A stretch of 64,000 bases of DNA from Rhodopirellula sp. P2 (GTDB lineage Bacteria; Planctomycetota; Planctomycetia; Pirellulales; Pirellulaceae). The stretch's first letter is position 1. Each line of letters starts with the position of its first letter. The notes under the pieces were generated by a model that made no database searches, had not been told where the DNA came from, and saw nothing but the letters and a program-made list of their open reading frames with translations. A program made the position numbers and the translations under genes. The stretch is taken from positions 1,178,001-1,242,000 of the forward strand of contig NZ_CP118225.1 in assembly GCF_028768465.1 (NCBI RefSeq), read 5' to 3'. Below are positions 1 through 64,000 of this stretch, piece after piece.

Positions 1-1454
1 GCAGCGGTGCGGGCACCGTTCCAGCGACCATGTTGGCAACCCTGACGGGAGAGAAACTGCGTTTTCGTGATGGGGGTGCCAGCGATGTGATGGAACTGAC
101 TGGCACGCCCAACGCTCCTGCACGACTTCAGATGGGAGACGGTTATTTCATCGGTCCACAAATCCAAGTCCGACCGGAAGACAACTTCGTGTGGGTCAAC
201 GATGCCGGGCAGTTCGTCCTTCCGTCGCACATGTTGCCAGCACTTTCGGTTGCGTCTCGCAATCCATCTCAATCGACGGCGCGGTGGTCGCGACCCCCAC
301 GTTGTCGCTTTGGTGGTTCACTGACATTCGACGGCAAGGTCGCCACTTTGGCGGGCGGTGTGGTGCTGGACACCGTGATCACCCAAGACGAATCGACCAA
401 CGAAATTCAGATGCGTGGCGATCAGCTCAGGTGGACGCTGACCGACCCGATCCACCTGCGAACGCCCGCCAGTTTCAAAAAGTCCGGCATCGCCGAAATC
501 GCTTTGGTGCAAACGGGATCACAACCGGTCGAGTTGACCGTGGACCAGTTCGCTCGCGATGGTGTGCATGAGTCGCGGCATCATCTGCAAACGTCTCGGC
601 TCGCGTGGTTGCCAGATGCGGAGGCCAACCCTGCGGTCCAGGATTCCGCTGGCGTCGCCCCGGTTTCGACCAGGGAGGGTGCCTCGGGAATGATCATCGC
701 GCCGGGCCCCGGTTCCTATCGAGCTTGGTTGCGGAACGCGAAAGGTGGCAATTTGTTGACCAACAATGCGCCGGCCAATTCCAATTCTGCGAGCAACGCG
801 GTGGGTTCACCAACCGGTGCACCCGATTCGCGATCGTCCGCTTGGAACCCCGGCATGATCGAGGACCCGAACGCAGCCGGCCCGCGAGCGGGAGAAAGCC
901 CCGAGCCGACGATCATGGGCGTGCACCTGATCTTCCAAGAATCGATGCAGGGCGACTTGTTGGCCAAGACATTGACGTTTCGTCGCGGCGTGCGAGTGGC
1001 CCAGCAAAACCTGCCGGACTTTGAGACTTTGATGGACGCCAGTCGAATGGATCTGTTGTCCGAAGGCGAATCCACCTTGGATTGCGATGCGTTGCGAATC
1101 GCGGTTGATCCCAGCGTTCCATTCCGGCAACGCACGATGGGCGCGACCACGACCGCGTGGGAGATCCAGGCTTCGGGCGGGGTGTTGTTCCGAACTCGCA
1201 CCGAGAATTCCGCGTTCACCGTGACCGCGGACCGCTGCGGTTACGCCGCGGCCAAGGACTTGTTCACTGTGTTTGGGGCCCCCACGCGTCCGGCTCGATT
1301 GCAGCAAACGACGGCGCTCGGCAAACCAGGCCTGAATCTCGAAGTCGGCCACGCGACGATGCGACTGAAAACGATGGAGATCCTCTCGATGCCAACGTTC
1401 AAGGTTTTGCCCGGTGACCTCTCTTCGCTGAACAATCGGCCGACGCAGCGATAG
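1..1454 (+). CDS. 3' part of an envelope protein with OstA/LptA-like segments (5' truncated by window)
   Basis: The reading frame is open from the first bases of the window, so the ATG at 30 is probably internal and the gene starts upstream. At least 474 residues are visible. The protein has repeated stretches typical of the OstA/LptA/LptC beta-jellyroll fold: a segment of the kind GEKLRFRDGG...VMELTGTP...ARLQMGD near the start, and again near the end a segment with FTVTADRCGYAAAKDLFTVFG. These resemble the alternating strand pattern in which a layer of the protein is written out as 'value, loss, layer'. The middle holds a low-complexity Asn/Ser/Pro/Gly linker around residues 235-290. If the fold is right, it would act in the periplasm on lipopolysaccharide or a related amphiphile. 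The assignment rests on pattern only; it could be a planctomycete-specific protein of unknown role. It ends at a TAG; a gap of 184 bp follows. Confidence 0.6.
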   Translation, partial: SGAGTVPATMLATLTGEKLRFRDGGASDVMELTGTPNAPARLQMGDGYFIGPQIQVRPEDNFVWVNDAGQFVLPSHMLPALSVASRNPSQSTARWSRPPRCRFGGSLTFDGKVATLAGGVVLDTVITQDESTNEIQMRGDQLRWTLTDPIHLRTPASFKKSGIAEIALVQTGSQPVELTVDQFARDGVHESRHHLQTSRLAWLPDAEANPAVQDSAGVAPVSTREGASGMIIAPGPGSYRAWLRNAKGGNLLTNNAPANSNSASNAVGSPTGAPDSRSSAWNPGMIEDPNAAGPRAGESPEPTIMGVHLIFQESMQGDLLAKTLTFRRGVRVAQQNLPDFETLMDASRMDLLSEGESTLDCDALRIAVDPSVPFRQRTMGATTTAWEIQASGGVLFRTRTENSAFTVTADRCGYAAAKDLFTVFGAPTRPARLQQTTALGKPGLNLEVGHATMRLKTMEILSMPTFKVLPGDLSSLNNRPTQR

Positions 1455-1638
1455 CCCCGGATAAGCGGAACAAGTGGTACGAAGATTGCGTTTGGGGAGA
1501 CCATTCTCTGCATTCAATCCGTTGTTGGCCCGGTTGCTCGTCGTGCACACGAATTGGGCTGCAGAGTTGTCATGTCGATTTTGAACGGGTGAAAAATCCT
1601 GCGTTCACTGATCCATCCCACCCAGGGGAACCGAAGTC

Positions 1639-1914
1639 ATGAGCCAACTGTTGGAAGCGACCCAGTCCGAGTGTCAGGTTCAGCGCACGCTGCAGCGCAT
1701 CGAGGGCATGTTCCAGGAACACGAATCGCTCGGCCGCTATGCGAGCAAGTTGAAAGTCACCGTCCACGAATCGAAGATCGTATTGGGCGGCACGCTGCCG
1801 AGTTCGGATTTGAGGCAGCAGCTGGTGCCCACGATTCGCCAAGCCGGTGTCCTCTGGCGAATCGACAACAACGTTGCCGTGCAAGCGACCACGCCCGTCG
1901 CAAAAGCGTCCTGA
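1639..1914 (+). CDS. Small BON-domain protein
   Basis: This 91-residue protein has no signal peptide. Residues about 35-80 (LKVTVHESKIVLGGTLPS, then a helix, then LWRIDNNVAV) match the BON domain pattern of a beta strand with a central glycine, a helix with basic and polar residues and a closing strand. BON domains in OsmY-type proteins are thought to bind phospholipid membranes or interact with pores. The start ATG is preceded by AGGGG at about 10 bp. It stands alone between the envelope protein and a repeat-containing spacer. Its partner is not evident. Confidence 0.7.
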   Translation: MSQLLEATQSECQVQRTLQRIEGMFQEHESLGRYASKLKVTVHESKIVLGGTLPSSDLRQQLVPTIRQAGVLWRIDNNVAVQATTPVAKAS

Positions 1915-2322
1915 AGGCTGGTTGCCGGAACCTGGCTTCTTTGCATTGAGACTGGTCTGCCCTGATCGCCGGATGGTGCCATCCATCACCATGCAGGCAA
2001 CTTCGCCCCGGAGGGGCCGACATCGTTAGCTCGGGGCGGAAGCCCCGAGATCGTTGATGGCCCCTTACCATGTCGCCCCGGACGGGGCCGTCACTCCGTG
2101 ACTGGTTGGTTGGGTGTGGCGTCTTGGGACCTTGGGTTGAAACCCAAGGCTGGTCGGCTGCCGTCACTCCGTGACTCTTGCGTGGATGTGTTGTTCGACC
2201 GAACCGCGGAGCGGTGACGTCCGCGAGCCTTGGGTTTCAACCCAAGGTCTGGGGGGCGGAAAAGACAAAGCAACAGCCGCGGAGCGGCGGCATCCGTCTT
2301 CACGCGACGCGCCAAGCCAGCC
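1915..2322. repeat. Spacer with GC-rich palindromic repeats
   Basis: This 408-bp spacer lies between convergent genes and contains no convincing coding frame. It is made of short palindromes: CGCCCCGGAGGGGCC near 2007, CTCGGGGCGGAAGCCCCGAG near 2031, GCCCCGGACGGGGC near 2075, and two copies of the CCTTGGGTT(T/G)(A/C)AACCCAAGG hairpin (near 2130 and 2230), each beside a 'gcggagcggtgac' or 'gtcactccgtgac' phrase. The same hairpin and phrase recur in the 484-bp units at 13985-15207, so this belongs to a repeat family dispersed in this genome. Confidence 0.7.
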
Positions 2323-3864
2323 CTACACCCAGAGGTCGGCGTCGAGGTTTCGGTAGCCGATGGCTTCGGCGAGGTGTTCTTCGCTGATCGCGGGCTCGCC
2401 CGCCAAGTCGGCGATCGTTCTGGCGACACGCAAAATCTTGTCGTGAGCTCGCGCGGACAGGCCCAGTGACTCCACGCCGGCTTTGAGCAGCGTTTTACTG
2501 GCGGTGCTCAGTTCACAATGCTGCCGTGTTTGTCGGCTGCTCATCTGAGCGTTGTAACGGATCGGGCTGCCCTCGAATCGTTCGGCTTGCACATCCCGAG
2601 CCCGCATGACGGAGTCACGCATCATCGCGCTGGTCTCGCTCGACGCATCACGAGCCGTCAATTCTTCAAAGGGAACCGCGGGGACCTCGATGTGAATGTC
2701 GACCCGGTCCAGCAGTGGACCGGAGATCTTGCCCATGTAACGTTCGATCTGAGGCGGTGTGCAGTTGCAACTTCGTCGAGGATCCGAGCGATACCCACAC
2801 GGGCAGGGGTTGGCGGCCGCGATCAACATGAAGTCCGCGGGAAAGGTCGTGCTCCGCAGGGCTCGTGAGATCGTCACGACACCGTCTTCGAGCGGTTGCC
2901 GCATGACTTCGAGGGTCTTGCGATTGAATTCCGGCAGCTCGTCCAAGAACAGGATGCCGTTGTGAGCCTTGCTGATTTCACCCGGTGCGGGTGGGCTGCC
3001 TCCGCCGACCAAACCGGCGTCACTGATCGTGTGGTGAGGGCTGCGGAACGGTCGACGCGCCAGCAACGGTTGTTTGGAAGGCAATTGCCCCACGGCGCTG
3101 TAAATGCGAGTGGTTTCGATCGATTCGGCGGGCACCAGCGGAGGCAGGATGGTTGGCATGCGTTTCGCCAACATGGTTTTCCCGCTGCCAGGAGGTCCGA
3201 TCATCAACAAATTATGGCGGCCGGCCGCGGCGATCGTCATCGCTCGCTTGGCTGACTCTTGGCCGCGGACATCGGCGAAGTCGACTTCGTATTCGCTGAA
3301 GGCTTCAAAGATTTCTTCGACGCCGCTGGGTACGGGCGGCACCTCGATCTCACCGGCAAAGAAGGCGACGCACTGGGACAGACTGTCGACCGCGATCACC
3401 TCCAGGTCTTCGACCACCGCGGCTTCGGCGGCCGATTCGGTGGGCACGACCAAACCCTTCAGTGATTTGTCCTTGGCGGCCTCGATCGCGATCGACAGGG
3501 CGCCTTTGACCGGGCGGGTGATGCCTTCCAGGGCCAGTTCCCCGACCACGGCGTAGTCTTCCAAACGATCGAGGACCAATTGACCGCTGCCCGCCAGGAC
3601 ACCCAGTGCGACCGGCAAGTCGAACGAGGGTGCTTGTTTGGGGAGATCACCGGGGGCCAGGTTGATGACCACGCGATCTTGCGGGCGGATGAAACCACTG
3701 TTGACGATCGCGCGTTCGACGCGGTGGGTCGATTCTTTGACAGCCGCTTCCGGCAGACCCACCAAGATCGTCTTGGGCATCGCGGCCGGAGAGATGTCGA
3801 CTTCGACATCAACAGGCATCGCCTCGATGCCGAGCAACGTGAATGTTTTGAGCCGTGCCAGCAT
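2323..3864 (-). CDS. comM: YifB/ComM-family Mg-chelatase-like AAA+ ATPase
   Basis: The protein has 513 residues from the ATG at 3864, close to the roughly 500 of the family. That start gives MLARLKTFTLLGIEAMPVDV, the usual N-terminus of YifB/ComM, and is preceded by AAGGG; a longer frame to 3927 exists but adds only an arginine-rich stretch. The order is a Lon-protease-like N-terminal domain (about 1-160), an AAA+ module with Walker A GPPGSGKTM and Walker B LFLDELPEF, a cysteine cluster CPCGYRSDPRRSCNC and a C-terminal helical domain. ComM in Gammaproteobacteria is a hexameric helicase that promotes branch migration during natural transformation; here the same role is likely but not shown. 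It is convergent with the BON gene and downstream of the small membrane protein. Confidence 0.93.
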   Translation of the reverse strand: MLARLKTFTLLGIEAMPVDVEVDISPAAMPKTILVGLPEAAVKESTHRVERAIVNSGFIRPQDRVVINLAPGDLPKQAPSFDLPVALGVLAGSGQLVLDRLEDYAVVGELALEGITRPVKGALSIAIEAAKDKSLKGLVVPTESAAEAAVVEDLEVIAVDSLSQCVAFFAGEIEVPPVPSGVEEIFEAFSEYEVDFADVRGQESAKRAMTIAAAGRHNLLMIGPPGSGKTMLAKRMPTILPPLVPAESIETTRIYSAVGQLPSKQPLLARRPFRSPHHTISDAGLVGGGSPPAPGEISKAHNGILFLDELPEFNRKTLEVMRQPLEDGVVTISRALRSTTFPADFMLIAAANPCPCGYRSDPRRSCNCTPPQIERYMGKISGPLLDRVDIHIEVPAVPFEELTARDASSETSAMMRDSVMRARDVQAERFEGSPIRYNAQMSSRQTRQHCELSTASKTLLKAGVESLGLSARAHDKILRVARTIADLAGEPAISEEHLAEAIGYRNLDADLWV

Positions 3865-3983
3865 CGATTGTGTGCCCTTGCGGAAACCATGATCCAGGCA
3901 CCGATGATGACGGCGGCGCGCGCACAAAGCAACCAGGGACGCGATTCTCGCGATGTTTCAATGCTTGGGGCGCCCCGGTTGTC

Positions 3984-4394
3984 CTAGCGTTGGTTGGCAG
4001 CTTCCGCTGCTTCGCGAGCCGCGTTGATGGCCGGCATCAGCAAACCAACCAGCAATCCAAAGGTCAACAAACCGAACACGATTCCAAGGATGAATTTGAG
4101 CTTGGCGGACTGAAAACGTTTGGGAAGACTTCCCGTGGGAGCATTCGGTTCGGTGAGGAATGGGTGTTGTTGGGCAAGGGAACGCCACTGGAAAAGACGG
4201 AACAAATACCAGGGGAAGATGATGACCAAACCGATGCCACTGCAGAAAAAGCACAGCACAATCGCCAGCCAAAATTGCCGGGCGTCCTTGATGATCGCTT
4301 CCACCTTTTTGACAACCTCAGGTGGGAGGCCTCCCGTGCCAGGGCTGAACGAGGTGTCGGACACGTTGCCGGCAGCGTAAGGATTTTCTGACAT
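3984..4394 (-). CDS. Small two-helix membrane protein (NPY-type N-terminus)
   Basis: This 136-residue protein starts MSENPYAAG, an NPY-containing N-terminus seen on many small planctomycete membrane proteins. One hydrophobic stretch lies near residues 43-65 (FWLAIVLCFFCSGIGLVIIF) and another near 105-125 (ILGIVFGLLTFGLLVGLLMP), separated by a polar loop with basic residues. No catalytic motif is visible. It lies 119 bp upstream of comM on the same strand and downstream of the giant membrane protein; co-transcription is possible but there is no overlap. Function unknown. Confidence 0.8.
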   Translation of the reverse strand: MSENPYAAGNVSDTSFSPGTGGLPPEVVKKVEAIIKDARQFWLAIVLCFFCSGIGLVIIFPWYLFRLFQWRSLAQQHPFLTEPNAPTGSLPKRFQSAKLKFILGIVFGLLTFGLLVGLLMPAINAAREAAEAANQR

Positions 4395-4765
4395 CGATGA
4401 GAGAATCGTTTGAGAGCGAGAGCGGATGGAATGAAAATGTCGAGCGCAATGCGGGCGGAGGCAAGCTCAAGGGAACTCGCTCAGTGGGACCAACAAAAAG
4501 TAGGAGTGTAAAAAGCAATCTCGAGCACCCCGTTCCTTTTCGGCGATCAACAAGGCCTTCATCTCAACCGGGATTGTCCGCGTTCGCTTGCCCGTCACTT
4601 GGAACGCCATCACTGAATCCTGTCAGGAGAACACTGCAATCGTGTGCAGCGTGAGTTGTTCGGGCGAGACTCGCCGCGACAAAACTTGGGTCCGTGAGTA
4701 TAGCCGGACGGTGACCTGGCAGTGATTTCTGAGTGACGGTGAACTGAATGGCGTTCACGCCGGAT
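4395..4765. other. Spacer without recognised content
   Basis: This 371-bp gap separates two genes on the minus strand. Short frames cross it on both strands but none has a credible protein composition or ribosome-binding site. No strong hairpin followed by a T-run and no repeat shared with the other spacers was found. Confidence 0.5.
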
Positions 4766-7700
4766 TCAGTTGGACGCTCCTGTTGGTCTCCAACCGCGAC
4801 GGAATGCTTCGAAGGCATCGCGGACGGCGGCGGGAGCCTGTCGGCGGTTGCCGCTGTCTTGCAGGCCACGCAAGCCATCTTGTTGGCCAGGTGTGGATTG
4901 GGAACGCATGGACTGCGGTGCGCGCAGACCCAAACTTCGCAGGGCTTCTTCCACGTCGGAGCGGTCCAAGTTGGGATTCGCGCCCGGTTGATCGATCGGT
5001 TTGACGTTCTGCCAGCGTTCGCGAAAACGCTGCAAGTCTTCCGGCGTCCATTTCAAACGGTCGAGCAAGTTCGGGTCCGGGTCCTGCCGGGTTTCGTCAA
5101 GGTAATCGAGCGCCATGTCGGTCGCACGCTTGGTGTATTCCAAATCAGCGGGATCGGCTGGAGGTAGCTCCGTGTTGGATTCACCGTTGCCGGGGAGGTT
5201 TCCGCTGGCCGTGGAATTCCCAGTGAAGTTGGAGGAATCGCCGGCTTGCGACCCCGCGGTTTCAGACCCGGCTGTTTCAGAACCGCCAGGGGACGCTTCG
5301 GAGGAAGCCTCGGAGTTGCCCGGGTTGGATGAGTCTTGGTCGCCGCCTGATTCATTCGGGGCACCTTGTTCATTCGGGGCACCTTGTTCCGAGCTATCGC
5401 CAGGTTCCGAGCCATCGCCAGCGGAGGAGTCTTGGTTGCCAGGACTTGGCGAGCTCGATTTGGAAGAGCCCGATTCGGATGGTTCACCCGAGGCATCGCC
5501 CTCGTCGGAAGAGGGCGAGCCGTCTTGAGGTTGCCCGGGATCGCCGGCTTGTTCTCCGGGCTTTCCCATTTGCGAGTCGGACGATTCTGAACCAGGTTCT
5601 CCCGACTCGGTTCCAGGTTTTCCCGATTCGGTCCCTGGCGATTCTTCTCCTGCTGACCCATCGCCTGACGGTGAGCCATCCGAGGAAGGATCCTGCGACT
5701 GAGAACCGTCCCCGGGTTGATTGTCTCCAGATGCATTTTCACCAGAGCCGTTGTCGTTGGATGGGGTGTCGCCGGATGGATCGCCACTCGATTGGTCCGA
5801 ACCGTTTGGCTTGGATCCTGGTTCGTTGGAATCATTCGCGTTGGAGTCGTTGGATTGTGAATCGGAGTCAGATCCCTCTTGGTTCTCGTTTGGCTGCTGT
5901 TCACCGGAGGATTGCTGGCCAGCGTTTCCCGGTTGTTGTTGGTTCTCTTGTTGTTCTTTCAAGTATTCGTTGATGCGCTCGAAAGCTTCCGCGTCATCTT
6001 GTGGGGCGGACTGCGGCACGCGTGAACCACTGGACTCCTGCGAGCCTTCTGGATTTCCCGCAGTGTCGCGGGATCCGTCTTGGTCGCGTCCAGATTCGGG
6101 CGATCCCGATGAGTCTGGTTGACCTGGGGCTTGGTTGCCTGACGGAGAACCTTCGGCCGGTTGTTGAGCGTCGCCGGATTGGCCGGCTTCGTCGTTGCCG
6201 GATGCATTGGCACCCTGTTCACCGGCACCCTGTTCGGTTCCGGTTGATTCATTCGGGCCTTCCGACATCGCATTGGGATCGCTCGAACCTTCACCTGCGT
6301 TGCCGGTTGATGCGTCACCGGGTTCCGAGCCGTCGCTGCTGCCCGAGTCGGCGTTGTTGTTCCCACTGTTGGAATCGGATGGATCGCCGGGGTCGGAGTC
6401 ACCACCTGAAGAGTCATTGCCGGATGAGTTGCCGTCGGACTCGCCACTGGTTTCGTTTTCGCCGGTTGGTTCCGAGTCGGATTCGCCGGAGCCACTTTGT
6501 CCTTCACCGCCCTGGCCACCTTGTTCGGATTGCCCACTCTCGCCGTTTCCACCGCCGCCTCCTGATTGGCCTTCTTCGCCGGGGCCAGAACCATCCGGTG
6601 AGCTGCCATCGTCAGGGGTTTGCCCGTCGTTGTCGTCTTGTTCTTCCGGGGTTGGAGGATCGGGGGTGCGTCCCGCGACGATCTGCAGACGCACCGGTTC
6701 GGTGCGTGTGACACCAGGTTGGATGCTGGGGTTGTTGGCGTCGCGTCGATTGTCGGTGGCGATCGCGACGACTTCCACTTCGTCACCGACCATCAAACGT
6801 GATGAGCGTGCACCACGGCGACCGGCGTTTGTCAGAATCATTCGCGATGGGCGGAAGCGATACTCGGCGATTTGGTTGCCCTTCGCACCGGCCTCGTTCT
6901 TCCACAGCGAAGCGCGAGCGATCACATCGATGCCACGCCGGATTTCGATTTCAATTTCAGACAACCCAAAGTCCACGTCCGCAGCGTGGATCTCAAACAG
7001 TTGTTGAGCGTCCAGCGGAACTTGTTTGGGCGATCGACGGGGCACCACGATCGTGATCTCCGGCGGCAGATCACGGATCACTTCGATCGGATAGATGATC
7101 GGGTCGGAGTTGGATTGTTCGGCTTGGTCCCAAACGCGAATCCGGTAGCTGGTCAGTTCAACGGCACGCGTGGCCGCTTCGCCACTGCGCAGATCAAACG
7201 GCAACTCCAGCGACGAGCCATCCTCACTCAGCGTCATCTCGCGAACGCCCGCGGTGGCCCGAGTCTCCTGCCCCATTCGTTTGGGATTGAACTCGACCAC
7301 GGCCCGAGCGACCGGGCGATTGACTCGGGCTCGCAAGATCACGCGCGTTCCATCGACGCCTCGAATCGAACCACTGCGTCGAACGCGGGTGGTTTCTCCG
7401 GTGTACGCCGGTGGTTGGTATTGGACTTCGGTGACGCTGACGACGGGCGTGTCACGAATGGTCCACTCAAACGGTCCGGCCACCGCATCCCCAGCCACAA
7501 TCTCATAACGTTGGACACCGGTGGCCTGATGCGAAACACGGATCGATGCGGTGTGAGCGACGGTCGATCGGGTGGCAGTGGATTCGTCCATTTGCATCTT
7601 GGTGACGCGTTGGCCGGAAACGCGGTCGCCAGACGTGGTGGTGGATTCGTCCGAGTTCAGCCAGCGGAACTCGACCGTTTCGTCGTCTCGCAGGCCACGG

Positions 7701-8476
7701 ACGGTCGCAGCAACCATCACCGTTCGTCCGGCCAGGACTTCTGCGTCGCCTGGTTGAACGTCTGTGATCTGGACTCGATTGGCTGGCCGAATGTCGGCAG
7801 CGGGAGCCATCAGTCTGGCGGCCGATTGCAATGCGTTTTTGGGAGAGGCGATGGCATAGATCACCAACACGGCCAGCAACGCGATCGTGGCGATCCACCA
7901 ACGCAGCAGCCCGGTGGCTTCCTCGGGCAACGCATCGATCGAGCGCAGCTTCGCAGCGGTGGTCGCGCCGATGGACTGAACCACGCGTTTGGAAAGCTGG
8001 CCTTTGAAGGCGGAATCCCCCGCGGAATCTTGAGCTGTCAGTGTGACGTAGCTGGAAAGAGCGTGTCCCAGTTCGGGATGGTCTCGTTCCAGAGCACGGG
8101 CGGCGTAGTCGGCTCGAACCGAAGATCGCAGCACGGGCCAAACCGAACGCAGGGCGTGGACGACGGCGGCGGCGACCGCGATGGAAGCGACCACCACTCG
8201 GCCGATCGTTCCTGGCGACCAAATCCACTGGTCCATCACGATCCAGCCCAGCATCGCGGCCATGCCCACCAAAACACCGCGCAGGATTTGACGTGTCAGT
8301 TCGGCTCGCCAGAGCGCGGACCGAGCCACCTCGATTCGCGACTGGATCAAGGCGTCGTACGCCGGTTTCGCTGTCCCCGAGGACGCCCGAGATTTGGGGT
8401 CGGTCGAGGGCGTTCGCGAATCAGAGCTGCGGGGGGACGAAACGACGGACACGCGGTCTATCCAAAAAGGAATCAA
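4766..8476 (-). CDS. Giant membrane protein with a ~500-residue low-complexity tail
   Basis: The protein has 1236 residues from a TTG at 8476; a GTG at 8452 is an equally plausible start, and no ATG fits. The N-terminal part carries hydrophobic segments near residues 64-83, 88-110 and 193-212, followed by about 390 residues of folded, beta-rich sequence with Ig-like spacing. From about residue 605 to 1105 the sequence is almost only Gly, Ser, Asp, Glu, Asn, Pro and Gln, including an exact EQGAPN duplication. The end (about 1105-1236) is charged and helical again. Architecture and length resemble the DUF4175-type membrane proteins of Alphaproteobacteria with Q/G-rich tails, but that is a loose comparison. 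The acidic, disordered region suggests a spacer or a surface/periplasmic extension. Function unknown. A 561-codon frame on the opposite strand is an artefact of its codon bias. Confidence 0.85.
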   Translation of the reverse strand: MIPFWIDRVSVVSSPRSSDSRTPSTDPKSRASSGTAKPAYDALIQSRIEVARSALWRAELTRQILRGVLVGMAAMLGWIVMDQWIWSPGTIGRVVVASIAVAAAVVHALRSVWPVLRSSVRADYAARALERDHPELGHALSSYVTLTAQDSAGDSAFKGQLSKRVVQSIGATTAAKLRSIDALPEEATGLLRWWIATIALLAVLVIYAIASPKNALQSAARLMAPAADIRPANRVQITDVQPGDAEVLAGRTVMVAATVRGLRDDETVEFRWLNSDESTTTSGDRVSGQRVTKMQMDESTATRSTVAHTASIRVSHQATGVQRYEIVAGDAVAGPFEWTIRDTPVVSVTEVQYQPPAYTGETTRVRRSGSIRGVDGTRVILRARVNRPVARAVVEFNPKRMGQETRATAGVREMTLSEDGSSLELPFDLRSGEAATRAVELTSYRIRVWDQAEQSNSDPIIYPIEVIRDLPPEITIVVPRRSPKQVPLDAQQLFEIHAADVDFGLSEIEIEIRRGIDVIARASLWKNEAGAKGNQIAEYRFRPSRMILTNAGRRGARSSRLMVGDEVEVVAIATDNRRDANNPSIQPGVTRTEPVRLQIVAGRTPDPPTPEEQDDNDGQTPDDGSSPDGSGPGEEGQSGGGGGNGESGQSEQGGQGGEGQSGSGESDSEPTGENETSGESDGNSSGNDSSGGDSDPGDPSDSNSGNNNADSGSSDGSEPGDASTGNAGEGSSDPNAMSEGPNESTGTEQGAGEQGANASGNDEAGQSGDAQQPAEGSPSGNQAPGQPDSSGSPESGRDQDGSRDTAGNPEGSQESSGSRVPQSAPQDDAEAFERINEYLKEQQENQQQPGNAGQQSSGEQQPNENQEGSDSDSQSNDSNANDSNEPGSKPNGSDQSSGDPSGDTPSNDNGSGENASGDNQPGDGSQSQDPSSDGSPSGDGSAGEESPGTESGKPGTESGEPGSESSDSQMGKPGEQAGDPGQPQDGSPSSDEGDASGEPSESGSSKSSSPSPGNQDSSAGDGSEPGDSSEQGAPNEQGAPNESGGDQDSSNPGNSEASSEASPGGSETAGSETAGSQAGDSSNFTGNSTASGNLPGNGESNTELPPADPADLEYTKRATDMALDYLDETRQDPDPNLLDRLKWTPEDLQRFRERWQNVKPIDQPGANPNLDRSDVEEALRSLGLRAPQSMRSQSTPGQQDGLRGLQDSGNRRQAPAAVRDAFEAFRRGWRPTGASN

Positions 8477-8996
8477 TCAAACGTCGCAAGCTGCCGCTGG
8501 CGACGAGAACGCAGACGCTCGAAACGGGCCTCTTCGAAACACTCTCATTCTATTTGATCGGCGATCCGGGCATCTTGGAACCATCGATCACTCCCAACAA
8601 AACATTTGCTCGGTTGAAAGGTGTATGTTATTTGCGACGAAGAAAGTTCGGTTTCTCAGCCTTGATTGGGTGAGGTGAAACGCTCCATTCGGGGTGGCTT
8701 CGTTCGTTTGCAACGATTTCGCGGGCATCTGCCTGAATACACCGGGCTGTTTTGTTCGAGATTTGTTTTCGGTGAACGATCATTGTGAACATATTGGGGA
8801 TGTATCAAAGAAGCAGATCAACCGGGCAGCTCGCTGTTCCAAGATCTTAGATTTGTTGTCGATCACTTTCAGTCGACTTTCCGATCCTGCTGCATTGGGG
8901 CAAGATACAGACGGCGATTCGTGAGATTGACACCGTTTTCAGTCTGGCGCGGCACGGATTTCAACCTCAACCTTTTCCACCTATTCCAAATCGGCC
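8477..8996. other. Divergent intergenic region
   Basis: These 520 bp separate two divergently transcribed genes and should hold both promoters. The part from about 8530 to 8900 is clearly AT-richer than the flanking genes. No promoter could be assigned with confidence, no repeat family member is present and no credible small gene was found. Confidence 0.5.
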
Positions 8997-10139
8997 ATGA
9001 GATACGCTTTTCGGCTCGCAGAACTGCTCGGGCACACACCTGATCGGCGCAAACGCCCCGGTACGATCAAAGCGATCGTCGAGCACACCGGATTGGATCG
9101 ACACCAGGTGGCTTCGCTGCTGAAGAACGAAGCCAAGTACATCCCGCTGGATGCCCTGTCGCGGTTGTGCGATTACCTGATCGATCAAGGGCACGCGACC
9201 GCGGATCAGTTGCCCGGCGCCCTGTTCGCCGTCAACGCAGAAAACTTCTGGGAACAACTGGCTCGCCGCAGTGACATCGAGATTGTCGTCGGTGTTCGGC
9301 AAGGCGAAGGCAGCGTCTCCCCCGAAAACGCAATGGTCGTTGCCAGTGACTCGGTGCTGGTCGGCGAACTGCTCAACGGGATCTCGACCTTGGGCGGTGT
9401 GGCCAAACACATCGGCGAAGGAACCGAGACGAACGCCACGACTTCGGTGCCCATGCCCGACCGGATCCAACAATCGTTGGTGTGGAGCCCCGGCCAAGTC
9501 ACCTTGGAAGACGCTCGCTCGCGTGCGACCGAGGTTTTCGAAGGTTTCACCGAAGCCCAAGGTGACCGCGGGATGGTTTGCATCGGCAGCGTGAAGAGCA
9601 ACCCCGTCGTTGAATTGCTGTTCTCCGACGCGTTTGGGTGCACACCGTTTGTGACCGAAGACGACGTCGATGACGTGTCGGCACGCAGTTGCCCGTTCTT
9701 CCTTCGCTATCGGGACAACGACCCGAAACCTGGTGCCGCTTCGGCTGGGATGCGGTTGAGCAAGAACATGGACGCTCCTGAACCAGGCTTCTACTACGAA
9801 AAAGACGATGGCACGTGGGAGTACGCGGGCGGACAAGGCAAAGACACCGCCCTGGTGTTCTACCTGTTCCACGAAGCTCTCGGTCGCTTGGACATGGTGC
9901 TCAGCGGTTTCTCCGGCCGAGCGACTCGCTTGCTGGCCAAGACGTTGGCGATCCGTGGCGAAGAATTCTGGCCACCCGTCTACCACGAAGCGGGCGTCCA
10001 AGTCGGTGCGTTCCTGGTTCAGTACGACGATGCGGAATCCAAACCCAGCCGCGACGATCTGCTCTACAACACCGGCGGGGCTGCCAAGATCATGCCGCTG
10101 TCCCGCGAAGCGATCGCCCGCCGGATGGCTCGCCGCTAA
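8997..10139 (+). CDS. Uncharacterised protein with N-terminal Cro/XRE-like helix-turn-helix
   Basis: The protein has 380 residues. Residues about 20-65 (GTIKAIVEHTGLDRHQVASL, then LDALSRLCDYLID) read as a Cro/C1-type helix-turn-helix. The remaining 310 residues are a mixed alpha/beta region without a recognised motif; it contains a Cys pair spaced far apart (SCPFFLRYRD and VCIGSVKSNP regions), and the stretch MVCIGSVKSNPVVELLFSDAFG looks like a nucleotide- or substrate-binding strand-loop. No signal peptide or membrane segment is present, so it is cytoplasmic. It stands alone between two large spacers. It may be a sensor-regulator in which the C-terminal domain binds a ligand, but no function is assigned. 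Confidence 0.8.
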   Translation: MRYAFRLAELLGHTPDRRKRPGTIKAIVEHTGLDRHQVASLLKNEAKYIPLDALSRLCDYLIDQGHATADQLPGALFAVNAENFWEQLARRSDIEIVVGVRQGEGSVSPENAMVVASDSVLVGELLNGISTLGGVAKHIGEGTETNATTSVPMPDRIQQSLVWSPGQVTLEDARSRATEVFEGFTEAQGDRGMVCIGSVKSNPVVELLFSDAFGCTPFVTEDDVDDVSARSCPFFLRYRDNDPKPGAASAGMRLSKNMDAPEPGFYYEKDDGTWEYAGGQGKDTALVFYLFHEALGRLDMVLSGFSGRATRLLAKTLAIRGEEFWPPVYHEAGVQVGAFLVQYDDAESKPSRDDLLYNTGGAAKIMPLSREAIARRMARR

Positions 10140-10244
10140 GCCGACGAGGGCAAACCGAACTCGTACGACGGACTTCCAAGTCCGTCGTCATCGCATCTCG
10201 GGTGATGGATTTGCTTTTCGAAATGTCACACCTCTCCCGAAACG

Positions 10245-10375
10245 AAGTTTGGGGAGAGCGACTGTCATCACCCTCCCCCTGGGAGGGTCGAGCGAAGCGA
10301 GGGGAGGGCTCAGCATTGGATCCAGCGCGTAACCCTCCCCGGCCCGAAGCGGGCCCACCCTCCAAAAGGAAGGGT
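10245..10375. repeat. GC-rich palindromic spacer repeat
   Basis: The stretch contains several short hairpins: CCCTCCCCCTGGGAGGG, a 'gagcgaagcgagg' phrase, and GGCCCGAAGCGGGCC at 10341-10355 (perfect 6-bp arms with AAG loop), followed by CCCTCC...GGAAGGG. It lies in the 660-bp spacer between the HTH protein and asd, and there is no coding frame of quality here. Short direct repeats of AAAACTGCAC occur at about 10380 and 10440. Confidence 0.55.
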
Positions 10376-10512
10376 GAAGTAAAACTGCACGATCTCTCTA
10401 GCGGGCGGGGTTCTCAGGGCATTGCGAGCACGACGCTTAAAAAACTGCACAACCTCCGGTGCTGTCCGGGAAGAAGAATTGCATCCGCTATCGGGGCGTC
10501 AACACTTCCATG

Positions 10513-10639
10513 TAAGCAGGTACGCAGGTGTCATCGGGTATGTGAGCCGTTGGCGTTAGCCACGGTTTTCACGCACAACCGGGGCGAACGCCCAAACGGC
10601 TCACATGGTTGTGCTTGATCATTCCTGCCGACCTGCTTA
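10513..10639. repeat. Nested palindromic element (127 bp)
   Basis: Outer 9-bp arms TAAGCAGGT (10513-10521) and ACCTGCTTA (10631-10639) enclose an inner hairpin from 10540 to 10606 whose ends ATGTGAGCCGT and ACGGCTCACAT are perfectly complementary over 11 bp. The inner stem continues as GGCGTTAGCC opposite GGGCGAACGCC. The core pattern 'agccgtt-ggcgttagcc...cggggcgaacgcc-aaacggct' is the same as in the 12183-12519 pair and near 22231-22279, so it is one member of a dispersed hairpin family. Confidence 0.75.
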
Positions 10640-10799
10640 GCAGCCCAGGCGAACGCCCGGGGCGATTGGCAACGTCCGGACTTCCGTTCCGACTTTTTCA
10701 AGAGGGGATGCGGTGTTTCCCGTTGCGTTTGCGTCTGGAAAGACCAAACTGAACCCCCGTTTCCCCTCCCCACTTTGTTTCTCCGTCTCCTGACAACTC

Positions 10800-11819
10800 A
10801 TGTTTGATTGCGTTGCCCTCGTCGGTGCCACCGGTGCCGTCGGCCGAATCGTTCTGGACCAGCTCCACGCTCGCAAGTTCCCGATGCGGAAACTGCGATT
10901 GCTCGCCTCGGCTCGCAGCGCCGGCACCCAGGTTCGTTTCGGCGATGAAATGCTGACGGTGGAATTGATGGAACCGTCCGCCTTCGAAGGCGTTGATCTG
11001 GTCATCGCCAGCACCCCCGACGAAGTCTCCGCTGAGTTCACGCCTTGGGCGGTCAAAGCCGGCGCGATTGTGGTCGACGAGAGTGCCTATTGGCGGATGG
11101 ACCCGACCGTGCCGTTGATCGTTCCTGAAGTGAACCCTGAAGCGGTCGATGGTCACCAAGGTGTCATTGCCAGCCCCAACTGCAGCACGACTCAAATGGT
11201 TGTTGCACTGGCGCCCCTGCACAAAGCCGTGGGCATCCGCCGGGTCATCGTCAGCACCTATCAAGCGACCAGCGGGGCTGGCTTGGCCGGCAACGTCGAA
11301 CTGGAATCCAGCACACGCGCCAGCCTCGACGGACAAGCTCATTCACCGGAAACATTCCAGCATCCGATCGGGTTCAACCTGATCCCGCAGATCGGTTCGG
11401 AAAAGCATCTCGGCTACACCAGCGAAGAGATGAAGATGGTGCACGAGACCCAAAAGATTCTCGGTGACGATTCCATTCAGGTCTGCCCAACCGCCGTTCG
11501 TGTTCCGGTTGCGATCGGGCACAGTGAATCGATTTTGGTCGAAACCCGTGAGCCGATCACCGCCGAAAAGGCTCGCGAGCTGTGGGAAGCCGCCGACGGA
11601 ATCACCGTGGTCGATGACCTGAATTCCCAGTCCTATCCCATGCCGCGTGATTGCGATGGCAAGGACGATGTCTTCATCGGTCGAATCCGCCAAGACATCA
11701 GTTCCGACAACGGAATCGCGTTTTGGTGTGTCAGTGACAACCTTCGCAAAGGTGCCGCGACCAACGCGGTTCAAATCGCCGAACTGTTGGCCAAGAAACA
11801 TCAGCCCACCGCCGGATGA
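10800..11819 (+). CDS. asd: Aspartate-semialdehyde dehydrogenase
   Basis: This 339-residue enzyme converts aspartyl phosphate to aspartate semialdehyde, the branch point for lysine/diaminopimelate, threonine and methionine. Visible features are the N-terminal NADP-binding loop GATGAVG (residues about 9-15), the catalytic cysteine in SPNCSTTQ (about residue 128) and the C-terminal substrate-binding region with RVPVAIGHSES. Length is that of the Bacillus/archaeal-type enzyme rather than the longer E. coli one. The gene for a PII-type protein follows after 46 bp on the same strand, so the two may be co-transcribed. The repeat-rich spacer upstream shows no recognisable lysine riboswitch. Confidence 0.95.
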   Translation: MFDCVALVGATGAVGRIVLDQLHARKFPMRKLRLLASARSAGTQVRFGDEMLTVELMEPSAFEGVDLVIASTPDEVSAEFTPWAVKAGAIVVDESAYWRMDPTVPLIVPEVNPEAVDGHQGVIASPNCSTTQMVVALAPLHKAVGIRRVIVSTYQATSGAGLAGNVELESSTRASLDGQAHSPETFQHPIGFNLIPQIGSEKHLGYTSEEMKMVHETQKILGDDSIQVCPTAVRVPVAIGHSESILVETREPITAEKARELWEAADGITVVDDLNSQSYPMPRDCDGKDDVFIGRIRQDISSDNGIAFWCVSDNLRKGAATNAVQIAELLAKKHQPTAG

Positions 11820-11865
11820 TGAGCTGAGCTGTCGTGTCAAACCCTTCTGAATGCCGGATGCGATC

Positions 11866-12168
11866 ATGAAACAAGTCGTCACCGTCGTTTCACCGCATCT
11901 GGCCGAGAACGTTCTCGCCGCCCTTCGTCGGGCTCCGCTGGAAGGGTTGAGCGTGATGGAGGTCAAAGGCTACGGTCGCCAAAAAAGCTACCTCGATCAA
12001 TACCAAGACACCGAGTACTCCGAGGCCTTTGTGCCCAAGGTCGAGATCACACTCTGGGTCGATGACCTGCGTCTCGAAGAGGTCCTCGACAAGATCGTCG
12101 CGGTCACTCGCACCGGCCGCATCGGCGATGGCAAGATCCTGGTCATGCCAGTCGCGTCGTTCATCTGA
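11866..12168 (+). CDS. PII-family nitrogen regulatory protein, short C-terminus
   Basis: From the ATG at 11866 the protein has 100 residues and aligns to E. coli GlnB without gaps for most of its length: EVKGYGRQK at 32-40, the T-loop with a tyrosine exactly at position 51 (QDTEY), and the B-loop TGRIGDGKI at 84-92. Canonical PII proteins have about 112 residues; here the last C-loop (RIRTGE in GlnB) is missing. An in-frame ATG 15 bp upstream gives five extra residues that do not match the family. PII proteins sense ATP/ADP and 2-oxoglutarate and control nitrogen enzymes or transporters; no transporter or glutamine synthetase gene lies nearby. Position directly behind asd is unusual. It could be a PII-like protein with a different ligand. 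Confidence 0.88.
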   Translation: MKQVVTVVSPHLAENVLAALRRAPLEGLSVMEVKGYGRQKSYLDQYQDTEYSEAFVPKVEITLWVDDLRLEEVLDKIVAVTRTGRIGDGKILVMPVASFI

Positions 12169-12182
12169 ACGGAGCAAATTCG

Positions 12183-12331
12183 CATCACAACCCGCGGCGT
12201 TATGTGCTTTGACTGATTGAGCCGTTTAGGCATTAGCCTCGGTTCCACCGTCACAGAACCGGGCCTAACGGCCATCGGCTAACTGGGGCAGCGACCCGCA
12301 TAACCGTAGCTGGAATCGCCAGATTTCAGAT
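12183..12331. repeat. Direct repeat copy 1 (~150 bp, hairpin family)
   Basis: First of two near-identical ~150-bp copies in the spacer between the PII gene and radC. It begins with CATCACAACCCGCGGCGTT and ends with GCCAGATTTCAGAT. It contains the hairpin GAGCCGTTTAGGC...GGCCTAACGGCC, the same family as at 10540-10606. It differs from copy 2 at only a handful of positions. Confidence 0.9.
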
Positions 12332-12369
12332 GTCCACGTTGCCGTCTGGTTCCGAACAAGTTCGGTCGT

Positions 12370-12519
12370 CATCGCAACCCGCGGCGTTGTGTGCTTTTGA
12401 TTGATTGAGCCGTTTAGGCGTTAGCCTCGGTTTTACCGTCACAGAACCGGGCCTAACGGCCATCGGCTAACTGGGGTAGCGACCCGCATCACCGTAGCTG
12501 GAATCGCCAGATTTCAGAT
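12370..12519. repeat. Direct repeat copy 2 (~150 bp, hairpin family)
   Basis: Second copy of the unit at 12183-12331, 187 bp downstream in the same orientation, with a 38-bp spacer between the copies. Most differences are single substitutions, several of them in the hairpin loop. The two copies fill nearly all of the 391-bp intergenic region, so it has no coding content. Confidence 0.9.
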
Positions 12520-12559
12520 TTGCGTCACACCGACCGAAGTCTGGTGAATCCGGCTGCGA

Positions 12560-13504
12560 TCAGCATTCTCGCAAACTCAAGCAGCGTTCTTTGGCGACCA
12601 CGATGTGGTCCAGCACCGTGATGCCGATCAGCTTGCCAGCCTCTGTCAATCGCTCTGTCACCGCGTGATCTTCACGGCTTGGTGTGGGATCACCTGACGG
12701 ATGATTGTGCACCAACAACACCGCTGCCGCCGCGTCACGGATCGCCGGCCGGAACACTTCGCGAGGATGCACCAGCGAACTGTCCAGCGTTCCAACTGTG
12801 ATCCGATGCGTTCGAATCGGTTTGTGTTTGGTGTCGAGCGTCACAATGTGGAACTCTTCCTGCACCGCATCGCCGGCCAGGTAAGCGAACTTCTGCGCGC
12901 AGTACTCGGTCGCTTCTGTGGTGCTTGTGATTTTGACGATCTGCACCGGACGTTCGCGAGCCGCTTCGGTCGCGCGGCGGCCCAGTTCAATCCCGGCCAT
13001 GATCTGGCAGTAGCTGGCCTTCGTCACCGCTTTGGTGATGTGTCGCAATTCCGAAACGCTCTGTTCGCGAATCGCGTCGAGTTCCTCGTCGAAGTGGTTG
13101 GCCAGTTTCGTGCCTCCCGTCGTGGCCGATTCACCGACCACACCCACGCGAATCAAAATCGCCAGCAGGTCTGCGTTGGAAAGCGACGCCGCACCCTCTC
13201 GCAGCAAACGTTCTCGCGGTCGTTCTTCTTCCGGACGCTCTTTGACTTGATCGCCGTGAATCTGATCTTGGATCCAGCGGTCGATCAAATGGATCGGGTC
13301 AGGGGAGGCCCAGGTGTAGTGAAGTTCATCGTCGGAATGAACGCGTTCCAGCACACCGGCTCGGACCACCGCATTGATGGTTCGGGTGACAAAGGCGGCC
13401 TGGGTTTCCTCGACCAAATCCGGCAATTCGCTCTGGCGAAACTGGGCGTGGTAAGCCAGCGGGTACAGCACGGCTTGCAAACGTTGACGTCTGGTTTCGC
13501 TCAT
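12560..13504 (-). CDS. radC: RadC-family JAB/MPN protein with an extra N-terminal helical domain
   Basis: The protein has 314 residues, about 85-90 longer than the usual RadC (about 225). Residues from about 90 on match RadC: RPRERLLREGAASLSNADLL, then the JAMM metal motif HNHPSGDPTPSRED around residues 265-278 with the upstream Glu of EEFHIVTL. The N-terminal 85 residues (QAVLYPLAYHAQFRQSELPD, then TRTINAVVRAGVLERV...LHYTW) read like a winged helix, with a helix pair and a beta hairpin. RadC was once linked to DNA repair; its biochemical role is unsettled, and many copies travel on mobile elements, but this one has no mobile genes around it. The extension could add DNA binding. Confidence 0.88.
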   Translation of the reverse strand: MSETRRQRLQAVLYPLAYHAQFRQSELPDLVEETQAAFVTRTINAVVRAGVLERVHSDDELHYTWASPDPIHLIDRWIQDQIHGDQVKERPEEERPRERLLREGAASLSNADLLAILIRVGVVGESATTGGTKLANHFDEELDAIREQSVSELRHITKAVTKASYCQIMAGIELGRRATEAARERPVQIVKITSTTEATEYCAQKFAYLAGDAVQEEFHIVTLDTKHKPIRTHRITVGTLDSSLVHPREVFRPAIRDAAAAVLLVHNHPSGDPTPSREDHAVTERLTEAGKLIGITVLDHIVVAKERCLSLREC

Positions 13505-13626
13505 GGGGCAGCTCTTCGTCCGCGATCATCTAGAAATTCCAACACAGCGAAGATAACCTAAATTCACTCGACGCCTCTTGTTGGGCATCAATTTGACGCG
13601 CCCGCGACCTCCGTTCGAAGCACAAC

Positions 13627-13965
13627 ATGCCATCCATCTTTTCGAAAATCATCGCCAAAGAAATCCCAGCCGACATCGTCTACGAAGACGATCTGTGCTT
13701 GGCGTTTCGTGACATCGCCCCGAAAGCTCCGACTCACATCTTGGTCATCCCCAAACGCGAGATCGAATCGCTGGCGGATTTGACGGACGAGGACCAGGAG
13801 GTGATGGGCCGCTGCGTGGTCGTCGCGTCCAAGGTCGCGGCGGACGAAGGATTGGGCGATGGATATCGGTTGGTCGTCAACACCGGAGCCGATGGTGGGC
13901 AAGAAGTCCCGCACGTCCACTTTCACTTGCTCGGCGGCCGCAAAATGACCTGGCCACCAGGCTGA
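13627..13965 (+). CDS. HIT-family (HINT-like) nucleotide-binding protein
   Basis: The 112-residue protein has the histidine triad HVHFHLLGG near the C-terminus (residues about 98-106), N-terminal [19 protein letters not shown] and the central [16 protein letters not shown], all typical of HINT-type purine phosphoramidases. These enzymes hydrolyse AMP-lysine or similar phosphoramidates in the cytoplasm. Length equals that of the family. The spacer of radC lies upstream and the 484-bp tandem repeats begin 20 bp downstream. Confidence 0.93.
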
Positions 13966-13984
13966 GTCCCGCCCATCCGCTAAC

Positions 13985-14467
13985 CGTCGCCGGATTCGCC
14001 AGAATTCGGACCGCACCTGTCGCCGCTCCGCGGCTTGGAGGACGCGGGTTTGCAACCGAGACCTCGGGTTGAAAACCCGAGGCTGACACCTGTCACCGCT
14101 CCGCGGTTGTTGGATCCCGCCGACGCGCACGACCAGTCGTGGAGCGACGGCAGCCGAGAGCCTTGGGTTTTCAACCCAAGGTCATCCGCCTACCACACAC
14201 GCGCCTCAAGTCGCGGAGCGACGGCAGTTGGTCGCCTTCCGTCGACATCATCCTGATTCGCTAGACGAGAACCTGGCCTGACGGCCATCGGCGAATGGAT
14301 GCAAGATCCGCTATCGCTGTTCTCCATTTCGTCTCAGCCCGCCGCGTCAGCACGACCAGAGTAGAACATTTGTCTCAAATGTTCCGTCGAGCCACGTCCT
14401 CACCCGTGCCTCGTTGTTTCCCCTTCACCACGCGACCCCCGGCGCAGAAACTGAGGCCTCCTTCATC
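13985..14467. repeat. 484-bp tandem repeat, copy 1
   Basis: First of 2.5 tandem copies. It starts with CGTCGCCGGATTCGCC. Inside are three palindromes: CCTCGGGTTGAAAACCCGAG(G) at 14062-14082, CCTTGGGTTTTCAACCCAAG(G) at 14161-14181, and GAACATTTG-TCT-CAAATGTTC at 14364-14384. Two 'gcggagcgacggcag'-type phrases separate them. Short frames can be drawn through the unit on both strands, but they are repeated with the unit and carry no protein signature. Confidence 0.92.
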
Positions 14468-14951
14468 CGTCGCCGGATTCGCCAGAATTTGGACCGCACC
14501 TGTCGCCGCTCCGCGGCTTGGAGGACGCGGGTTTGCAACCGAGACCTCGGGTTGAAAACTCGAGGCTGACAACTGTCACCGCTCCGCGGTTGTTGGATCT
14601 CGCCGACGCAGACGACCAGTCGTGGAGCGACGGCAGCCGAGAGCCTTGGGTTTTCAACCCAAGGTCATCCGCCTGCTGCACACAAGCCCTCAAGTCGCGG
14701 AGCGACGACAGTTGGTCGCCTTCCGTCGACATCATCCTGATTCGCGAGACGAGAACCGGGCCCTACGGCCATCGGCGAATGGATGCAAGATCCGCTATCG
14801 CTGTTCTCCATTTCGTCTCAGCCCGCCGCGTCAGCAAGACTAGAGTAGAACATTTGTCTCAAATGTTGCGTCGAGCCCCGCCCCCATCCGTGCCTCGTTG
14901 TTTCCCCTTCATTACGCGACCCCCGGCGCAGAAACTGACGCCTCCCTCATC
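14468..14951. repeat. 484-bp tandem repeat, copy 2
   Basis: Second full copy, head to tail with copy 1. It shares all three palindromes at the same offsets; differences are scattered substitutions and small indels, for example the 'acctggcctgacggcc' of copy 1 becomes 'accgggccctacggcc'. Some substitutions fall within palindrome arms (e.g. ACTCGAG for CCCGAG), so pairing is not strictly preserved. Confidence 0.92.
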
Positions 14952-15207
14952 CGTCGCCGGATTCGCCAAGAATTCGGACCGCACCTGTCGCCGCTCCGCG
15001 GCTTGGAGGACGCGGGTTTGCAACCGAGACCTCGGGTTGAAAACCCGAGGCTGACACCTGTCACCGCTCCGCGGTTGTTGGATCCCGCCGACGCGCACGA
15101 CCAGTCGTGGAGCGACGGCAGCCGAGAGCCTTGGGTTTTCAACCCAAGGTCATCCGCCTGCTGCACACAAGCCCTCAAGTCGCGGAGCGACGACAGTTGG
15201 TTGCCGC
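14952..15207. repeat. 484-bp tandem repeat, partial copy 3
   Basis: The third copy is cut off after about 256 bp, just past the phrase GCGGAGCGACGACAGTTGG. It keeps the first two palindromes (about 15028-15048 and 15129-15149) but lacks the third. In the retained half, its sequence is closer to copy 1 in the first palindrome and to copy 2 around CTGCTGCACACAAGCCCTC, as expected from recombination among copies. About 260 bp of spacer without recognised features follow to the lipoprotein gene. Confidence 0.88.
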
Positions 15208-15470
15208 CGTCAAATGATCCTCGGGGACACTCCCCGTGCGATGGGCTCCCCGGCCGTCAGCCACACCCCGATGGAAATCCGCCGCAACCGCAGGCCCCCA
15301 CTCACCAACTTGACCCTTTTTTCCTGCTGCTTTCGAATTTTACCCCCGCTCCCCATTCAATTTGGGTGGAGTTTGCCGGCTGAGGTGCCGATGACGAAGC
15401 AAGGCGATTCATTCAAGTCGAGTGAATCGTTCGTTTGTCCTCCCACCTGTTCGAGACACGGATCGTCCCG

Positions 15471-16118
15471 ATGAAATCCTCCTGTGCTGTCGTGTTGACG
15501 CTGGTCTGTTTGCTGATGTCGACCGGATGTGTCGGTCCCATGTGGAACGCTTGCGGCCCCTGTGGTCCCGGCGTCGGTTGCGACAGCGGGGCCTGCGGTG
15601 ACTCCTGCGGCGGTTGCGGATCCTGCGACGGATGCGGCGAGCTGTACATCGACCCGTGGATCAATGAACCCGCGGACTGCTACGACCCGTGTGACTCGTG
15701 CGGCAACTACAACGGCCAATCCTGTGGCAAGTGCCGAGCGGTCTTCTCCGGCATCAAGAGCATCTGGGGATACAAGTGCGACGACGGTTGCAGCACCGGA
15801 TGCGACAGCTGTGCGGGCGGTCGACCCTTTTTCCCGCCTGCTGATCTGGGTGGATGCGATGGCTGTGGCGGATGTGATTCCTGCTCGAGTGCTGCCGGTT
15901 CCTGCTCCGGCGGGTGTGACTCCTGCTCGGGTGGATCGTATGGTCACTCTTCCGATGGCGTGATCCTTCACGAAGGCGAAACGATCATCAGCGACAGAGG
16001 TCGCGGGCAAACCTCGACCGTGGCAGCCCGCACCGCGCAAAACCGTCACAGCTCACCGGCTCGCCAGATCTACCGCACGCGGACGGTCAACGGGCAGCAG
16101 CCGACGTTGGCATATTAA
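15471..16118 (+). CDS. Cysteine-rich secreted lipoprotein
   Basis: Starting at the ATG at 15471 the protein has 215 residues with a lipoprotein signal peptide: a basic MKSS start, a hydrophobic stretch, and the lipobox LMSTGC with the lipidated Cys at about residue 19. The whole chain has 27 cysteines, most as CG-, CDSC- or GGCD-type repeats between residues 20 and 145, mixed with glycine and serine. The last 60 residues are polar and cysteine-free. Such a chain should be heavily disulfide-bonded outside the cytoplasm. Planctomycete cell walls are often described as cysteine-rich protein layers, so a surface role is plausible but inferred. An upstream ATG at 15435 would destroy the signal peptide. 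Its stop overlaps by 4 bp the stop of the convergent gene. Confidence 0.85.
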   Translation: MKSSCAVVLTLVCLLMSTGCVGPMWNACGPCGPGVGCDSGACGDSCGGCGSCDGCGELYIDPWINEPADCYDPCDSCGNYNGQSCGKCRAVFSGIKSIWGYKCDDGCSTGCDSCAGGRPFFPPADLGGCDGCGGCDSCSSAAGSCSGGCDSCSGGSYGHSSDGVILHEGETIISDRGRGQTSTVAARTAQNRHSSPARQIYRTRTVNGQQPTLAY

Positions 16119-17494
16119 ACGGAAGGTTGCAGCCACGGCTCGACCTGGCAAATCGGCCAGCCTCGATGGTTCACTTCCGCGATGACCCGAGCGTGAATCG
16201 CACCCGGGACAAACAGGCAGACGTCGTGGGCCTCCAGCGAGTCCAGATCCACATCACCGAGTGACCGCCATTCTTTCTCGGTGGTCCAGCCTTGATCACG
16301 GCCCTCCGCCTGGTAGCGATACCGTTCCTCGGCAGGCAAGCCATCACGCGTTGACGCCGGGCCGTAGACGACCGGTCGCACTCCCATGGCGGTCGCGGCC
16401 GATCGCCGAATCGCGATTCCAAACGGTTCGTAGTCCCACCGCGAGACATGGGGCCGAAATGTTCGCCGCCGCAACAGATCCGGTAACGGCACGGCGGAGA
16501 GACAAACCACGCGGTGGTCGTTCTTGGAGGTCGTCGCTCCCGCCACCAAGCGCCGCATCCGCACGATGCGTCGCAGCGAATGCAACGTTGCTCGCGAAGC
16601 CGCTTCGTCGGACCCCAGCAACATCTCGTCGCAGTACTGAGGCCACGACTGGCCCGGCCAAGGCCCGTCGCACCGCCGAGTGCAGTGAACCAACCATTCG
16701 TCTTGTTCGAACACGGATGGCATCGGAGACACAGTGGGGGCACTTGGCTGTCGACGCAGCACCGGCTCATTCGAAGCAGGGGAGGACGATCGAGGCAAGA
16801 ACCTTCCCAATGCCCCGGCTTCCAGCAAGCGTTCGGCTGCCTTGGGATCGTCCATGGCGACTCGAACACCAAACGGATCGACCTCCAAGCGACGCAGGAC
16901 CGCCTGCTCGATCTTCCCACTGCGACGAAGGTGCAGCACATCGACGCGGTCCGCCACCGCGATGATCCACTCATCCCGATGTTGGGCGATCTTGTGGAAG
17001 GCGATGTTGGGTGGCAGCGAGCCGAGTTGTTCGGGCGAGGCCAGTTGGGTGACGTCCCAGCGAACCAGCGGCAGGTCGAACGTCTTGGCCGCTTGAGTGA
17101 CCCAGGGTTCCGCCGCCGACTTCTGGATCGTCACCACGTGTTCGCGGTGCTCGCGAGCGTCCATCATGGAAGCTGCCAGTTGCCGGGCCATTTCGCGGTG
17201 TCGGACGGGGCTGTGCCCCAACCGGCTGCAGATGGGGGCCAAGACCGGGTGAGGTCCCCGGTGGAGGTTTCGGCAGCAGGCGTCGAAGGTGGGCGGAGTC
17301 CATTGCTGGGCCAGGTCGGGCAGCAGATGCAGCAGCCGTTGCCACCGCCGCTGGGCCCGTTTTTCCGCACCGGGGCCGTTGTCAGGGGCGGGGGAGCGGT
17401 CTGGGTTGGGGTGCGAATCAGAACGCATGGCCGAGCCGTGGAAAGCGGGAGCGAACCGTTGGGAGGGCAAGTTCGGGGGCGAACGTTTGTCCAC
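16115..17494 (-). CDS. Uncharacterised cytoplasmic protein
   Basis: This 459-residue protein begins with a GTG at 17494; an ATG at 17428 (MRSDSHPNPDRS) is an alternative start. The first 50 residues are basic and proline-rich. The middle has a helical region (TFDACCRNLHRGPHPVLAPI, and REMARQLAASMM), the alternating segment LPLVRWDVTQLASP, and a conserved-looking C-terminal block with AEERYRYQAEG..WTTEKEWRSLGDVDL. No membrane segment, signal peptide or known catalytic motif is visible. The gene is convergent with the cysteine-rich lipoprotein (4-bp overlap) and lies 140 bp from tRNA-Asn. Function unknown. Confidence 0.78.
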   Translation of the reverse strand: MDKRSPPNLPSQRFAPAFHGSAMRSDSHPNPDRSPAPDNGPGAEKRAQRRWQRLLHLLPDLAQQWTPPTFDACCRNLHRGPHPVLAPICSRLGHSPVRHREMARQLAASMMDAREHREHVVTIQKSAAEPWVTQAAKTFDLPLVRWDVTQLASPEQLGSLPPNIAFHKIAQHRDEWIIAVADRVDVLHLRRSGKIEQAVLRRLEVDPFGVRVAMDDPKAAERLLEAGALGRFLPRSSSPASNEPVLRRQPSAPTVSPMPSVFEQDEWLVHCTRRCDGPWPGQSWPQYCDEMLLGSDEAASRATLHSLRRIVRMRRLVAGATTSKNDHRVVCLSAVPLPDLLRRRTFRPHVSRWDYEPFGIAIRRSAATAMGVRPVVYGPASTRDGLPAEERYRYQAEGRDQGWTTEKEWRSLGDVDLDSLEAHDVCLFVPGAIHARVIAEVNHRGWPICQVEPWLQPSV

Positions 17495-17634
17495 GTTAGC
17501 AGTTTTGGGAGGCCGGATAGGCGGGCGGCGTCAAAACGAATCCGCCCGGAATAAAAATCCAGAGAAAACCCGCCTTGAATCGCCGCCGGGCACCAGCTAA
17601 CATTCGCCCCACACGAGTCGGAAACGACTCGGAA

Positions 17635-17707
17635 TCCCCTGTAGCTCAGTTGGTAGAGCAGGCGGCTGTTAACCGCCTTGTCGCAGGTTCGAGTCCTGCC
17701 GGGGGAG
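17635..17707 (+). tRNA. tRNA-Asn (anticodon GTT)
   Basis: A 73-nt cloverleaf is complete: acceptor stem TCCCCTG paired with CGGGGGA, D-arm GCTC...GAGC, anticodon stem GGCGG/CCGCC with loop CTGTTAA giving anticodon GTT, variable loop TTGTC, T-arm GCAGG-TTCGAGT-CCTGC. The discriminator is G. CCA is not encoded. A terminator follows at 17721-17767. Confidence 0.97.
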
Positions 17708-17720
17708 CTGAGACAACATT

Positions 17721-17767
17721 ACCTGGGCATTTTGCGTCGTACTGACCAAAATCTCCCAGGTTTTTTT
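17721..17767 (+). terminator. Rho-independent terminator after tRNA-Asn
   Basis: ACCTGGG-C-ATTTTG and CAAAAT-CT-CCCAGG form a long, slightly bulged stem, followed directly by seven T residues at 17761-17767. It begins 13 bp after the tRNA end. Confidence 0.85.
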
Positions 17768-17917
17768 GTGCGCCGCTGGCTGTGAATGCGTCGGTACGAG
17801 CAGGAATGGGACCGCCAACGGGACCGCGGTCCCGTTCGCAGTTGAGCCCGCGCTCGGCTAGTGACTCGAGAAAGCCCGATGTTGCCATTCCGTTTGCAGG
17901 CGATGGTGCTGCCCAAA

Positions 17918-18015
17918 GTAGGCCGGACCAAGCGGAGCGCTGTTCCGGCAATCCAGAGCGGTTCGTTGTGGTGTGTTGCCGGAACGGCGTCGCGTTGCTC
18001 CTTGGTCCGGCCTAC
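17918..18015. repeat. 98-bp palindromic element, copy 1
   Basis: The element has perfect 15-bp terminal arms, GTAGGCCGGACCAAG and CTTGGTCCGGCCTAC, and an inner stem of GTTCCGGCAA opposite TTGCCGGAAC, with a 26-bp loop region. A second, equally long copy lies at 20394-20491. The element occupies the centre of the 371-bp gap between tRNA-Asn and the ThuA-like gene; the rest of that gap holds the tRNA terminator and no credible gene. Confidence 0.92.
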
Positions 18016-18078
18016 TTCAATCGAGGACTTGGTGACTGCTTTCGCATGCAGTTCTGTTGAACCGTCACATCATCGAGG

Positions 18079-19014
18079 CTAAACCGACCTCGGGTCGAAG
18101 TCGGCTAGGTTTGGCGACTTGGTTTTCACGCCTTCCGCCGGAACCTCGACCTTGGCACTCCAGACGATTCCGTTGAGGATCAGTCGTCGCAGGTCTTCGT
18201 CTCGCCAGTTTTTGTAGTAGTGCGGCATCACGATGCCGAATCCCCGGCCGGTGTCCTCTCTTTCGATGCACCACGCGACCGTTTCTCGTTTGGGCGCTTC
18301 CGGTGGCAACATCGAGGTCGCCAGCACGGTTGCCTGCGGGGCAAGTTGGTTTCCCTCGGCACCGAAGTAGTTGTTGAAGTAGGGCTCTTCGCGAAGGGTG
18401 AATTCTTTCCAGCCTCGTGTGACCGGATGATCGGTCTCCGCGGGAGTGATGGTTGCTTGGGGGAAGACTCGGGCAAAGGATTCGTGGTGAGGGCAGGAAC
18501 GGTTGGCGAAGTAACCGCCCATCCATTGCAACAGCGGGTGGTCGCCATCCGGCGTGACATCCTCGCCTAGCAAGCCCGTCGCATAATGAATGCATGCGAT
18601 GCCCACGCCACGCTGCATCATTTCGTCCAGGTCCGCGAGGTTCTGCTGTGGGTTGGGGAGGCGGTTGGGCGGGAACAGATCCCCGATGAAGACAACCGTT
18701 GATGCGGCATCGCGAAGCGACTGATCGGGCCAGCCCTCGACCACGTCCGCCTGAATCCCAGACAGATTTTCCATCTGTTCGAGGGCGTGTTTCATCAGCC
18801 GACCCCCGGCAGCGACCTCGTGCGTGCCCGGCGGATGGCCGCTGGGGCCAACGATGATCAGCACTCGCGGGGAACCATCCGCCGTGTCCGCGGACCATCC
18901 ATGGACTGGTGATACCGCAGCACTGGCGGCCACGAGTCCGGATGTTGTCTTGATGAACCCTCTGCGGGACGCATGTGCCCGTTCGTTTGCGGGTCGGTTG
19001 GGGTGGTTCGTCAT
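18079..19014 (-). CDS. Secreted ThuA-like protein with Tat signal
   Basis: From the ATG at 19014 the protein has 311 residues. The N-terminus carries a twin-arginine signal, ASRRGFIKTTSGLVAASA, so it is exported folded. The rest matches the ThuA (trehalose utilisation) fold: RVLIIVGPSGHPPGTHEVAA, GWPDQSLRDAASTVVFIGD, GVGIACIHYATGL and a closing VMPHYYKNWRDEDLRRLILN. ThuA-like proteins have a glutamine-amidotransferase-like fold and are common secreted proteins in planctomycetes; substrates are rarely known. A longer frame upstream to 19476 is not used because it is arginine-rich and lacks a start signal. The gene lies 77 bp downstream of pyrD on the same strand. Confidence 0.88.
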   Translation of the reverse strand: MTNHPNRPANERAHASRRGFIKTTSGLVAASAAVSPVHGWSADTADGSPRVLIIVGPSGHPPGTHEVAAGGRLMKHALEQMENLSGIQADVVEGWPDQSLRDAASTVVFIGDLFPPNRLPNPQQNLADLDEMMQRGVGIACIHYATGLLGEDVTPDGDHPLLQWMGGYFANRSCPHHESFARVFPQATITPAETDHPVTRGWKEFTLREEPYFNNYFGAEGNQLAPQATVLATSMLPPEAPKRETVAWCIEREDTGRGFGIVMPHYYKNWRDEDLRRLILNGIVWSAKVEVPAEGVKTKSPNLADFDPRSV

Positions 19015-19091
19015 TTCGAAGGTTGCTCCAAGTGATGCGATTTGATTCGACGCTGCAGATCTAGATGATAAGTGATCGAGCAGGGTGCTGT

Positions 19092-20192
19092 TCACCTGTG
19101 CGCGCTCCCGACAGCCTCGCTCACATGCTGGAAACCATCGCGTTTGAGTGACTCCGCCAAACCCGTGCAGATGCGTTTCACGACGCTGGGGCCTTCGTAG
19201 ATCATGGAGGTGTAAACCTGAACCAGCGAAGCACCGAGACGAATTTTGTCGTACGCGTCTTGCGCGGTGAAGACACCTCCGGCTCCGATGACAACGTATC
19301 GATCGCGATCCATTCGGCGGTACAACTCTGAGATGCAATCGTTGATCAATGCGGCCACGGGACGGCCTGCCACGGCACCAGGCTTGTCGATCAGGTGCTC
19401 CGGTGCAATCGAAAGCGACGGCTTGCTGGAGGGCAGGTTGAAACAGAAACCACGTACGAAGTCGAAGCGTTCGCACTGAGTGAGCAAATTCTCCAGATGA
19501 CTGGGGTCAGCGTTGGGGGCTATCTTGAGAAAGACTGGGGATTGGATTTGCAGCGGAACCAAACGTTCGAGCAAACGTCCGACATTGGCAGGTTCGGAGA
19601 AGAAGCTCTTGCCGCCTTGAGCGTTCGGGCAACTGAGATTGAACATCAGGTAATCCGCATGAGGATGAAGTTGGCGTGCGCTGAATTCGTAGTCGCTGAG
19701 GATCTGTTCATCGCTGCAGGCTGGTGCGTTTGCACCGTCATTGGTCTTGACGAGATTGACACCAAGCGGAAGACGACCACGGTGCGATCCCAGGCGGGAG
19801 GCAACGATTTCGGCGCCATCGTTGGGCAGGCCATAGTTCACGATCACGGCGCGGTCCTGTGGTAGCCGAAACAGTCGTGGCTTGGGGTTCCCTTTCGACT
19901 CTCTCGCCGAGATGGAACCGATCTCGACAAACCCGAATCCCAGGGCGTCCAACATTCGCAGCGCACGTCCATTCTTGTCCCACCCGGCCGCCAGCCCGAT
20001 GGGATTGTCGAATTGGAGCCCGGCAATTTCGGTCTTTAGCATGGGATCGTGAGACTCCAGGCATCGTCGTGCGACGTTGGTAACCCCGGGCAAGACGCTC
20101 ATCCATCGGCACCCTTCCACTGTCAAGTGATGGGCTGTTTCGGCGTCGAGTGAAAAGAGCAACGGGCGGATGAGCGTTTGGTAGAGATTCAT
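19092..20192 (-). CDS. pyrD: Dihydroorotate dehydrogenase, class-2-like with class-1-like catalytic Cys
   Basis: The 366-residue protein begins at the ATG at 20192 (MNLYQTLIRPLLFSLDAETAH), which matches the membrane-associated N-terminal extension of class 2 enzymes. It contains NPIGLAAGWDKNGRAL, GFGFVEIGSISARESKGNPKPRLFR and the phosphate-loop IGAGGVFTAQDAYDKIRLGASLVQVYTSMIYEGP. It oxidises dihydroorotate to orotate in pyrimidine synthesis, normally passing electrons to quinone. The active-site motif is FNLSCPN with Cys about residue 188; class 2 enzymes usually have Ser (NxSSPN) there and class 1 enzymes have Cys (NLSCPN). The usual TNTT motif is replaced by FNLPSSKP. It is therefore an atypical class 2 member, and the electron acceptor is uncertain. 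Confidence 0.87.
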   Translation of the reverse strand: MNLYQTLIRPLLFSLDAETAHHLTVEGCRWMSVLPGVTNVARRCLESHDPMLKTEIAGLQFDNPIGLAAGWDKNGRALRMLDALGFGFVEIGSISARESKGNPKPRLFRLPQDRAVIVNYGLPNDGAEIVASRLGSHRGRLPLGVNLVKTNDGANAPACSDEQILSDYEFSARQLHPHADYLMFNLSCPNAQGGKSFFSEPANVGRLLERLVPLQIQSPVFLKIAPNADPSHLENLLTQCERFDFVRGFCFNLPSSKPSLSIAPEHLIDKPGAVAGRPVAALINDCISELYRRMDRDRYVVIGAGGVFTAQDAYDKIRLGASLVQVYTSMIYEGPSVVKRICTGLAESLKRDGFQHVSEAVGSAHR

Positions 20193-20682
20193 CGCTGTCG
20201 TCTTGGAACGAGGAGTTCTGGCTGTCGTCGCGAGCAGGTTGCTCGCACATGGTGCATCAAGGTACACGCGTGACCCACTGCGCCGCGAAGCCATTGATTG
20301 AAGGACTTGGCGAAGGCGACCAACACGTCGATTGGAACCCATTGACCAGGTTGTTTGGAATCACGAAGGGGTGGTGCGATGGTGATGCCCAAAGTAGGCC
20401 GGACCAAGCGAAGCGCCGTTCCGGCATTTCCGAGTGGATCGTTGTGGCGTGTTGCCGGAACGGCGTCGCGTTGCTCCTTGGTCCGGCCTACTTCCATCGC
20501 GGAGCGATGCCTGCCATTTACCCTCGGAATCGAAGTTCACGCATGCGTCTGAGGGTCTCGGTTCTCTGCCGGATGATTCTCTGAACCCTGTTGGTCTGGC
20601 GAGTGCGGTGATCGCGGGTGGTTTCCAGGGGGCTGATCGTGAATGATGGGGGCCAGTTTACAATCCGCAGGAAAGGGATCTC
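20193..20682. other. Spacer between pyrD and the next gene
   Basis: A 490-bp divergent spacer. The section 20394-20491 is the second copy of the 98-bp palindromic element; the remainder has no recognised coding or RNA feature, though it should contain the promoters for pyrD and for the gene at 20683. Confidence 0.6.
20394..20491. repeat. 98-bp palindromic element, copy 2
   Basis: This copy has the same length and the same perfect 15-bp terminal arms as 17918-18015, and an inner GCCGTTCCGGCA / TGCCGGAACGGC stem that is perfect over 12 bp. Substitutions relative to copy 1 are scattered, many in the loop. Bases just outside both copies are also similar (CCCAAA on the left). Confidence 0.92.
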
Positions 20683-21318
20683 ATGAGAATCGAGTTGCGT
20701 TCAATCTTCTACCCGAAGCCAGTCGATCCGGACGGTTACATTCGTCCGCACGAACTCTCGGTGATCTGTCAGTCAAGCGAGAGCGAGAATGGCGAGGTGG
20801 TCGCAGCTCGGTTGGCGGTCGATTACCTCGATATCTCGCGAGCCGAGGACGAGGGGATGAATGTCTGGGAAGTCTGTGATGCGGATTCGCAGGGGTGGCA
20901 CAGTGTCTGCTCGGCAATACTTGAGCCAACCGCTCCATTCGCCGAGTATCGGAAGGAACTGGGGATCGAGCATCCGGTGTTTGGGATGGCTTTCATTCAT
21001 CGTGTCGCCATCCACTCGTCGATGCGTGATTGGCAACAAATGATCTTCGACTCTGTGTCCAAGCTGTTCTCGGGAGAAACAGCGACGGTGATGTGGAGAG
21101 GGACAACCGACATGACGGATCGGGAACTCGCGAGTCTCGGGTTTCGGATCGTTGCCGGGGAAGACCTGTTGTTTCGTCCCAATGTGCTGAGAAGCGAGTA
21201 TGAAACGGTGAACGATGACCGAGATCCAAACTTTGAATTGAAGGTCCCCCAAGAAGCCGCGGAGTATGTTCAACAGGAATGGGAAAGCGCGGAGCAAACA
21301 GACTTCGGTATCGATTGA
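20683..21318 (+). CDS. Uncharacterised 211-residue protein
   Basis: The start ATG follows GGAAAGGGATCTC, a good ribosome-binding site. The protein is acidic and soluble: 211 residues, no signal peptide or membrane segment. The middle (FGMAFIHRVAIHSSMRDW, then a helix, then ASLGFRIVAGEDLLFRPN) has the strand-helix-strand order of a GNAT-like fold, but the acetyl-CoA loop Q/RxxGxG/A is not visible. The last 40 residues are charged. It stands alone between repeats. Function unknown; a divergent GNAT relation is only a guess. Confidence 0.72.
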   Translation: MRIELRSIFYPKPVDPDGYIRPHELSVICQSSESENGEVVAARLAVDYLDISRAEDEGMNVWEVCDADSQGWHSVCSAILEPTAPFAEYRKELGIEHPVFGMAFIHRVAIHSSMRDWQQMIFDSVSKLFSGETATVMWRGTTDMTDRELASLGFRIVAGEDLLFRPNVLRSEYETVNDDRDPNFELKVPQEAAEYVQQEWESAEQTDFGID

Positions 21319-21346
21319 GCCGAGTGTTGGCAGGCACCCGTAGCAT

Positions 21347-21390
21347 GTGTTGCCGGAGCGGCGTCGTGTGGCCGCTTGGTTCGGGCTGCA
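21347..21390. repeat. Degenerate partial copy of the 98-bp element
   Basis: TGTTGCCGGAGCGGCGTCGTG...GCTTGGTTCGGGCTGC matches the right half of the 98-bp element (TGTTGCCGGAACGGCGTCGCG...CCTTGGTCCGGCCTAC) with several substitutions. The left half is missing. It lies just downstream of the 20683 gene. Confidence 0.6.
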
Positions 21391-21574
21391 TTGCTGGCAT
21401 GAGTCGAAGATGAACGTTCGGAATGGTTTGGCGGTTGGATGTTCATCCGACGGTTAGCAGCGTGTTGATTTAAAACGTTTCGCAGATCTAGCGATCAGCC
21501 GACGGGAGCTAGCCCACGGTTACCGGAGACGAACCGGACGCTATCGCGTTTCGGCTGACCAAATCAACCGTCCG

Positions 21575-21880
21575 TCAGGCCGGGTCGGGGATGATTTTTC
21601 CGGTGCGGTCGTCGACTCGGTGCAGTTGGGTGATGTCTCCCATCGCTCCGTCGCTGGTTTTTAAAGAGACCAACCAGTAGGGATCGTCGGGCACATTCGC
21701 GGCCACCATCGCTTGCAGAATTTCCAGGTCGTGCACGCCATTCTCGCTGTAGAGCTTCGCGTAGAACTCCTTTTCCCGGCGGATTCTTTCGGTGTCAAAC
21801 AGCACCGCCGAACACTTCGTGCCTGGCGGAATGTTCCCGAGGTGCTCGATCACAGTCATGATCGCCGCCTTTTGATCCAT
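21575..21880 (-). CDS. Uncharacterised small protein
   Basis: Starting from the ATG at 21880 the protein has 101 residues (MDQKAAIMTVIEHLGNIPPG...). An open frame extends 62 codons further upstream but the added part looks non-coding. The sequence has an N-terminal helix, then CSAVLFDTERIRREKEFYAK, an acidic helix and a C-terminal beta pair ending in GKIIPDPA. It has no export signal. No family recognised; it is probably a soluble cytoplasmic protein. Confidence 0.6.
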   Translation of the reverse strand: MDQKAAIMTVIEHLGNIPPGTKCSAVLFDTERIRREKEFYAKLYSENGVHDLEILQAMVAANVPDDPYWLVSLKTSDGAMGDITQLHRVDDRTGKIIPDPA

Positions 21881-22087
21881 CTCTCGTTTCGTCAACTGTT
21901 GCTCCTCAGTGAGTTTTGAAGTTGCGCTTTTGCAGTTGGTTCCGATGCCACTTGTTCTACCGGGCTGCTGATTGATAGGCGTCCGCCTCGGCTCTAGAAG
22001 CAAGGAACCGGGGATGATGCTGGGCTGCGAAATGTTTGGGCTTGTGGCGGCCATGCGTTTGCGCAAGTTTTCATCCCGGTAAGGATG

Positions 22088-22149
22088 TCAGATGGTAGCT
22101 CGTTTTCCGGGGGTACGCTGCTACGCAGCAACCCCCGGCTACCATCTGA
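22088..22149. repeat. 62-bp hairpin repeat
   Basis: The outer arms TCAGATGGTAGC (22088-22099) and GCTACCATCTGA (22138-22149) are perfectly complementary over 12 bp, and inner arms CCGGGGGT and ACCCCCGG add 8 bp more, with a loop containing GCTGCTACGCAGCA, itself palindromic. A strong imperfect cruciform or RNA hairpin is expected. Confidence 0.85.
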
Positions 22150-22272
22150 AATCCCTGCCAGGATGGAAAAAGACAGAAGCCGGAAGGAAAATTGCATTCG
22201 CTATCTGAACGCCAATAGCAAACATTTCGCAGCCCAGGCTAACGCCCAGGCGGCTCAGAACCGGGGCTAACG

Positions 22273-22601
22273 CTGGGCTGTCAAAAGGTTGGTATTGACA
22301 CGGAAAATGCGACGTTGATTTTTATTCTGTCCTACGCCCCAACGGGGCAGCTCTAAGATAGCCCCAGGCATCGCCTGGGGTTTCGTTACGGAGATTCCGA
22401 CACCAGCCCCAACGGGGCGGCCCTAAGAAAGACTCCCCAAAACCCGCTAGGACCGCCCCCGTTGGGGCTTTGTAATCTTGGTCCCGCCACAACCCAGGGC
22501 GTTGCCCTGGGCTGGCATAGGGCTGCCCCGTTGGGGCGAAGTCGAGGAACGAAACCTGCGCAGTCCAAAGCGGTGTCAATACCAACCTTTTGACAGCCCA
22601 G
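22273..22601. repeat. 329-bp element with 29-bp perfect terminal inverted repeats
   Basis: Bases 22273-22301 and 22573-22601 are perfect reverse complements (29 bp). Nested inside, 22335-22351 and 22522-22538 are perfect over 17 bp, and are 34-35 bp from the outer arms on each side. Smaller GCCCC-AA-CGGGGC and CCCAGG-CGTTGC-CCTGGG-type hairpins lie between. The sequence GCTAACG (7 bp) directly borders the element on both sides (22266-22272 and 22602-22608), like a target duplication, although the same phrase is part of a local repeat. There is no coding frame. This looks like a miniature inverted-repeat element or a very large palindromic repeat. Confidence 0.85.
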
Positions 22602-22753
22602 GCTAACGCCCAAACGGCTCATATGAGAATTGAAAGGCGACTCAATCAACAGGTCGTTATGTGTTGGGTGACCTGAAATGGATTCTTGGGCGTTGTTCAA
22701 GGAGAGATTGAAGAACGCCGTTGGCCAGTGAGAAGAGTCACATATCTTCCAAG

Positions 22754-24583
22754 CTACAGTCTGGGCTTGGGTGGTTGAACGGCGGGTTGCCAAGGGGCGA
22801 TGCCGTCGAGTTTGGTCTCTCTTGAAAACACCTTGCTGCCGCAGGTGACGTACAGCGTCGACATGTTTTCGCCGGCGAGCACGCAATTCGAGAGTTTGCC
22901 CGACAAGCTGGGACGCGAGAGGATCAGGTGGACTCGGCCAGGCGGATCGATGATTTGAATGCCCAGTTTGGTGGCGACCAAGAGCGATCCGTCTTTCGTC
23001 ATCGTGACGCCGTCGGCACCGCCGATCATGTCGTCTTGCGGCGTGTGGACGTAACTGTAGGGCTGGCCGAACAGCAGTTCTCCCGTTGCCGAGTCAATTT
23101 TATACGACCACACGTAACGGCCTTCTGCATCGACGACCATCAGGAAACGTCGATCGGGCGTGACGATCAATCCGTTTGGTTTCTTGGGGCCTTTGCCAGC
23201 TTGGATCGGCTTGCCGTCACCTTGAGGATTGCCATCGGCGTCGATTGGCAGGTACCAGACCGCTTGTTCCGTGGGGCCGGTGAAGTAGATGCCGTGATCG
23301 AGCACCACCAAGTCGTTGCAGGAAACGCCCGAGCACAGATCAGTGCGACTGCCATCGGGATCGATTCGCGTCACCGTCAGGGCTTTGTTTCGTGCGCAGT
23401 AGAGACGACCGGCAGCGTCGAACATCAACGCGCTGACGCCGGGCATGTCGTCTGCAAATTGGGTTGCCTTGTCAGTGCCCGCCGCGATCTTCCAAATTTC
23501 GCCTCGTGGTCCATCGATGAAGTACACGTCGCCGTTGGGTGCGACCGCGGGGCCTTCGGTGTACTTGTGACCTTCACTGACCAGTTTCCACGATTCGCCC
23601 TCGATCAAGCGGTCTTTGATTTCCGGATGTTCTGAAACGTTGGTTTCGATGGGTTGATCAAAGTTCTTCCACAGCCATTTCATTGCGTCAGGAAAGATCG
23701 CGGCGCCGTGTTTGCCATTGTGGCCGCCTTCGCCCCAGACGTTTTTGACTTCATAACCAGCCCACTGCAGCGATGACAGCATGGTTTGATTGGCGTGCCA
23801 CCAACTGCCGCCGTAGATATTCAGGTCATTGCTGCCGTCCTGCAAAAAGACCCGCAGCGGTTTGGGTTCGTGTTTGCGAACCAGGACTGGGTATTCGTTA
23901 CCGCCTCGCAGTCCGACGTAGGTGCCAACGGTGCTGAACACTCGGCGGAACTGATCGCTCCGGTGCCAAGCAACGCCGAACGCCGCGATTGCGCCGCTGC
24001 TGCTGCCACCGATGGCTCGCAGATTGGGATCTTCCGTGATCGCATACGATTTGCTGACCTCAGGAAGCAACTCGTCGATCAGGAACGAAGCGTAGCGATC
24101 GCTCACGGTGTCGTATTCAAAGCTGCGATTGAAACGATCTTGAGCCTCCTCGCCACCGGGAACGACGCCGGGGTTGATGCAGACGGCAATCGTCACCGGC
24201 ATTTCGCCGCGGTGGATCAGGTTGTCGAAGACATGGTGAATTCGATACTCGCCGTTTTCTCGGACGTACTTGGCGCCGTCCTGAAAAACCATCAGCGCCG
24301 CCGGAGAGGACTGGTCGTACTGGGCCGGGACGTAGACGAAGTAGTCACGCTCCGTGCCTGGATAGATCGTGCTGTCGGTGAAGCGGTGGGCTGTCACCAC
24401 GCCTCGAGGGACGCCGTCCTTGGCCACGGTGTCGGGGTGAACCGGGTAGCTCTCTTGGGCAGGCGTCACCATCGCGGGCAGCAAGAGCAAGGCGAACAGA
24501 ATCTGTGCACTGGACCCGGCAACGAACGCCGTGAAGGATTGAGGGCGTCGTGAATGGACGCAGCGGTGAATCGCGAATGTCAT
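22754..24583 (-). CDS. Secreted fusion: esterase (Fes/D-like) plus SMP-30/gluconolactonase-like propeller
   Basis: The protein has 609 residues. An N-terminal signal-like hydrophobic segment (residues about 20-42, ILFALLLLPAMVTPAQ) suggests export. Residues about 55-320 match the enterochelin esterase/Fes-D-type hydrolase fold: YVPAQYDQSSPAALMVFQDG, serine motif GGSSSGAIAAF, and WGEGGHNGKHG carrying a likely catalytic His. Residues about 330-600 match the SMP-30/gluconolactonase six-bladed propeller: YTEGPAVAPNGDVYFID, KPNGLIVTPDRRFLMVVD, GGADGVTMTKDG. It probably hydrolyses a carbohydrate ester or lactone outside the cell. Two-domain fusions of this kind occur in planctomycetes. The gene diverges from the sigma-factor operon (196-bp spacer). 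Confidence 0.88.
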   Translation of the reverse strand: MTFAIHRCVHSRRPQSFTAFVAGSSAQILFALLLLPAMVTPAQESYPVHPDTVAKDGVPRGVVTAHRFTDSTIYPGTERDYFVYVPAQYDQSSPAALMVFQDGAKYVRENGEYRIHHVFDNLIHRGEMPVTIAVCINPGVVPGGEEAQDRFNRSFEYDTVSDRYASFLIDELLPEVSKSYAITEDPNLRAIGGSSSGAIAAFGVAWHRSDQFRRVFSTVGTYVGLRGGNEYPVLVRKHEPKPLRVFLQDGSNDLNIYGGSWWHANQTMLSSLQWAGYEVKNVWGEGGHNGKHGAAIFPDAMKWLWKNFDQPIETNVSEHPEIKDRLIEGESWKLVSEGHKYTEGPAVAPNGDVYFIDGPRGEIWKIAAGTDKATQFADDMPGVSALMFDAAGRLYCARNKALTVTRIDPDGSRTDLCSGVSCNDLVVLDHGIYFTGPTEQAVWYLPIDADGNPQGDGKPIQAGKGPKKPNGLIVTPDRRFLMVVDAEGRYVWSYKIDSATGELLFGQPYSYVHTPQDDMIGGADGVTMTKDGSLLVATKLGIQIIDPPGRVHLILSRPSLSGKLSNCVLAGENMSTLYVTCGSKVFSRETKLDGIAPWQPAVQPPKPRL

Positions 24584-24779
24584 GTCAAATCGTCGATGTG
24601 GGAGAGAATGATCTGGGGAGAGTTGGAGGGGGCCACCAAGATAGTCGAGCCGAGGTGGTTTTGTTTCCCGGCCGTTCTCAAGCGATGGGCGTTTTCGAAT
24701 ATTTCGGCAATTTTCTCGGTCATAAACGGGGCCGTCTTGTTAAGTAACGGTGTGAGGACTTCTTTGAACGGAGGATGCA

Positions 24780-25298
24780 ATGGACGAAACCGCACGACAA
24801 GCAACTCGGCAATGGACACTGGCACAACCCGCTGTGTCGGCGTTTGTGACGTCGATGGTGCGTGATTTCGGTGATCGTGATGATGTGTTGCAGGAGGTTG
24901 CCGTCGCTGTGATTGAGTCGTATGACTCCTATGATCCGGAGCTTCCGTTTGTGCCTTGGGCGATCGGCGTCGCTCGGAATCAGGTGAGTTTGTACATGCG
25001 AAACCGGCGGAAAGACCTGCTGGTGTTCGACGACGATGCAATCGCTTGCTTGGCGATCGCGATTCCAACCGTGGCTCAGCAAGATTCAGCGAAACTGGAT
25101 TTTGTCACGGAATGCCTGGGTGGTTTAGAGAACCGTGCTCGCCGTCTTTTCGAGTTGCGATATCAGAAGAACATGAAACCGGCCGCCATTGCCGAACGAG
25201 TGGGCATGTCGGCGAATTCTGTCGCCAAAGCACTGCAAAGAATTCGAGATCGTGTTCGGAATTGTGTCGAACGCAAGAGTGTGGAGGCGATGTCATGA
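24780..25298 (+). CDS. ECF RNA polymerase sigma factor
   Basis: The 172-residue protein is preceded by GGAGG with a 5-bp gap to the ATG. Region 2 is seen as FGDRDDVLQEVAVAVIESYD and PFVPWAIGVARNQVSLYMRNRRK; region 4 as LENRARRLFELRYQKNMKPA and MSANSVAKALQRIRDRVRNC. This resembles the planctomycete/Verrucomicrobia-type ECF subfamily (short, W-I-x-x-V-A-R-N). Its stop overlaps the ATG of the next gene (ATGA), which fits translational coupling with an anti-sigma factor. Confidence 0.93.
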   Translation: MDETARQATRQWTLAQPAVSAFVTSMVRDFGDRDDVLQEVAVAVIESYDSYDPELPFVPWAIGVARNQVSLYMRNRRKDLLVFDDDAIACLAIAIPTVAQQDSAKLDFVTECLGGLENRARRLFELRYQKNMKPAAIAERVGMSANSVAKALQRIRDRVRNCVERKSVEAMS

Positions 25299-26362
25299 AC
25301 TCTTCGGTCGAAGATTTGATGGACAGCTACTTCGACGAATCGCTGTCGCAGGAGCAGTTTCAGCAACTGAATCAGTGGATCAAATCGGACCCGCGTCACG
25401 CCCAGAGGTTTGCCTCGGAATTGTTGCTGCATGACCGACTCCGCAATGAATTCGTGACGAATGAGTTGATGGATCAACCATCGACGGCCGAGCAGTCCAC
25501 TGTCAACGATCCAACCTTGGTCCGAGCGGACGAGCGACCCAATGTGGTCACGCTGGCCGGTTCAATCGGAAACACTTGGACGCGATCCGTGATTGCGATG
25601 GCGACGACGGCGTGCTTGGTGCTGATCAGCCTGGCGTTTCTTTGGAATGGTTTGGGGAGCACGTCGGCTTCCGCCGCGGTGATGGAACTCAATCGCATCA
25701 TCGCGGCCAACCGCCTGTCATTGGATCGGACGTTCTTGATTTCGGTAGAAGAGAGCGCGACTCAAAAAGATCTAAGACGCGATTCGCCGGAGCATCGACG
25801 ACCGCCGAAGCCTTCTTTGGACAACGCGATTTTGGATGTTCGAGGTTCGGATCAGTTCGTGTTGAAACGGGAAGTGGAGCCAGGTGTTTTCTTCGTCACG
25901 GGAAGCGATGGGAAGACGAGTTGGGCGGTTCGGCCGGAGGGACCGGTTCGATTGAGCAACGACTTGACGCGATTCAATCGAGACCTGCCCGGGCACGAGC
26001 GCTCGCTACCGATCAACAACATCGAGGACGGGTTGGACGCATTGCAGACCGCTTACAACTTGGAATTGTTGTCGGTGGAAAGAATCGAAGGCGAAGTCCA
26101 GGGCCGGGATGTCGAATCCGATACGGAAGCCACCCGGCAGATGGTGGCGACGAAGAAACCAGGCTTCCGAGGGCCGGAACGAATCGAGATTCTCTACACC
26201 GCAGCCAGGGGCCAGATTCGTCAAATGCGATTCATCGACATGCCCTACGGACGGAACATCGTCACGTTGAAAATGACGTTGATTGAGGAGCAGCCGTTTG
26301 CTGCGGACCATTTTGATCATGAATCCCATCACGACCCGAAACGCATCGTGAAGTTTGAATAG
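25295..26362 (+). CDS. Membrane anti-sigma factor
   Basis: The 355-residue protein overlaps the sigma-factor gene by 4 bp. The first 60 residues (MNSSVEDLMDSYFDESLSQE, then RHAQRFASELLLHDRLRNEF) resemble the cytoplasmic domain of planctomycete anti-sigma factors. A single hydrophobic segment (about residues 98-116, SVIAMATTACLVLISLAFLW) follows. The remaining 230 residues should be outside the membrane; they contain a beta-rich region (LDVRGSDQFVLKREVEPGVF, TSWAVRPEGPVRL) but no known sensor motif. It presumably holds the sigma factor inactive until an envelope signal is sensed. A longer frame beginning near 24956 overlaps the sigma gene in another frame and is not used. Confidence 0.88.
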   Translation: MNSSVEDLMDSYFDESLSQEQFQQLNQWIKSDPRHAQRFASELLLHDRLRNEFVTNELMDQPSTAEQSTVNDPTLVRADERPNVVTLAGSIGNTWTRSVIAMATTACLVLISLAFLWNGLGSTSASAAVMELNRIIAANRLSLDRTFLISVEESATQKDLRRDSPEHRRPPKPSLDNAILDVRGSDQFVLKREVEPGVFFVTGSDGKTSWAVRPEGPVRLSNDLTRFNRDLPGHERSLPINNIEDGLDALQTAYNLELLSVERIEGEVQGRDVESDTEATRQMVATKKPGFRGPERIEILYTAARGQIRQMRFIDMPYGRNIVTLKMTLIEEQPFAADHFDHESHHDPKRIVKFE

Positions 26363-27100
26363 ATGAACCGGACACGAATTCTAAAACCCGCCTTGGGTTT
26401 GGTCGCTCTCGTTTGCGTGGCCGCCATCACCAGTTTCGTTTGGATGCAGGTGGGCTACAGCCAAGGCGAGAATCGCGGCGGGGTTGGCAAGCCGCGAATC
26501 AGTGACACGGTGCAGGCGAACATGTACGCCGACAACTGGTTCATCATGTATCTCAATGGCGAACTCGTCGCGGTCGACTCGATCCAGTTCATGCCACACA
26601 ACGTCGTGTCGGTCGACATCCTGCCGGACTATCCGATGACGATTGCTGTGATGGCCAAGGACAACGCGGATTCAAAGACTGGAATGGAATACGCCAACAC
26701 CAGCATCGGTGATGGCGGATTCATTTTGAAATTTGGCGATGGCACGGTGACCGATGCCAACTGGAAAGCCAAAGCCTTTTCTCGTGGTCCCATCGATCGA
26801 GACACCATGAACCCGCGGGTTGAGAACACAACCATCCCAGAAGACTGGTACACGGTCGATTTTGACGATGAATCTTGGAGTCAAGCGACGGAGTACACCC
26901 AGTCGTAGATCGGCCCCAAGGAACCGTTCTTTGAGCATGACTTTGAAGGTGCACGTTTCATTTGGACGGAGGATGTTGAACTCGACAACACCGTCATTTT
27001 TCGGCATGTCGTGGCCACACCGCCCGACGGAAAAGCTCGCCCTGACTTCTCCAATTTGAACGACATCGTTCCGAGTGGACCGCCTCGAAAACGACGGTGA
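26363..27100 (+). pseudogene. Secreted beta-sandwich protein interrupted by an amber codon
   Basis: The reading frame starts with an ATG directly after the anti-sigma stop and runs to a TGA at 27098-27100 with one in-frame TAG at 26906-26908. Before the stop there are 181 residues: a membrane/signal segment (ALGLVALVCVAAITSFVWMQ), then DNWFIMYLNGELVAVDS, WYTVDFDDESWSQATEYTQS, which reads like a galactose-binding-type beta sandwich. After the TAG the same frame continues for 63 codons with the same composition (IGPKEPFFEHDFEGARFIWT... to RKRR). The TGA overlaps the ATG of the following gene (TGATG). So the gene was built to end at 27100, and the TAG truncates it. Either the protein is made short, or the codon is read through, or the base is a sequencing error. 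Confidence 0.8.
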
Positions 27101-28962
27101 TGACCATCCGACACGTCTTCCCTGAAAGTACCATGCTCATGAACTCACGCTCACTCATCCCGGCGGTTGCGAGCCTGCTGTGTCTGATGGTGCCCCCCCA
27201 CCTCGCCGCACACGAAGGCGGGCATCACCATCATTCCCACACTCCCTCCCAATCGCGAACTTGGACCATCGCGGTGGATGGATTGCACCTGCACGGATCA
27301 TTTGTTTCGGCGAAGGATGGCAAGGTTCAAATCCGTCGTGAGGATGGGACACTCACGGATTTGGCGATCGATCGCTTGGTTGCTTCGGACCAGGCCTGGG
27401 TCCAGGAACGAATCAAAGCGATCCAAAATCTCAATCGTCAGCATGCGATTCGGCTCGTGGCGGTGAACCAACCGGTGCAAGCCACCACTGGGGACGCCGC
27501 GAAGAAAGAGACAATGCCAGCCATCGGTCAGCACTTCGAACCGTTTGAGAAACTGCTGCAGCTTCGTTGGGACAAAGACTTTCTTTACGTGGGTTCCAAT
27601 GGATTGCCGGAGCATCCGATGATGATTGGCATTCGTTCGTGGCAACAACAAGTTCCAATCCCACAGAAGTACCTGGGTGACAATGCATGGCAAATTCCTT
27701 TGCATCCCGTTCCGGCAAAGAATCCCATGTCGACCAAGAACGATTTTCTGCGTGGTGCGATTGCTTTGGCCGTCAATGGCGTGCCGATCTTCAACCCGCT
27801 GAACAATCGCGGTGAGGATGCCTACTTGTTTGGTGAACTGGATGAATATGGTGGGCACTGCGGTCGCGGCGATGATTACCACTACCACATTGCTCCGGTT
27901 CATTTGGAAGAAGAAACGGGGAAAGACAAACCGATTGGCTATGCCTTGGACGGCTATCCGATCTTTGGTTATCAAGATCCGAAGGCGAGCGATTTTGCAC
28001 CACTCGATGAACTTGGCGGTCACAAGGACGCGTCGGGCAACTATCACTACCACGCACAGAAGACCTACCCGTATTTGAATGGTGGCTTTCACGGGGAAGT
28101 GACCCAGCGTGGTGGTCAGGTGGATCCGCAACCGCGTGCCGAACCGATTCGCCCTGATCTGCGACCGCTACGCGGCGCCGTGATCACGGGATTCAGCAAG
28201 ACGGGCAATCGATTCGAGTTGGTGTACGACGTGGAAGGCCAACAGGGATCGGTGACCTATGTCGTCAAGGACGATAGCACGGTCGACTTCACGTTTCAGG
28301 AACCATCGGGGGAAACGCGAAACGAGACCTATCGCAGTCGCATGGGCAAACCGTTTCTTCCGCAAGCTGATCTTTCAGGAGCAGGCGACGGTCCCAACGC
28401 CGATCAAACGTCTCGATTGAAAGTCACCAGTCCCGCGTTTGCGGCAGGCGATGAATTGCCCACTGAGTTCACCGGGGACGGTGCGGGCGTGTCGCCGCCG
28501 ATCGCTTGGACGAAAGGACCGGAGGGGACGCAGTGTTATGCTCTCGATCTGTGGCACACGCCTGGGCCAGGTGATGTGAAGTCGTATTGGTTGGTTCACG
28601 ATATTCCCGCGGATGTCACCAGCCTGCCGCAAAACGCGGGTGGGATTGGGACATTGGGGATCAATGACAAAGGGCATGCGGGATATGACCCGATGAAGTC
28701 GAAGGGGCCGGGAGTGAAGCAGTATCACCTGACGGTTTATGCGTTGTCCGAGAAACCCGAGTTTGCGACGGACCAAGTGACGCGGGACGAACTGCTCGAG
28801 AGCATTTCTGAGATCACGTTGGCACAAGGCACGTTGGACTTTCAGTACACTCGATCTCGAAGCGGATCATCGATGATCCTGATTGGTTTCGCGATTGTCG
28901 CTCTGGTTGCGGGAGTATGGTTCGGACTGAAAAGACTTACAGTCCCGCGAGTTGCCGGTTGA
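27100..28962 (+). CDS. YHYH-domain / PEBP-like exported membrane protein
   Basis: The protein has 620 residues from the ATG at 27100, which overlaps the upstream TGA; an ATG at 27133 gives a tidier signal peptide (LIPAVASLLCLMVPPHLAAH). After a His-rich start (GGHHHHSH), residues about 48-105 match the SLA1 homology domain 1 pattern found in planctomycete proteins (FVSAKDGKVQIRREDGT). Residues 150-380 contain the YHYH motifs GDDYHYHIAP (about 258-267) and GNYHYHAQKTYPY (about 313). Residues 440-583 match the PEBP/YbhB family (SPAFAAGDELPTEFTGDG, ending ITLAQGTLDFQYTRS). One membrane helix lies at about 590-612. It is the last gene of the sigma-factor operon and overlaps a convergent gene by 26 bp. 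Role unknown; copper-binding is often proposed for YHYH proteins but not shown here. Confidence 0.88.
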   Translation: MTIRHVFPESTMLMNSRSLIPAVASLLCLMVPPHLAAHEGGHHHHSHTPSQSRTWTIAVDGLHLHGSFVSAKDGKVQIRREDGTLTDLAIDRLVASDQAWVQERIKAIQNLNRQHAIRLVAVNQPVQATTGDAAKKETMPAIGQHFEPFEKLLQLRWDKDFLYVGSNGLPEHPMMIGIRSWQQQVPIPQKYLGDNAWQIPLHPVPAKNPMSTKNDFLRGAIALAVNGVPIFNPLNNRGEDAYLFGELDEYGGHCGRGDDYHYHIAPVHLEEETGKDKPIGYALDGYPIFGYQDPKASDFAPLDELGGHKDASGNYHYHAQKTYPYLNGGFHGEVTQRGGQVDPQPRAEPIRPDLRPLRGAVITGFSKTGNRFELVYDVEGQQGSVTYVVKDDSTVDFTFQEPSGETRNETYRSRMGKPFLPQADLSGAGDGPNADQTSRLKVTSPAFAAGDELPTEFTGDGAGVSPPIAWTKGPEGTQCYALDLWHTPGPGDVKSYWLVHDIPADVTSLPQNAGGIGTLGINDKGHAGYDPMKSKGPGVKQYHLTVYALSEKPEFATDQVTRDELLESISEITLAQGTLDFQYTRSRSGSSMILIGFAIVALVAGVWFGLKRLTVPRVAG

Positions 28963-29395
28963 AATCGAACTGCAGATCGGGATGAACTTTCTCGATCGCT
29001 TTGTCGATTTTTTTGAGCTGCGTCGCGTACATGTTTTGGCTGACGCGGCAACCGCCGAAGCTGATTCGTTTTTCTTTGATCCGCTGGCAGAAGTGAATTC
29101 GGACTTGCAGTTCGGTTTCTTTGTCGCCGGAGAATCTCAGCGATTTGTCCATCCAGCGGACGACTTTGCGAAGCGTCTTCTTGTGAATCTTGCCAGAGAC
29201 GCTGAGGTGCTCATCGATCTCGTCGCACAGTTCATCCGCGTACGCTGGTTCATCGTCCGCTTTCATCAGCAAGTACGTCAGCAGCTCTTTGCTCTCGACT
29301 TTGAACTTGGCCATCCGAACGCAAATGTCGAGCAACTCATCTTCATCCAGCTTGGCGAGTTCTTTTTTTAACTGGCTGATCGTGGCGGCTTTCAT
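28937..29395 (-). CDS. Uncharacterised helical protein
   Basis: This 152-residue protein is predicted almost entirely helical and charged (LKKELAKLDEDELLDICVRM, and RKVVRWMDKSLRFSGDKETE). It has no signal peptide. It contains the phrase LLTYLLMKADDEPAYADELC. Its 3' end overlaps the end of the YHYH gene by 26 bp (convergent). Family not recognised with confidence; some bacterial unknown proteins share the opening MKAATISQLKKEL. Cytoplasmic. Confidence 0.8.
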   Translation of the reverse strand: MKAATISQLKKELAKLDEDELLDICVRMAKFKVESKELLTYLLMKADDEPAYADELCDEIDEHLSVSGKIHKKTLRKVVRWMDKSLRFSGDKETELQVRIHFCQRIKEKRISFGGCRVSQNMYATQLKKIDKAIEKVHPDLQFDFNRQLAGL

Positions 29396-29953
29396 GGCGT
29401 CTCAAAGAGTAGGCTGGAGATCCCGAACTGAACGTTTTGAAGTGGCGTTTTGTTGGTGACCCGACGTGTGAATTTTGAATTTGCGTTTTTCCTCGAATGG
29501 CCAACGGCTTCGTTCAACATAGCCAGGGGCGTCGCCCCTGGAGCAGAAAAACACGGACCCATTTTGGCCAAGGGCCAAACTCAATTCAAAACGTGTGGGT
29601 TGATGTTGGCCGTTGGCCAACCAATTTCACTTCATTCTCGATCCCTGGGGCGATGCCCCAGGCTACGATGACGAAGGCCGTTGGCCAACAAAACCGAATG
29701 CAAAAAGTGCAACTTCAAAACTCACGCGTCAGGTTGTGATCTCGAGTAAATCAATAAGCCGTCATGCCTCGGGTTACCAAAAAACAAAAACGCTACTTCA
29801 AAAGCGGAATGGGGCGGTCGCGATATCTTAGCGGCTCGATGGCGGGTTGGAATTCCCACTCGCCGGCGGCGTTCTCCTGGTGCGATTGCTTCAAAAAGCA
29901 GAAGATGGAAATCTCTGCGACGACTATTCTGTAGCCGACTGTTTTGGGCAGCG
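29396..29953. repeat. Spacer with nested hairpins
   Basis: A 558-bp divergent spacer. Between about 29500 and 29700 it holds hairpins of a related style: GGGGCGTCGCCCC, GGCCAAGGGCC, GGCCGTTGGCC (twice), and GGGGCGATGCCCC. Elsewhere there is no coding frame of quality; an antisense frame across part of this region was rejected. Confidence 0.65.
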
Positions 29954-32900
29954 ATGCTTTGCCTGGCCTCCAAGGGAAAACGATTTGTGAATCGAATCAC
30001 CATTTTCGGAATGCTGCTGTTGCTCAGCATGGGATCCACTGCGACGGCACAGAATGACCGAGCGATCTTGCAGACGTTGATGTTTGAGTCGCCGGAGAAA
30101 CTGGCCGCGGACGCCGTGTCGGGTGGTGACGCGGTGCGAGGAGCGGTGGTGTTCTTCACCCCCTCGATGTCGTGCGCAAGTTGCCATGCGGTCGGTGTAC
30201 CGATGGAGACGTCGCAAGCCAACGTGGGGCCAAATCTTGCCTCGCCCAATCCTGACTTGTCGAATGCGGGAGTCGTCGATGCGATTCTTCATCCGTCCAA
30301 GAGCATCGCAAAGGGTTTCGAGACGATCCAAGTTTTGACGGTGGACGGAAAAGTGCTGACCGGTGTTCTCGTTGCTGAGTCCGATGAGTCGGTCCAGTTG
30401 CGCGATCCATCGACTGGCAAAACGATCGAGATCAGCGGGGAAGAAATCGAAGTCGTCGCGATGAGCGAATTGTCCGTCATGCCCGAAGGTGTCGCGGGAC
30501 AAATCGAGAGCCGCCAAGCGTTCTTGGATTTGGTTCGATACCTGATTGAAATTCGTAATGGTGGTGCGGCGCGGGCAGCCGAGTTGCAGCCGAAGGTCAT
30601 GCCAACGGCCGAGCCATTGCCGGAATACGAATCGCACATCGACCACGCCGGCATTCTCGCTTCGTTGGATCAACAGGCGATGAAACGTGGCGAAGCGATC
30701 TACAACCGAACGTGCGTGAATTGTCACGGCACAGTCGATGAACCTGGTTCCTTGCCGACGTCGTTGCGTTTTGCGTCTGGCAAATTTAAGAATGGATTTG
30801 ATCCACACAGCATGTACCAAACCATCACGAAGGGTTTTGGTTTGATGCTGCCGCAGCGAAACTTGGTGCCGCAGCAGAAGTACGACGTGATTCACTACAT
30901 CCGGCAGGCGTACTTGAAGGATCACAACCCGACTCAGTTTGCTCGGGTGGATGAAGAGTATTTGGCGAGTTTGCCCAAGGGCGATACACGCGGTCCGGAA
31001 CCGTCGCTCATCGAAGCTTGGCGGGAAATGGACTACGGTCCGAATTTGATGGCGACGGTTGAGATCGGCGACGACGCGAAAAACTTTGCTTACAAGGGGC
31101 ATGCAATTCGTCTTGACCAGGGCCCAGGTGGAATCACACGGGGAGAACACCGCGTTGTTTATGAGCAAGACACGATGCGAGTGGCTGCGGCTTGGTTGGG
31201 CGATGAGTTCATTGACTACAACGGTATCAACTTCAACGGCGTCCACCGGAGACACCCGCGCATCGTCGGCGATGTGGTGTTTGAAAACGCAAACGGTCCT
31301 GGATGGGCCAACCCCGAAAACGATTCCTTTGACGAGGTCCGTGAGCCGGGACGTGATGGTCGTTTTTATGGACCACTGCCCAAAGCCTGGATTGACTACC
31401 AGGGGACTTACGTCAGCGGGATGGAAACGATCCTGCACTATCGCGTCGGGGGAATCGATGTTCACGAGCGGCCAGCACTTGATCAATTGGGTGAGAGATC
31501 CATTTTTCAACGGACGCTGTCGGTGGGTGCCAATGAGAGCCGGTTGACGATGCGAGTGGCTGATCGTGAAAGAGGCGAAGTGTTGCTGGACGATGATCAC
31601 GCGAAGGCGGTTTGGTCAAGTTCCGCGGATGACTCTGCATCGATGGCGTTTGTGGTCACGGGCGATGTCAGCCAACTGGAATGGCAGTTCGCCGATGACC
31701 AAATTCGACTGGCACTGATGCCAAACGCGAATGCAAGAAATTTTGTGGTTCATGCCTTTCGAACGGATAATGAATCAGACGCAAAGCAAACCATTGACCA
31801 ACTCATCGAAGGGCTCGATCCCGCCGCGCGTTCAGCAAAGGACTGGGCGAACGTTGCAAAAGAGAACAGCAAGCGTTGGCCGCAAACCGTCACCACGAAG
31901 ATCACCACCGCGGACGCTGGCGGACCTTTCGCGGTCGATACGATTCAGTACCCCGTCAACAATCCGTGGTTTTGCCGGATGCGATTGACCGGTGTCGACT
32001 TTCTCGACGATGGCGAATCCGCCGTGCTGAGTGATTGGGATGGGAACGTCTGGAAAGTCACCGGATTGCATCAACCGGAAGTGACTTGGCAGCGGATCGC
32101 ATCGGGTTTGTTTCAGCCGCTCGGGATCAAAATTCGCGACGGCGAGATCTTTGTGACTTGTCGCGATCAGATCTGCCGTTTGCATGACTTCAACGGCGAC
32201 GGTGAAACGGATTACTACGAGAGTTTCAACCACGATCATTACGTCACCGACCACTTCCACGAATTCGCGATGGGATTGCAATGCGATGACGATGGCAACT
32301 TTTACTACGCCAAGTCAGCTTGTCACGCGTTGCCCGCGATCGTTCCGCATCATGGGACGCTGCTGAAGGTTTCCGCAGACGGATCGTCGACCGAGATTCT
32401 CGCGAATGGTTTTCGTGCCGCCAACGGCGTCTGTTTCAACGACGACGGAACGTTCTTCGTCACGGACCAAGAGGGACATTGGAATCCAAAGAACCGAATC
32501 AACTGGGTTCGTCCGGGGCGGTTTTATGGCAACATGTTTGGTTACCACGATGTGACCGACCCAAGTGACTCGGCGATGGAGCCACCGATGTGTTGGATCA
32601 CCAATTCCTTCGACCGGTCACCGGCTGAGTTGTTGTGGGTGACCAGCGACAAGTGGGGGCCGCTGAAAGGTTCTTTGCTGAACACATCCTACGGCTATGG
32701 CAAGTTGTACGTGGTCCCTCATGAAACCGTCGGCGATCAGATGCAGGGTGGGATGTGCGAATTGCCGCTGCCTCAATTCCCGACCGGGATCATGCGTGGA
32801 CGATTCCATCCCGGCGATGGCGACTTGTACGTGACTGGGATGTATTCGTGGGCGGGAACACAGCAAGCCGACGGTGGTTTCTACCGGGTTCGCTACACCG

Positions 32901-33235
32901 GCAAACCGATCCACGTGCCGCTGAGTCTGCGATGTCGCGGAACGACGGTGCGAATCGGATTGAGCGACGAGGTTGATCCGGAGTCGGTCACTGCTGAAAG
33001 CTTTTCAATCAGCCGTTGGAATATCAAACGATCGAGGAATTACGGTTCCAAACACTTTGACACCCAGGCAATCGAAGTGACTTCTGCCAAGTGGGATGAA
33101 CAGCAACGCGAGATCGTGCTGGAGCTGCCAAAGCTGAAGCCAACCTGGTGCATGGAGATTCAGATGGAGCTGCGGGGGGCGGATGGAGAACCGATTCATC
33201 GCGTGATTCACAACACGATCCACGAACTGAATTGA
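29954..33235 (+). CDS. Secreted heme-c / DUF6797-like protein
   Basis: The protein has 1093 residues; a GTG at 29987 is a possible alternative start that gives a cleaner signal peptide (ITIFGMLLLLSMGSTATAQ). It carries two heme-c motifs: CASCH (about residues 73-77) and CVNCH (about 254-258). The middle (YGPNLMATVEIGDDAKNFAY, DQGPGGITRGEHRVVYEQDT, GVHRRHPRIVGDVVF) resembles the DUF6797 region in PVC-group proteins. From about residue 660 the sequence reads as an NHL/propeller-like repeat region (NNPWFCRMRLTGVDFLDDGE, and LGIKIRDGEIFVTCRDQICR, GFRAANGVCFNDDGTFFVTD). Probably periplasmic or secreted; the heme sites suggest electron transfer to the oxidation of a sugar or alcohol. Long antisense frame rejected. 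Confidence 0.85.
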   Translation: MLCLASKGKRFVNRITIFGMLLLLSMGSTATAQNDRAILQTLMFESPEKLAADAVSGGDAVRGAVVFFTPSMSCASCHAVGVPMETSQANVGPNLASPNPDLSNAGVVDAILHPSKSIAKGFETIQVLTVDGKVLTGVLVAESDESVQLRDPSTGKTIEISGEEIEVVAMSELSVMPEGVAGQIESRQAFLDLVRYLIEIRNGGAARAAELQPKVMPTAEPLPEYESHIDHAGILASLDQQAMKRGEAIYNRTCVNCHGTVDEPGSLPTSLRFASGKFKNGFDPHSMYQTITKGFGLMLPQRNLVPQQKYDVIHYIRQAYLKDHNPTQFARVDEEYLASLPKGDTRGPEPSLIEAWREMDYGPNLMATVEIGDDAKNFAYKGHAIRLDQGPGGITRGEHRVVYEQDTMRVAAAWLGDEFIDYNGINFNGVHRRHPRIVGDVVFENANGPGWANPENDSFDEVREPGRDGRFYGPLPKAWIDYQGTYVSGMETILHYRVGGIDVHERPALDQLGERSIFQRTLSVGANESRLTMRVADRERGEVLLDDDHAKAVWSSSADDSASMAFVVTGDVSQLEWQFADDQIRLALMPNANARNFVVHAFRTDNESDAKQTIDQLIEGLDPAARSAKDWANVAKENSKRWPQTVTTKITTADAGGPFAVDTIQYPVNNPWFCRMRLTGVDFLDDGESAVLSDWDGNVWKVTGLHQPEVTWQRIASGLFQPLGIKIRDGEIFVTCRDQICRLHDFNGDGETDYYESFNHDHYVTDHFHEFAMGLQCDDDGNFYYAKSACHALPAIVPHHGTLLKVSADGSSTEILANGFRAANGVCFNDDGTFFVTDQEGHWNPKNRINWVRPGRFYGNMFGYHDVTDPSDSAMEPPMCWITNSFDRSPAELLWVTSDKWGPLKGSLLNTSYGYGKLYVVPHETVGDQMQGGMCELPLPQFPTGIMRGRFHPGDGDLYVTGMYSWAGTQQADGGFYRVRYTGKPIHVPLSLRCRGTTVRIGLSDEVDPESVTAESFSISRWNIKRSRNYGSKHFDTQAIEVTSAKWDEQQREIVLELPKLKPTWCMEIQMELRGADGEPIHRVIHNTIHELN

Positions 33236-33404
33236 ATCGGGGGAAGGGATCACTTGGAAAGCAATGCTGCAAAGTCACCGGTGACTCCGGCGAAATGTCC
33301 GCTTCCCATTTGACGCGGTCGACGGTGGTGAGAGGCCGATTGGCCCACTCTCACCCTTCCGCCAGCATCTTATCCAAAGCACTTTCGTTGGTTGCTTGGT
33401 TTTT

Positions 33405-33761
33405 CTATGCGAACAACGACTGAAAGGTCAACCAACGTGCGGTCAAGAGCGTGAGCACCAGGCAGCACCACCAGGTTGCTTTGCGGGCCAGCGGCTGCAG
33501 TCGGAGGTAGAACAGCAGAGAAATGGAAATGCTTGTGACCAAGATTTTGAACGCCACCAGAGTGTACGTGTCTTCGATCAGTCGGCCGCCGACTGGGTTC
33601 AGCTCTCGCATCGTCCCGGATTGATGGGCGATCAAGGTCCAGGCAAGATCAATGCCGGACATCAGGCCGATGATCACCAGCGAGATGATGAATCGCTTGC
33701 TGGCGGATGGTGTGTCGGTTGGTTCTGCGGATGAGGAGAAGAGCTGGGATGCTTCTGCCAT
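33405..33761 (-). CDS. Small membrane protein (DUF5658-like)
   Basis: From the ATG at 33761 the protein has 118 residues with three hydrophobic segments (FIISLVIIGLMSGIDLAWTL, TLVAFKILVTSISISLLFYL, WWCCLVLTLLTARWL) and the motif RELNPVGG between the first two, as in DUF5658. Its ATG overlaps the TGA of the broken gene upstream (TGATG), showing an ancestral coupling. An N-terminally longer frame to 33833 lacks a good start. Function unknown. Confidence 0.78.
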   Translation of the reverse strand: MAEASQLFSSSAEPTDTPSASKRFIISLVIIGLMSGIDLAWTLIAHQSGTMRELNPVGGRLIEDTYTLVAFKILVTSISISLLFYLRLQPLARKATWWCCLVLTLLTARWLTFQSLFA

Positions 33762-34528
33762 CAGACGTCCCACGCAAAGACGACGAGGACCAATGCCAAC
33801 ATGGTCATCGGGTAGTTGAGCCATGCCATCCATTGGTTGGCCGCCTGGATCGCGGCGTTTTAGGCTTCCAATTGGTTGACTTCCGCAACGACGCCTTCGG
33901 CTCGATCCAAAAAATTCCCGCTGGGTTCAAAGTGGGTGACCAGATTTTCCCATCGTTCGTTGAACCCTAAACTGACCGTTTGGTCGGGGATTTCAGTTTG
34001 TCGGGTTTCGCCGTTCGATTTGGCAATCAAGCCCTCAAGCAATTCGTGACCGCTCTGTTCTGGCCAAAGCTCCCACGGTTGCTGTCCTTGGTCGAGGACA
34101 TGAATGGCTTCCAATTCCAGTGTTTGCAGGCTTCGGACGAAATGACGAACGGATTGGCTTTTTCCGGTGGGAGATTCGTGTTCGGCGGGGTTTCTGTTCA
34201 GTCTTGGCCCGCCACCGTTTCCTCGGCGTCCTCCAGGTCCGCGCCCGGTTCCTGCTCCACGACCATCTCCGGGACGCTGCTAATTCAAATGCGAGAGATC
34301 GAAGTAATTGGTGCTGTACGGGGTCCCATTGATCACGACGGATTGTTCATCGGCGGAGATGTCGATCAGGTACGGCGGATCCAGATACACACCATCGATC
34401 AACAAGAAGCCTTGATTGGCTTCAAACGGAATGGGGGTGATTGGGCCTCTCCTTCCAGGTTGCGCAAACACATTGGGCGAGAAGCAGGCGATGAAGACGA
34501 TTGCGTAGAGGAGGCGAAAAAAGGTCAT
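33761..34528 (-). pseudogene. Secreted/membrane protein broken by two in-frame stop codons
   Basis: On the minus strand a single frame runs from ATG 34528 to TGA 33763-33761, interrupted by TAG at 34282-34280 and TAA at 33862-33860. The pieces join into one sensible protein: a signal peptide (MTFFRLLYAIVFIACFSPNV), a beta region with GFLLIDGVYLDPPYLIDIS, a Gly/Arg linker, a region with LQTLELEAIHVLDQGQQPWE and NERWENLVTHFEP, and a C-terminal membrane segment (LNYPMTMLALVLVVFAW) just before TGA. The TGA overlaps the start of the DUF5658-like gene. This arrangement is most simply explained by two inactivating mutations in a once functional gene. Confidence 0.8.
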
Positions 34529-34866
34529 TTTGAATGGGGAGCAATCGAAAACGAGCAAAGTTCATCTTGTTCGTGGTGCCGTTGGATGAACGCGCGATCG
34601 AACAATGCATCGCCAGCAGCGATGCGAGAAAAGATGAAGGGGATGTGCTGACCGTGTCAGTGAACCCCGATGGCGGGCTGAAGTTGCGTTGTCACACAAA
34701 CAAAATTCGTTTTCAATCAGCGGGCATTTGACTGGGTGATGTTCTTCCGACGTTGATATTGGGTTCCTTGGGGGGCATAATGTCGGATCTGGTTCGTCTC
34801 TGCCGAATTAGCCCCGCCTAGAAAAACCTGCCTCGCAATTCCCACCTCGACGATCGGTATTGAGCC
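34529..34866. other. Intergenic region upstream of the DUF1549 gene
   Basis: A 338-bp spacer between divergent genes. Nothing recognised: no repeat family member, hairpin with T-run or credible small gene. Confidence 0.5.
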
Positions 34867-37800
34867 ATGCGCCTCTGGTTGGCTTCACGATGCCCGTATC
34901 GCTTTGCATTCGTCGGCTGTCTGTTCGTTCTCATGTGCGGATCGACATGCTCTGCTAAGTCTCCCTTTTTTGAGACCGAGATTCGACCGATCTTGCGCGA
35001 GTTTTGCTTCGATTGCCATGGCGCGGTAGAAGAGCTCGAAGGCGGACTGGATTTGCGGTTGGTGCACCGGATGGTTTCCGGTGGCGATTCGGGAGAAGCG
35101 GTGGTCCCGGGAGATCCTGAGGCTAGTTTGTTGTTGCAGCTCGTCCGTGACGGAGAGATGCCGCCTGGCGAAGCACATGTCTCAGACGAAAAGATTGCTG
35201 TCTTGGAGGCTTGGATTGGGGCGGGTGCGAAGACACTGCGTGAGGAACCCAAGCATCTGGATCCCGGGATTCCAATCACCGAAGAAGAGCGAAATTACTG
35301 GGCCTATCAACCGATCGCGGACGTGCCCGTTCCGACCGACGTTCGCGACAAACGCATCCGTTCGCCGATCGATGCGTTGATCGCCGCCGAGATGCCTGCT
35401 GGTTTGACCTTCTCTGACGAAGCTGATCGATCCACGTTGGTGCAGCGTGTTTACAACGACTTGCTTGGTCTGCCACCGACGATCGAGCAAATCGAACCTT
35501 GGCTGCAGAGTGCAGAGCCGCTGTGGTTTGAAAACTTGGTGGATCAGTTGCTGCGGTCACCTCACTATGGCGAGCGTTGGGGCCGGCATTGGCTGGATGC
35601 GGCAGGGTACGCCGATAGCGACGGCTACACCGTGGCCGACAGCAACCGGCAGTGGGCATGGCGCTACCGTGATTACGTCACCAACGCCTTCAACGACGAC
35701 AAACCTTTCGACGAGTTCATTCATGAACAGATTGCGGGCGACGAACTGGCTGGCCTCAAGCAGGGCGATTGGACGCCGCGTCAGGTGGAACTGCTGACCG
35801 CCACCGGGTTCTTACGAATGGCAGCCGACGGAACGGGCAGCGGCGACAACAGTCCTGAAGCTCGCAACAAAGTCATCGCAGACACGTTGCAGATCGTCTG
35901 CTCGACGTTGCTGGGTTCGAGCGTTCACTGCGCCCAGTGTCACGATCACCGCTACGATCCGATTTCACACGCGGACTACTTTGCGTTGCGAGCCGTCTTC
36001 GAGCCCGTGTTGGATTGGCAGGCGTGGAAGCCGCCCGCAGGAAGATTGGTTTCGCTGGCCACAGAACAAGATCGCGCGGCGGCAGCCAAAATGGAAAGCG
36101 AAGTCAGTCGCGTCGCTGCTGAGCGTGCCAGCCAGCAAGCCGTGTTCATTCAAGAGGTGTTCGAGCAAGAACTGCTGAAGTTCGAGGAACCACTTCGTTC
36201 CCAGTTGCGGGCAGCTTATGAAACTTCCAAGGACAAACGCGATGCAGAGCAGAACAAGCTGCTGGCTAATCATCCGAGCATCAACATCACGGCGGGGGTT
36301 CTGTATCAGTACCGTCCGGAAGCCGCTGCCAAATTGAAGGAGTACGATGCGAAGATCGCTGACTTGCGAGCTCAAAAGCCTGTCGAACAGTTCGTTCAGG
36401 CGTTTGTCGAACCTGCGGACCATGTCCCCGTTAGCCATTTGTTTCATCGCGGTGATTTCAATCAGCCCAAACAGGTCATTGAACCGGCTGCCTTGACCGT
36501 TGCTTCCGCCGAAGGGGCACAGGTGAAGTTTCCAGTCAATGATCCCGAGCTGCCGACGACGGGGCGGCGGTTGGCGTTCGCAAAATGGTTGACTGATGAG
36601 AGCAACCCGTTGACCGCGCGAGCCATCGTGAATCGGATGTGGATGCACCACTTCGGGCGTGGGATTGTCGCGACACCGGGCGAGTTTGGGCTCTTGGGCG
36701 ACAAGCCCACTCACCCTGAGTTGCTCGATTGGTTGGCCAGTGATTTCGTCGAGCACGGTTGGAGCTTGAAGCGTTTGCACCGTCAGATCTTGACCTCGAT
36801 GGCATGGCGTCAGAGTTCGCTGCGTCATTTGAAGGGCGAGACGATGGATGCGGAGAATCGTTTCTATTGGCGAAAGTCACTGCAGCGTGTCGACGCCGAG
36901 ATCCTGCGAGATTCAATGCTGGCGGTTTCTGGCAGTCTGGATCTGACCCTTCATGGACCGCCGGTGGAGGTTGCGGAAGATGAAACCGGCCAAGTTCGCG
37001 TCGACGTGAACCAACCGCGACGCAGCATTTACGCGCGAGTCCGACGGAGCCAACCGGTTGGCATGCTGCAAACGTTTGACGCACCAGTGATGGGCGTCAA
37101 CTGCGATGTGCGTCCCATGACAACCGTTGCGCCCCAGTCGTTGATGATGCTGAACGGGGCCTTTGTGCTCGAGCAGGCGGCCCTGGTCGCGGACCGGGCG
37201 ATCGAGCGAGTTGCCGAAACAGCCTTGATCGGTGATCCAGTTCTCGCATCGTGGGTGCCAGAATTGCCGCCACTCGCTTGGCGTTACGGATCCGGCCGAG
37301 TGGACGCGGAGGCCGGCATGGTCCAGGCCTTTGTTGACTTGCCTCATTTCACGGGAACGTCGTGGCAGGGCGGTCCAACGGTTCCGGACGCTGTATTTGG
37401 ATGGTCCATTCTGAACGCGGGTGGTGGGCACCCTGGCGACCCCGCCCATCCAGCGATCCGCCGCTGGACAGCGCCTGCCGACGGGCAGCTTCACATCGCG
37501 GGAACACTGCAGCATGGCAGTGCCAATGGAGACGGTGTGCGTTCGCGAATCTTTTCTTCGAGTGGTTTGAAGGGGGACTGGCAGAGTAGGAATCGAAAGG
37601 TCGAAACCCCGGTGGCTGCGTTTGCGGTTCAGTCGGGAGAAATGATCGATTTTGTCACCGACTGCATCACCAATGAAACATCTGATTCGTTCACTTGGTC
37701 GCTGGAATTGACGTTCACGCCGATCGATGCGACGCCTGTCATTCATGACTCGGTGGCTGGTTTCCAGGGACCTGAATCGGACCTCCAGTTGTTGCCGGCC

Positions 37801-38007
37801 CAAATCAATGCCGCATGGGAGATCGTTTTGTCGCGACCTGCCAGCGAAGCGGAACTGGAAATGTCGCTGCGTTTTACCAGCGATCAATTGGTCCTGATGT
37901 CCCATGATCTCCAAGGCACGCCGCCGGGGCGATCACGAGGCGAGCAAGTCCTGGTCAATCTCTGCCAGATGCTGCTCAATTCCAACGAATTTCTTTACAT
38001 CGAATGA
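34867..38007 (+). CDS. PSCyt1/DUF1549/DUF1553 protein with an inserted C-terminal domain
   Basis: The protein has 1046 residues with a signal peptide (residues about 1-34) and a cytochrome-type motif CFDCHG about residues 47-52. The DUF1549 region is at about 150-390 (RIRSPIDALIAAEMPAGLTF, HYGERWGRHWLDAAGYADSD, SVHCAQCHDHRYDPIS, with a second CxxCH at about 356). The DUF1553 region is at about 570-800 (TARAIVNRMWMHHFGRGIVA, EFGLLGDKPTHPELLDWLAS). Between about 798 and 955 an extra beta-rich block (WRYGSGRVDAEAGMVQAF, WTAPADGQLHIAGTLQHG) interrupts the end of DUF1553, the part after it (about 960-1046) completing the domain. Planctomycetes encode many such proteins beside DUF1501 partners. The next gene overlaps by 4 bp (ATGA). 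Confidence 0.92.
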   Translation: MRLWLASRCPYRFAFVGCLFVLMCGSTCSAKSPFFETEIRPILREFCFDCHGAVEELEGGLDLRLVHRMVSGGDSGEAVVPGDPEASLLLQLVRDGEMPPGEAHVSDEKIAVLEAWIGAGAKTLREEPKHLDPGIPITEEERNYWAYQPIADVPVPTDVRDKRIRSPIDALIAAEMPAGLTFSDEADRSTLVQRVYNDLLGLPPTIEQIEPWLQSAEPLWFENLVDQLLRSPHYGERWGRHWLDAAGYADSDGYTVADSNRQWAWRYRDYVTNAFNDDKPFDEFIHEQIAGDELAGLKQGDWTPRQVELLTATGFLRMAADGTGSGDNSPEARNKVIADTLQIVCSTLLGSSVHCAQCHDHRYDPISHADYFALRAVFEPVLDWQAWKPPAGRLVSLATEQDRAAAAKMESEVSRVAAERASQQAVFIQEVFEQELLKFEEPLRSQLRAAYETSKDKRDAEQNKLLANHPSINITAGVLYQYRPEAAAKLKEYDAKIADLRAQKPVEQFVQAFVEPADHVPVSHLFHRGDFNQPKQVIEPAALTVASAEGAQVKFPVNDPELPTTGRRLAFAKWLTDESNPLTARAIVNRMWMHHFGRGIVATPGEFGLLGDKPTHPELLDWLASDFVEHGWSLKRLHRQILTSMAWRQSSLRHLKGETMDAENRFYWRKSLQRVDAEILRDSMLAVSGSLDLTLHGPPVEVAEDETGQVRVDVNQPRRSIYARVRRSQPVGMLQTFDAPVMGVNCDVRPMTTVAPQSLMMLNGAFVLEQAALVADRAIERVAETALIGDPVLASWVPELPPLAWRYGSGRVDAEAGMVQAFVDLPHFTGTSWQGGPTVPDAVFGWSILNAGGGHPGDPAHPAIRRWTAPADGQLHIAGTLQHGSANGDGVRSRIFSSSGLKGDWQSRNRKVETPVAAFAVQSGEMIDFVTDCITNETSDSFTWSLELTFTPIDATPVIHDSVAGFQGPESDLQLLPAQINAAWEIVLSRPASEAELEMSLRFTSDQLVLMSHDLQGTPPGRSRGEQVLVNLCQMLLNSNEFLYIE

Positions 38008-39473
38008 CTCCGGAGCGTTTGACCATGGATTCCCCTTCCGTCCCCGGTACCCGCCGCCAACTCCTGCAACAAACCGGGATGGGCGTGGGGGCGTTGGCGT
38101 TGCAATGGATGCTGCATCAAGAGTCCGCGTCGGCGAAGCCCCCGGTCCTCAAAGCGGTGCCGCCCGGCGATCTGTTGCCACGCAAACCGCACTTTGAGCC
38201 GCGTGCCAAGGCAATGATTTCGTTGTTCCAACATGGCGGTCCCTCGCACATGGACTTGACCGATCCGAAGCCGGAACTGACGAAATACGACGGGACCGAT
38301 TACACGGGCGACATTCAGTTTTCGTTCGTCAATGAAGCGAGTAAGAAACTGCTTGGCAGCCCCTTTCAATTTCAAAAGCACGGCCAGTGTGGAATGGAGT
38401 TGTCCGAGTTGTTGCCACACACGGCGGGCATCGTCGATGACCTTTGCCTGATTCGCAGCATGCACACCGGAGCGAACGGCCACGAGGTTTCGATCCGATA
38501 CTTTCATGGCGGGATCCCAGCGGTGCTGGGGCGGCCAACGCTGGGGTCATGGTTGACGTACGCGTTGGGCAGCGAGTCACAGGACTTGCCCGCGTTCATG
38601 GTCTTGGCGGATCCCGGCGGGCCACCCGTCGATGGCGCAAGCAATTGGAGCAACGGGTTCATGCCCTCCATGTTTCAGGGGACCGTGCTGCGGCCCAAGG
38701 AACCACGGATTTTCAACCTGCAACCACCACCCCATCTCGCTGGAAAGTTCCAGCGACAGAACCTGGACTTCTTGCAAGAGCTGAACCAAACGCATTTGCA
38801 GTCTCACCCAGGCGAATCGGATCTGGAAGCTCGCATCGCCAGCTATGAACTGGCGGCCCGCATGCAAACCGCGGCCACAGATGCCTTGGACATTTCGCAA
38901 GAAACCGCCGCGACGCACACCATGTACGGCCTGGACCGACCAGAGACTCGCGAATATGGCACACGTTGTTTGTTGGCTCGACGGTTGGTCGAACGCGGTG
39001 TTCGGTTTGTGCAACTGTTCCACAACAATCAACCCTGGGACAATCACAGCAGCATCAAAACGGGTTTGACGTCCATCTGTCAAAAGACGGACCAACCCAC
39101 AGCGGCCCTGGTCGCTGATCTTCGCCAGCGAGGCATGTTGGATTCAACCTTGGTTCACTGGGGCGGGGAGATCGGTCGGCTGCCGGTGACACAAGAGCAT
39201 GGCTCGCCCGAGAAAGCGGGACGCGATCACAATGGTCAGGGATTCAGCATTTGGCTGGCCGGGGGCGGCGTTCGCGGCGGGATGACCTACGGCAAGACCG
39301 ATGACTTTGGGCATCATGTCGTTGAAAGCAAAGTCACGCCCAACGATTTCCAAGCCACCGTGATGCATCTGTTCGGTTTAAACCACGAGGAGGTCGTCTA
39401 CCCCCACGGCAACCAAGAACAAATCATCACGGCACATCGCCCCACGCAAGTCGTGCATGACGTGATCGTATAG
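38004..39473 (+). CDS. DUF1501-family protein with Tat-like signal
   Basis: The 489-residue protein overlaps the DUF1549 gene by 4 bp (ATGA). A second ATG at 38025 would also fit. The N-terminus GTRRQLLQQTGMGVGALALQ is Tat-like. The body shows typical DUF1501 motifs: RAKAMISLFQHGGPSHMDL, CGMELSELLPHTAGIVDDLC, LIRSMHTGANGHEVS, and near the end DHNGQGFSIWLAGGGVRGG. The family is related to alkaline-phosphatase/sulfatase-type folds, and the pair with DUF1549/DUF1553 is nearly universal in planctomycetes; function is unknown. Confidence 0.93.
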   Translation: MTPERLTMDSPSVPGTRRQLLQQTGMGVGALALQWMLHQESASAKPPVLKAVPPGDLLPRKPHFEPRAKAMISLFQHGGPSHMDLTDPKPELTKYDGTDYTGDIQFSFVNEASKKLLGSPFQFQKHGQCGMELSELLPHTAGIVDDLCLIRSMHTGANGHEVSIRYFHGGIPAVLGRPTLGSWLTYALGSESQDLPAFMVLADPGGPPVDGASNWSNGFMPSMFQGTVLRPKEPRIFNLQPPPHLAGKFQRQNLDFLQELNQTHLQSHPGESDLEARIASYELAARMQTAATDALDISQETAATHTMYGLDRPETREYGTRCLLARRLVERGVRFVQLFHNNQPWDNHSSIKTGLTSICQKTDQPTAALVADLRQRGMLDSTLVHWGGEIGRLPVTQEHGSPEKAGRDHNGQGFSIWLAGGGVRGGMTYGKTDDFGHHVVESKVTPNDFQATVMHLFGLNHEEVVYPHGNQEQIITAHRPTQVVHDVIV

Positions 39474-39604
39474 GAGCTGCGTTCGCAGCGACGTTCCGAC
39501 CGTTCCCATTCCACTTGCCATTGCCATCCTATTCCTTCCATCCTTGCACCATGTCTCCAAACCGATCGGGGACTTTCCAATCGAGAGGGTCGCAGTGTCT
39601 TGGG

Positions 39605-41434
39605 TTAGTTCTCCGTGGCGAACGGAATCGTTCCTCCGACGATTGGCAAACTCAGTTGGGTTTGCTGCAGATCGATCGTGAGGTTTGTGCCCGGTGTGGG
39701 ATGCAGCGTGTAATCGCGATCGCTGGAAAAGATCATCAATCCGATCTGCTGCCCTTTGGCGATGACCTGGTCATCGGGTTGCAGGTCGAATGCGATGTCG
39801 TAGAACTGGCCAGGGACCAACGGTTTGCTCTCCCGCATGGATTCGATGTTCTGTGGATCCGCCCATCCGCGAGTGATGATGTTGTCGGTGATCTTGGAAT
39901 TCTTCTTCGTGTTCCAAGGCAGCGAGACCAGCCAGACGCTCAAGTTGGCAGCGGGACGATCACAGGCAAGCCGCAGTTTGATCCGTGGGGTTCCCGAGAG
40001 ATGAATCGCTTCGCTCAATTCCGGCGTGGCGTAGATCAAGCGATGTTCGGTGTATTCGGCTTGTGCCAGTGCTTCACCGGCGAATGAAAAGTTATCCACC
40101 AACGTTTCCGTGATGGGCTCCGTGAGGGCCGTTGTCTGCAAACGACCGCGTTGGGGAGCACCAGGAACCGGATAGACCACCACGTCTTTTGCTTCGGGAT
40201 GCGGGTATTCGGGATACTCGGTCGGTTTGGTCCGCTCATCTTTTTCGCGAACAATCCAAGATTTCGAACCCTTTTCAACGCCGTTGTCTTCGCCATAGAG
40301 ATAGTGAGTGAACCAGCGATTCATCATGCTGATCGGTGGAGGTCCTCCGTGTCCGCCTTGGTGCATGAACAGTTGGGTTTCGACACCGTTCTTCTTCAAC
40401 GCTTCGTAAATTCGAATGCTGTGTTCAGGAACGACATTCCAATCATTGAACGCGTGCGCCATCAGCACCGCCGCTTTCACTCCGTCGACTCGGTTCAAGT
40501 AGTCACGCGAGGACCAGAAATCGTTGTAGTCACCGGTGGCTCGATCTTGGTTGGCCATCATTTGTTCGTCACGGATGTGGCAATCGCAATACGCTCGCGT
40601 CTCTTCGTTGCCACCGCTGTGAATGAAGTCGTACAGGATGTCGATGTCTTCCCCGAGGAAGCCGCCTGGATGGCGTACCAATCCATTGGATCGGTAGTAG
40701 TGGTAGTAAGAGGTGTTGGGAGCCACGGGGATGATGACTTCCAGTCCCTCGACTCCAGTCGTGGCGGCTGCCAAGGGAATCGTTCCGTTGTAGCTGGTCC
40801 CTGTCATGCCGACTTTGCCCGATGACCAATATGCCTCCACCGGGTCACCACCAAAGGGTTCCGTGAATCCTTTGCCGCGGCCACACAACCAATCGATCAC
40901 AGCTTTGGGAGCGAGTGCCTCGGGATCGTCACCGACCGTCGGGCATCCTTGTGACAGGCCGGTTCCTGGGGCACTCGAATGAACGACGACAAACCCCCGC
41001 GGAAGCCAGTCTTTGACATGTCGTTTGGAGATGATCGGACGTGTTCCCTCGCGTTCAATCGCGGGAGCAGCCGAGCGTTTGGGTGGTTCGTCGCCGAGCT
41101 CTTGTCGGGCGTCCCAGAAATACGTTTCATCATCCCCCGTTGTCCCCGCGAAGTAGGGACTCGAGTTGTAGATCACGGGAAGCTTCAGCGACTGCGTGTC
41201 GGTTTGGGTTGGACGTGTGACACTGACGTGCATCCGATCCAGGTTCCCGTCTCCATCCAAATCGAATTCGGTTTCAACCCAAAGGTCGTGTCGGATCCAG
41301 TAGTCCGAGTCCTCCAGTTCCTTGATGATTTGCGCCTCACCATCCTTGATGACGGGGATTTGGACGTCACCTCCTTGGACAGGTGAGGTCACGAGAAACA
41401 GGAGAGCGAGAACGGGCAAGCGGAGGCGTTTCAT
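39605..41434 (-). CDS. Secreted Xaa-Pro dipeptidyl-peptidase-like S15 hydrolase
   Basis: From the ATG at 41434 the protein has 609 residues with a signal peptide (RLPVLALLFLVTSPVQGG). The S15 fold is visible: GKVGMTGTSYNGTIPLAAAT with the nucleophile in GTSYNG (about residues 213-218), AHAFNDWNVVPEHSIRIYEA containing the acid Asp, and FMHQGGHGGPP containing the catalytic His. The C-terminal part (about 420-600) is the jelly-roll domain of PepX/CocE enzymes. These enzymes release X-Pro dipeptides or cleave esters. It is alone on the minus strand, after a 131-bp gap from the DUF1501 gene. Confidence 0.92.
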   Translation of the reverse strand: MKRLRLPVLALLFLVTSPVQGGDVQIPVIKDGEAQIIKELEDSDYWIRHDLWVETEFDLDGDGNLDRMHVSVTRPTQTDTQSLKLPVIYNSSPYFAGTTGDDETYFWDARQELGDEPPKRSAAPAIEREGTRPIISKRHVKDWLPRGFVVVHSSAPGTGLSQGCPTVGDDPEALAPKAVIDWLCGRGKGFTEPFGGDPVEAYWSSGKVGMTGTSYNGTIPLAAATTGVEGLEVIIPVAPNTSYYHYYRSNGLVRHPGGFLGEDIDILYDFIHSGGNEETRAYCDCHIRDEQMMANQDRATGDYNDFWSSRDYLNRVDGVKAAVLMAHAFNDWNVVPEHSIRIYEALKKNGVETQLFMHQGGHGGPPPISMMNRWFTHYLYGEDNGVEKGSKSWIVREKDERTKPTEYPEYPHPEAKDVVVYPVPGAPQRGRLQTTALTEPITETLVDNFSFAGEALAQAEYTEHRLIYATPELSEAIHLSGTPRIKLRLACDRPAANLSVWLVSLPWNTKKNSKITDNIITRGWADPQNIESMRESKPLVPGQFYDIAFDLQPDDQVIAKGQQIGLMIFSSDRDYTLHPTPGTNLTIDLQQTQLSLPIVGGTIPFATEN

Positions 41435-41665
41435 GGTTGTGAAAACCCAGGTGAGATCGAGGCGAGACCGCACCAGCTTAGTCACCTCAGCGAACCACCT
41501 TCAAGCGACAGCCGAGAATCCGGGGTAGGGGAGCGTTTGGCGAATCTACCGCCCGTTTTGGTCTGTTTCTCCTCCGATATGATCGACCATCTCGGGGGGA
41601 TTGAACACGAAAGCAGCCGACCCTGCCGCACTGCTGCTTGGAAAAATGTCCTTGGAATCGAGCGT

Positions 41666-42589
41666 TCAGCTTGTGAATGCAATCTCGAGCGTTTCACCCG
41701 CGAGCGGATGCTTTGGATCGAGTGTTTGCAATTGCAACCGCATCGCGTTGTCTGTCAGGACGGCTTCGACCCAGCCGTTGGGACTGGTCTTGTTGAACAA
41801 GTAAGCCACTGGTGGAAGGTTGATCAGGTGGAAATGGCCGCGTTGGCTGTGAGACCATTGGTGCGAATGACCATAGAGATAGGCTTTGACATGCTTTCGG
41901 CTGTCCAGGACCTCCAGCAGCTTTTGCGTGTCGGAAATGCCGTTCCACGGCTTGCCTTCTTGGGGGGCAATGAACTGGGGGGTGTGATGCGTCATCACAA
42001 TCGCAGGCTTGTTGCTGCGGGCATCCAGTTGCTCGGCGAGCCAATCGATCTGTGCATCGCCGAGTTCCCCTGTCACCACGTTGACGCGGAACAAAGAGTC
42101 GAGCAGAAACAAATTGGCATGAGGTGTTTCGACGACGCTGACATGCTTTGACATCACCGCCGTCGCAGCAGGCCGCTGCCCGGACAGTGCATCGTAGAGC
42201 GGTTGTCGATCGTCGTGATTCCCCATCGTCAGGTGCAACGCAATCCCTGCTTGCTCGGCAGGTGCCAGGCAACGGACGAAGTTTTGATAGTCCCCGGGCA
42301 AGCCTTTCAGGTACGCACAGTCGCCATTGACGATCAAATCGGACGGTCGCGTTTTTCGCGTGAGGACTTCACCGATCACCCGTTGCAGGTTCTCGGTCAT
42401 GTTCGTTCCACGTGCTGTCACGTCGGGCGAACTGGGGATGTGAGTGTCCGAGAGCAGGGCGAGCACGGTGGCATTGTCGCTGGCAGCGGAGGCCGTTTGC
42501 GTTGCTGACATCAGCAACGCGGTGCCACCTCCGATGGTTGTGGTTTTTAGAAATCCGCGACGAGATTGGGGGATTTGATGGATGGGCAC
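41666..42589 (-). CDS. Metallophosphoesterase with Tat signal
   Basis: The gene starts with a GTG at 42589 preceded by GGAG. The 307-residue protein has a twin-arginine signal (QSRRGFLKTTTIGGGTALLM). Calcineurin-type metal-binding motifs follow in order: LLSDTHIPSSP, IVNGDCAYLKGL, TMGNHDDRQPLYD, VMTHHTPQFIAP and AYLYGHSHQW. It is exported folded and probably hydrolyses a phosphate ester or cyclic nucleotide outside the cytoplasm. It is 231 bp from the S15 gene and 180 bp from the glycosidase-like gene, all on the minus strand. Confidence 0.92.
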   Translation of the reverse strand: MPIHQIPQSRRGFLKTTTIGGGTALLMSATQTASAASDNATVLALLSDTHIPSSPDVTARGTNMTENLQRVIGEVLTRKTRPSDLIVNGDCAYLKGLPGDYQNFVRCLAPAEQAGIALHLTMGNHDDRQPLYDALSGQRPAATAVMSKHVSVVETPHANLFLLDSLFRVNVVTGELGDAQIDWLAEQLDARSNKPAIVMTHHTPQFIAPQEGKPWNGISDTQKLLEVLDSRKHVKAYLYGHSHQWSHSQRGHFHLINLPPVAYLFNKTSPNGWVEAVLTDNAMRLQLQTLDPKHPLAGETLEIAFTS

Positions 42590-42769
42590 GAGACGACTCC
42601 GGTGGGAAATGGGGTGGGATTCACGCCCATCTTACTTCATGGCCTCACACGACGGTCTTGCGCATCGCCATGAGATTGTTCAACACACGAGTCGATGACC
42701 AGATGAATTCCCTCTGTCACCTCAGCTGTTTTTCTTTTCCTCGACACAGGGACGGCACGAAAGAATGGA

Positions 42770-44209
42770 TCAATGTGCAACGATGGCAGCCACCCAGTTT
42801 TGTTTGCTGGGGGCCTTCAGCGTCGCGCGGCTGCCGCTGGCGAGTGGCTGCTTTGCTCCGAACTCCCCGGTGTCAATGTTGATCCACTGCAGGGACATTG
42901 GACTCTTGGCGTCGGAAAGATCGAGTTGAACTTCACCACCCAGTGGAAGGTAGACGGCGCAAGCGGAACCGGTGTTGGCTGCTGCGTAGGCTTCGTTTTC
43001 GTCGCGGTCTGACAGCAACTGATTCTTCGGCTCAATCGACCACAGAGGCACGAGCGATTCCAGTTTGCGAGCCGCTCGGAGACAGGCAACTGCTTTGTCG
43101 TTCAGTCCCAGACCACTGTCGGGGCGGTGAAATCGCATGGAGGCAGCACCCGCCAAAAGGTGTCTCCAGAATCGTTCGATTGCATCCTGGTCCTTGTGCC
43201 CAAATTTGTTGCCATCGGCTCCGTAGGTTTTGGTGGTGTTGATCGGTCTTGGTTGAGTGGAAAGGTATTCCCGCACATCCAGGAAATTGTCCCAGTGTTT
43301 CTGGCCTTTGTTGTGGTTGTTCTGGGAGATGTCCACAAAGTCATAGAGTTCCGGATGATCAAACGTTCGTTTGTGACGTTCGGCGTTCAGGTTCCAATCG
43401 TCCCACATTTCAGTGAGATAGATTTTCTTGCCTTCCTTCGCAGCCCGCTGTTTGATGAAGTTCGCCCAGTACCGACTCCATTCTTCTTCGCCATTGGTTT
43501 CATTGTCGATGCAATAGAGGACGTGATCGAACGGCAACGAATGCTCGAGCAGTTGATTGACGAAGCGTTTCTGGAAACGAAGGATGGTTGAGTTGTTTCG
43601 CTGCTTGGGCGTTGTGAAGAAAAACGGTTGTTTGTTGGCACCTGGATGATCGGGGTAGCGTTTTGCGAACCCTGATTCTTCGTAGGTGTAATTGACATTG
43701 TTCACTGGGTTGTACGGATGGACTTGCCAGCGATCACTGTCACGATTGTCCGTGTAGTCGAAGCGGTCCCAAATCTCGATCTGCACAAAAATGTTTCGTT
43801 CCGCAGTCGCGGTCAGCATTCGATCCAACCGCAGCCAGTATTCTTCGTTCCACTCGTTGAGGTCGTACTTTCCGTTCTCAAGTTGCTTGAACGGGTAGAC
43901 CTCAAAGTCCTTGTCATTTCGATCGCTCATCGTGTTGCGAATCACGTTCCCACCGGCTGCGGCGAGGCGGTCGAGTTGGGCCTGGAGTTCATCTTCCGGC
44001 CACTGGAACAAGTTGTCATCGTCACTGCCGCCCAACATCAACACGGGCTCGCCGTGGTAGCTCCAATACCAAGGGTTCTCGGCCCACGGACGCAGTGGTT
44101 CGTCAGCGAGTGTGGTGCCGCTGAGAACGGCGCAGAGCAGGGCTGAAAGAGTCACCGTGTGTACAATGGAAGCCGAAGCCAATTTGGCGAGTGTGTGCCT
44201 GATAGCCAT
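42770..44209 (-). CDS. Secreted glycoside-hydrolase-like TIM-barrel protein
   Basis: From the ATG at 44209 the protein has 479 residues with a signal peptide (LASASIVHTVTLSALLCAVL). It begins after the signal with LRPWAENPWYWSYHGEPVLM, followed by an (alpha/beta) barrel pattern: GGNVIRNTMSDRNDKDFEVY, NIFVQIEIWDRFDYTDN, FDHVLYCIDNETNGEEEWSR, KIYLTEMWDDWNLN and LYDFVDISQNNHN. The Glu residues in the NETNGEEE and LTEMW stretches are candidates for catalysis. The C-terminal 110 residues form a beta domain. The family could not be named with confidence; the layout resembles unclassified barrel glycosidases. It lies 67 bp behind the rhomboid gene on the same strand. Confidence 0.82.
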   Translation of the reverse strand: MAIRHTLAKLASASIVHTVTLSALLCAVLSGTTLADEPLRPWAENPWYWSYHGEPVLMLGGSDDDNLFQWPEDELQAQLDRLAAAGGNVIRNTMSDRNDKDFEVYPFKQLENGKYDLNEWNEEYWLRLDRMLTATAERNIFVQIEIWDRFDYTDNRDSDRWQVHPYNPVNNVNYTYEESGFAKRYPDHPGANKQPFFFTTPKQRNNSTILRFQKRFVNQLLEHSLPFDHVLYCIDNETNGEEEWSRYWANFIKQRAAKEGKKIYLTEMWDDWNLNAERHKRTFDHPELYDFVDISQNNHNKGQKHWDNFLDVREYLSTQPRPINTTKTYGADGNKFGHKDQDAIERFWRHLLAGAASMRFHRPDSGLGLNDKAVACLRAARKLESLVPLWSIEPKNQLLSDRDENEAYAAANTGSACAVYLPLGGEVQLDLSDAKSPMSLQWINIDTGEFGAKQPLASGSRATLKAPSKQNWVAAIVAH

Positions 44210-44276
44210 GATCTTGAGTCCGAATTGCTTGCCAACGATTGGCGTGAACGTCGAAATGAATTGCGTGAGACACCAA

Positions 44277-45083
44277 TCATAGCCGTTCGGATCGAGCCGG
44301 TTTGGCGGTTCCATTTCGTTGCTGTGGGATGGAGCCGGCAGGGGTGCCGCATGAAGTTCGCAGTGGACGAACCGTTTGAGTCCCAACGGGACGACATGTT
44401 TTTGCCACGGGTGTCTGGGGAGGACGCGTTGTTGAGAGCATCCCCAGTCCCGCAATGGCCGCTCCGATTGCAGCACCGGACAGGTGGGATTCGACCAGCG
44501 GTTGAAAACCTTCGGCGTTGACGAAGAGGATTTCTCCGGTGGTGAATTCGTAGCCAAGTTTTGCGAGGAGCAAGACTCCAGCGGCGGTCCAGAAGCACGT
44601 GAACGTGCGGTCTCGGTCGGCGAGAGATTGGCGGATTTGGATGGCGAGGAACCAAACAAACAATCCCGTGTCGATGCCGCTCAGGCCTCGATAGGTCGTG
44701 ACGTCTTGGCACGTGAGCAAGATGGTCGCGGAGATGCCGAGCGACATCGCGATGAGTGCGATGGGAAAGAGCCGAGGATTTTGTCGTTCGCAAGCGGCAC
44801 CCAAGACCGCGAACATCAGCAAGTCCCAAAACATGTGGCCGCCGCCAAAGTGGGTGAGGTGACCGGATAGAAGCCGCCACCACTGCCCGGAGGAAACGGC
44901 GGCGAAGTCGAGTTGCAACCCAGCGGTTAGGCTGGGGAAGGCGTACGCAGCGATCGCGATGACTGACATCAGCAGCGTCACTGGAAGCTGTCGGATCCAG
45001 ACGCTTCCCTGGCGGCACACCGATGGGATCGATGTGCCGTTGGTCTTGGGAAGCGTTGGGAGCAGTGATTCACCGGCGCTCAT
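44277..45083 (-). CDS. rrtA: Rhomboid protease (rhombosortase-like), coupled to VIT/vWA gene
   Basis: The 268-residue protein has about six hydrophobic segments. The serine motif GLSG lies at 133-136 (Ser135) and the partner His is at residue 200 in ESHLSGAAIGAAI. GQWWRLLSGHLTHFGGGHMF at 66-85 matches the rhomboid L1 region and the following helix. Short length and the GHLTH pattern resemble rhombosortases, which cleave proteins with a GlyGly-CTERM-type tail. Its start overlaps the stop of the VIT/vWA gene by 4 bp (ATGA), whose product ends in exactly such a tail. The C-terminal 50 residues are a polar, probably cytoplasmic tail. The symbol rrtA is used only by resemblance. Confidence 0.83.
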   Translation of the reverse strand: MSAGESLLPTLPKTNGTSIPSVCRQGSVWIRQLPVTLLMSVIAIAAYAFPSLTAGLQLDFAAVSSGQWWRLLSGHLTHFGGGHMFWDLLMFAVLGAACERQNPRLFPIALIAMSLGISATILLTCQDVTTYRGLSGIDTGLFVWFLAIQIRQSLADRDRTFTCFWTAAGVLLLAKLGYEFTTGEILFVNAEGFQPLVESHLSGAAIGAAIAGLGMLSTTRPPQTPVAKTCRPVGTQTVRPLRTSCGTPAGSIPQQRNGTAKPARSERL

Positions 45084-47371
45084 CGGACCACATCCTGATT
45101 GTTGCTTCGCGACTTCCGTCGACGCATCATCGCGGCCACCGCACCGCCGAGGGAAACGATCCCAGTGATCGGGCCGATTGGTCCGCCGCCTCCTCCACCG
45201 CCGCCCCCGTAGTTGCCGCCGCTCGATCGTGGTGCCGGCGAGGGTGTTGAAGCGGGCGTTGGTGTTGAGACGGTTGCCGGTGCAGAGGCGGCTGGCACAG
45301 CGGGGGTTGAGTGCGTGGATACCTGATGTCGAGGTGCTGGCTTCGCAGCGACCGATCGGCCGGCTGATTTTTGGGTCATGCCTTCAGGTGTCATGACTGG
45401 GACGGCTTCGGTGACCAGTTGTCCTTGCGGTGGTTCGGAAAGTTCTTTTTCCACCGCGATGAACGACGTGTACTGAGTCATCAGTTGATGCTTCAGTCCC
45501 AACTCAGTGATCTCGGCGCGGCCCGCAGGCGTTTCAGCTCCCACGTCACGGTTCCAGATTTGCCGAATTCGTTGGCGAGCCCAGACCGGACCGATCGAGT
45601 CATGCTCGGCTTCTTGTTTGGGAAGTTCGAGCTCCATGCCCATCTGAACAGGCTGGCCTGAGACGTTGCCCTTCAGCGTGATCGTGCCGGTGGCTGGTGT
45701 GTCGTAACGGCCCAAGACGATCAGAGGTTTGCCTGCGTACAGATCGGGAAGCCGCGAGGGAACTTGGTCTTTGACAACCAGTCCTCCCCAATCGATTTGC
45801 AAGTCGGTCATGTAAGGTTGGCTGGTCAGTTCATGGAACCGGCGAGCGATCTCCGGCGTGTTGTCTTGGTTGGTGACTTGCATTGAAAACCCGCGTCCCA
45901 TCTCGGCCGCACGGCTGATCAAGTAGTCATTGGGTGCGGCTCCGAATGCGATGGGGAACACGCGAGCATCTTGGAACTCGGGTTGTTGGAGATAACGAAG
46001 GATCGAGTGGTCGTTGCCGACGAGTGCATCGGTCATCAGGACCATGTAGCGAGGACGCGCGGATTCGTCTGACTCGCCGCCGAGTGCCAACTTGAGTGCG
46101 GGCAACAGGTTGGTTCCACCGCTGGCACGCAGACCGCGAACGAATTGCTTGGCGGATTGGATGTTCGCGTCGGTTGCCGCGATTGCATTGGGTTGGAACG
46201 CGGTCGTACGGTTGCTGAAGGCGATAACTCGGAATTCGTCGTTGGGGTTCAGGTGATCGAGCACATGATCCGCGAACAAACGCAGTTGGCTGATCGCGGG
46301 CCCGTTCATCGATCCGCTGGTGTCCAACACCAAAATCACTTCGCGAGGCATGATTTCGGTTGGTTCGATCGACCACTTGGGTTGCAACGCCAACATCACG
46401 TAACCATCTTCTGCGTCGGATTCGCGATGGGTTAGTGAAGCCAGGGTGCTGTCATCACCAGCCAAGCGATATTCGATGATGAAGTCCTTGTCTGCGATGG
46501 TGGATTGGTTCTTCAGTGTGATCGCAGCGTGGGTATCGGAGGTTTGTTGAATGTTCAGCTCATGAGTGACTGGCACGATTTGCTGAATCGGCATCGCGGC
46601 ATCGATCTTGACTGACACAAACACGTCGTTGCCGTTTCGCATGCCTTCGGGAAGGGAATCGGGGGTGATCCGCGAGGCGTCGGGGACTTGATCGGTGTCG
46701 GCTGCCCAACCGCGTCCCACGTTGGGACGGCTGACCGGGGTTCCTGGGATGTATCGCGGGCCAACAACCATGGGGAAACGGAAGACGTAGCGATCTTCGT
46801 CGATCTCCAGCGGGTGCACGTATTCGATGTGGACGGTCACCTCGCTGTTCGCTGGGATGTTGGCAACGGATTGAGAGAACACGTTGGCTCGCTCTTGTTC
46901 CAACAGTGCCGCTTTGCGACCCTCGTCGCGAGCTTGTTCGTATTCTTGCCGGGCTTCTTCTTTTCGTTTGACTTCGCCGACGATCACTCGTTCGCCGATC
47001 TGAAAGGAATAGGCGTCGACGGCGCAGTTCTCAGGCAGCGGGAACACGTACAACGCTTCCAGCCGTTCAGGATGCGGGTTCTGGAACACTTGCGAGACAC
47101 GAACACGTGCCAGCACCCCTGAGATCTCAGCTTCCACCCGAGTCTCCTTGAGCGTGAAGCTGGGGCTGGGTGCCGGCAGTTTGGCTTTGAGTTGTTCGAA
47201 ATCGTTTTCGCCGACTCGCATCTGCCCCTGCGTGACGGGCATTCCGCCGAGCACGGTGTAGCCGGCCTGTACGACGGCAGAGCAGAGGAAGGCGGAGGCC
47301 AGAACGACGACGGACGCGATCAAAGGCAATCGTGTCGATTGCATCCGATGGCCGGGGGATTGAGCGTTCAC
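45080..47371 (-). CDS. Secreted VIT/vWA protein with glycine-rich C-terminal sorting-like tail
   Basis: The protein has 763 residues from a GTG at 47371 (an ATG at 47344 is the alternative) and a signal peptide (LPLIASVVVLASAFLCSAVV). The VIT domain occupies about 60-200 (VRVSQVFQNPHPERLEALYV, ERVIVGEVKRKEEARQEYEQ). The vWA domain begins at about 340 with the MIDAS motif LVLDTSGSMNG. The end is a proline/threonine-rich stretch, then a run of nine Gly (about 723-731), a hydrophobic segment of about 19 residues (PIGPITGIVSLGGAVAAMM) and RRRKSR. This tripartite ending is that of GlyGly-CTERM-type signals. The rhomboid gene follows with a 4-bp overlap, so the protein is the likely substrate. VIT/vWA proteins bind other proteins through metal-dependent contacts. 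Confidence 0.9.
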   Translation of the reverse strand: MNAQSPGHRMQSTRLPLIASVVVLASAFLCSAVVQAGYTVLGGMPVTQGQMRVGENDFEQLKAKLPAPSPSFTLKETRVEAEISGVLARVRVSQVFQNPHPERLEALYVFPLPENCAVDAYSFQIGERVIVGEVKRKEEARQEYEQARDEGRKAALLEQERANVFSQSVANIPANSEVTVHIEYVHPLEIDEDRYVFRFPMVVGPRYIPGTPVSRPNVGRGWAADTDQVPDASRITPDSLPEGMRNGNDVFVSVKIDAAMPIQQIVPVTHELNIQQTSDTHAAITLKNQSTIADKDFIIEYRLAGDDSTLASLTHRESDAEDGYVMLALQPKWSIEPTEIMPREVILVLDTSGSMNGPAISQLRLFADHVLDHLNPNDEFRVIAFSNRTTAFQPNAIAATDANIQSAKQFVRGLRASGGTNLLPALKLALGGESDESARPRYMVLMTDALVGNDHSILRYLQQPEFQDARVFPIAFGAAPNDYLISRAAEMGRGFSMQVTNQDNTPEIARRFHELTSQPYMTDLQIDWGGLVVKDQVPSRLPDLYAGKPLIVLGRYDTPATGTITLKGNVSGQPVQMGMELELPKQEAEHDSIGPVWARQRIRQIWNRDVGAETPAGRAEITELGLKHQLMTQYTSFIAVEKELSEPPQGQLVTEAVPVMTPEGMTQKSAGRSVAAKPAPRHQVSTHSTPAVPAASAPATVSTPTPASTPSPAPRSSGGNYGGGGGGGGGPIGPITGIVSLGGAVAAMMRRRKSRSNNQDVVR

Positions 47372-47537
47372 GAGACGAGGTGCTCCAGGGATTGAGAATC
47401 GAAGTGACTCTCTAGAAAGACCCCGTTGTTGGGGTGGTGCAGCGCGAAATCGTGAAACTTCTCACGGAGACACCATTCAGCCGGGCGATTGCGAACAGGC
47501 AGTCGCGGGGGAGTGTCTTTGTCCCTCTCTGAGAACT

Positions 47538-48593
47538 TTAGGTTGACATCGAGGAAGCGTTGATTCGCCGGACGAGTTCCGCCACGGCGGGATGGGATTG
47601 ACGGTAAGACACGATTTGGATGTCGAGGCCGTGGCGGCTGTGTTGGTGGAATGCTCGCTCGATCGCGGCGAGGATCCATTTCTCCTGGTTCCCGAAAACG
47701 CCTCCGCCCAGGAGCGTCAGGTAAACGGCCCGGCTACCGGAGTTTTGCATGTTGATCACCGCAGCGGCTAGCGTGGCTTCGTAAGCCGCGTCCAGCACGA
47801 GCTTCGCGAAGTTCGCCCATTGATCAGCTGAACGCTTGGGGAATTGCCGGTCGTATGCGACTGGCAACGCTGAGCAATACGCTTGGCTGACTCGATGCTT
47901 GGCACCGCGGAGCGTGACTTCGGTTTGCCATTGTAGGCCAATTCGCAGTTCTCCGCGAAGCTCATTCAGTTCGTCCTCACTGGCCTGATGAAGCTTGGTG
48001 GTGATTTCGTTGAGCCCATCGTTGGTTGGGAAGAGGTAGCCGTTTTGCATCTCCCACAATCGGCAGCCGACATTGCCGAGTCGTTTGCCGAGGTCACTGG
48101 AACAGTCGATTTGAACCGCCGCACTTTGGCCGATTGATTTTCCAACCGGAGCAAAGTAGTTGCGGTAGATCGTGCCCGCACCGCAAGCGATCGCACACGC
48201 GGGGCCTTGAGTGGGGTCTGACTCGTAGATCTCAATCCCATGCTCGGGTGTTACCGATGGGCTGGTCATTTCCAGCAAATTGAACTGCGAGGCGACTTGG
48301 AACATCGCGTTCTCATTGGCAGGTCGAGCGTGCAGTCCGCAAGCATCCCCGACGATCTCATTTAGGGTGGAGTGCTGCGGTTCGACTTTCAAATCAAAAA
48401 CGGCTTGTCGGAGTTCTGAAAGCTTGGGTGTTTCGAGACGGCCAAATGCAATCCGTTTTCCATCGGAGCAGACGATGCAGTCACCGTCGATCGAAAGTTG
48501 TTGGCGAACCTGGGCGGGGGATTCTTCGCTGATTCCCGTCAATTGTTGAAACCACATCACGTTTTGGCTCGATGAGAGAGAGATCGACTTCAT
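47538..48593 (-). CDS. Macrodomain-like protein
   Basis: The protein has 351 residues from the ATG at 48593. The motif order fits a macrodomain/PARG-like fold: DACGLHARPANENAMFQVAS, TQGPACAIACGAGTIYRNYF (a glycine-rich phosphate loop), and the final SRAVYLTLLGGGVFGNQEKW followed by a helix AIERAFHQ. Such proteins bind ADP-ribose or related nucleotides; catalysis is unproven. It is 25 bp downstream of a small gene on the same strand. A longer frame to 48680 is possible but does not improve the N-terminus. No toxin or ADP-ribosyltransferase gene is adjacent. Confidence 0.7.
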   Translation of the reverse strand: MKSISLSSSQNVMWFQQLTGISEESPAQVRQQLSIDGDCIVCSDGKRIAFGRLETPKLSELRQAVFDLKVEPQHSTLNEIVGDACGLHARPANENAMFQVASQFNLLEMTSPSVTPEHGIEIYESDPTQGPACAIACGAGTIYRNYFAPVGKSIGQSAAVQIDCSSDLGKRLGNVGCRLWEMQNGYLFPTNDGLNEITTKLHQASEDELNELRGELRIGLQWQTEVTLRGAKHRVSQAYCSALPVAYDRQFPKRSADQWANFAKLVLDAAYEATLAAAVINMQNSGSRAVYLTLLGGGVFGNQEKWILAAIERAFHQHSRHGLDIQIVSYRQSHPAVAELVRRINASSMST

Positions 48594-48618
48594 TCCAGTC
48601 ACGCTAATGAGCAATGAT

Positions 48619-48912
48619 TCAATCACACGTGGATCGGTGAGCCATCGCAATCGTTTTTTTGTCCATGTGCCCCTGCTCACCCTGCCGATTTGTTTCGCGG
48701 CAGCGAGTCGTTCTGCGGTGATTCAGCTTTCTTAGAATGCCCTTCAAACCAGGTTCGGGTGGTTCTGGAATCGGAAAGGTCTCACAGTACAAAACTTGAA
48801 GCTCTGAATCGGGATGTTTGCAGTAAGCTTCCTCGATCAGGTACCGTCGTCCCTTTTCAACATTCTTTTCTTGGAGGGCAATGAATTTTTGGTGTCGTTC
48901 GCTTCTTGACAT
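48619..48912 (-). CDS. Small unknown protein
   Basis: This 97-residue frame is preceded by AGGAG with a 7-bp gap, the best ribosome-binding site in the region. The first 55 residues (MSRSERHQKFIALQEKNVEK, then CKHPDSELQVLYCETFPIPE) look protein-like; the last 40 are basic with few hydrophobic residues, as if the true end were elsewhere. It may be translated together with the macrodomain-like gene 25 bp downstream. Function unknown. Confidence 0.5.
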   Translation of the reverse strand: MSRSERHQKFIALQEKNVEKGRRYLIEEAYCKHPDSELQVLYCETFPIPEPPEPGLKGILRKLNHRRTTRCRETNRQGEQGHMDKKTIAMAHRSTCD

Positions 48913-49035
48913 CGAGTTTCTCCTGGCTACCGATTGAAATGGAGTCGATGCGGCGAAGATATTTCAGAAATTGTAGCGGTCTGTTGATCGCGAAGCCTCA
49001 TCAAGGCCGTGGCCAGGTCGCCGTTTTTCGGCTGC

Positions 49036-49272
49036 TTAGCCGGCGGGATTGCGGGCTTTGACAAGCAGGCGGTTGAACTCAGCAAGTTCGCCTTCGGAAA
49101 AGTGAGAGAGTTGTCGACGATGCAGGGCCAGGATGGGGCTGTCGAGTTTGGAGAGGAGTCGTGTGCCGGCTTCCGTGATCGACAGCATGCGGTTCGGGTG
49201 GGAGACAGAAACCAGTTGTGCTGAAACCAATTGGTCGACAAGCGATTGAATATCATCTTCTGGAAGAAGCAA
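49036..49272 (-). pseudogene. MarR-like C-terminal remnant
   Basis: The 78-residue frame has no ATG start (a TTG at 49272 is the best). It contains the wing and C-terminal part of a MarR regulator: DDIQSLVDQLVSAQLVSVSH, NRMLSITEAGTRLLSKLD, RRQLSHFSEGELAEFNRLL. The upstream helix-turn-helix half is absent; about 12 more codons of open frame precede the TTG before a stop. It is therefore likely a 5'-truncated regulator gene. Confidence 0.5.
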
Positions 49273-49667
49273 GAACGTCCATTGGCTTTGCCCCTCGCTT
49301 GGGAATGGCTGAGTTGCTCACATCGCCTAACTTTGGACGATCTGACTAGAAGTATGGTGATTTGGATATTTAAAGTCCAGCTGACCGGTCGTAATATGGG
49401 CAGATGTCGATCGCAGCGGCCGCCGACATGACGACGCATTCTGTCAGCGATTCATGAAGGCCTGATCGGGATCCATCACGATGACCTCTGTGCGGATCGG
49501 CTGACGGATGCGAACCGATTGAATCAACGCTGGAAATGGCAGCGTTTCGAAGCCATTTCATGTGTTTGCTTCGCCGTAGCCAAGAGGGGATACGGAGGAT
49601 CGACCGAGCCGACAAAACGACCGGGAGTCATTGCGGGCAGCGGTTTCTCCGATATCTTTTGGGGACC
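49273..49667. other. Spacer between MarR remnant and VF530-type gene
   Basis: A 395-bp region with no convincing coding frame, repeat or RNA feature. It may contain decayed 5' sequence of the MarR gene and the promoter of the gene at 49668. Confidence 0.45.
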
Positions 49668-50057
49668 ATGAATGATCCTCTGCCCAATCCGCCCGAATCA
49701 AATGGTTCGCCCGATTCCAACCGTTTGGCCGAGTCTGACAGTGCGCCTGTGTCGAAAGGGACGCAGCCCAACAATCCGCTGCATGGCGTCACGCTGAAAG
49801 CGATGGTGGAATACTTGGTCGACGAGTATGGCTGGGAGCGGTTGGGAGAGCGAATTCGGATCGACTGCTTCACGTACGACCCAAGTATCAACAGCAGTCT
49901 GAAGTTTCTTCGCAAAACAGAGTGGGCTCGCGCCAAAGTGGAGCGTCTGTACCTGGACTCGATCAGCTATGACGAGCGAAAGGGCAAGAAGCAAGCCGAG
50001 CCCACGGACGTCCCCAAGAAGACCGGCAGCGTTTGGGATCAAGCACGTCGGAGCTGA
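49668..50057 (+). CDS. VF530/DUF2132-family DNA-binding protein
   Basis: The 129-residue protein starts with the ATG at 49668, preceded by GGGGA. Residues about 35-95 match the VF530 family: [57 protein letters not shown]. Members are small proteins described as double-stranded-DNA-binding. The N-terminal 35 residues are Pro/Ser-rich and the last 30 are basic. Length is somewhat above the family's usual 70-90 residues. The next gene follows 176 bp downstream. Confidence 0.85.
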
Positions 50058-50233
50058 ATGGCGATGGGGGCCTGGCTGGGGTGCTGCCGGCAATGGGCGG
50101 AATGCTGAACGGTCCGAATCGGGTTGTTTTCAGGGGGCGATGTATCAGAATGTGGGCCACCCCCACGGTTCCTGGACCAGCCTCTCCCGACTTCCCACCC
50201 GTCGACTGTCAGGAATCACAGCAAAGGAAACCC

Positions 50234-51643
50234 ATGCCCACCTCCGTTCCGTTTGTTCGCCATGCGAGCGCCTGCCTGTTGGCTTGCGGCCTCATTCTCA
50301 ATCTGTTGCCGTGTCATTTTTTGAACACTGGCACACTGCACGCCCAAACAGTGGACCCCGGCTCGGTCTTGGGCGACACCAGCATGCCTGCACCCGATCA
50401 TGTGTCGCAGAAATTCCCTTATGGGATCACAGGGAAGACGCCACCGACTCTGACCAAGATCAATCACGACGGGCAGCCGCCCTATCACAAGCACCGCATC
50501 AATCTCAGAGTCTTTCAAGGTTGTCCGCAGGTTGAAATTTCCGATGGCGGCAGGCTCTGGGCGACTTGGTTTGGATCCAACGTCCAAGCGGAACGAGCGC
50601 CCTTTCATCACGACCAATTCTCGGTCATCTCGACTTCCGCCGACGGTGGGAAGACTTGGAAAGAAGTCTTTGTGTTCGACCCCAGTGAGCTCCTCGGCGG
50701 AGGAGCGTCTGACCCGATGCTGTGGAAGGACTCGAACGGCAATGTTCGTTTCATCGGCCTTCGCAACATCGATTTCAAAGGGCAAGACGAATTTGCCACT
50801 TCGGCGTGGGAGTTCACCATGCTCGATCCTGAAAACGAGTACACCGCATGGAGTGAGCCTCGGTTGCTGGGGAACAAAAACATCTCCGTCATGAAGCCAT
50901 TGGTTTTTCCAGACGGCACGATTCTGCGCTCGATGGACGACTTCAAGTTGGTCGGCGTTCGAGACAAGGTCCGAATTCGTTTCTTGAAAGAAGGCGTCGA
51001 TGGCAAGCCGTTGTTCGTTTCCGAACTTCCCGTCGACAATGACGCGGTGTTTGCGGAGCAGATGCCCATCCTCCGGAAAGACGGCAGCCTGTTCACCTTC
51101 TACCGTGCCAAGAAAGGTCAGAAGTTTGCCGAGTCCTATGATGGCGGCAAGACTTGGGAACTGGGCGGCTACTTCCCCATGCAGTTCTCGATCAATACGA
51201 AGTGCATTCTCAAAACACTTCCATCGGGAAGAGTTCTGTTGGTCGCCAACGACGTCCAGATAAAGGAAGAAGCCGGCCGGAGAACCTATCACTTCACCGA
51301 CGAGAACGGTGAAGAACGCGAGCTCCAAAAGCACAAGACCGCGCGCACCCGAATGACCGCCTATCTCAGTGAGGACGGTGGCAAAACCTTCCCGCACAAA
51401 TTGCTTTTGTGTGACGACGGTCAGATCAGCTATCCGTCGGCGGCGATTGGAAAAGATGGGGCCATCTACATCGTCTACGATCAAGGACGCGGCACGATCG
51501 GCCAGCACACGATCTTTTTGTCAAAGATCACGGAAGAGGATGTTCTGGCGGGCAAGCTCATCCAAGACGAGAGCTATTTGAACAACATCGTGAGCCGTCC
51601 GAGCGACCATGGTGGCGGTCGCCGCGAAGGGGATAAACTTTAG
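50234..51643 (+). CDS. Secreted sialidase-fold (BNR repeat) protein
   Basis: From the ATG at 50234, with AGGAAACCC before it, the protein has 469 residues and a signal peptide (ASACLLACGLILNLLPCHFL). Asp-box-like repeats are visible: SADGGKTWKEVF, SYDGGKTWELGG, SEDGGKTFPHKL, and SYPSAAIGKDGAIYIVYDQG. The fold is a six-bladed propeller as in sialidases. The Arg triad of true sialidases cannot be assigned with confidence, so the substrate is unknown. The gene is convergent with ackA (34-bp gap). Confidence 0.87.
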   Translation: MPTSVPFVRHASACLLACGLILNLLPCHFLNTGTLHAQTVDPGSVLGDTSMPAPDHVSQKFPYGITGKTPPTLTKINHDGQPPYHKHRINLRVFQGCPQVEISDGGRLWATWFGSNVQAERAPFHHDQFSVISTSADGGKTWKEVFVFDPSELLGGGASDPMLWKDSNGNVRFIGLRNIDFKGQDEFATSAWEFTMLDPENEYTAWSEPRLLGNKNISVMKPLVFPDGTILRSMDDFKLVGVRDKVRIRFLKEGVDGKPLFVSELPVDNDAVFAEQMPILRKDGSLFTFYRAKKGQKFAESYDGGKTWELGGYFPMQFSINTKCILKTLPSGRVLLVANDVQIKEEAGRRTYHFTDENGEERELQKHKTARTRMTAYLSEDGGKTFPHKLLLCDDGQISYPSAAIGKDGAIYIVYDQGRGTIGQHTIFLSKITEEDVLAGKLIQDESYLNNIVSRPSDHGGGRREGDKL

Positions 51644-51677
51644 GTCGACTAGGTTGCCACGCCGGACGCGCGGCTCG

Positions 51678-52790
51678 TCACGCTGATGTTGTGTTGCGAA
51701 CGAGTCTTGCGATGGCCAGTTCTTCGTTGGTGTCGACCACCAGGGTGTGAACCCGGGCACCAGACGCTGAAATGTCCACGGTTTCTTCGCAGCACGCTCG
51801 GTTCTTTTGTTCCGACAACGCGATCCCAAAGTGCTGGAGCGACTGGCAAACCAGCCCGCGGATCTCGGGGGAATGCTGGCCGACACCGGCAGTGAAGACC
51901 AACGCATCCAAGCCGCCCAGGATGGCGATGTAGCTGCCGATCGTTTTGATGATTCGGCGAACGTAAATGTCAATCGCCAGTGTCGCGGCTGGATCGCCAG
52001 TTTGCCGACGGTCGAGCACCGTCCGCATGTCTTGATCGCCGCACAGGCCGAGCAGGCCGCTTTTGCGATTGAGTGCGTTTCGAACCTCGCTCGGTTCGAG
52101 CCCGGCGTGCTCGGTCATGTGCAGCACAATCGCGGGATCCAAATCGCCTGAGCGCGTCGCCATCACCAGTCCTTCCAGTGGTGTCATTCCCATCGAGGTG
52201 TCCACGGCGCGACCTCCGATCGATGCGGTTGCACTGGCCCCGCCACCGAGATGCAGAGAGATGATGCGAGATTCATCGTTGCCACCAATGAACTGGATCG
52301 CTTTTTGAGTGACGTACTGGTGCGACGTCCCATGAAAACCGTAACGACGGACGGCGTGCTTCTGATACCAGTCTTCGGGGACAGCGTAGCGATACGCGGC
52401 GGGGGAAAGTGTTGCGAAGTAAGACGTGTCGAAAACCAGGGCTTGGGGTGTTCCGATTTCGACCAATCCCTCCACCACCGAACGGGCAGCGGGGTTGTGC
52501 AGTGGGGCCAAGGTGTCCAGGGTGCGAAGGCGGCTCAAAACGTCTGGCGTGACGAGGGTCGGCCCCAGGAACAGGTCGCCGCCCTGCACGATTCGGTGCC
52601 CGATCACGCAAACGTTGTTCAATCCGACTTCGTCGATGGCGATCTTGGCGGCCACGACGTGATTGATCGCATCACCGCCGGGTTGTCCAATTCGATCGAC
52701 CAACCCCGATGTGGTGACTTCCTCCGTTTCGGCGTCAATGCACGCGTACTTCAGCGTCGTGCTGCCAACATTGAAGACCAGGACATTCAT
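51678..52790 (-). CDS. ackA: Acetate kinase
   Basis: From the ATG at 52790 the protein has 370 residues, a little below the usual 395-405. It begins MNVLVFNVGSTTLKYACIDA with the N-terminal phosphate loop, then YGFHGTSHQYVTQKA, MGMTPLEGLVMATRSGDLDP and FTAGVGQHSPEIRGLV. It interconverts acetyl phosphate and acetate with ATP formation. The start overlaps the stop of pta by 4 bp, so translation is coupled. An upstream 22-codon extension is not used. Confidence 0.96.
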   Translation of the reverse strand: MNVLVFNVGSTTLKYACIDAETEEVTTSGLVDRIGQPGGDAINHVVAAKIAIDEVGLNNVCVIGHRIVQGGDLFLGPTLVTPDVLSRLRTLDTLAPLHNPAARSVVEGLVEIGTPQALVFDTSYFATLSPAAYRYAVPEDWYQKHAVRRYGFHGTSHQYVTQKAIQFIGGNDESRIISLHLGGGASATASIGGRAVDTSMGMTPLEGLVMATRSGDLDPAIVLHMTEHAGLEPSEVRNALNRKSGLLGLCGDQDMRTVLDRRQTGDPAATLAIDIYVRRIIKTIGSYIAILGGLDALVFTAGVGQHSPEIRGLVCQSLQHFGIALSEQKNRACCEETVDISASGARVHTLVVDTNEELAIARLVRNTTSA

Positions 52791-54886
52791 GGCGCCACCG
52801 TTTGGGCTTGGATGGCGGTGATCGCCACGGTGTTGACGATGTCGGTCACGGTGCATCCACGCGACAGATCGTTGACGGGCTTGTTCAACCCCTGCAAGAC
52901 GGGCCCAATTGCGATTGCGCCGGCGGATCGCTGAACGGCTTTGTACAAGTTGTTGCCGGTGTTCAGATCGGGAAAGACCAACACGGTGGCTTGTCCCGCG
53001 ACCGGGTTGCCGGGCAGCTTGGTCGCGGCGACATCGGGGTCGACCGCGGCGTCGTATTGCAGTGGTCCTTCGACCAACAAGTCGGGCCGTCGTTTGCGAA
53101 CCATCGCCGTCGCTTCACGGACTTTTTCGACATCTTCGCCGTGCCCGCTTTCGCCAGTGGAGTAGGACAGCATGGCGATCTTCGGATCGATGCCGAACTG
53201 AATCGCGGTCTCGGCACTGCTGATTGCAATTTCAGTGAGTTGTTCAGCGGTGGGATTGGGGATCACGGCGCAGTCACCATAAACGAGGACCCCTTTCTTC
53301 AAACACATCAGAAACACACTGCTGACCACCTTCACATCGGGACGCGTACGAATGAATTCAAACGCCGGGCGAATGGTGTTGGCGGTGGTGTGAATCGCAC
53401 CGGAAACCAGGCCTCCGGCCAAACCCCGGTGCACCAGCATGGTGCCGAAATAGGTGACATCGATCATCCGGTCGTGAGCGATGTCGGTGGTGACACCTTT
53501 GTGTTTTCGGAGTTGATAGTATTCGCTGGCGAACGATTCCCTGAGCGGGCTGGTCGCGGGATCAATGATTTCGAGCCCATCGTTGGGAAGCATGACGCCG
53601 GCACGTGCCGCCGCAGCCGCGATCAGGTTCGGGTCGCCGAGCAGAATCAAGTCGGTCACATCGCGACGCCGCAACACATCGACGGCCTGCAGGATTCGCG
53701 GTTCCGTCGCTTCGGGCAACACGATTTTGACGCGTTGCTGTCTTGCTCGCTGGATCAGCGAGTGTTCAAACAGCATCGGTGTGATTCGTGGGACCACGGG
53801 AGCTTGCAGTCGATCGGCAAGTGAGTCTGTGTCGACGTGACGTTCGAAGACTCCAATCGCGGATTCAATTTTTCGCGGGGAATGATCTCCAATTTCAGCG
53901 CGAACCTCCGCGGCTTTGGAGGCGACCGTGTAGGTGTCTTCGTTGGCGACCAGGATCGGCAACGCGTTGGCGTTTTCGACCAGGCGGCGGATGGAGGGCG
54001 GTGGCAGGATGCCGCCGGTCAGCACGACTGCCGCTGGTGATGGTCCGTCGGGTTGCGAGCATGCCAGCACGCAGCCGACCAGGATGTCGCTGCGGTCACC
54101 GGGGGTCATCACGAGCGCGGCGTTGGACAGTCGTTCCAGGAAACCTGGCAGTTGCATCGCTGCAACTTTGAGAACCGCGACTTCTCGGTCCAGGGAGGAC
54201 TCATCGCCAGAAACCAGTTTGGCGCCGATGCCGAACTGAATTTCGCGAACCGTTGGTTGGCGCAGCAACGGTTCATCCGGAAGAAAGTACAGAGGTGCTT
54301 TGGAATCCAGTTTGGAGGTCTTGATGGCCGCGTGCAGGGCCGTCGATTGATCGTCGGGGACTTTGTTGATGATGGTCGCGATCAATTGTGCGCCTCGGTC
54401 CACAAAGCTCTCGTTCCCAATCAGCACGGATTGCACGCACTCATCGACCGAGCGATTTCCCATCGCGTAAACGGACAGAACACGGGAGCCGATGTTGGCG
54501 GCGATGTCCGCGTTCAGTTCGAACTCCAGTTCCGGTGCAAGTCCCTGGTAGCTGGTGCCTTCAACGACGACAAAGTCGGCCTTCGCTTCGAGTGTTTTGA
54601 ATCGTTGTTGAATGAGCTGGATCAGGCTGCTGTAGCGGTCGTCGGCTAGCATTTGTCTGGCCTGCGCACGCGTGACACCAAACATTTCGTCGGCCGGAGT
54701 GACGAGCCCGTATCGGGATCGCATCATGCGAATGCTCTGGTCCTCGTCGGGGCCGAAATGAACGACTGGACGAAAGAAAGCCACTCGACCAAATCGTCGG
54801 GCGGCCAGTTCCATCATGCCCAGGGCGACCATGCGTTTTCCGGTCGCGTTGCCATTGGTGCCGATGTAGACGCTGCGTTGGATCAA
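52787..54886 (-). CDS. pta: Phosphate acetyltransferase
   Basis: The protein has 699 residues (E. coli Pta 714). A TTG at 54886 is the only plausible start because an in-frame stop lies 9 codons upstream. The N-terminal region (YIGTNGNATGKRMVALGMME, ATP-like P-loop fold) is followed by a DRTGG-type domain and the C-terminal PTA_PTB catalytic domain: VKIVLPEATEPRILQAVDV, LSYSTGESGHGEDVEKV, VEGPLQYDAAVDPDVAA and FPDLNTGNNLYKAVQRSAG. It forms acetyl phosphate from acetyl-CoA, feeding ackA; both make an ATP-yielding acetate pathway. Confidence 0.95.
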   Translation of the reverse strand: MIQRSVYIGTNGNATGKRMVALGMMELAARRFGRVAFFRPVVHFGPDEDQSIRMMRSRYGLVTPADEMFGVTRAQARQMLADDRYSSLIQLIQQRFKTLEAKADFVVVEGTSYQGLAPELEFELNADIAANIGSRVLSVYAMGNRSVDECVQSVLIGNESFVDRGAQLIATIINKVPDDQSTALHAAIKTSKLDSKAPLYFLPDEPLLRQPTVREIQFGIGAKLVSGDESSLDREVAVLKVAAMQLPGFLERLSNAALVMTPGDRSDILVGCVLACSQPDGPSPAAVVLTGGILPPPSIRRLVENANALPILVANEDTYTVASKAAEVRAEIGDHSPRKIESAIGVFERHVDTDSLADRLQAPVVPRITPMLFEHSLIQRARQQRVKIVLPEATEPRILQAVDVLRRRDVTDLILLGDPNLIAAAAARAGVMLPNDGLEIIDPATSPLRESFASEYYQLRKHKGVTTDIAHDRMIDVTYFGTMLVHRGLAGGLVSGAIHTTANTIRPAFEFIRTRPDVKVVSSVFLMCLKKGVLVYGDCAVIPNPTAEQLTEIAISSAETAIQFGIDPKIAMLSYSTGESGHGEDVEKVREATAMVRKRRPDLLVEGPLQYDAAVDPDVAATKLPGNPVAGQATVLVFPDLNTGNNLYKAVQRSAGAIAIGPVLQGLNKPVNDLSRGCTVTDIVNTVAITAIQAQTVAP

Positions 54887-55526
54887 AGGTTTGCCGTGCC
54901 GCTGATGAGGTCACAACCACGCCTGAGGCGGACGGTTGCAGGGGTTGCCGGTGGCTCAGTCTACCAATTGCCGCGGTGATCGCTCACCGGACTGAAGGCA
55001 CCTGATCGGAATCCGCCAGTGGCCTGCTTGTCAGTCGGGGAGGGAGGCGGCGGATTGCTTCCAGTTCAATGGGGCGAGGTTTCGCCATCTGCAATTTCTT
55101 TGTCAGAGGGGATATCAGAGAGGCTGACACTGTCATCAAGATGAATTCTTGGGCTGGAAGGCAGCTTCGGCAACCACCCGTCCGACTGCTCGCCAATCAC
55201 CTGCGAAAGACTTTTCCAGGTTCTTTGGCCTGATCCGATGGTGGATGACGCATTGACTGCACATGCCGTTCATCGTGCCAACGATACGATCTGTAGTGAA
55301 GTGCACGGCGTTCACTCAGCCGGCTAGTACTTGCCAGCGGCGATTGAGCTGTTGTTGGATGCCGATGAAACACCCGCATTGCTGGCGATCAACCATTCGT
55401 TTGCGAACCTCGATTCGCTTTGGTTGTCTGTTGCCACAAACACCAACGTGTTGGGTGGTGGACCGGGAGACGTTGCAGAAGGCGGAGACGCAAAACCGTC
55501 ATGCCCATTGCTGGAGAGCAAATGAC
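54887..55526. other. Large spacer without recognised content
   Basis: This 640-bp gap lies between pta and the esterase-sulfatase gene, both on the minus strand. Short frames of 60-70 codons occur on both strands but none has protein-like composition, a ribosome-binding site and a start. No hairpin family member was seen. Confidence 0.45.
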
Positions 55527-57725
55527 TCAGTCCACCTGGTTAAGCCGGTCCATCCATTCCGCATGCTGCTTCTTGATCGCGTCCAGGGACGGATCACCCG
55601 CGAGGTTGTGCCATTCATGGGGATCGTTGTCGTGATCGTAAAGTTCTTCTGAACCATCTGCATAGCGAATGTAACGCCAACGCTGCGAGCGAACCGTGTG
55701 GTTGCCGGCTTTGGTGGAGGTGAGTGCGGGGCGGTCCCATGCCGCTTGGGGATTTTCCAGCAGGTGTTGGAAACTCAAGCCTTGTAAATCGCTTGGAGGC
55801 GTTAGGTCACAGAGGTCTGCAAGGGTGGGGTAGATGTCGATCAGTCCCACGGTTCGTTCACTGACGTTTCCATTGCCGGCCGCGTTGGGCGTTCGCACGA
55901 TCAGCAAACTGCGGGTGGATTCTTCCCAGGGCATCCATTTTCGCCAGTGATGCTTTTCTCCTAAGTGCCAGCCGTGATCGGAGCACAGGACCACGATCGT
56001 GTTGTCCGCGTAGGGGCTGTTGTCCAAATGCTCCAGCACTTGACCGATGCAGTCATCAATCAAGGCCACGCAGGCATGGTAAGCGTGCACGAGTTCTCGT
56101 CGGTAGGTTGGGCTGTATTGGCGGACGGCATCTTCGGCAATCAGTTTGCTGCGATCGAGCACCCATCGGCGACCCATTTCTGGCACATCATCCAGATCGT
56201 TTTCCAGTACCTCCGGCAATGTCAGGCTGTCTCGATCGAACTGATCGAAGTATCGCTTCGGGGCCGTCATCGGGGTGTGCGGTTTGTAGAAACCCAGCGA
56301 CAGAAAAAACGGTTGGTCATATTCATCGCTGAGTTTCTCAATTCCCCAGGCAGCGATCTGTTCGTCAGGCATGCCACCTTTTTCGATGTCGAGTGCGGCC
56401 CAAGCCAGTGAGTCTTGCGCATCTTTGCCGAATCGTTTAGCAAATTGTCGACCGTTTGGTGGTTCCGGTCCCCAGCGGAGAGTCTTGGGGCCGATCTCAT
56501 CCCAGTAGGCCTTCTTGCCGTGATCGTTGTGGTAGATCTTGCCCATGCACATCGTTCGATACCCGTGCTCGCCAAACCAAACGGGCAAGTGTTTCGCCCG
56601 GTGATAGGACTCGTTGGCTGACTTGGACGAGTTGTTGTAGATCCCCGTTTGGGACGCATACATGCCGGTCATGAACGAGGCTCGTGACGCGTAACACAGG
56701 GCCACCTGGCAGTGGGCGTTGTTGAACAAGACGCTTTGTTGTGCCAGCCGATCGAGGTTGGGGGTTTGCGCGTCCGGGTTGCCTCCCAGGCAGCCGACCC
56801 AGTCGTTCAAATCATCAACGGTGATGAACAGCACGTTGGGTTTGTCGCTGCGGCTTTGTGCTGAGATCGCTGGCATCTTGCCAGGCTCGGGGATGGGAAG
56901 CTCGCTCATCGCAGTGGCGTAACGTTCTCCCAGCAGCAATTGACTGGGGGCGTCGAAGTGAGTTCCAGGATCCGATGTTTCCGTGCCTTCTGACGAAACC
57001 AGTCCGACGGTGGAGCTGCTGGCGGCGACCGCTTGAATCGCCGCGCGGACACTGTCGCGTTTGCCGTTGTCAAAGACCTCGCCGACAACCACCGGCAGTT
57101 CGGGAACGCCGACGTCTTCTCGAATGCGAACGATCAGTTCTTCCAGTCGGCGTTGATAGACCTCCGTGCTCGATTTGGAATCCGATTCGCCTTGGTGCCA
57201 AAGCAGTCCACGAATCGCGAATCGATCGCCTCTTTGTTCCAGTTCCTTCGTTGCCATCCGAATGGTTTCGATGAAGTCGCGATACCGAGGTCCCTGGCTG
57301 CTGGGATCTCCCTGCACACCGGGCTTCCAGTCGGCGCGCAGGCTGGTGCCGCCCTTGGAACCTTTGATCAGGGCCAGTTTCCGGTCAGGGTGGGTCTGTC
57401 GCATCGAACGAGCAAACCCGAGTTCGGGACCAAACGTTGGTGAGGGAAGGTCACCTTTGTATTTCGGCGGCACACTGAATCCGGGGCCGAGTGGTTTCCA
57501 ACCGTCGCTGAAGCGAGGCACACTGCGATAAAAGATGATGGCGTCATCGACCGGTTTCGCTTGCTCTTCCGATAAATCACTCGCGAGTCCCCGACCGTCC
57601 ATGTTGGATTGTCCGGCAAGCAGATAGATGTCGTGTTCGTCCGCTGCGCCGACGGCAGATGGAAACACCATCAGGGCGCAAGCCAATGCCACGCCATGCA
57701 TTGTTGTGAAAAGAGTCTTGCCCAT
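55527..57725 (-). CDS. Secreted SASA-type esterase / sulfatase fusion
   Basis: From the ATG at 57725 the protein has 732 residues and a signal peptide (FTTMHGVALACALMVFPSAV). Residues about 30-290 form a SASA (sialic-acid acetylesterase-like) SGNH domain: IYLLAGQSNMDGRG, KLALIKGSKGGTSL, GLLWHQGESD, GTHFDAPSQ. Residues about 297-732 form a sulfatase: NVLFITVDDLNDWVGCLGG and the formylglycine motif CYASRASFMTG (about 343-353), in the C-x-A-x-R form, then DHGWHLGEKHHWRKW. The combination should remove acetyl and sulfate groups from the same sulfated polysaccharide. The other sulfatase genes adjacent support that role. A longer frame to 57803 is not used. Confidence 0.92.
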   Translation of the reverse strand: MGKTLFTTMHGVALACALMVFPSAVGAADEHDIYLLAGQSNMDGRGLASDLSEEQAKPVDDAIIFYRSVPRFSDGWKPLGPGFSVPPKYKGDLPSPTFGPELGFARSMRQTHPDRKLALIKGSKGGTSLRADWKPGVQGDPSSQGPRYRDFIETIRMATKELEQRGDRFAIRGLLWHQGESDSKSSTEVYQRRLEELIVRIREDVGVPELPVVVGEVFDNGKRDSVRAAIQAVAASSSTVGLVSSEGTETSDPGTHFDAPSQLLLGERYATAMSELPIPEPGKMPAISAQSRSDKPNVLFITVDDLNDWVGCLGGNPDAQTPNLDRLAQQSVLFNNAHCQVALCYASRASFMTGMYASQTGIYNNSSKSANESYHRAKHLPVWFGEHGYRTMCMGKIYHNDHGKKAYWDEIGPKTLRWGPEPPNGRQFAKRFGKDAQDSLAWAALDIEKGGMPDEQIAAWGIEKLSDEYDQPFFLSLGFYKPHTPMTAPKRYFDQFDRDSLTLPEVLENDLDDVPEMGRRWVLDRSKLIAEDAVRQYSPTYRRELVHAYHACVALIDDCIGQVLEHLDNSPYADNTIVVLCSDHGWHLGEKHHWRKWMPWEESTRSLLIVRTPNAAGNGNVSERTVGLIDIYPTLADLCDLTPPSDLQGLSFQHLLENPQAAWDRPALTSTKAGNHTVRSQRWRYIRYADGSEELYDHDNDPHEWHNLAGDPSLDAIKKQHAEWMDRLNQVD

Positions 57726-57812
57726 CTCGTGTTCTCTTGGTTGGGGAGGTGTGGTGGGGGCTCCGCCCACAGACAGAGGTTGGGTCCCGACAACAAACCG
57801 CATGGCCGCGGT

Positions 57813-59234
57813 TCAGTACCGATAGTCAGCACCATCGCGACTGCGTTGGCAACTTGCCTCCAGTTCTTCCAACTGGTTGCGAAGTCGCTCGGTTTGTTCT
57901 GGCAGTTCGGCGGACAAATCGTTTTTCTCAAACGGGTCTTGGGCGAGATCGTACAGACGCACCCGTCCGTCTTTCTTGGCTTCTTGAAGCAGTTTCCAAT
58001 CGCCTGAGATGATCGCTTTGCCGTCGACTCCTTGATGCAACCTGCGATAGCCAAAGAACAGGCTTCGGTCTCGAGCATCGACGTCGCCGCGAATCACGGG
58101 CATCAAGTCGATGCCATCGATGGGGCGATTGGCTTGGGTCGCCATCGAATCACCCACGATCGATGCCACGGTTGGCAGAAAATCGACGGTGCTGCATCGC
58201 ACGTCGGTGGAGGTGCCAGCAGGAATCGTCCCGGGCCACTCCGCACAGGCGGGAACAAGCAGGCCGCCTTCATACATCGTGTGTTTGTGCCCTTTGAAAG
58301 GTCCGGCGGACGCGACCTTCTTCTTCGTCAATCCGTCCGACGGGCCATTGTCACTGCAGAAGAAGATCACCGTGTTCTTCTCGATGCCAAGCTCACGGAG
58401 TTTGGTTCGGAGTCGACCGATTTGTTGGTCCATGGCCGTGATGCAACCGTAGTAGTTCTTTCGCTTGCTGCCGGCTTTGGGGTACAGCTTTTGGAACTCT
58501 TCGCCAGCGACCACCGGTTCATGAGGTGCGTGGAACCAAACCGTCGCCAGGAACGGTTGGGATTGGTTGGCTTCCACAAACGGGATCACACGATCCATGA
58601 TGATGCGACTGTCGTCTCCCGACAAATTCTCTTTGGCTTCGACGCCATTGTGAATGTAGGGGAAGCCACCTTTCCATGGTTCGCCTGGCTTGTTGCCCCA
58701 ACTGTCCCAATCTTCGGGCGTGATGGTTGGGTCCCAAGTCGGCACCGCACTGGTCGTGGCGAAGTACTCATCGAAACCATGATGCGACGGAGGGGAGTAA
58801 AAACCTCGCGTGCCAACTTCATCGGGCTTCACCCAGCCGATGTGCCACTTGCCGAACAAGCCAGTCGCGTAACCCCTTTTCTTCAGCATTTCAGCAATGG
58901 TTATTTCGCCGACTCGCATGCCACCGGTGTGAGCCGCCAGGATGCCAAAGCGAAACGGGTAGCGACCGGTGAGGCAACTTCCGCGAGTCGGGGAGCAAAG
59001 TGGCGCGGCAGCGTAGAAACGATCGAATCGAACCCCGTCGGCAGCCATCGCATCGAGGTGAGGCGTCTTCACAGCATCGTTGCCGTTGAAGCCGACATCG
59101 CCCCACCCTTGGTCGTCGCTCATCAACAAAATGATGTTGGGCGATGCGGTGTCAGCCGAGAACGCCAGCGAAGTTGACAATGGAACCGCCAGGAAAAACG
59201 CTGCGATGGCGCGAATGAGCGATGGGGAATTCAT
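57813..59234 (-). CDS. Secreted sulfatase
   Basis: From the ATG at 59234 the protein has 473 residues and a signal peptide (SLIRAIAAFFLAVPLSTSLA). The core sulfatase motifs are IILLMSDDQGWGDVGFNGND, the formylglycine site CSPTRGSCLTGRYP (about 80-93), GLFGKWHIGWVKPDE and FFCSDNGPSDG. Sulfatases of this type need FGly conversion by a separate enzyme that is not in this window. It is on the same strand, 87 bp upstream of the esterase-sulfatase gene, possibly in one transcript. Confidence 0.95.
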   Translation of the reverse strand: MNSPSLIRAIAAFFLAVPLSTSLAFSADTASPNIILLMSDDQGWGDVGFNGNDAVKTPHLDAMAADGVRFDRFYAAAPLCSPTRGSCLTGRYPFRFGILAAHTGGMRVGEITIAEMLKKRGYATGLFGKWHIGWVKPDEVGTRGFYSPPSHHGFDEYFATTSAVPTWDPTITPEDWDSWGNKPGEPWKGGFPYIHNGVEAKENLSGDDSRIIMDRVIPFVEANQSQPFLATVWFHAPHEPVVAGEEFQKLYPKAGSKRKNYYGCITAMDQQIGRLRTKLRELGIEKNTVIFFCSDNGPSDGLTKKKVASAGPFKGHKHTMYEGGLLVPACAEWPGTIPAGTSTDVRCSTVDFLPTVASIVGDSMATQANRPIDGIDLMPVIRGDVDARDRSLFFGYRRLHQGVDGKAIISGDWKLLQEAKKDGRVRLYDLAQDPFEKNDLSAELPEQTERLRNQLEELEASCQRSRDGADYRY

Positions 59235-59500
59235 GGCTGACTTCGGAGGATGCGGATGAGAAACTGAAAAAAATGGCAGGCCACATGGTAGTCCCCCGCT
59301 TGCATCATCGCAGGGGTGTCGAGAATCGTTGCGTGGGGATAAAGGCGGGTTTTCACACGCCTTCCGATTGAAACCCAAGCGATTCCGTGCATGAGTTCAT
59401 CGCAGTGGTCGCAGCCGCGCTTTGCTTTCATTGTCCGTTGAATGATAATCCTTGGACCTTGCGTTCCCTTGACCGCCCAATGATTGATTGCTGAGTCGCT

Positions 59501-61000
59501 ATGCTTCGTGTCCTGTCTGCTGCCTTGCCGTTCTGGCTGATCCTCGCTTCCACGGCGGTGGTCGCCCAAGTGGAAACCTCCCCGCGGACGGCGTTGCAAT
59601 TGTCGGGGATGTTCAGTGATCGGATGGTGTTGCAGCAAGCAACCAACGCTCCGATTTGGGGAACGGCAGATACGGGAGCGACCGTTTTGGTGACCCCGTC
59701 GTGGTCGAACGACACGGTTCAGGTCATCGCTGATTCCGAGGGGAAGTGGAAAGCCAAAATCAAAACACCTTCCGCGGGCGGCCCGTTTCAGGTTCGCATC
59801 ACCAGCGGTGATCAAACGCTGCAACTGAACGATGTGTTGGTGGGAGAAGTGTGGATTTGTTCCGGCCAGTCAAACATGCAGTGGAAGATGCGTGGCTTTG
59901 GTGTGGATCATTTCCAAGAGGATGTTGTCCGAGCCAAGTACCCGCAGATTCGTTTTTGCGATGTGCCTCAGATGTTGGCTTTGGAAGGACAAGACGATGT
60001 CCAAGCGAAGTGGACCACTTGCAGTCCACAGACGGTTTTGAACTTCAGTGCGGTGGGCTATTTCTTCGGCTCGCGTTTGCATCAAGAGCTGGACGTGCCA
60101 ATTGGATTGATCTCGACCAACTGGGGTGGTTCATCGGCGGAAGCGTGGATCAGTCCTGAAGTATTGAAAGAAAGCTTTCCCGAATTCAATGAATCATTCG
60201 CGACCAACGCCAAGTTAGCGGACGAAGTCGGAACCACGTTTCGGCGTGGTCAAAAAACACCGCGGGGTCTGAATCAACAGAACCCAAGTGTGTTGTACAA
60301 CAGCATGATTCGGCCGTTGATCCCGTTCTCGTTTCGCGGTGTGATCTGGTACCAGGGCGAATCCAATGTCAAGCAACCTGAACAATACCGGACCCTGTTC
60401 CCTGCACTGATCCGTGATTGGCGAAGCCGTTGGGGGACCGGGGACTTTCCGTTTTACTTTGTGCAGATCGCTCCCTTCGCTTACAAGCAGGAACCGACCA
60501 GTGCTGCCTTTCTGAGGGAGGCCCAGACGATGTCTTTGTCGGAACCCAACACCGGAATGGTGGTCACGATGGACATTGGTGACCCGACCAACATCCACCC
60601 GAAGAACAAGAAACCTGTGGGGGAGCGACTGGCTGGATTGGCATTGGCACGTGATTACGGTCGTCGAGATTTGGTGGATTCAGGACCGCTCTTTCAGCGT
60701 TCTGAAGTTGAAGGTGCATCCATTCGTCTGCACTTCAAACATGTTGGCGGTGGGCTGACCACGACGGACGGAAAGGCACCGAGTCATTTTGTCATCGCCG
60801 GGGCCGATCAAACGTTCGTCGCGGCCAACGCTGAGATCGACGGGGACAGCATCGTGGTTCACAGTGATGCGGTCGCGAAGCCGGTTGCCGTTCGGTACGG
60901 CTGGGGCAGCGGCGACATGCCCAATTTGTCAAACCAAGATGGCCTGCCGGCTTCCTCGTTTCGAACCGATGATTGGCCAATCACTGCCGGGAAACCCTGA
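59501..61000 (+). CDS. Secreted sialate O-acetylesterase-like enzyme
   Basis: The 499-residue protein has a signal peptide (VLSAALPFWLILASTAVVAQ). The catalytic block I is VWICSGQSNMQWKM, followed by WGGSSAEAWIS and WYQGESNVKQPEQY (SGNH type), and the N-terminal 110 residues form a beta sandwich (LQLSGMFSDRMVLQQATNAP). It removes O-acetyl groups from sugars such as sialic acid or acetylated xylan/pectin-type chains. It lies 2 bp before the next sulfatase gene, so the two form an operon. Confidence 0.93.
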   Translation: MLRVLSAALPFWLILASTAVVAQVETSPRTALQLSGMFSDRMVLQQATNAPIWGTADTGATVLVTPSWSNDTVQVIADSEGKWKAKIKTPSAGGPFQVRITSGDQTLQLNDVLVGEVWICSGQSNMQWKMRGFGVDHFQEDVVRAKYPQIRFCDVPQMLALEGQDDVQAKWTTCSPQTVLNFSAVGYFFGSRLHQELDVPIGLISTNWGGSSAEAWISPEVLKESFPEFNESFATNAKLADEVGTTFRRGQKTPRGLNQQNPSVLYNSMIRPLIPFSFRGVIWYQGESNVKQPEQYRTLFPALIRDWRSRWGTGDFPFYFVQIAPFAYKQEPTSAAFLREAQTMSLSEPNTGMVVTMDIGDPTNIHPKNKKPVGERLAGLALARDYGRRDLVDSGPLFQRSEVEGASIRLHFKHVGGGLTTTDGKAPSHFVIAGADQTFVAANAEIDGDSIVVHSDAVAKPVAVRYGWGSGDMPNLSNQDGLPASSFRTDDWPITAGKP

Positions 61001-61002
61001 TC

Positions 61003-62385
61003 ATGAGAACGACAAACATGAGTGAGATTCGAACGATTCGTTTATGGGTGGGGTTGCTGTTGGCGTTTTGCTGGAACGCCTGCTTGGTTTCAACCGCGAC
61101 AGCGGAGCAACCACACATCCTGTTCATCATGGCGGATGACATGGGATGGAAGGATTTGCACTGCCAGGGCAACGAGGTGTTGCGGACGCCAAACATCGAT
61201 GCGTTGGCAGAAGCGGGGGTGCGTTTCGACAATGCCTACGCCGGATCCACGGTTTGCACTCCGACACGCGCGTCCTTGATGACGGGCTTGGCACCCGCGA
61301 GATTGCATATCACCCAACATGGGGCGGATAGCAAATCTTTCTGGCCGGAAGATCGTCTGATTCAACCTCCGCCGACCAATCATGAACTGCCGCACGAGAC
61401 CACGACCATGGCGGAGCGATTGAAAGCGGCAGGGTACACCACCGGTTTCTTTGGCAAATGGCATCTGGGCGGCGACAAAAAGTACTGGCCGACGGAGCAC
61501 GGTTTTGATGTGAACGTTGGTGGTTGCGGGCTGGGTGGACCACCGACTTACTTTGATCCTTATCGCATTCCCGCGTTGCCGCCTCGCAAGGAAGGCGAAT
61601 ATCTCACCGATCGGTTGGCGGATGAAACGATTGCGTTCATGCGTCGCGAAAAAGACCAGCCGATGTTCGTGTGCCTGTGGACTTACAACCCTCACTATCC
61701 GTTCGAGGCACCGGAGGACCTGATCGAGCATTACAAAGGCAAAGAAGGTCCCGGTCTGAAGAATCCCATTTATGGTGGTCAGATCGAAGCCACTGATCGT
61801 GGCGTCGGACGTGTGCTGCGTGAGTTGGACTCACTGGGAATCGCAGACGAAACCCTGGTGGTGTTCACCAGTGACAACGGTGGTTGGTCGGGTGCGACCG
61901 ACAACCGACCGCTGCGAGAAGGCAAGGGATATCTGTTCGAGGGCGGACTGCGGGTGCCATTGATCGTCCGTTGGCCCGGCGTGACCGAAGCGGCGACGGT
62001 GAACGAAACTCCTGTGGTCAGCATGGACCTGACGGCGACGATCTTGGACGCCGCGGGGGTGAGTCTCGCCAGTGGTGAGTCCCTCGATGGCGAATCATTG
62101 CGGCCGTTGTTCAGCGGTGGCGAGCTGGAACGGGATGCGTTGTACTTCCACTACCCACACTTTGCATTTCACAAAGACAATCGACCCGGTTCGGCGATTC
62201 GAAGCGGTCCATACAAGCTCATTCTCCGTCATGACGACGATTCGGTCGAACTGTACGACTTGCAGAAAGACCTGAGTGAGACCAACGATCTGGCCGCAGT
62301 CCACCCAGAAGTGGCTCTGAATTTGAAGGGGCGGCTGTTGGAATGGCTGGAGGCAACCGGCGCTGGAATCCCTGAAAAGCGATAG
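61003..62385 (+). CDS. Secreted sulfatase
   Basis: From the ATG at 61003 the protein has 460 residues (an ATG at 61018 is an alternative). A signal peptide (WVGLLLAFCWNACLVSTATA) precedes ILFIMADDMGWKDLHCQGNE, the formylglycine site CTPTRASLMTGLAP (about 85-98), GFFGKWHLGGDKKYWPTEHG and VFTSDNGGWSGATDNRPLRE. Gap to the esterase gene is 2 bp. It should act with the other enzymes of the cluster on sulfated polysaccharides. Confidence 0.95.
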   Translation: MRTTNMSEIRTIRLWVGLLLAFCWNACLVSTATAEQPHILFIMADDMGWKDLHCQGNEVLRTPNIDALAEAGVRFDNAYAGSTVCTPTRASLMTGLAPARLHITQHGADSKSFWPEDRLIQPPPTNHELPHETTTMAERLKAAGYTTGFFGKWHLGGDKKYWPTEHGFDVNVGGCGLGGPPTYFDPYRIPALPPRKEGEYLTDRLADETIAFMRREKDQPMFVCLWTYNPHYPFEAPEDLIEHYKGKEGPGLKNPIYGGQIEATDRGVGRVLRELDSLGIADETLVVFTSDNGGWSGATDNRPLREGKGYLFEGGLRVPLIVRWPGVTEAATVNETPVVSMDLTATILDAAGVSLASGESLDGESLRPLFSGGELERDALYFHYPHFAFHKDNRPGSAIRSGPYKLILRHDDDSVELYDLQKDLSETNDLAAVHPEVALNLKGRLLEWLEATGAGIPEKR

Positions 62386-62564
62386 GGAAGCTCGCGTTTG
62401 TTTCGCGGCACGCCGATGTGGTGGCATTGGGCAACCGCGTTAGCGTTGCAGAATCGTGGTTGGCAGTGGATCGACTGACCTTCCGTGAAAGGTGGTGGGC
62501 GAGGATGTTGGGGGCGTCTCTCTCTGTCTTTGAACTGCACCGACTTTTCTAGGAATGCTCCCAC

Positions 62565-63797
62565 GTGACGATTGCCATCGCTTTTTGTTGGGGTGTGTTC
62601 GTCATTGTCGCGATTCAGGCTGCTTTTTCGCTGGTCTTTGTCGTACTGATGTCACGACGGGCCCGGTTGTCTGAACCGAGCTTCACACCCAAAGCCGCGA
62701 TCATCCTGTGTCTCCGCGGTGCGGATCCATTTTTGAGGCAGTGCCTTCAACACTTGCTCGATCAGGATTACCCAAAGTTTCAGTTGCATGTGGTCGTGGA
62801 CAGCGAAGAGGATCCTTCGCGAGCCATTCTGGGCGACTTTGAATCGGACGATCGAGTGCGGGTCAGCGTCTTGCATGATCCGCCGGAGACATGCAGCCTG
62901 AAGTGCGGTGCGATTGTTCAGGTGATTCGAGAACTGGATCCATCGTTTGAGGTTGTCGCATTGTGTGATGCGGACACCGTTCCCCACCGAACGTGGTTGG
63001 CCGAGCTTGCGGCACCGCTTCAAGACCCAACGGTGGCGGTCACAACGGGCAATCGTTGGTACCAACCTCAGGATCCAACCGGGGCATCCTTGGTTCGATA
63101 CCTCTGGAACATTCCCGCCGCCATCAACATGATCGTCTTTCGGATCGCCTGGGGCGGAAGCCTGCTCATTCGGCGGCAGGTGATCGACGAAGCCGGTTTG
63201 CTGAAGAAATGGTCGCACGCATTCTGCGAAGACACGATGCTCGATCGAGTCTTGCGCCGCCACGGTTATCGACAGGTCTTTGTTCCCAATGTGATGGTCG
63301 TGAACCGGGAAACGTGCACCTTCGCCGATTTGATGAACTGGGTGCCGCGGCAATTGTTGACTGCGAAGCTTTATCATTCGAGTTGGCCGGCGACGGTTGG
63401 CTACGGCATCATCTCGTCGGCCATTCCGTTTCTAGCGGCGGTGGTTGCGATCGTGGGATGGCTGCAATCGGACTTGGACTCGGTGTGGGTCGCCTTCTTT
63501 GCATTTCTGGCTTTCGAGATTTCGAATGTGGTGCTGGTGTTGATGTGTGAAACCAGCTTTCATCGAAGCGGATCTCACGGCGGGACCGCAACGAATGGAT
63601 TGACCGGGGCGTCGCTCGTGAAACTGCCGTTTTGGATTGTCGTCAGCCAGATCGTCTCGCCGTTTTGGTTTTGCAAGTGTTTCTTGACGACGAGCGTGAA
63701 GTGGCGTGGCATCGTCTATCACATTCGCGGGAACAAGATCCAACGAGGACCGCATACGTCGTATTCCGAGCCCATGCCGGAGACTCGATCGCTGTGA
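62565..63797 (+). CDS. Membrane glycosyltransferase, family 2-like
   Basis: The gene starts with GTG at 62565 with AGGA upstream. The 410-residue protein has one N-terminal hydrophobic segment and a C-terminal cluster (ATVGYGIISSAIPFLAAVVA, VWVAFFAFLAFEISNVVLVL). The catalytic region shows HVVVDSEED, VVALCDADTVPHRTWL (a DxD-type motif) and FCEDTMLDRVLRRHGYRQVF. It looks like a processive or ceramide-glucosyltransferase-type GT2 at the cytoplasmic membrane. Acceptor unknown. It is separated from the sulfatase by 179 bp without recognised features. Confidence 0.9.
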   Translation: MTIAIAFCWGVFVIVAIQAAFSLVFVVLMSRRARLSEPSFTPKAAIILCLRGADPFLRQCLQHLLDQDYPKFQLHVVVDSEEDPSRAILGDFESDDRVRVSVLHDPPETCSLKCGAIVQVIRELDPSFEVVALCDADTVPHRTWLAELAAPLQDPTVAVTTGNRWYQPQDPTGASLVRYLWNIPAAINMIVFRIAWGGSLLIRRQVIDEAGLLKKWSHAFCEDTMLDRVLRRHGYRQVFVPNVMVVNRETCTFADLMNWVPRQLLTAKLYHSSWPATVGYGIISSAIPFLAAVVAIVGWLQSDLDSVWVAFFAFLAFEISNVVLVLMCETSFHRSGSHGGTATNGLTGASLVKLPFWIVVSQIVSPFWFCKCFLTTSVKWRGIVYHIRGNKIQRGPHTSYSEPMPETRSL

Positions 63798-64000
63798 TTC
63801 CTTAAGAGGATTCCCTATTAGGATTGCCCGGTAAGATCGACGAGCAAAGCGGGGGCGTTGGCAGATACTTTTTGCCTGCGTCGTCCGAGGAAGCGTCCTG
63901 TGGCCAGGCGACTTTGCGGGTTAGGTGGTTCGTTTGGGAGATGCCGGTATTGCTGTTAGGGCTGGCCTACAACTCCGATAAACGTTCAGGTCCAATCATC
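63798..64000. other. Terminal 203 bp without recognised gene
   Basis: The window ends inside a region with no coding frame of note. TTAAGAGGATTCCCTATTAGGAT is a small imperfect repeat of GGATT/CCTA just behind the glycosyltransferase gene. Confidence 0.4.

Follow-up and report, generated by a model that had tools for sequence, protein, structure and literature searches.

A VIT/vWA surface protein and a rhombosortase-type rhomboid protease, encoded by overlapping genes in Rhodopirellula sp. P2, very likely form a one-to-one sorting pair, and comparison with related genomes supports a protease that is dedicated to one tailed substrate. The window is the whole 64,000-nucleotide stretch of NZ_CP118225.1 that was analysed, from a host genome of 7.29 Mb, and all coordinates are positions in it. 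The features of the pair are listed below.

45080..47371, minus strand: VIT/vWA surface protein, the predicted substrate, 763 aa (frames, PF08487, PF00092, TIGR03788)
45182..45208, minus strand: nine-glycine run, the expected cleavage region (last three Gly invariant in an alignment of 29 tails)
45125..45181, minus strand: 19-residue hydrophobic segment PIGPITGIVSLGGAVAAMM (in the 29 tails, the Ile of PIGP and its second Pro hardly vary)
45107..45124, minus strand: basic cluster RRRKSR, followed by eight more residues (sequence)
45080..45083, minus strand: ATGA, the 4-bp stop/start overlap of the VIT/vWA and rhomboid genes (sequence)
44277..45083, minus strand: rhombosortase-type rhomboid protease, 268 aa (TIGR03902, AlphaFold2, GlpG structure match)
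44823..44825, minus strand: Asp87 (aligned to GlpG Asn154)
44667..44681, minus strand: active-site stretch Ser135-Gly-Ile-Asp138-Thr139 (aligned to GlpG S201-G-V-V204-Y205)
44484..44486, minus strand: catalytic His200 (aligned to the GlpG TM6 AH motif, H254)

The VIT/vWA Protein and Its Tail

The VIT/vWA protein features an N-terminus that is signal-peptide-like by eye, a VIT domain at residues 74-184, and a vWA domain at residues 345-509. It scores 134.4 bits against PF08487, 42.6 bits against PF00092, and 538.7 bits against TIGR03788, just under the 551.65-bit cut-off of the latter. TIGR03788 is a marine proteobacterial sortase target, paired with sortase TIGR03784; this system resembles the host pair in its homologous VIT/vWA ectodomain and its dedicated neighbouring enzyme, but it features an LPXTG tail and a sortase whereas the host tail is GlyGly-like. 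No LPXTG was seen in the host tail when read by eye, and the host genome has no match to the sortase family PF04203. VIT/vWA proteins with GlyGly-CTERM (Fig. 3C legend), PEP-CTERM, or LPXTG tails have been described (PMC3237569).

The nine glycines, the 19-residue hydrophobic stretch, and RRRKSR, reported in an earlier note on this DNA, are all located at 45107-45208. The tail reads SSGGNY-G9-PIGPITGIVSLGGAVAAMM-RRRKSR-SNNQDVVR; the final eight residues, SNNQDVVR, were absent from that note. The tail follows the tripartite GlyGly-CTERM layout of a Gly motif, a TM segment, and a C-terminal basic cluster. It runs 14 residues past the hydrophobic stretch, as compared with the zero to five residues past the TM helix given for GlyGly-CTERM in the main description of that family (PMC3237569), and this length counts against a sorting pair. 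The general GlyGly-CTERM model, TIGR03501, misses the tail at E ≤ 10 in the host genome, and it is absent among the 14 families matched by the 29 tails at E ≤ 1. TIGR03867 (MprA_tail, a GlyGly-CTERM variant) matches 17 of the 29 tails at E ≤ 1, with a best value of 4e-7, and the host tail itself has no family match at E ≤ 1 in this comparison. The aligned tails point to a motif, GGG[AP]IxP, that is missed by the general model and looks new as far as seen.

The TIGR03501 miss also counts against a sorting pair, and it favors a reading in which the rhomboid is a general, GlpG-like housekeeping enzyme that neighbors the VIT/vWA protein by chance, with the tail as a permanent anchor. Gly-rich linkers ahead of C-terminal TM helices are common, which favors the same reading. 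The profile scores and the co-occurrence data described below make it very unlikely.

A tail model of 34 positions was built from 27 tails, including the host's own. With this model, which favors protease-adjacent tails because it was built from tails found beside the protease (a further point against a sorting pair), the VIT/vWA tail is detected in the host genome at E 1.5e-11 and the next-best match is partial, at E 0.62. The earlier note proposed a search for other tails with a glycine run, a hydrophobic stretch, and Arg residues, and the VIT/vWA tail is the sole one in the genome. A tail that serves as a general anchor on many proteins is rejected for the host genome, which has one tail.

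The Rhomboid Protease

The 4-bp ATGA overlap between the VIT/vWA stop and the rhomboid start, noticed earlier, is present at 45080-45083. The profile search that had been suggested places the rhomboid well above the curated TIGR03902 (rhombosortase) cut-off, with 135-136.2 bits against 84, and in the host genome it alone exceeds this cut-off. The other three matches in the host genome lie far below it, at 21-44 bits, and the rhomboid scores 28.8 bits against the GlpG model TIGR04239, which has a cut-off of 250. Both results argue against a housekeeping rhomboid. The WRxxS/T motif of rhombosortases is present as W69-R-L-L-S73, and the AHxxGxxxG motif is present as SHLSGAAIG, in which Ser replaces the Ala. 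The two catalytic positions of a rhomboid are filled by Ser135 and His200, as had been noted, and both are invariant in alignments of 30 and 58 sequences (the host's included).

An AlphaFold2 model made from 58 sequences (mean pLDDT 86, pTM 0.77) predicts a rhomboid core to about residue 218 and a low-confidence tail beyond. Structure searches with this model return GlpG first, followed by iRhom and Derlin of the rhomboid superfamily; the best match is GlpG 5f5k (Z 20.3, rmsd 2.3, 165 residues). The host enzyme resembles E. coli GlpG in its rhomboid fold and Ser-His catalytic pair and differs at GlpG Asn154, Val204, and Tyr205, which align with Asp, Asp, and Thr.

Co-Occurrence of Tail and Protease

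A sample of 149 genomes of the host's family was analyzed. TIGR03902 is above the cut-off in 24 of these; five more genomes, in which it falls just below the cut-off beside a VIT/vWA gene, were added after the loci were read. With up to 52 candidates per genome scored, the tail is found at E 1.5e-11 or better in 28 genomes; of the 34 genomes with a match at E ≤ 0.01, the other 6 have only weak and partial ones (1.2e-4 to 0.0096) and were not counted. Tail and protease occur together in 27 genomes, protease only in 2, tail only in 1, and neither in 119 (Fisher p 3e-26, genome kinship ignored). With protease calls by cut-off only, the counts are 22, 2, 6, and 119 (p 8e-19, genome kinship again ignored). 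The three exceptions feature a protease at a contig end (G101), a divergent Gly tail (G009), and a contig that stops about 20 bp past the tailed gene (G128). Each tail-bearing family genome has one tail save G131, which has two tails and two proteases, and three of the six genomes of the host genus have neither the tail nor an above-cut-off protease.

The VIT/vWA gene adjoins the protease in 29 of 31 family loci. A VIT/vWA search matched 62 of the 149 genomes, and among the best 30 loci, which were read, 18 are from genomes without a detected protease (16 frames read to the stop and two open, with the other copy of G128 included); no such tail was seen in any of these. It is also missing from the second VIT/vWA copies of G024 (whose frame stays open in the locus) and G084, two genomes that do have the protease. 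This exclusive co-occurrence argues against a housekeeping rhomboid, and the absence of co-occurring tails in related genomes, raised earlier as a possible refutation, is not what was found. The host pair has the rhombosortase trait of co-occurring with a GlyGly-type tail that is adjacent when it is the only one.

The earlier note described a dedicated protease-substrate pair that would extend the system to planctomycetes. The dedication stands, given the sole TIGR03902 gene, the sole tail, and the family co-occurrence. The extension does not, because Rhodopirellula baltica SH 1 was already listed with one GlyGly-CTERM protein next to a rhombosortase in Table 3 of Haft and Varghese in 2011 (PMC3237569). 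As a prediction, the planctomycete pair is thus prior art. The entries of Table 3 are identified by GI numbers only, and we infer that the one for R. baltica is the VIT/vWA gene; genome G130 carries the pair (94% DNA identity over 3.0 kb) and has no other tail and no other above-cut-off protease.

Distribution of the Pair

A set of 57 named loci was retrieved with the peptide pattern YRGLSG[IL]DT, which all of them therefore carry. These are from Rhodopirellula, Neorhodopirellula, Stieleria, Rubripirellula, Roseimaritima, Mariniblastus, Fuerstiella, and other planctomycete records, and they include five verrucomicrobial records and one titled only 'bacterium'. The VIT/vWA gene is directly upstream of the protease in 51 of the 57, and in the other six the protease frame starts within 300 bp of the contig end. 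Plasmid-borne near copies were looked for and none was found.

Across the host's phylum, TIGR03902 is above the cut-off in 31 of 392 genomes, and the tail model finds one tail each in 10 of the 392 (E ≤ 1e-5, up to 20 candidates scored per genome). At 30 further above-cut-off loci of the phylum, a VIT/vWA gene lies beside the protease in 24 (about 1.1 kb off in L259), another Gly-tailed ORF is present in three (L252, L255, and L262), two are near a contig start (L248 and L264), and one, L257, has neither and fits the profile poorly. Eight loci below the cut-off were also read. Four have VIT/vWA genes (L265, L267, L271, and L272), two have other tailed ORFs alongside (L268 and L269), and in two, L266 and L270 (the latter at a contig start), neither was seen.

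The rhombosortases of L252, L255, L268, and L262 lie beside Gly-tailed ORFs of 316-372 aa without a Pfam family above cut-off, which are possibly other dedicated substrates. In another planctomycete locus (L269 1-2889; genome G465, contig 138), a Gly-tailed M12 (reprolysin-like) metalloprotease adjoins a Tyr-type rhombosortase, and a second pair on another contig of this genome (L237) is Asp-Ser-type. A Variovorax plasmid (L197 4617-7373) encodes a protein that is xylanase-like by eye and has a GlyGly-type tail; its gene and that of a Tyr-type rhombosortase are convergent.

The Flanking Genes

The next gene starts with an ATG at 44209 on the same strand, 67 bp past the rhomboid stop. Its product was described earlier as a secreted glycosidase-like protein, which agrees with a start that is signal-peptide-like by eye and a weak likeness to apiosidases (20.5 bits against PF13204, below the cut-off of 26.5, and 23.1 bits against PF12904, with a cut-off of 22). 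The strand and spacing favor a three-gene surface module that includes this apiosidase-like protein, as the earlier note had proposed. Against it, tblastn finds this glycosidase beside the pair in 0 of 86 loci, many of them short, and the four glycosidase matches obtained fall inside the rhomboid gene, which the long glycosidase frame overlaps. Additionally, the stretch 41611-44461 is missing at this place from G130 and G141, which belong to the host genus and have both the pair and the flank near 39.6-41.5 kb. A conserved three-gene module is therefore not supported and is extremely improbable.

The stretch 41611-44461 holds a Tat-signal metallophosphoesterase gene and the apiosidase-like gene; the phosphoesterase part has a match on a different contig in G141, and the glycosidase part is matched elsewhere in G091. 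On the other side of the pair, 47538-48680 encodes a 380-aa protein with no Pfam or NCBIfam match at E ≤ 1, which was not found beside the pair in the 86 loci.

The Active-Site Variant

The rhombosortase hallmark is SGxxH, with a His four residues past the catalytic Ser in 'virtually all' members, according to the family description (PMC3237569). The host rhomboid has Thr139 at this +4 position; the lack of the hallmark His counts against a sorting pair, and SGxxH is a typical feature rather than a curated criterion. The Shewanella and Acinetobacter rhombosortases that were read feature SGxLH, unlike the host enzyme. Four aligned proteobacterial rows have LH, LH, LY, and NY at +3/+4, and a Burkholderia enzyme that was read but dropped from the alignment has VY.

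A set of 66 planctomycete loci was picked by model score and includes 13 that fall just short of the cut-off. Of the 66, 48 carry an Asp at +3 (29 DT, 18 DS, and 1 DC), 10 have Ala or Gly followed by Thr, Ser, or Cys, and 8 have His, Tyr, or Asn at +4. Five verrucomicrobial enzymes carry SG-x-D-[T/S] in loci that were retrieved by the pattern YRGLSG[IL]DT. The position of GlpG Asn154 is Asp in 43, Asn in 3, and Ser in 2 of the 48 Asp-type enzymes, and it is Asn in the four proteobacterial rows. Lys175 and Glu179 are invariant in the 48 and look like rhombosortase features, since 9 and 10 of the 12 His/Tyr-class enzymes have them as well. These alignments show a conserved variant of the active site, SGxD[TS] in place of SGxxH or SGxxY, in most of the planctomycete rhombosortases read; it appears not to have been described so far. 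The signature and the GGG[AP]IxP motif were not seen in the text of PMC3237569, whose Supplemental Figure S1 may show the residues, and a literature search of open-access main texts turned up neither planctomycete rhombosortase experiments nor the SGxD[TS] form.

Enzymes with a small +4 residue form one clade with support of 96/89 when all columns are used. The same clade has an SH-aLRT of only 50 when residues 130-142 are left out, and so a single origin is no more than possible. An exclusive tie of SGxD[TS] to VIT/vWA substrates is rejected, given that the His-type enzymes of L254 and L261 are also beside VIT/vWA genes; it is further contradicted by L252, L255, L262, and L268, which have other tailed proteins.

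It is doubtful, yet conceivable, that a rebuilt active site sets most planctomycete and the verrucomicrobial rhombosortases apart as an enzyme type of their own, in which ligase-like action could be favored over hydrolysis. If true, a small Thr/Ser would replace the aromatic residue or His that supports the catalytic His in other rhomboids, joined by the Asp three residues past the Ser (GlpG Val204, S2' pocket) and the usual Asp at the Asn154 position. Such changes could produce a Ser-His-Asp arrangement within the membrane or a pocket that suits the conserved [AP]IxP of the single substrate, and they could favor passing the cleaved Gly end on to an amine.

Possible Exchange of the Surface Domain

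The ectodomains of 26 of the 29 family pairs fall into two classes, one host-like (67-97% identical to the host's) and one only 23-27% identical to it. The proteases of the nearest second-class loci (L049, L051, L052, and L059) are 46-52% identical to the host enzyme, and in the protease tree L054, which has a host-like ectodomain, groups with second-class L051 and L052 at 99/92. These comparisons suggest that the protease and the tail design may persist while the surface domain is exchanged. G131 holds two pairs, L051 and L054, one per VIT/vWA class. Fine-scale tail similarity tracks the ectodomain and not the protease in the 26 pairs (partial Mantel r 0.112, 155 of 2000 permutations as high). 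There is thus no sign of residue-level tail-enzyme co-evolution, which is a point against a sorting pair, and co-evolution beyond shared descent is not supported.

Proposed Mechanism

The closest characterized system is RssP/VesB of V. cholerae, which likewise features a rhombosortase-type rhomboid and a Gly/TM/basic tail. V. cholerae has six GlyGly-CTERM proteins (PMC6219818), whereas the host pair has one overlapping substrate gene; in genomes with several targets, these are described as lying far from the enzyme gene (PMC3237569). The RssP cut in VesB falls after a Gly of the GlyGly motif, and VesB is reported to carry a glycerophosphoethanolamine-type modification (PMC6219818, PMC11389362). 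VesB is found at the cell surface (PMC6219818).

In the proposed sorting pair, a signal peptide would direct export of the VIT/vWA protein, and the C-terminal Gly/TM/Arg tail would keep it in the inner membrane. By analogy with RssP, the rhombosortase probably cleaves this tail at its Gly run, just before the conserved [AP]IxP, which would remove the membrane anchor. V204 and Y205 of GlpG help form the S2' pocket (PMC3690538), and a cut after the last Gly would place the nearly invariant Ile at P2', facing this pocket. More tentatively, and again by analogy with VesB, a phosphoethanolamine lipid might be attached to the exposed C-terminal Gly; the protein might then travel to the cell surface and bind ligands there through its vWA domain. 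A GspD-type secretin in the host genome reaches its cut-off (353 bits summed against 351.35) and counts in favor of the sorting pair.

A less likely reading, with an appreciable chance of being right, departs from the sorting pair in the later steps only: the protease would be a release switch (sheddase) that cuts the anchored VIT/vWA protein under some conditions, with no lipid attachment. Regulated release was raised in the discussion of Haft and Varghese (PMC3237569), and the modification and surface location of VesB (PMC6219818) argue against it.

Implications

With exactly one substrate, encoded by an overlapping gene, the pair is a simpler test bed for rhombosortase target choice and processing than Vibrio with its six substrates. 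As a natural variant (N154D, V204D, and Y205T relative to GlpG, by alignment), the enzyme could reveal the residues that distinguish sorting enzymes from ordinary rhomboid proteases. It could also help to settle whether the lipid is attached by rhombosortase itself, a point that the 2018 Vibrio paper left undecided (PMC6219818).
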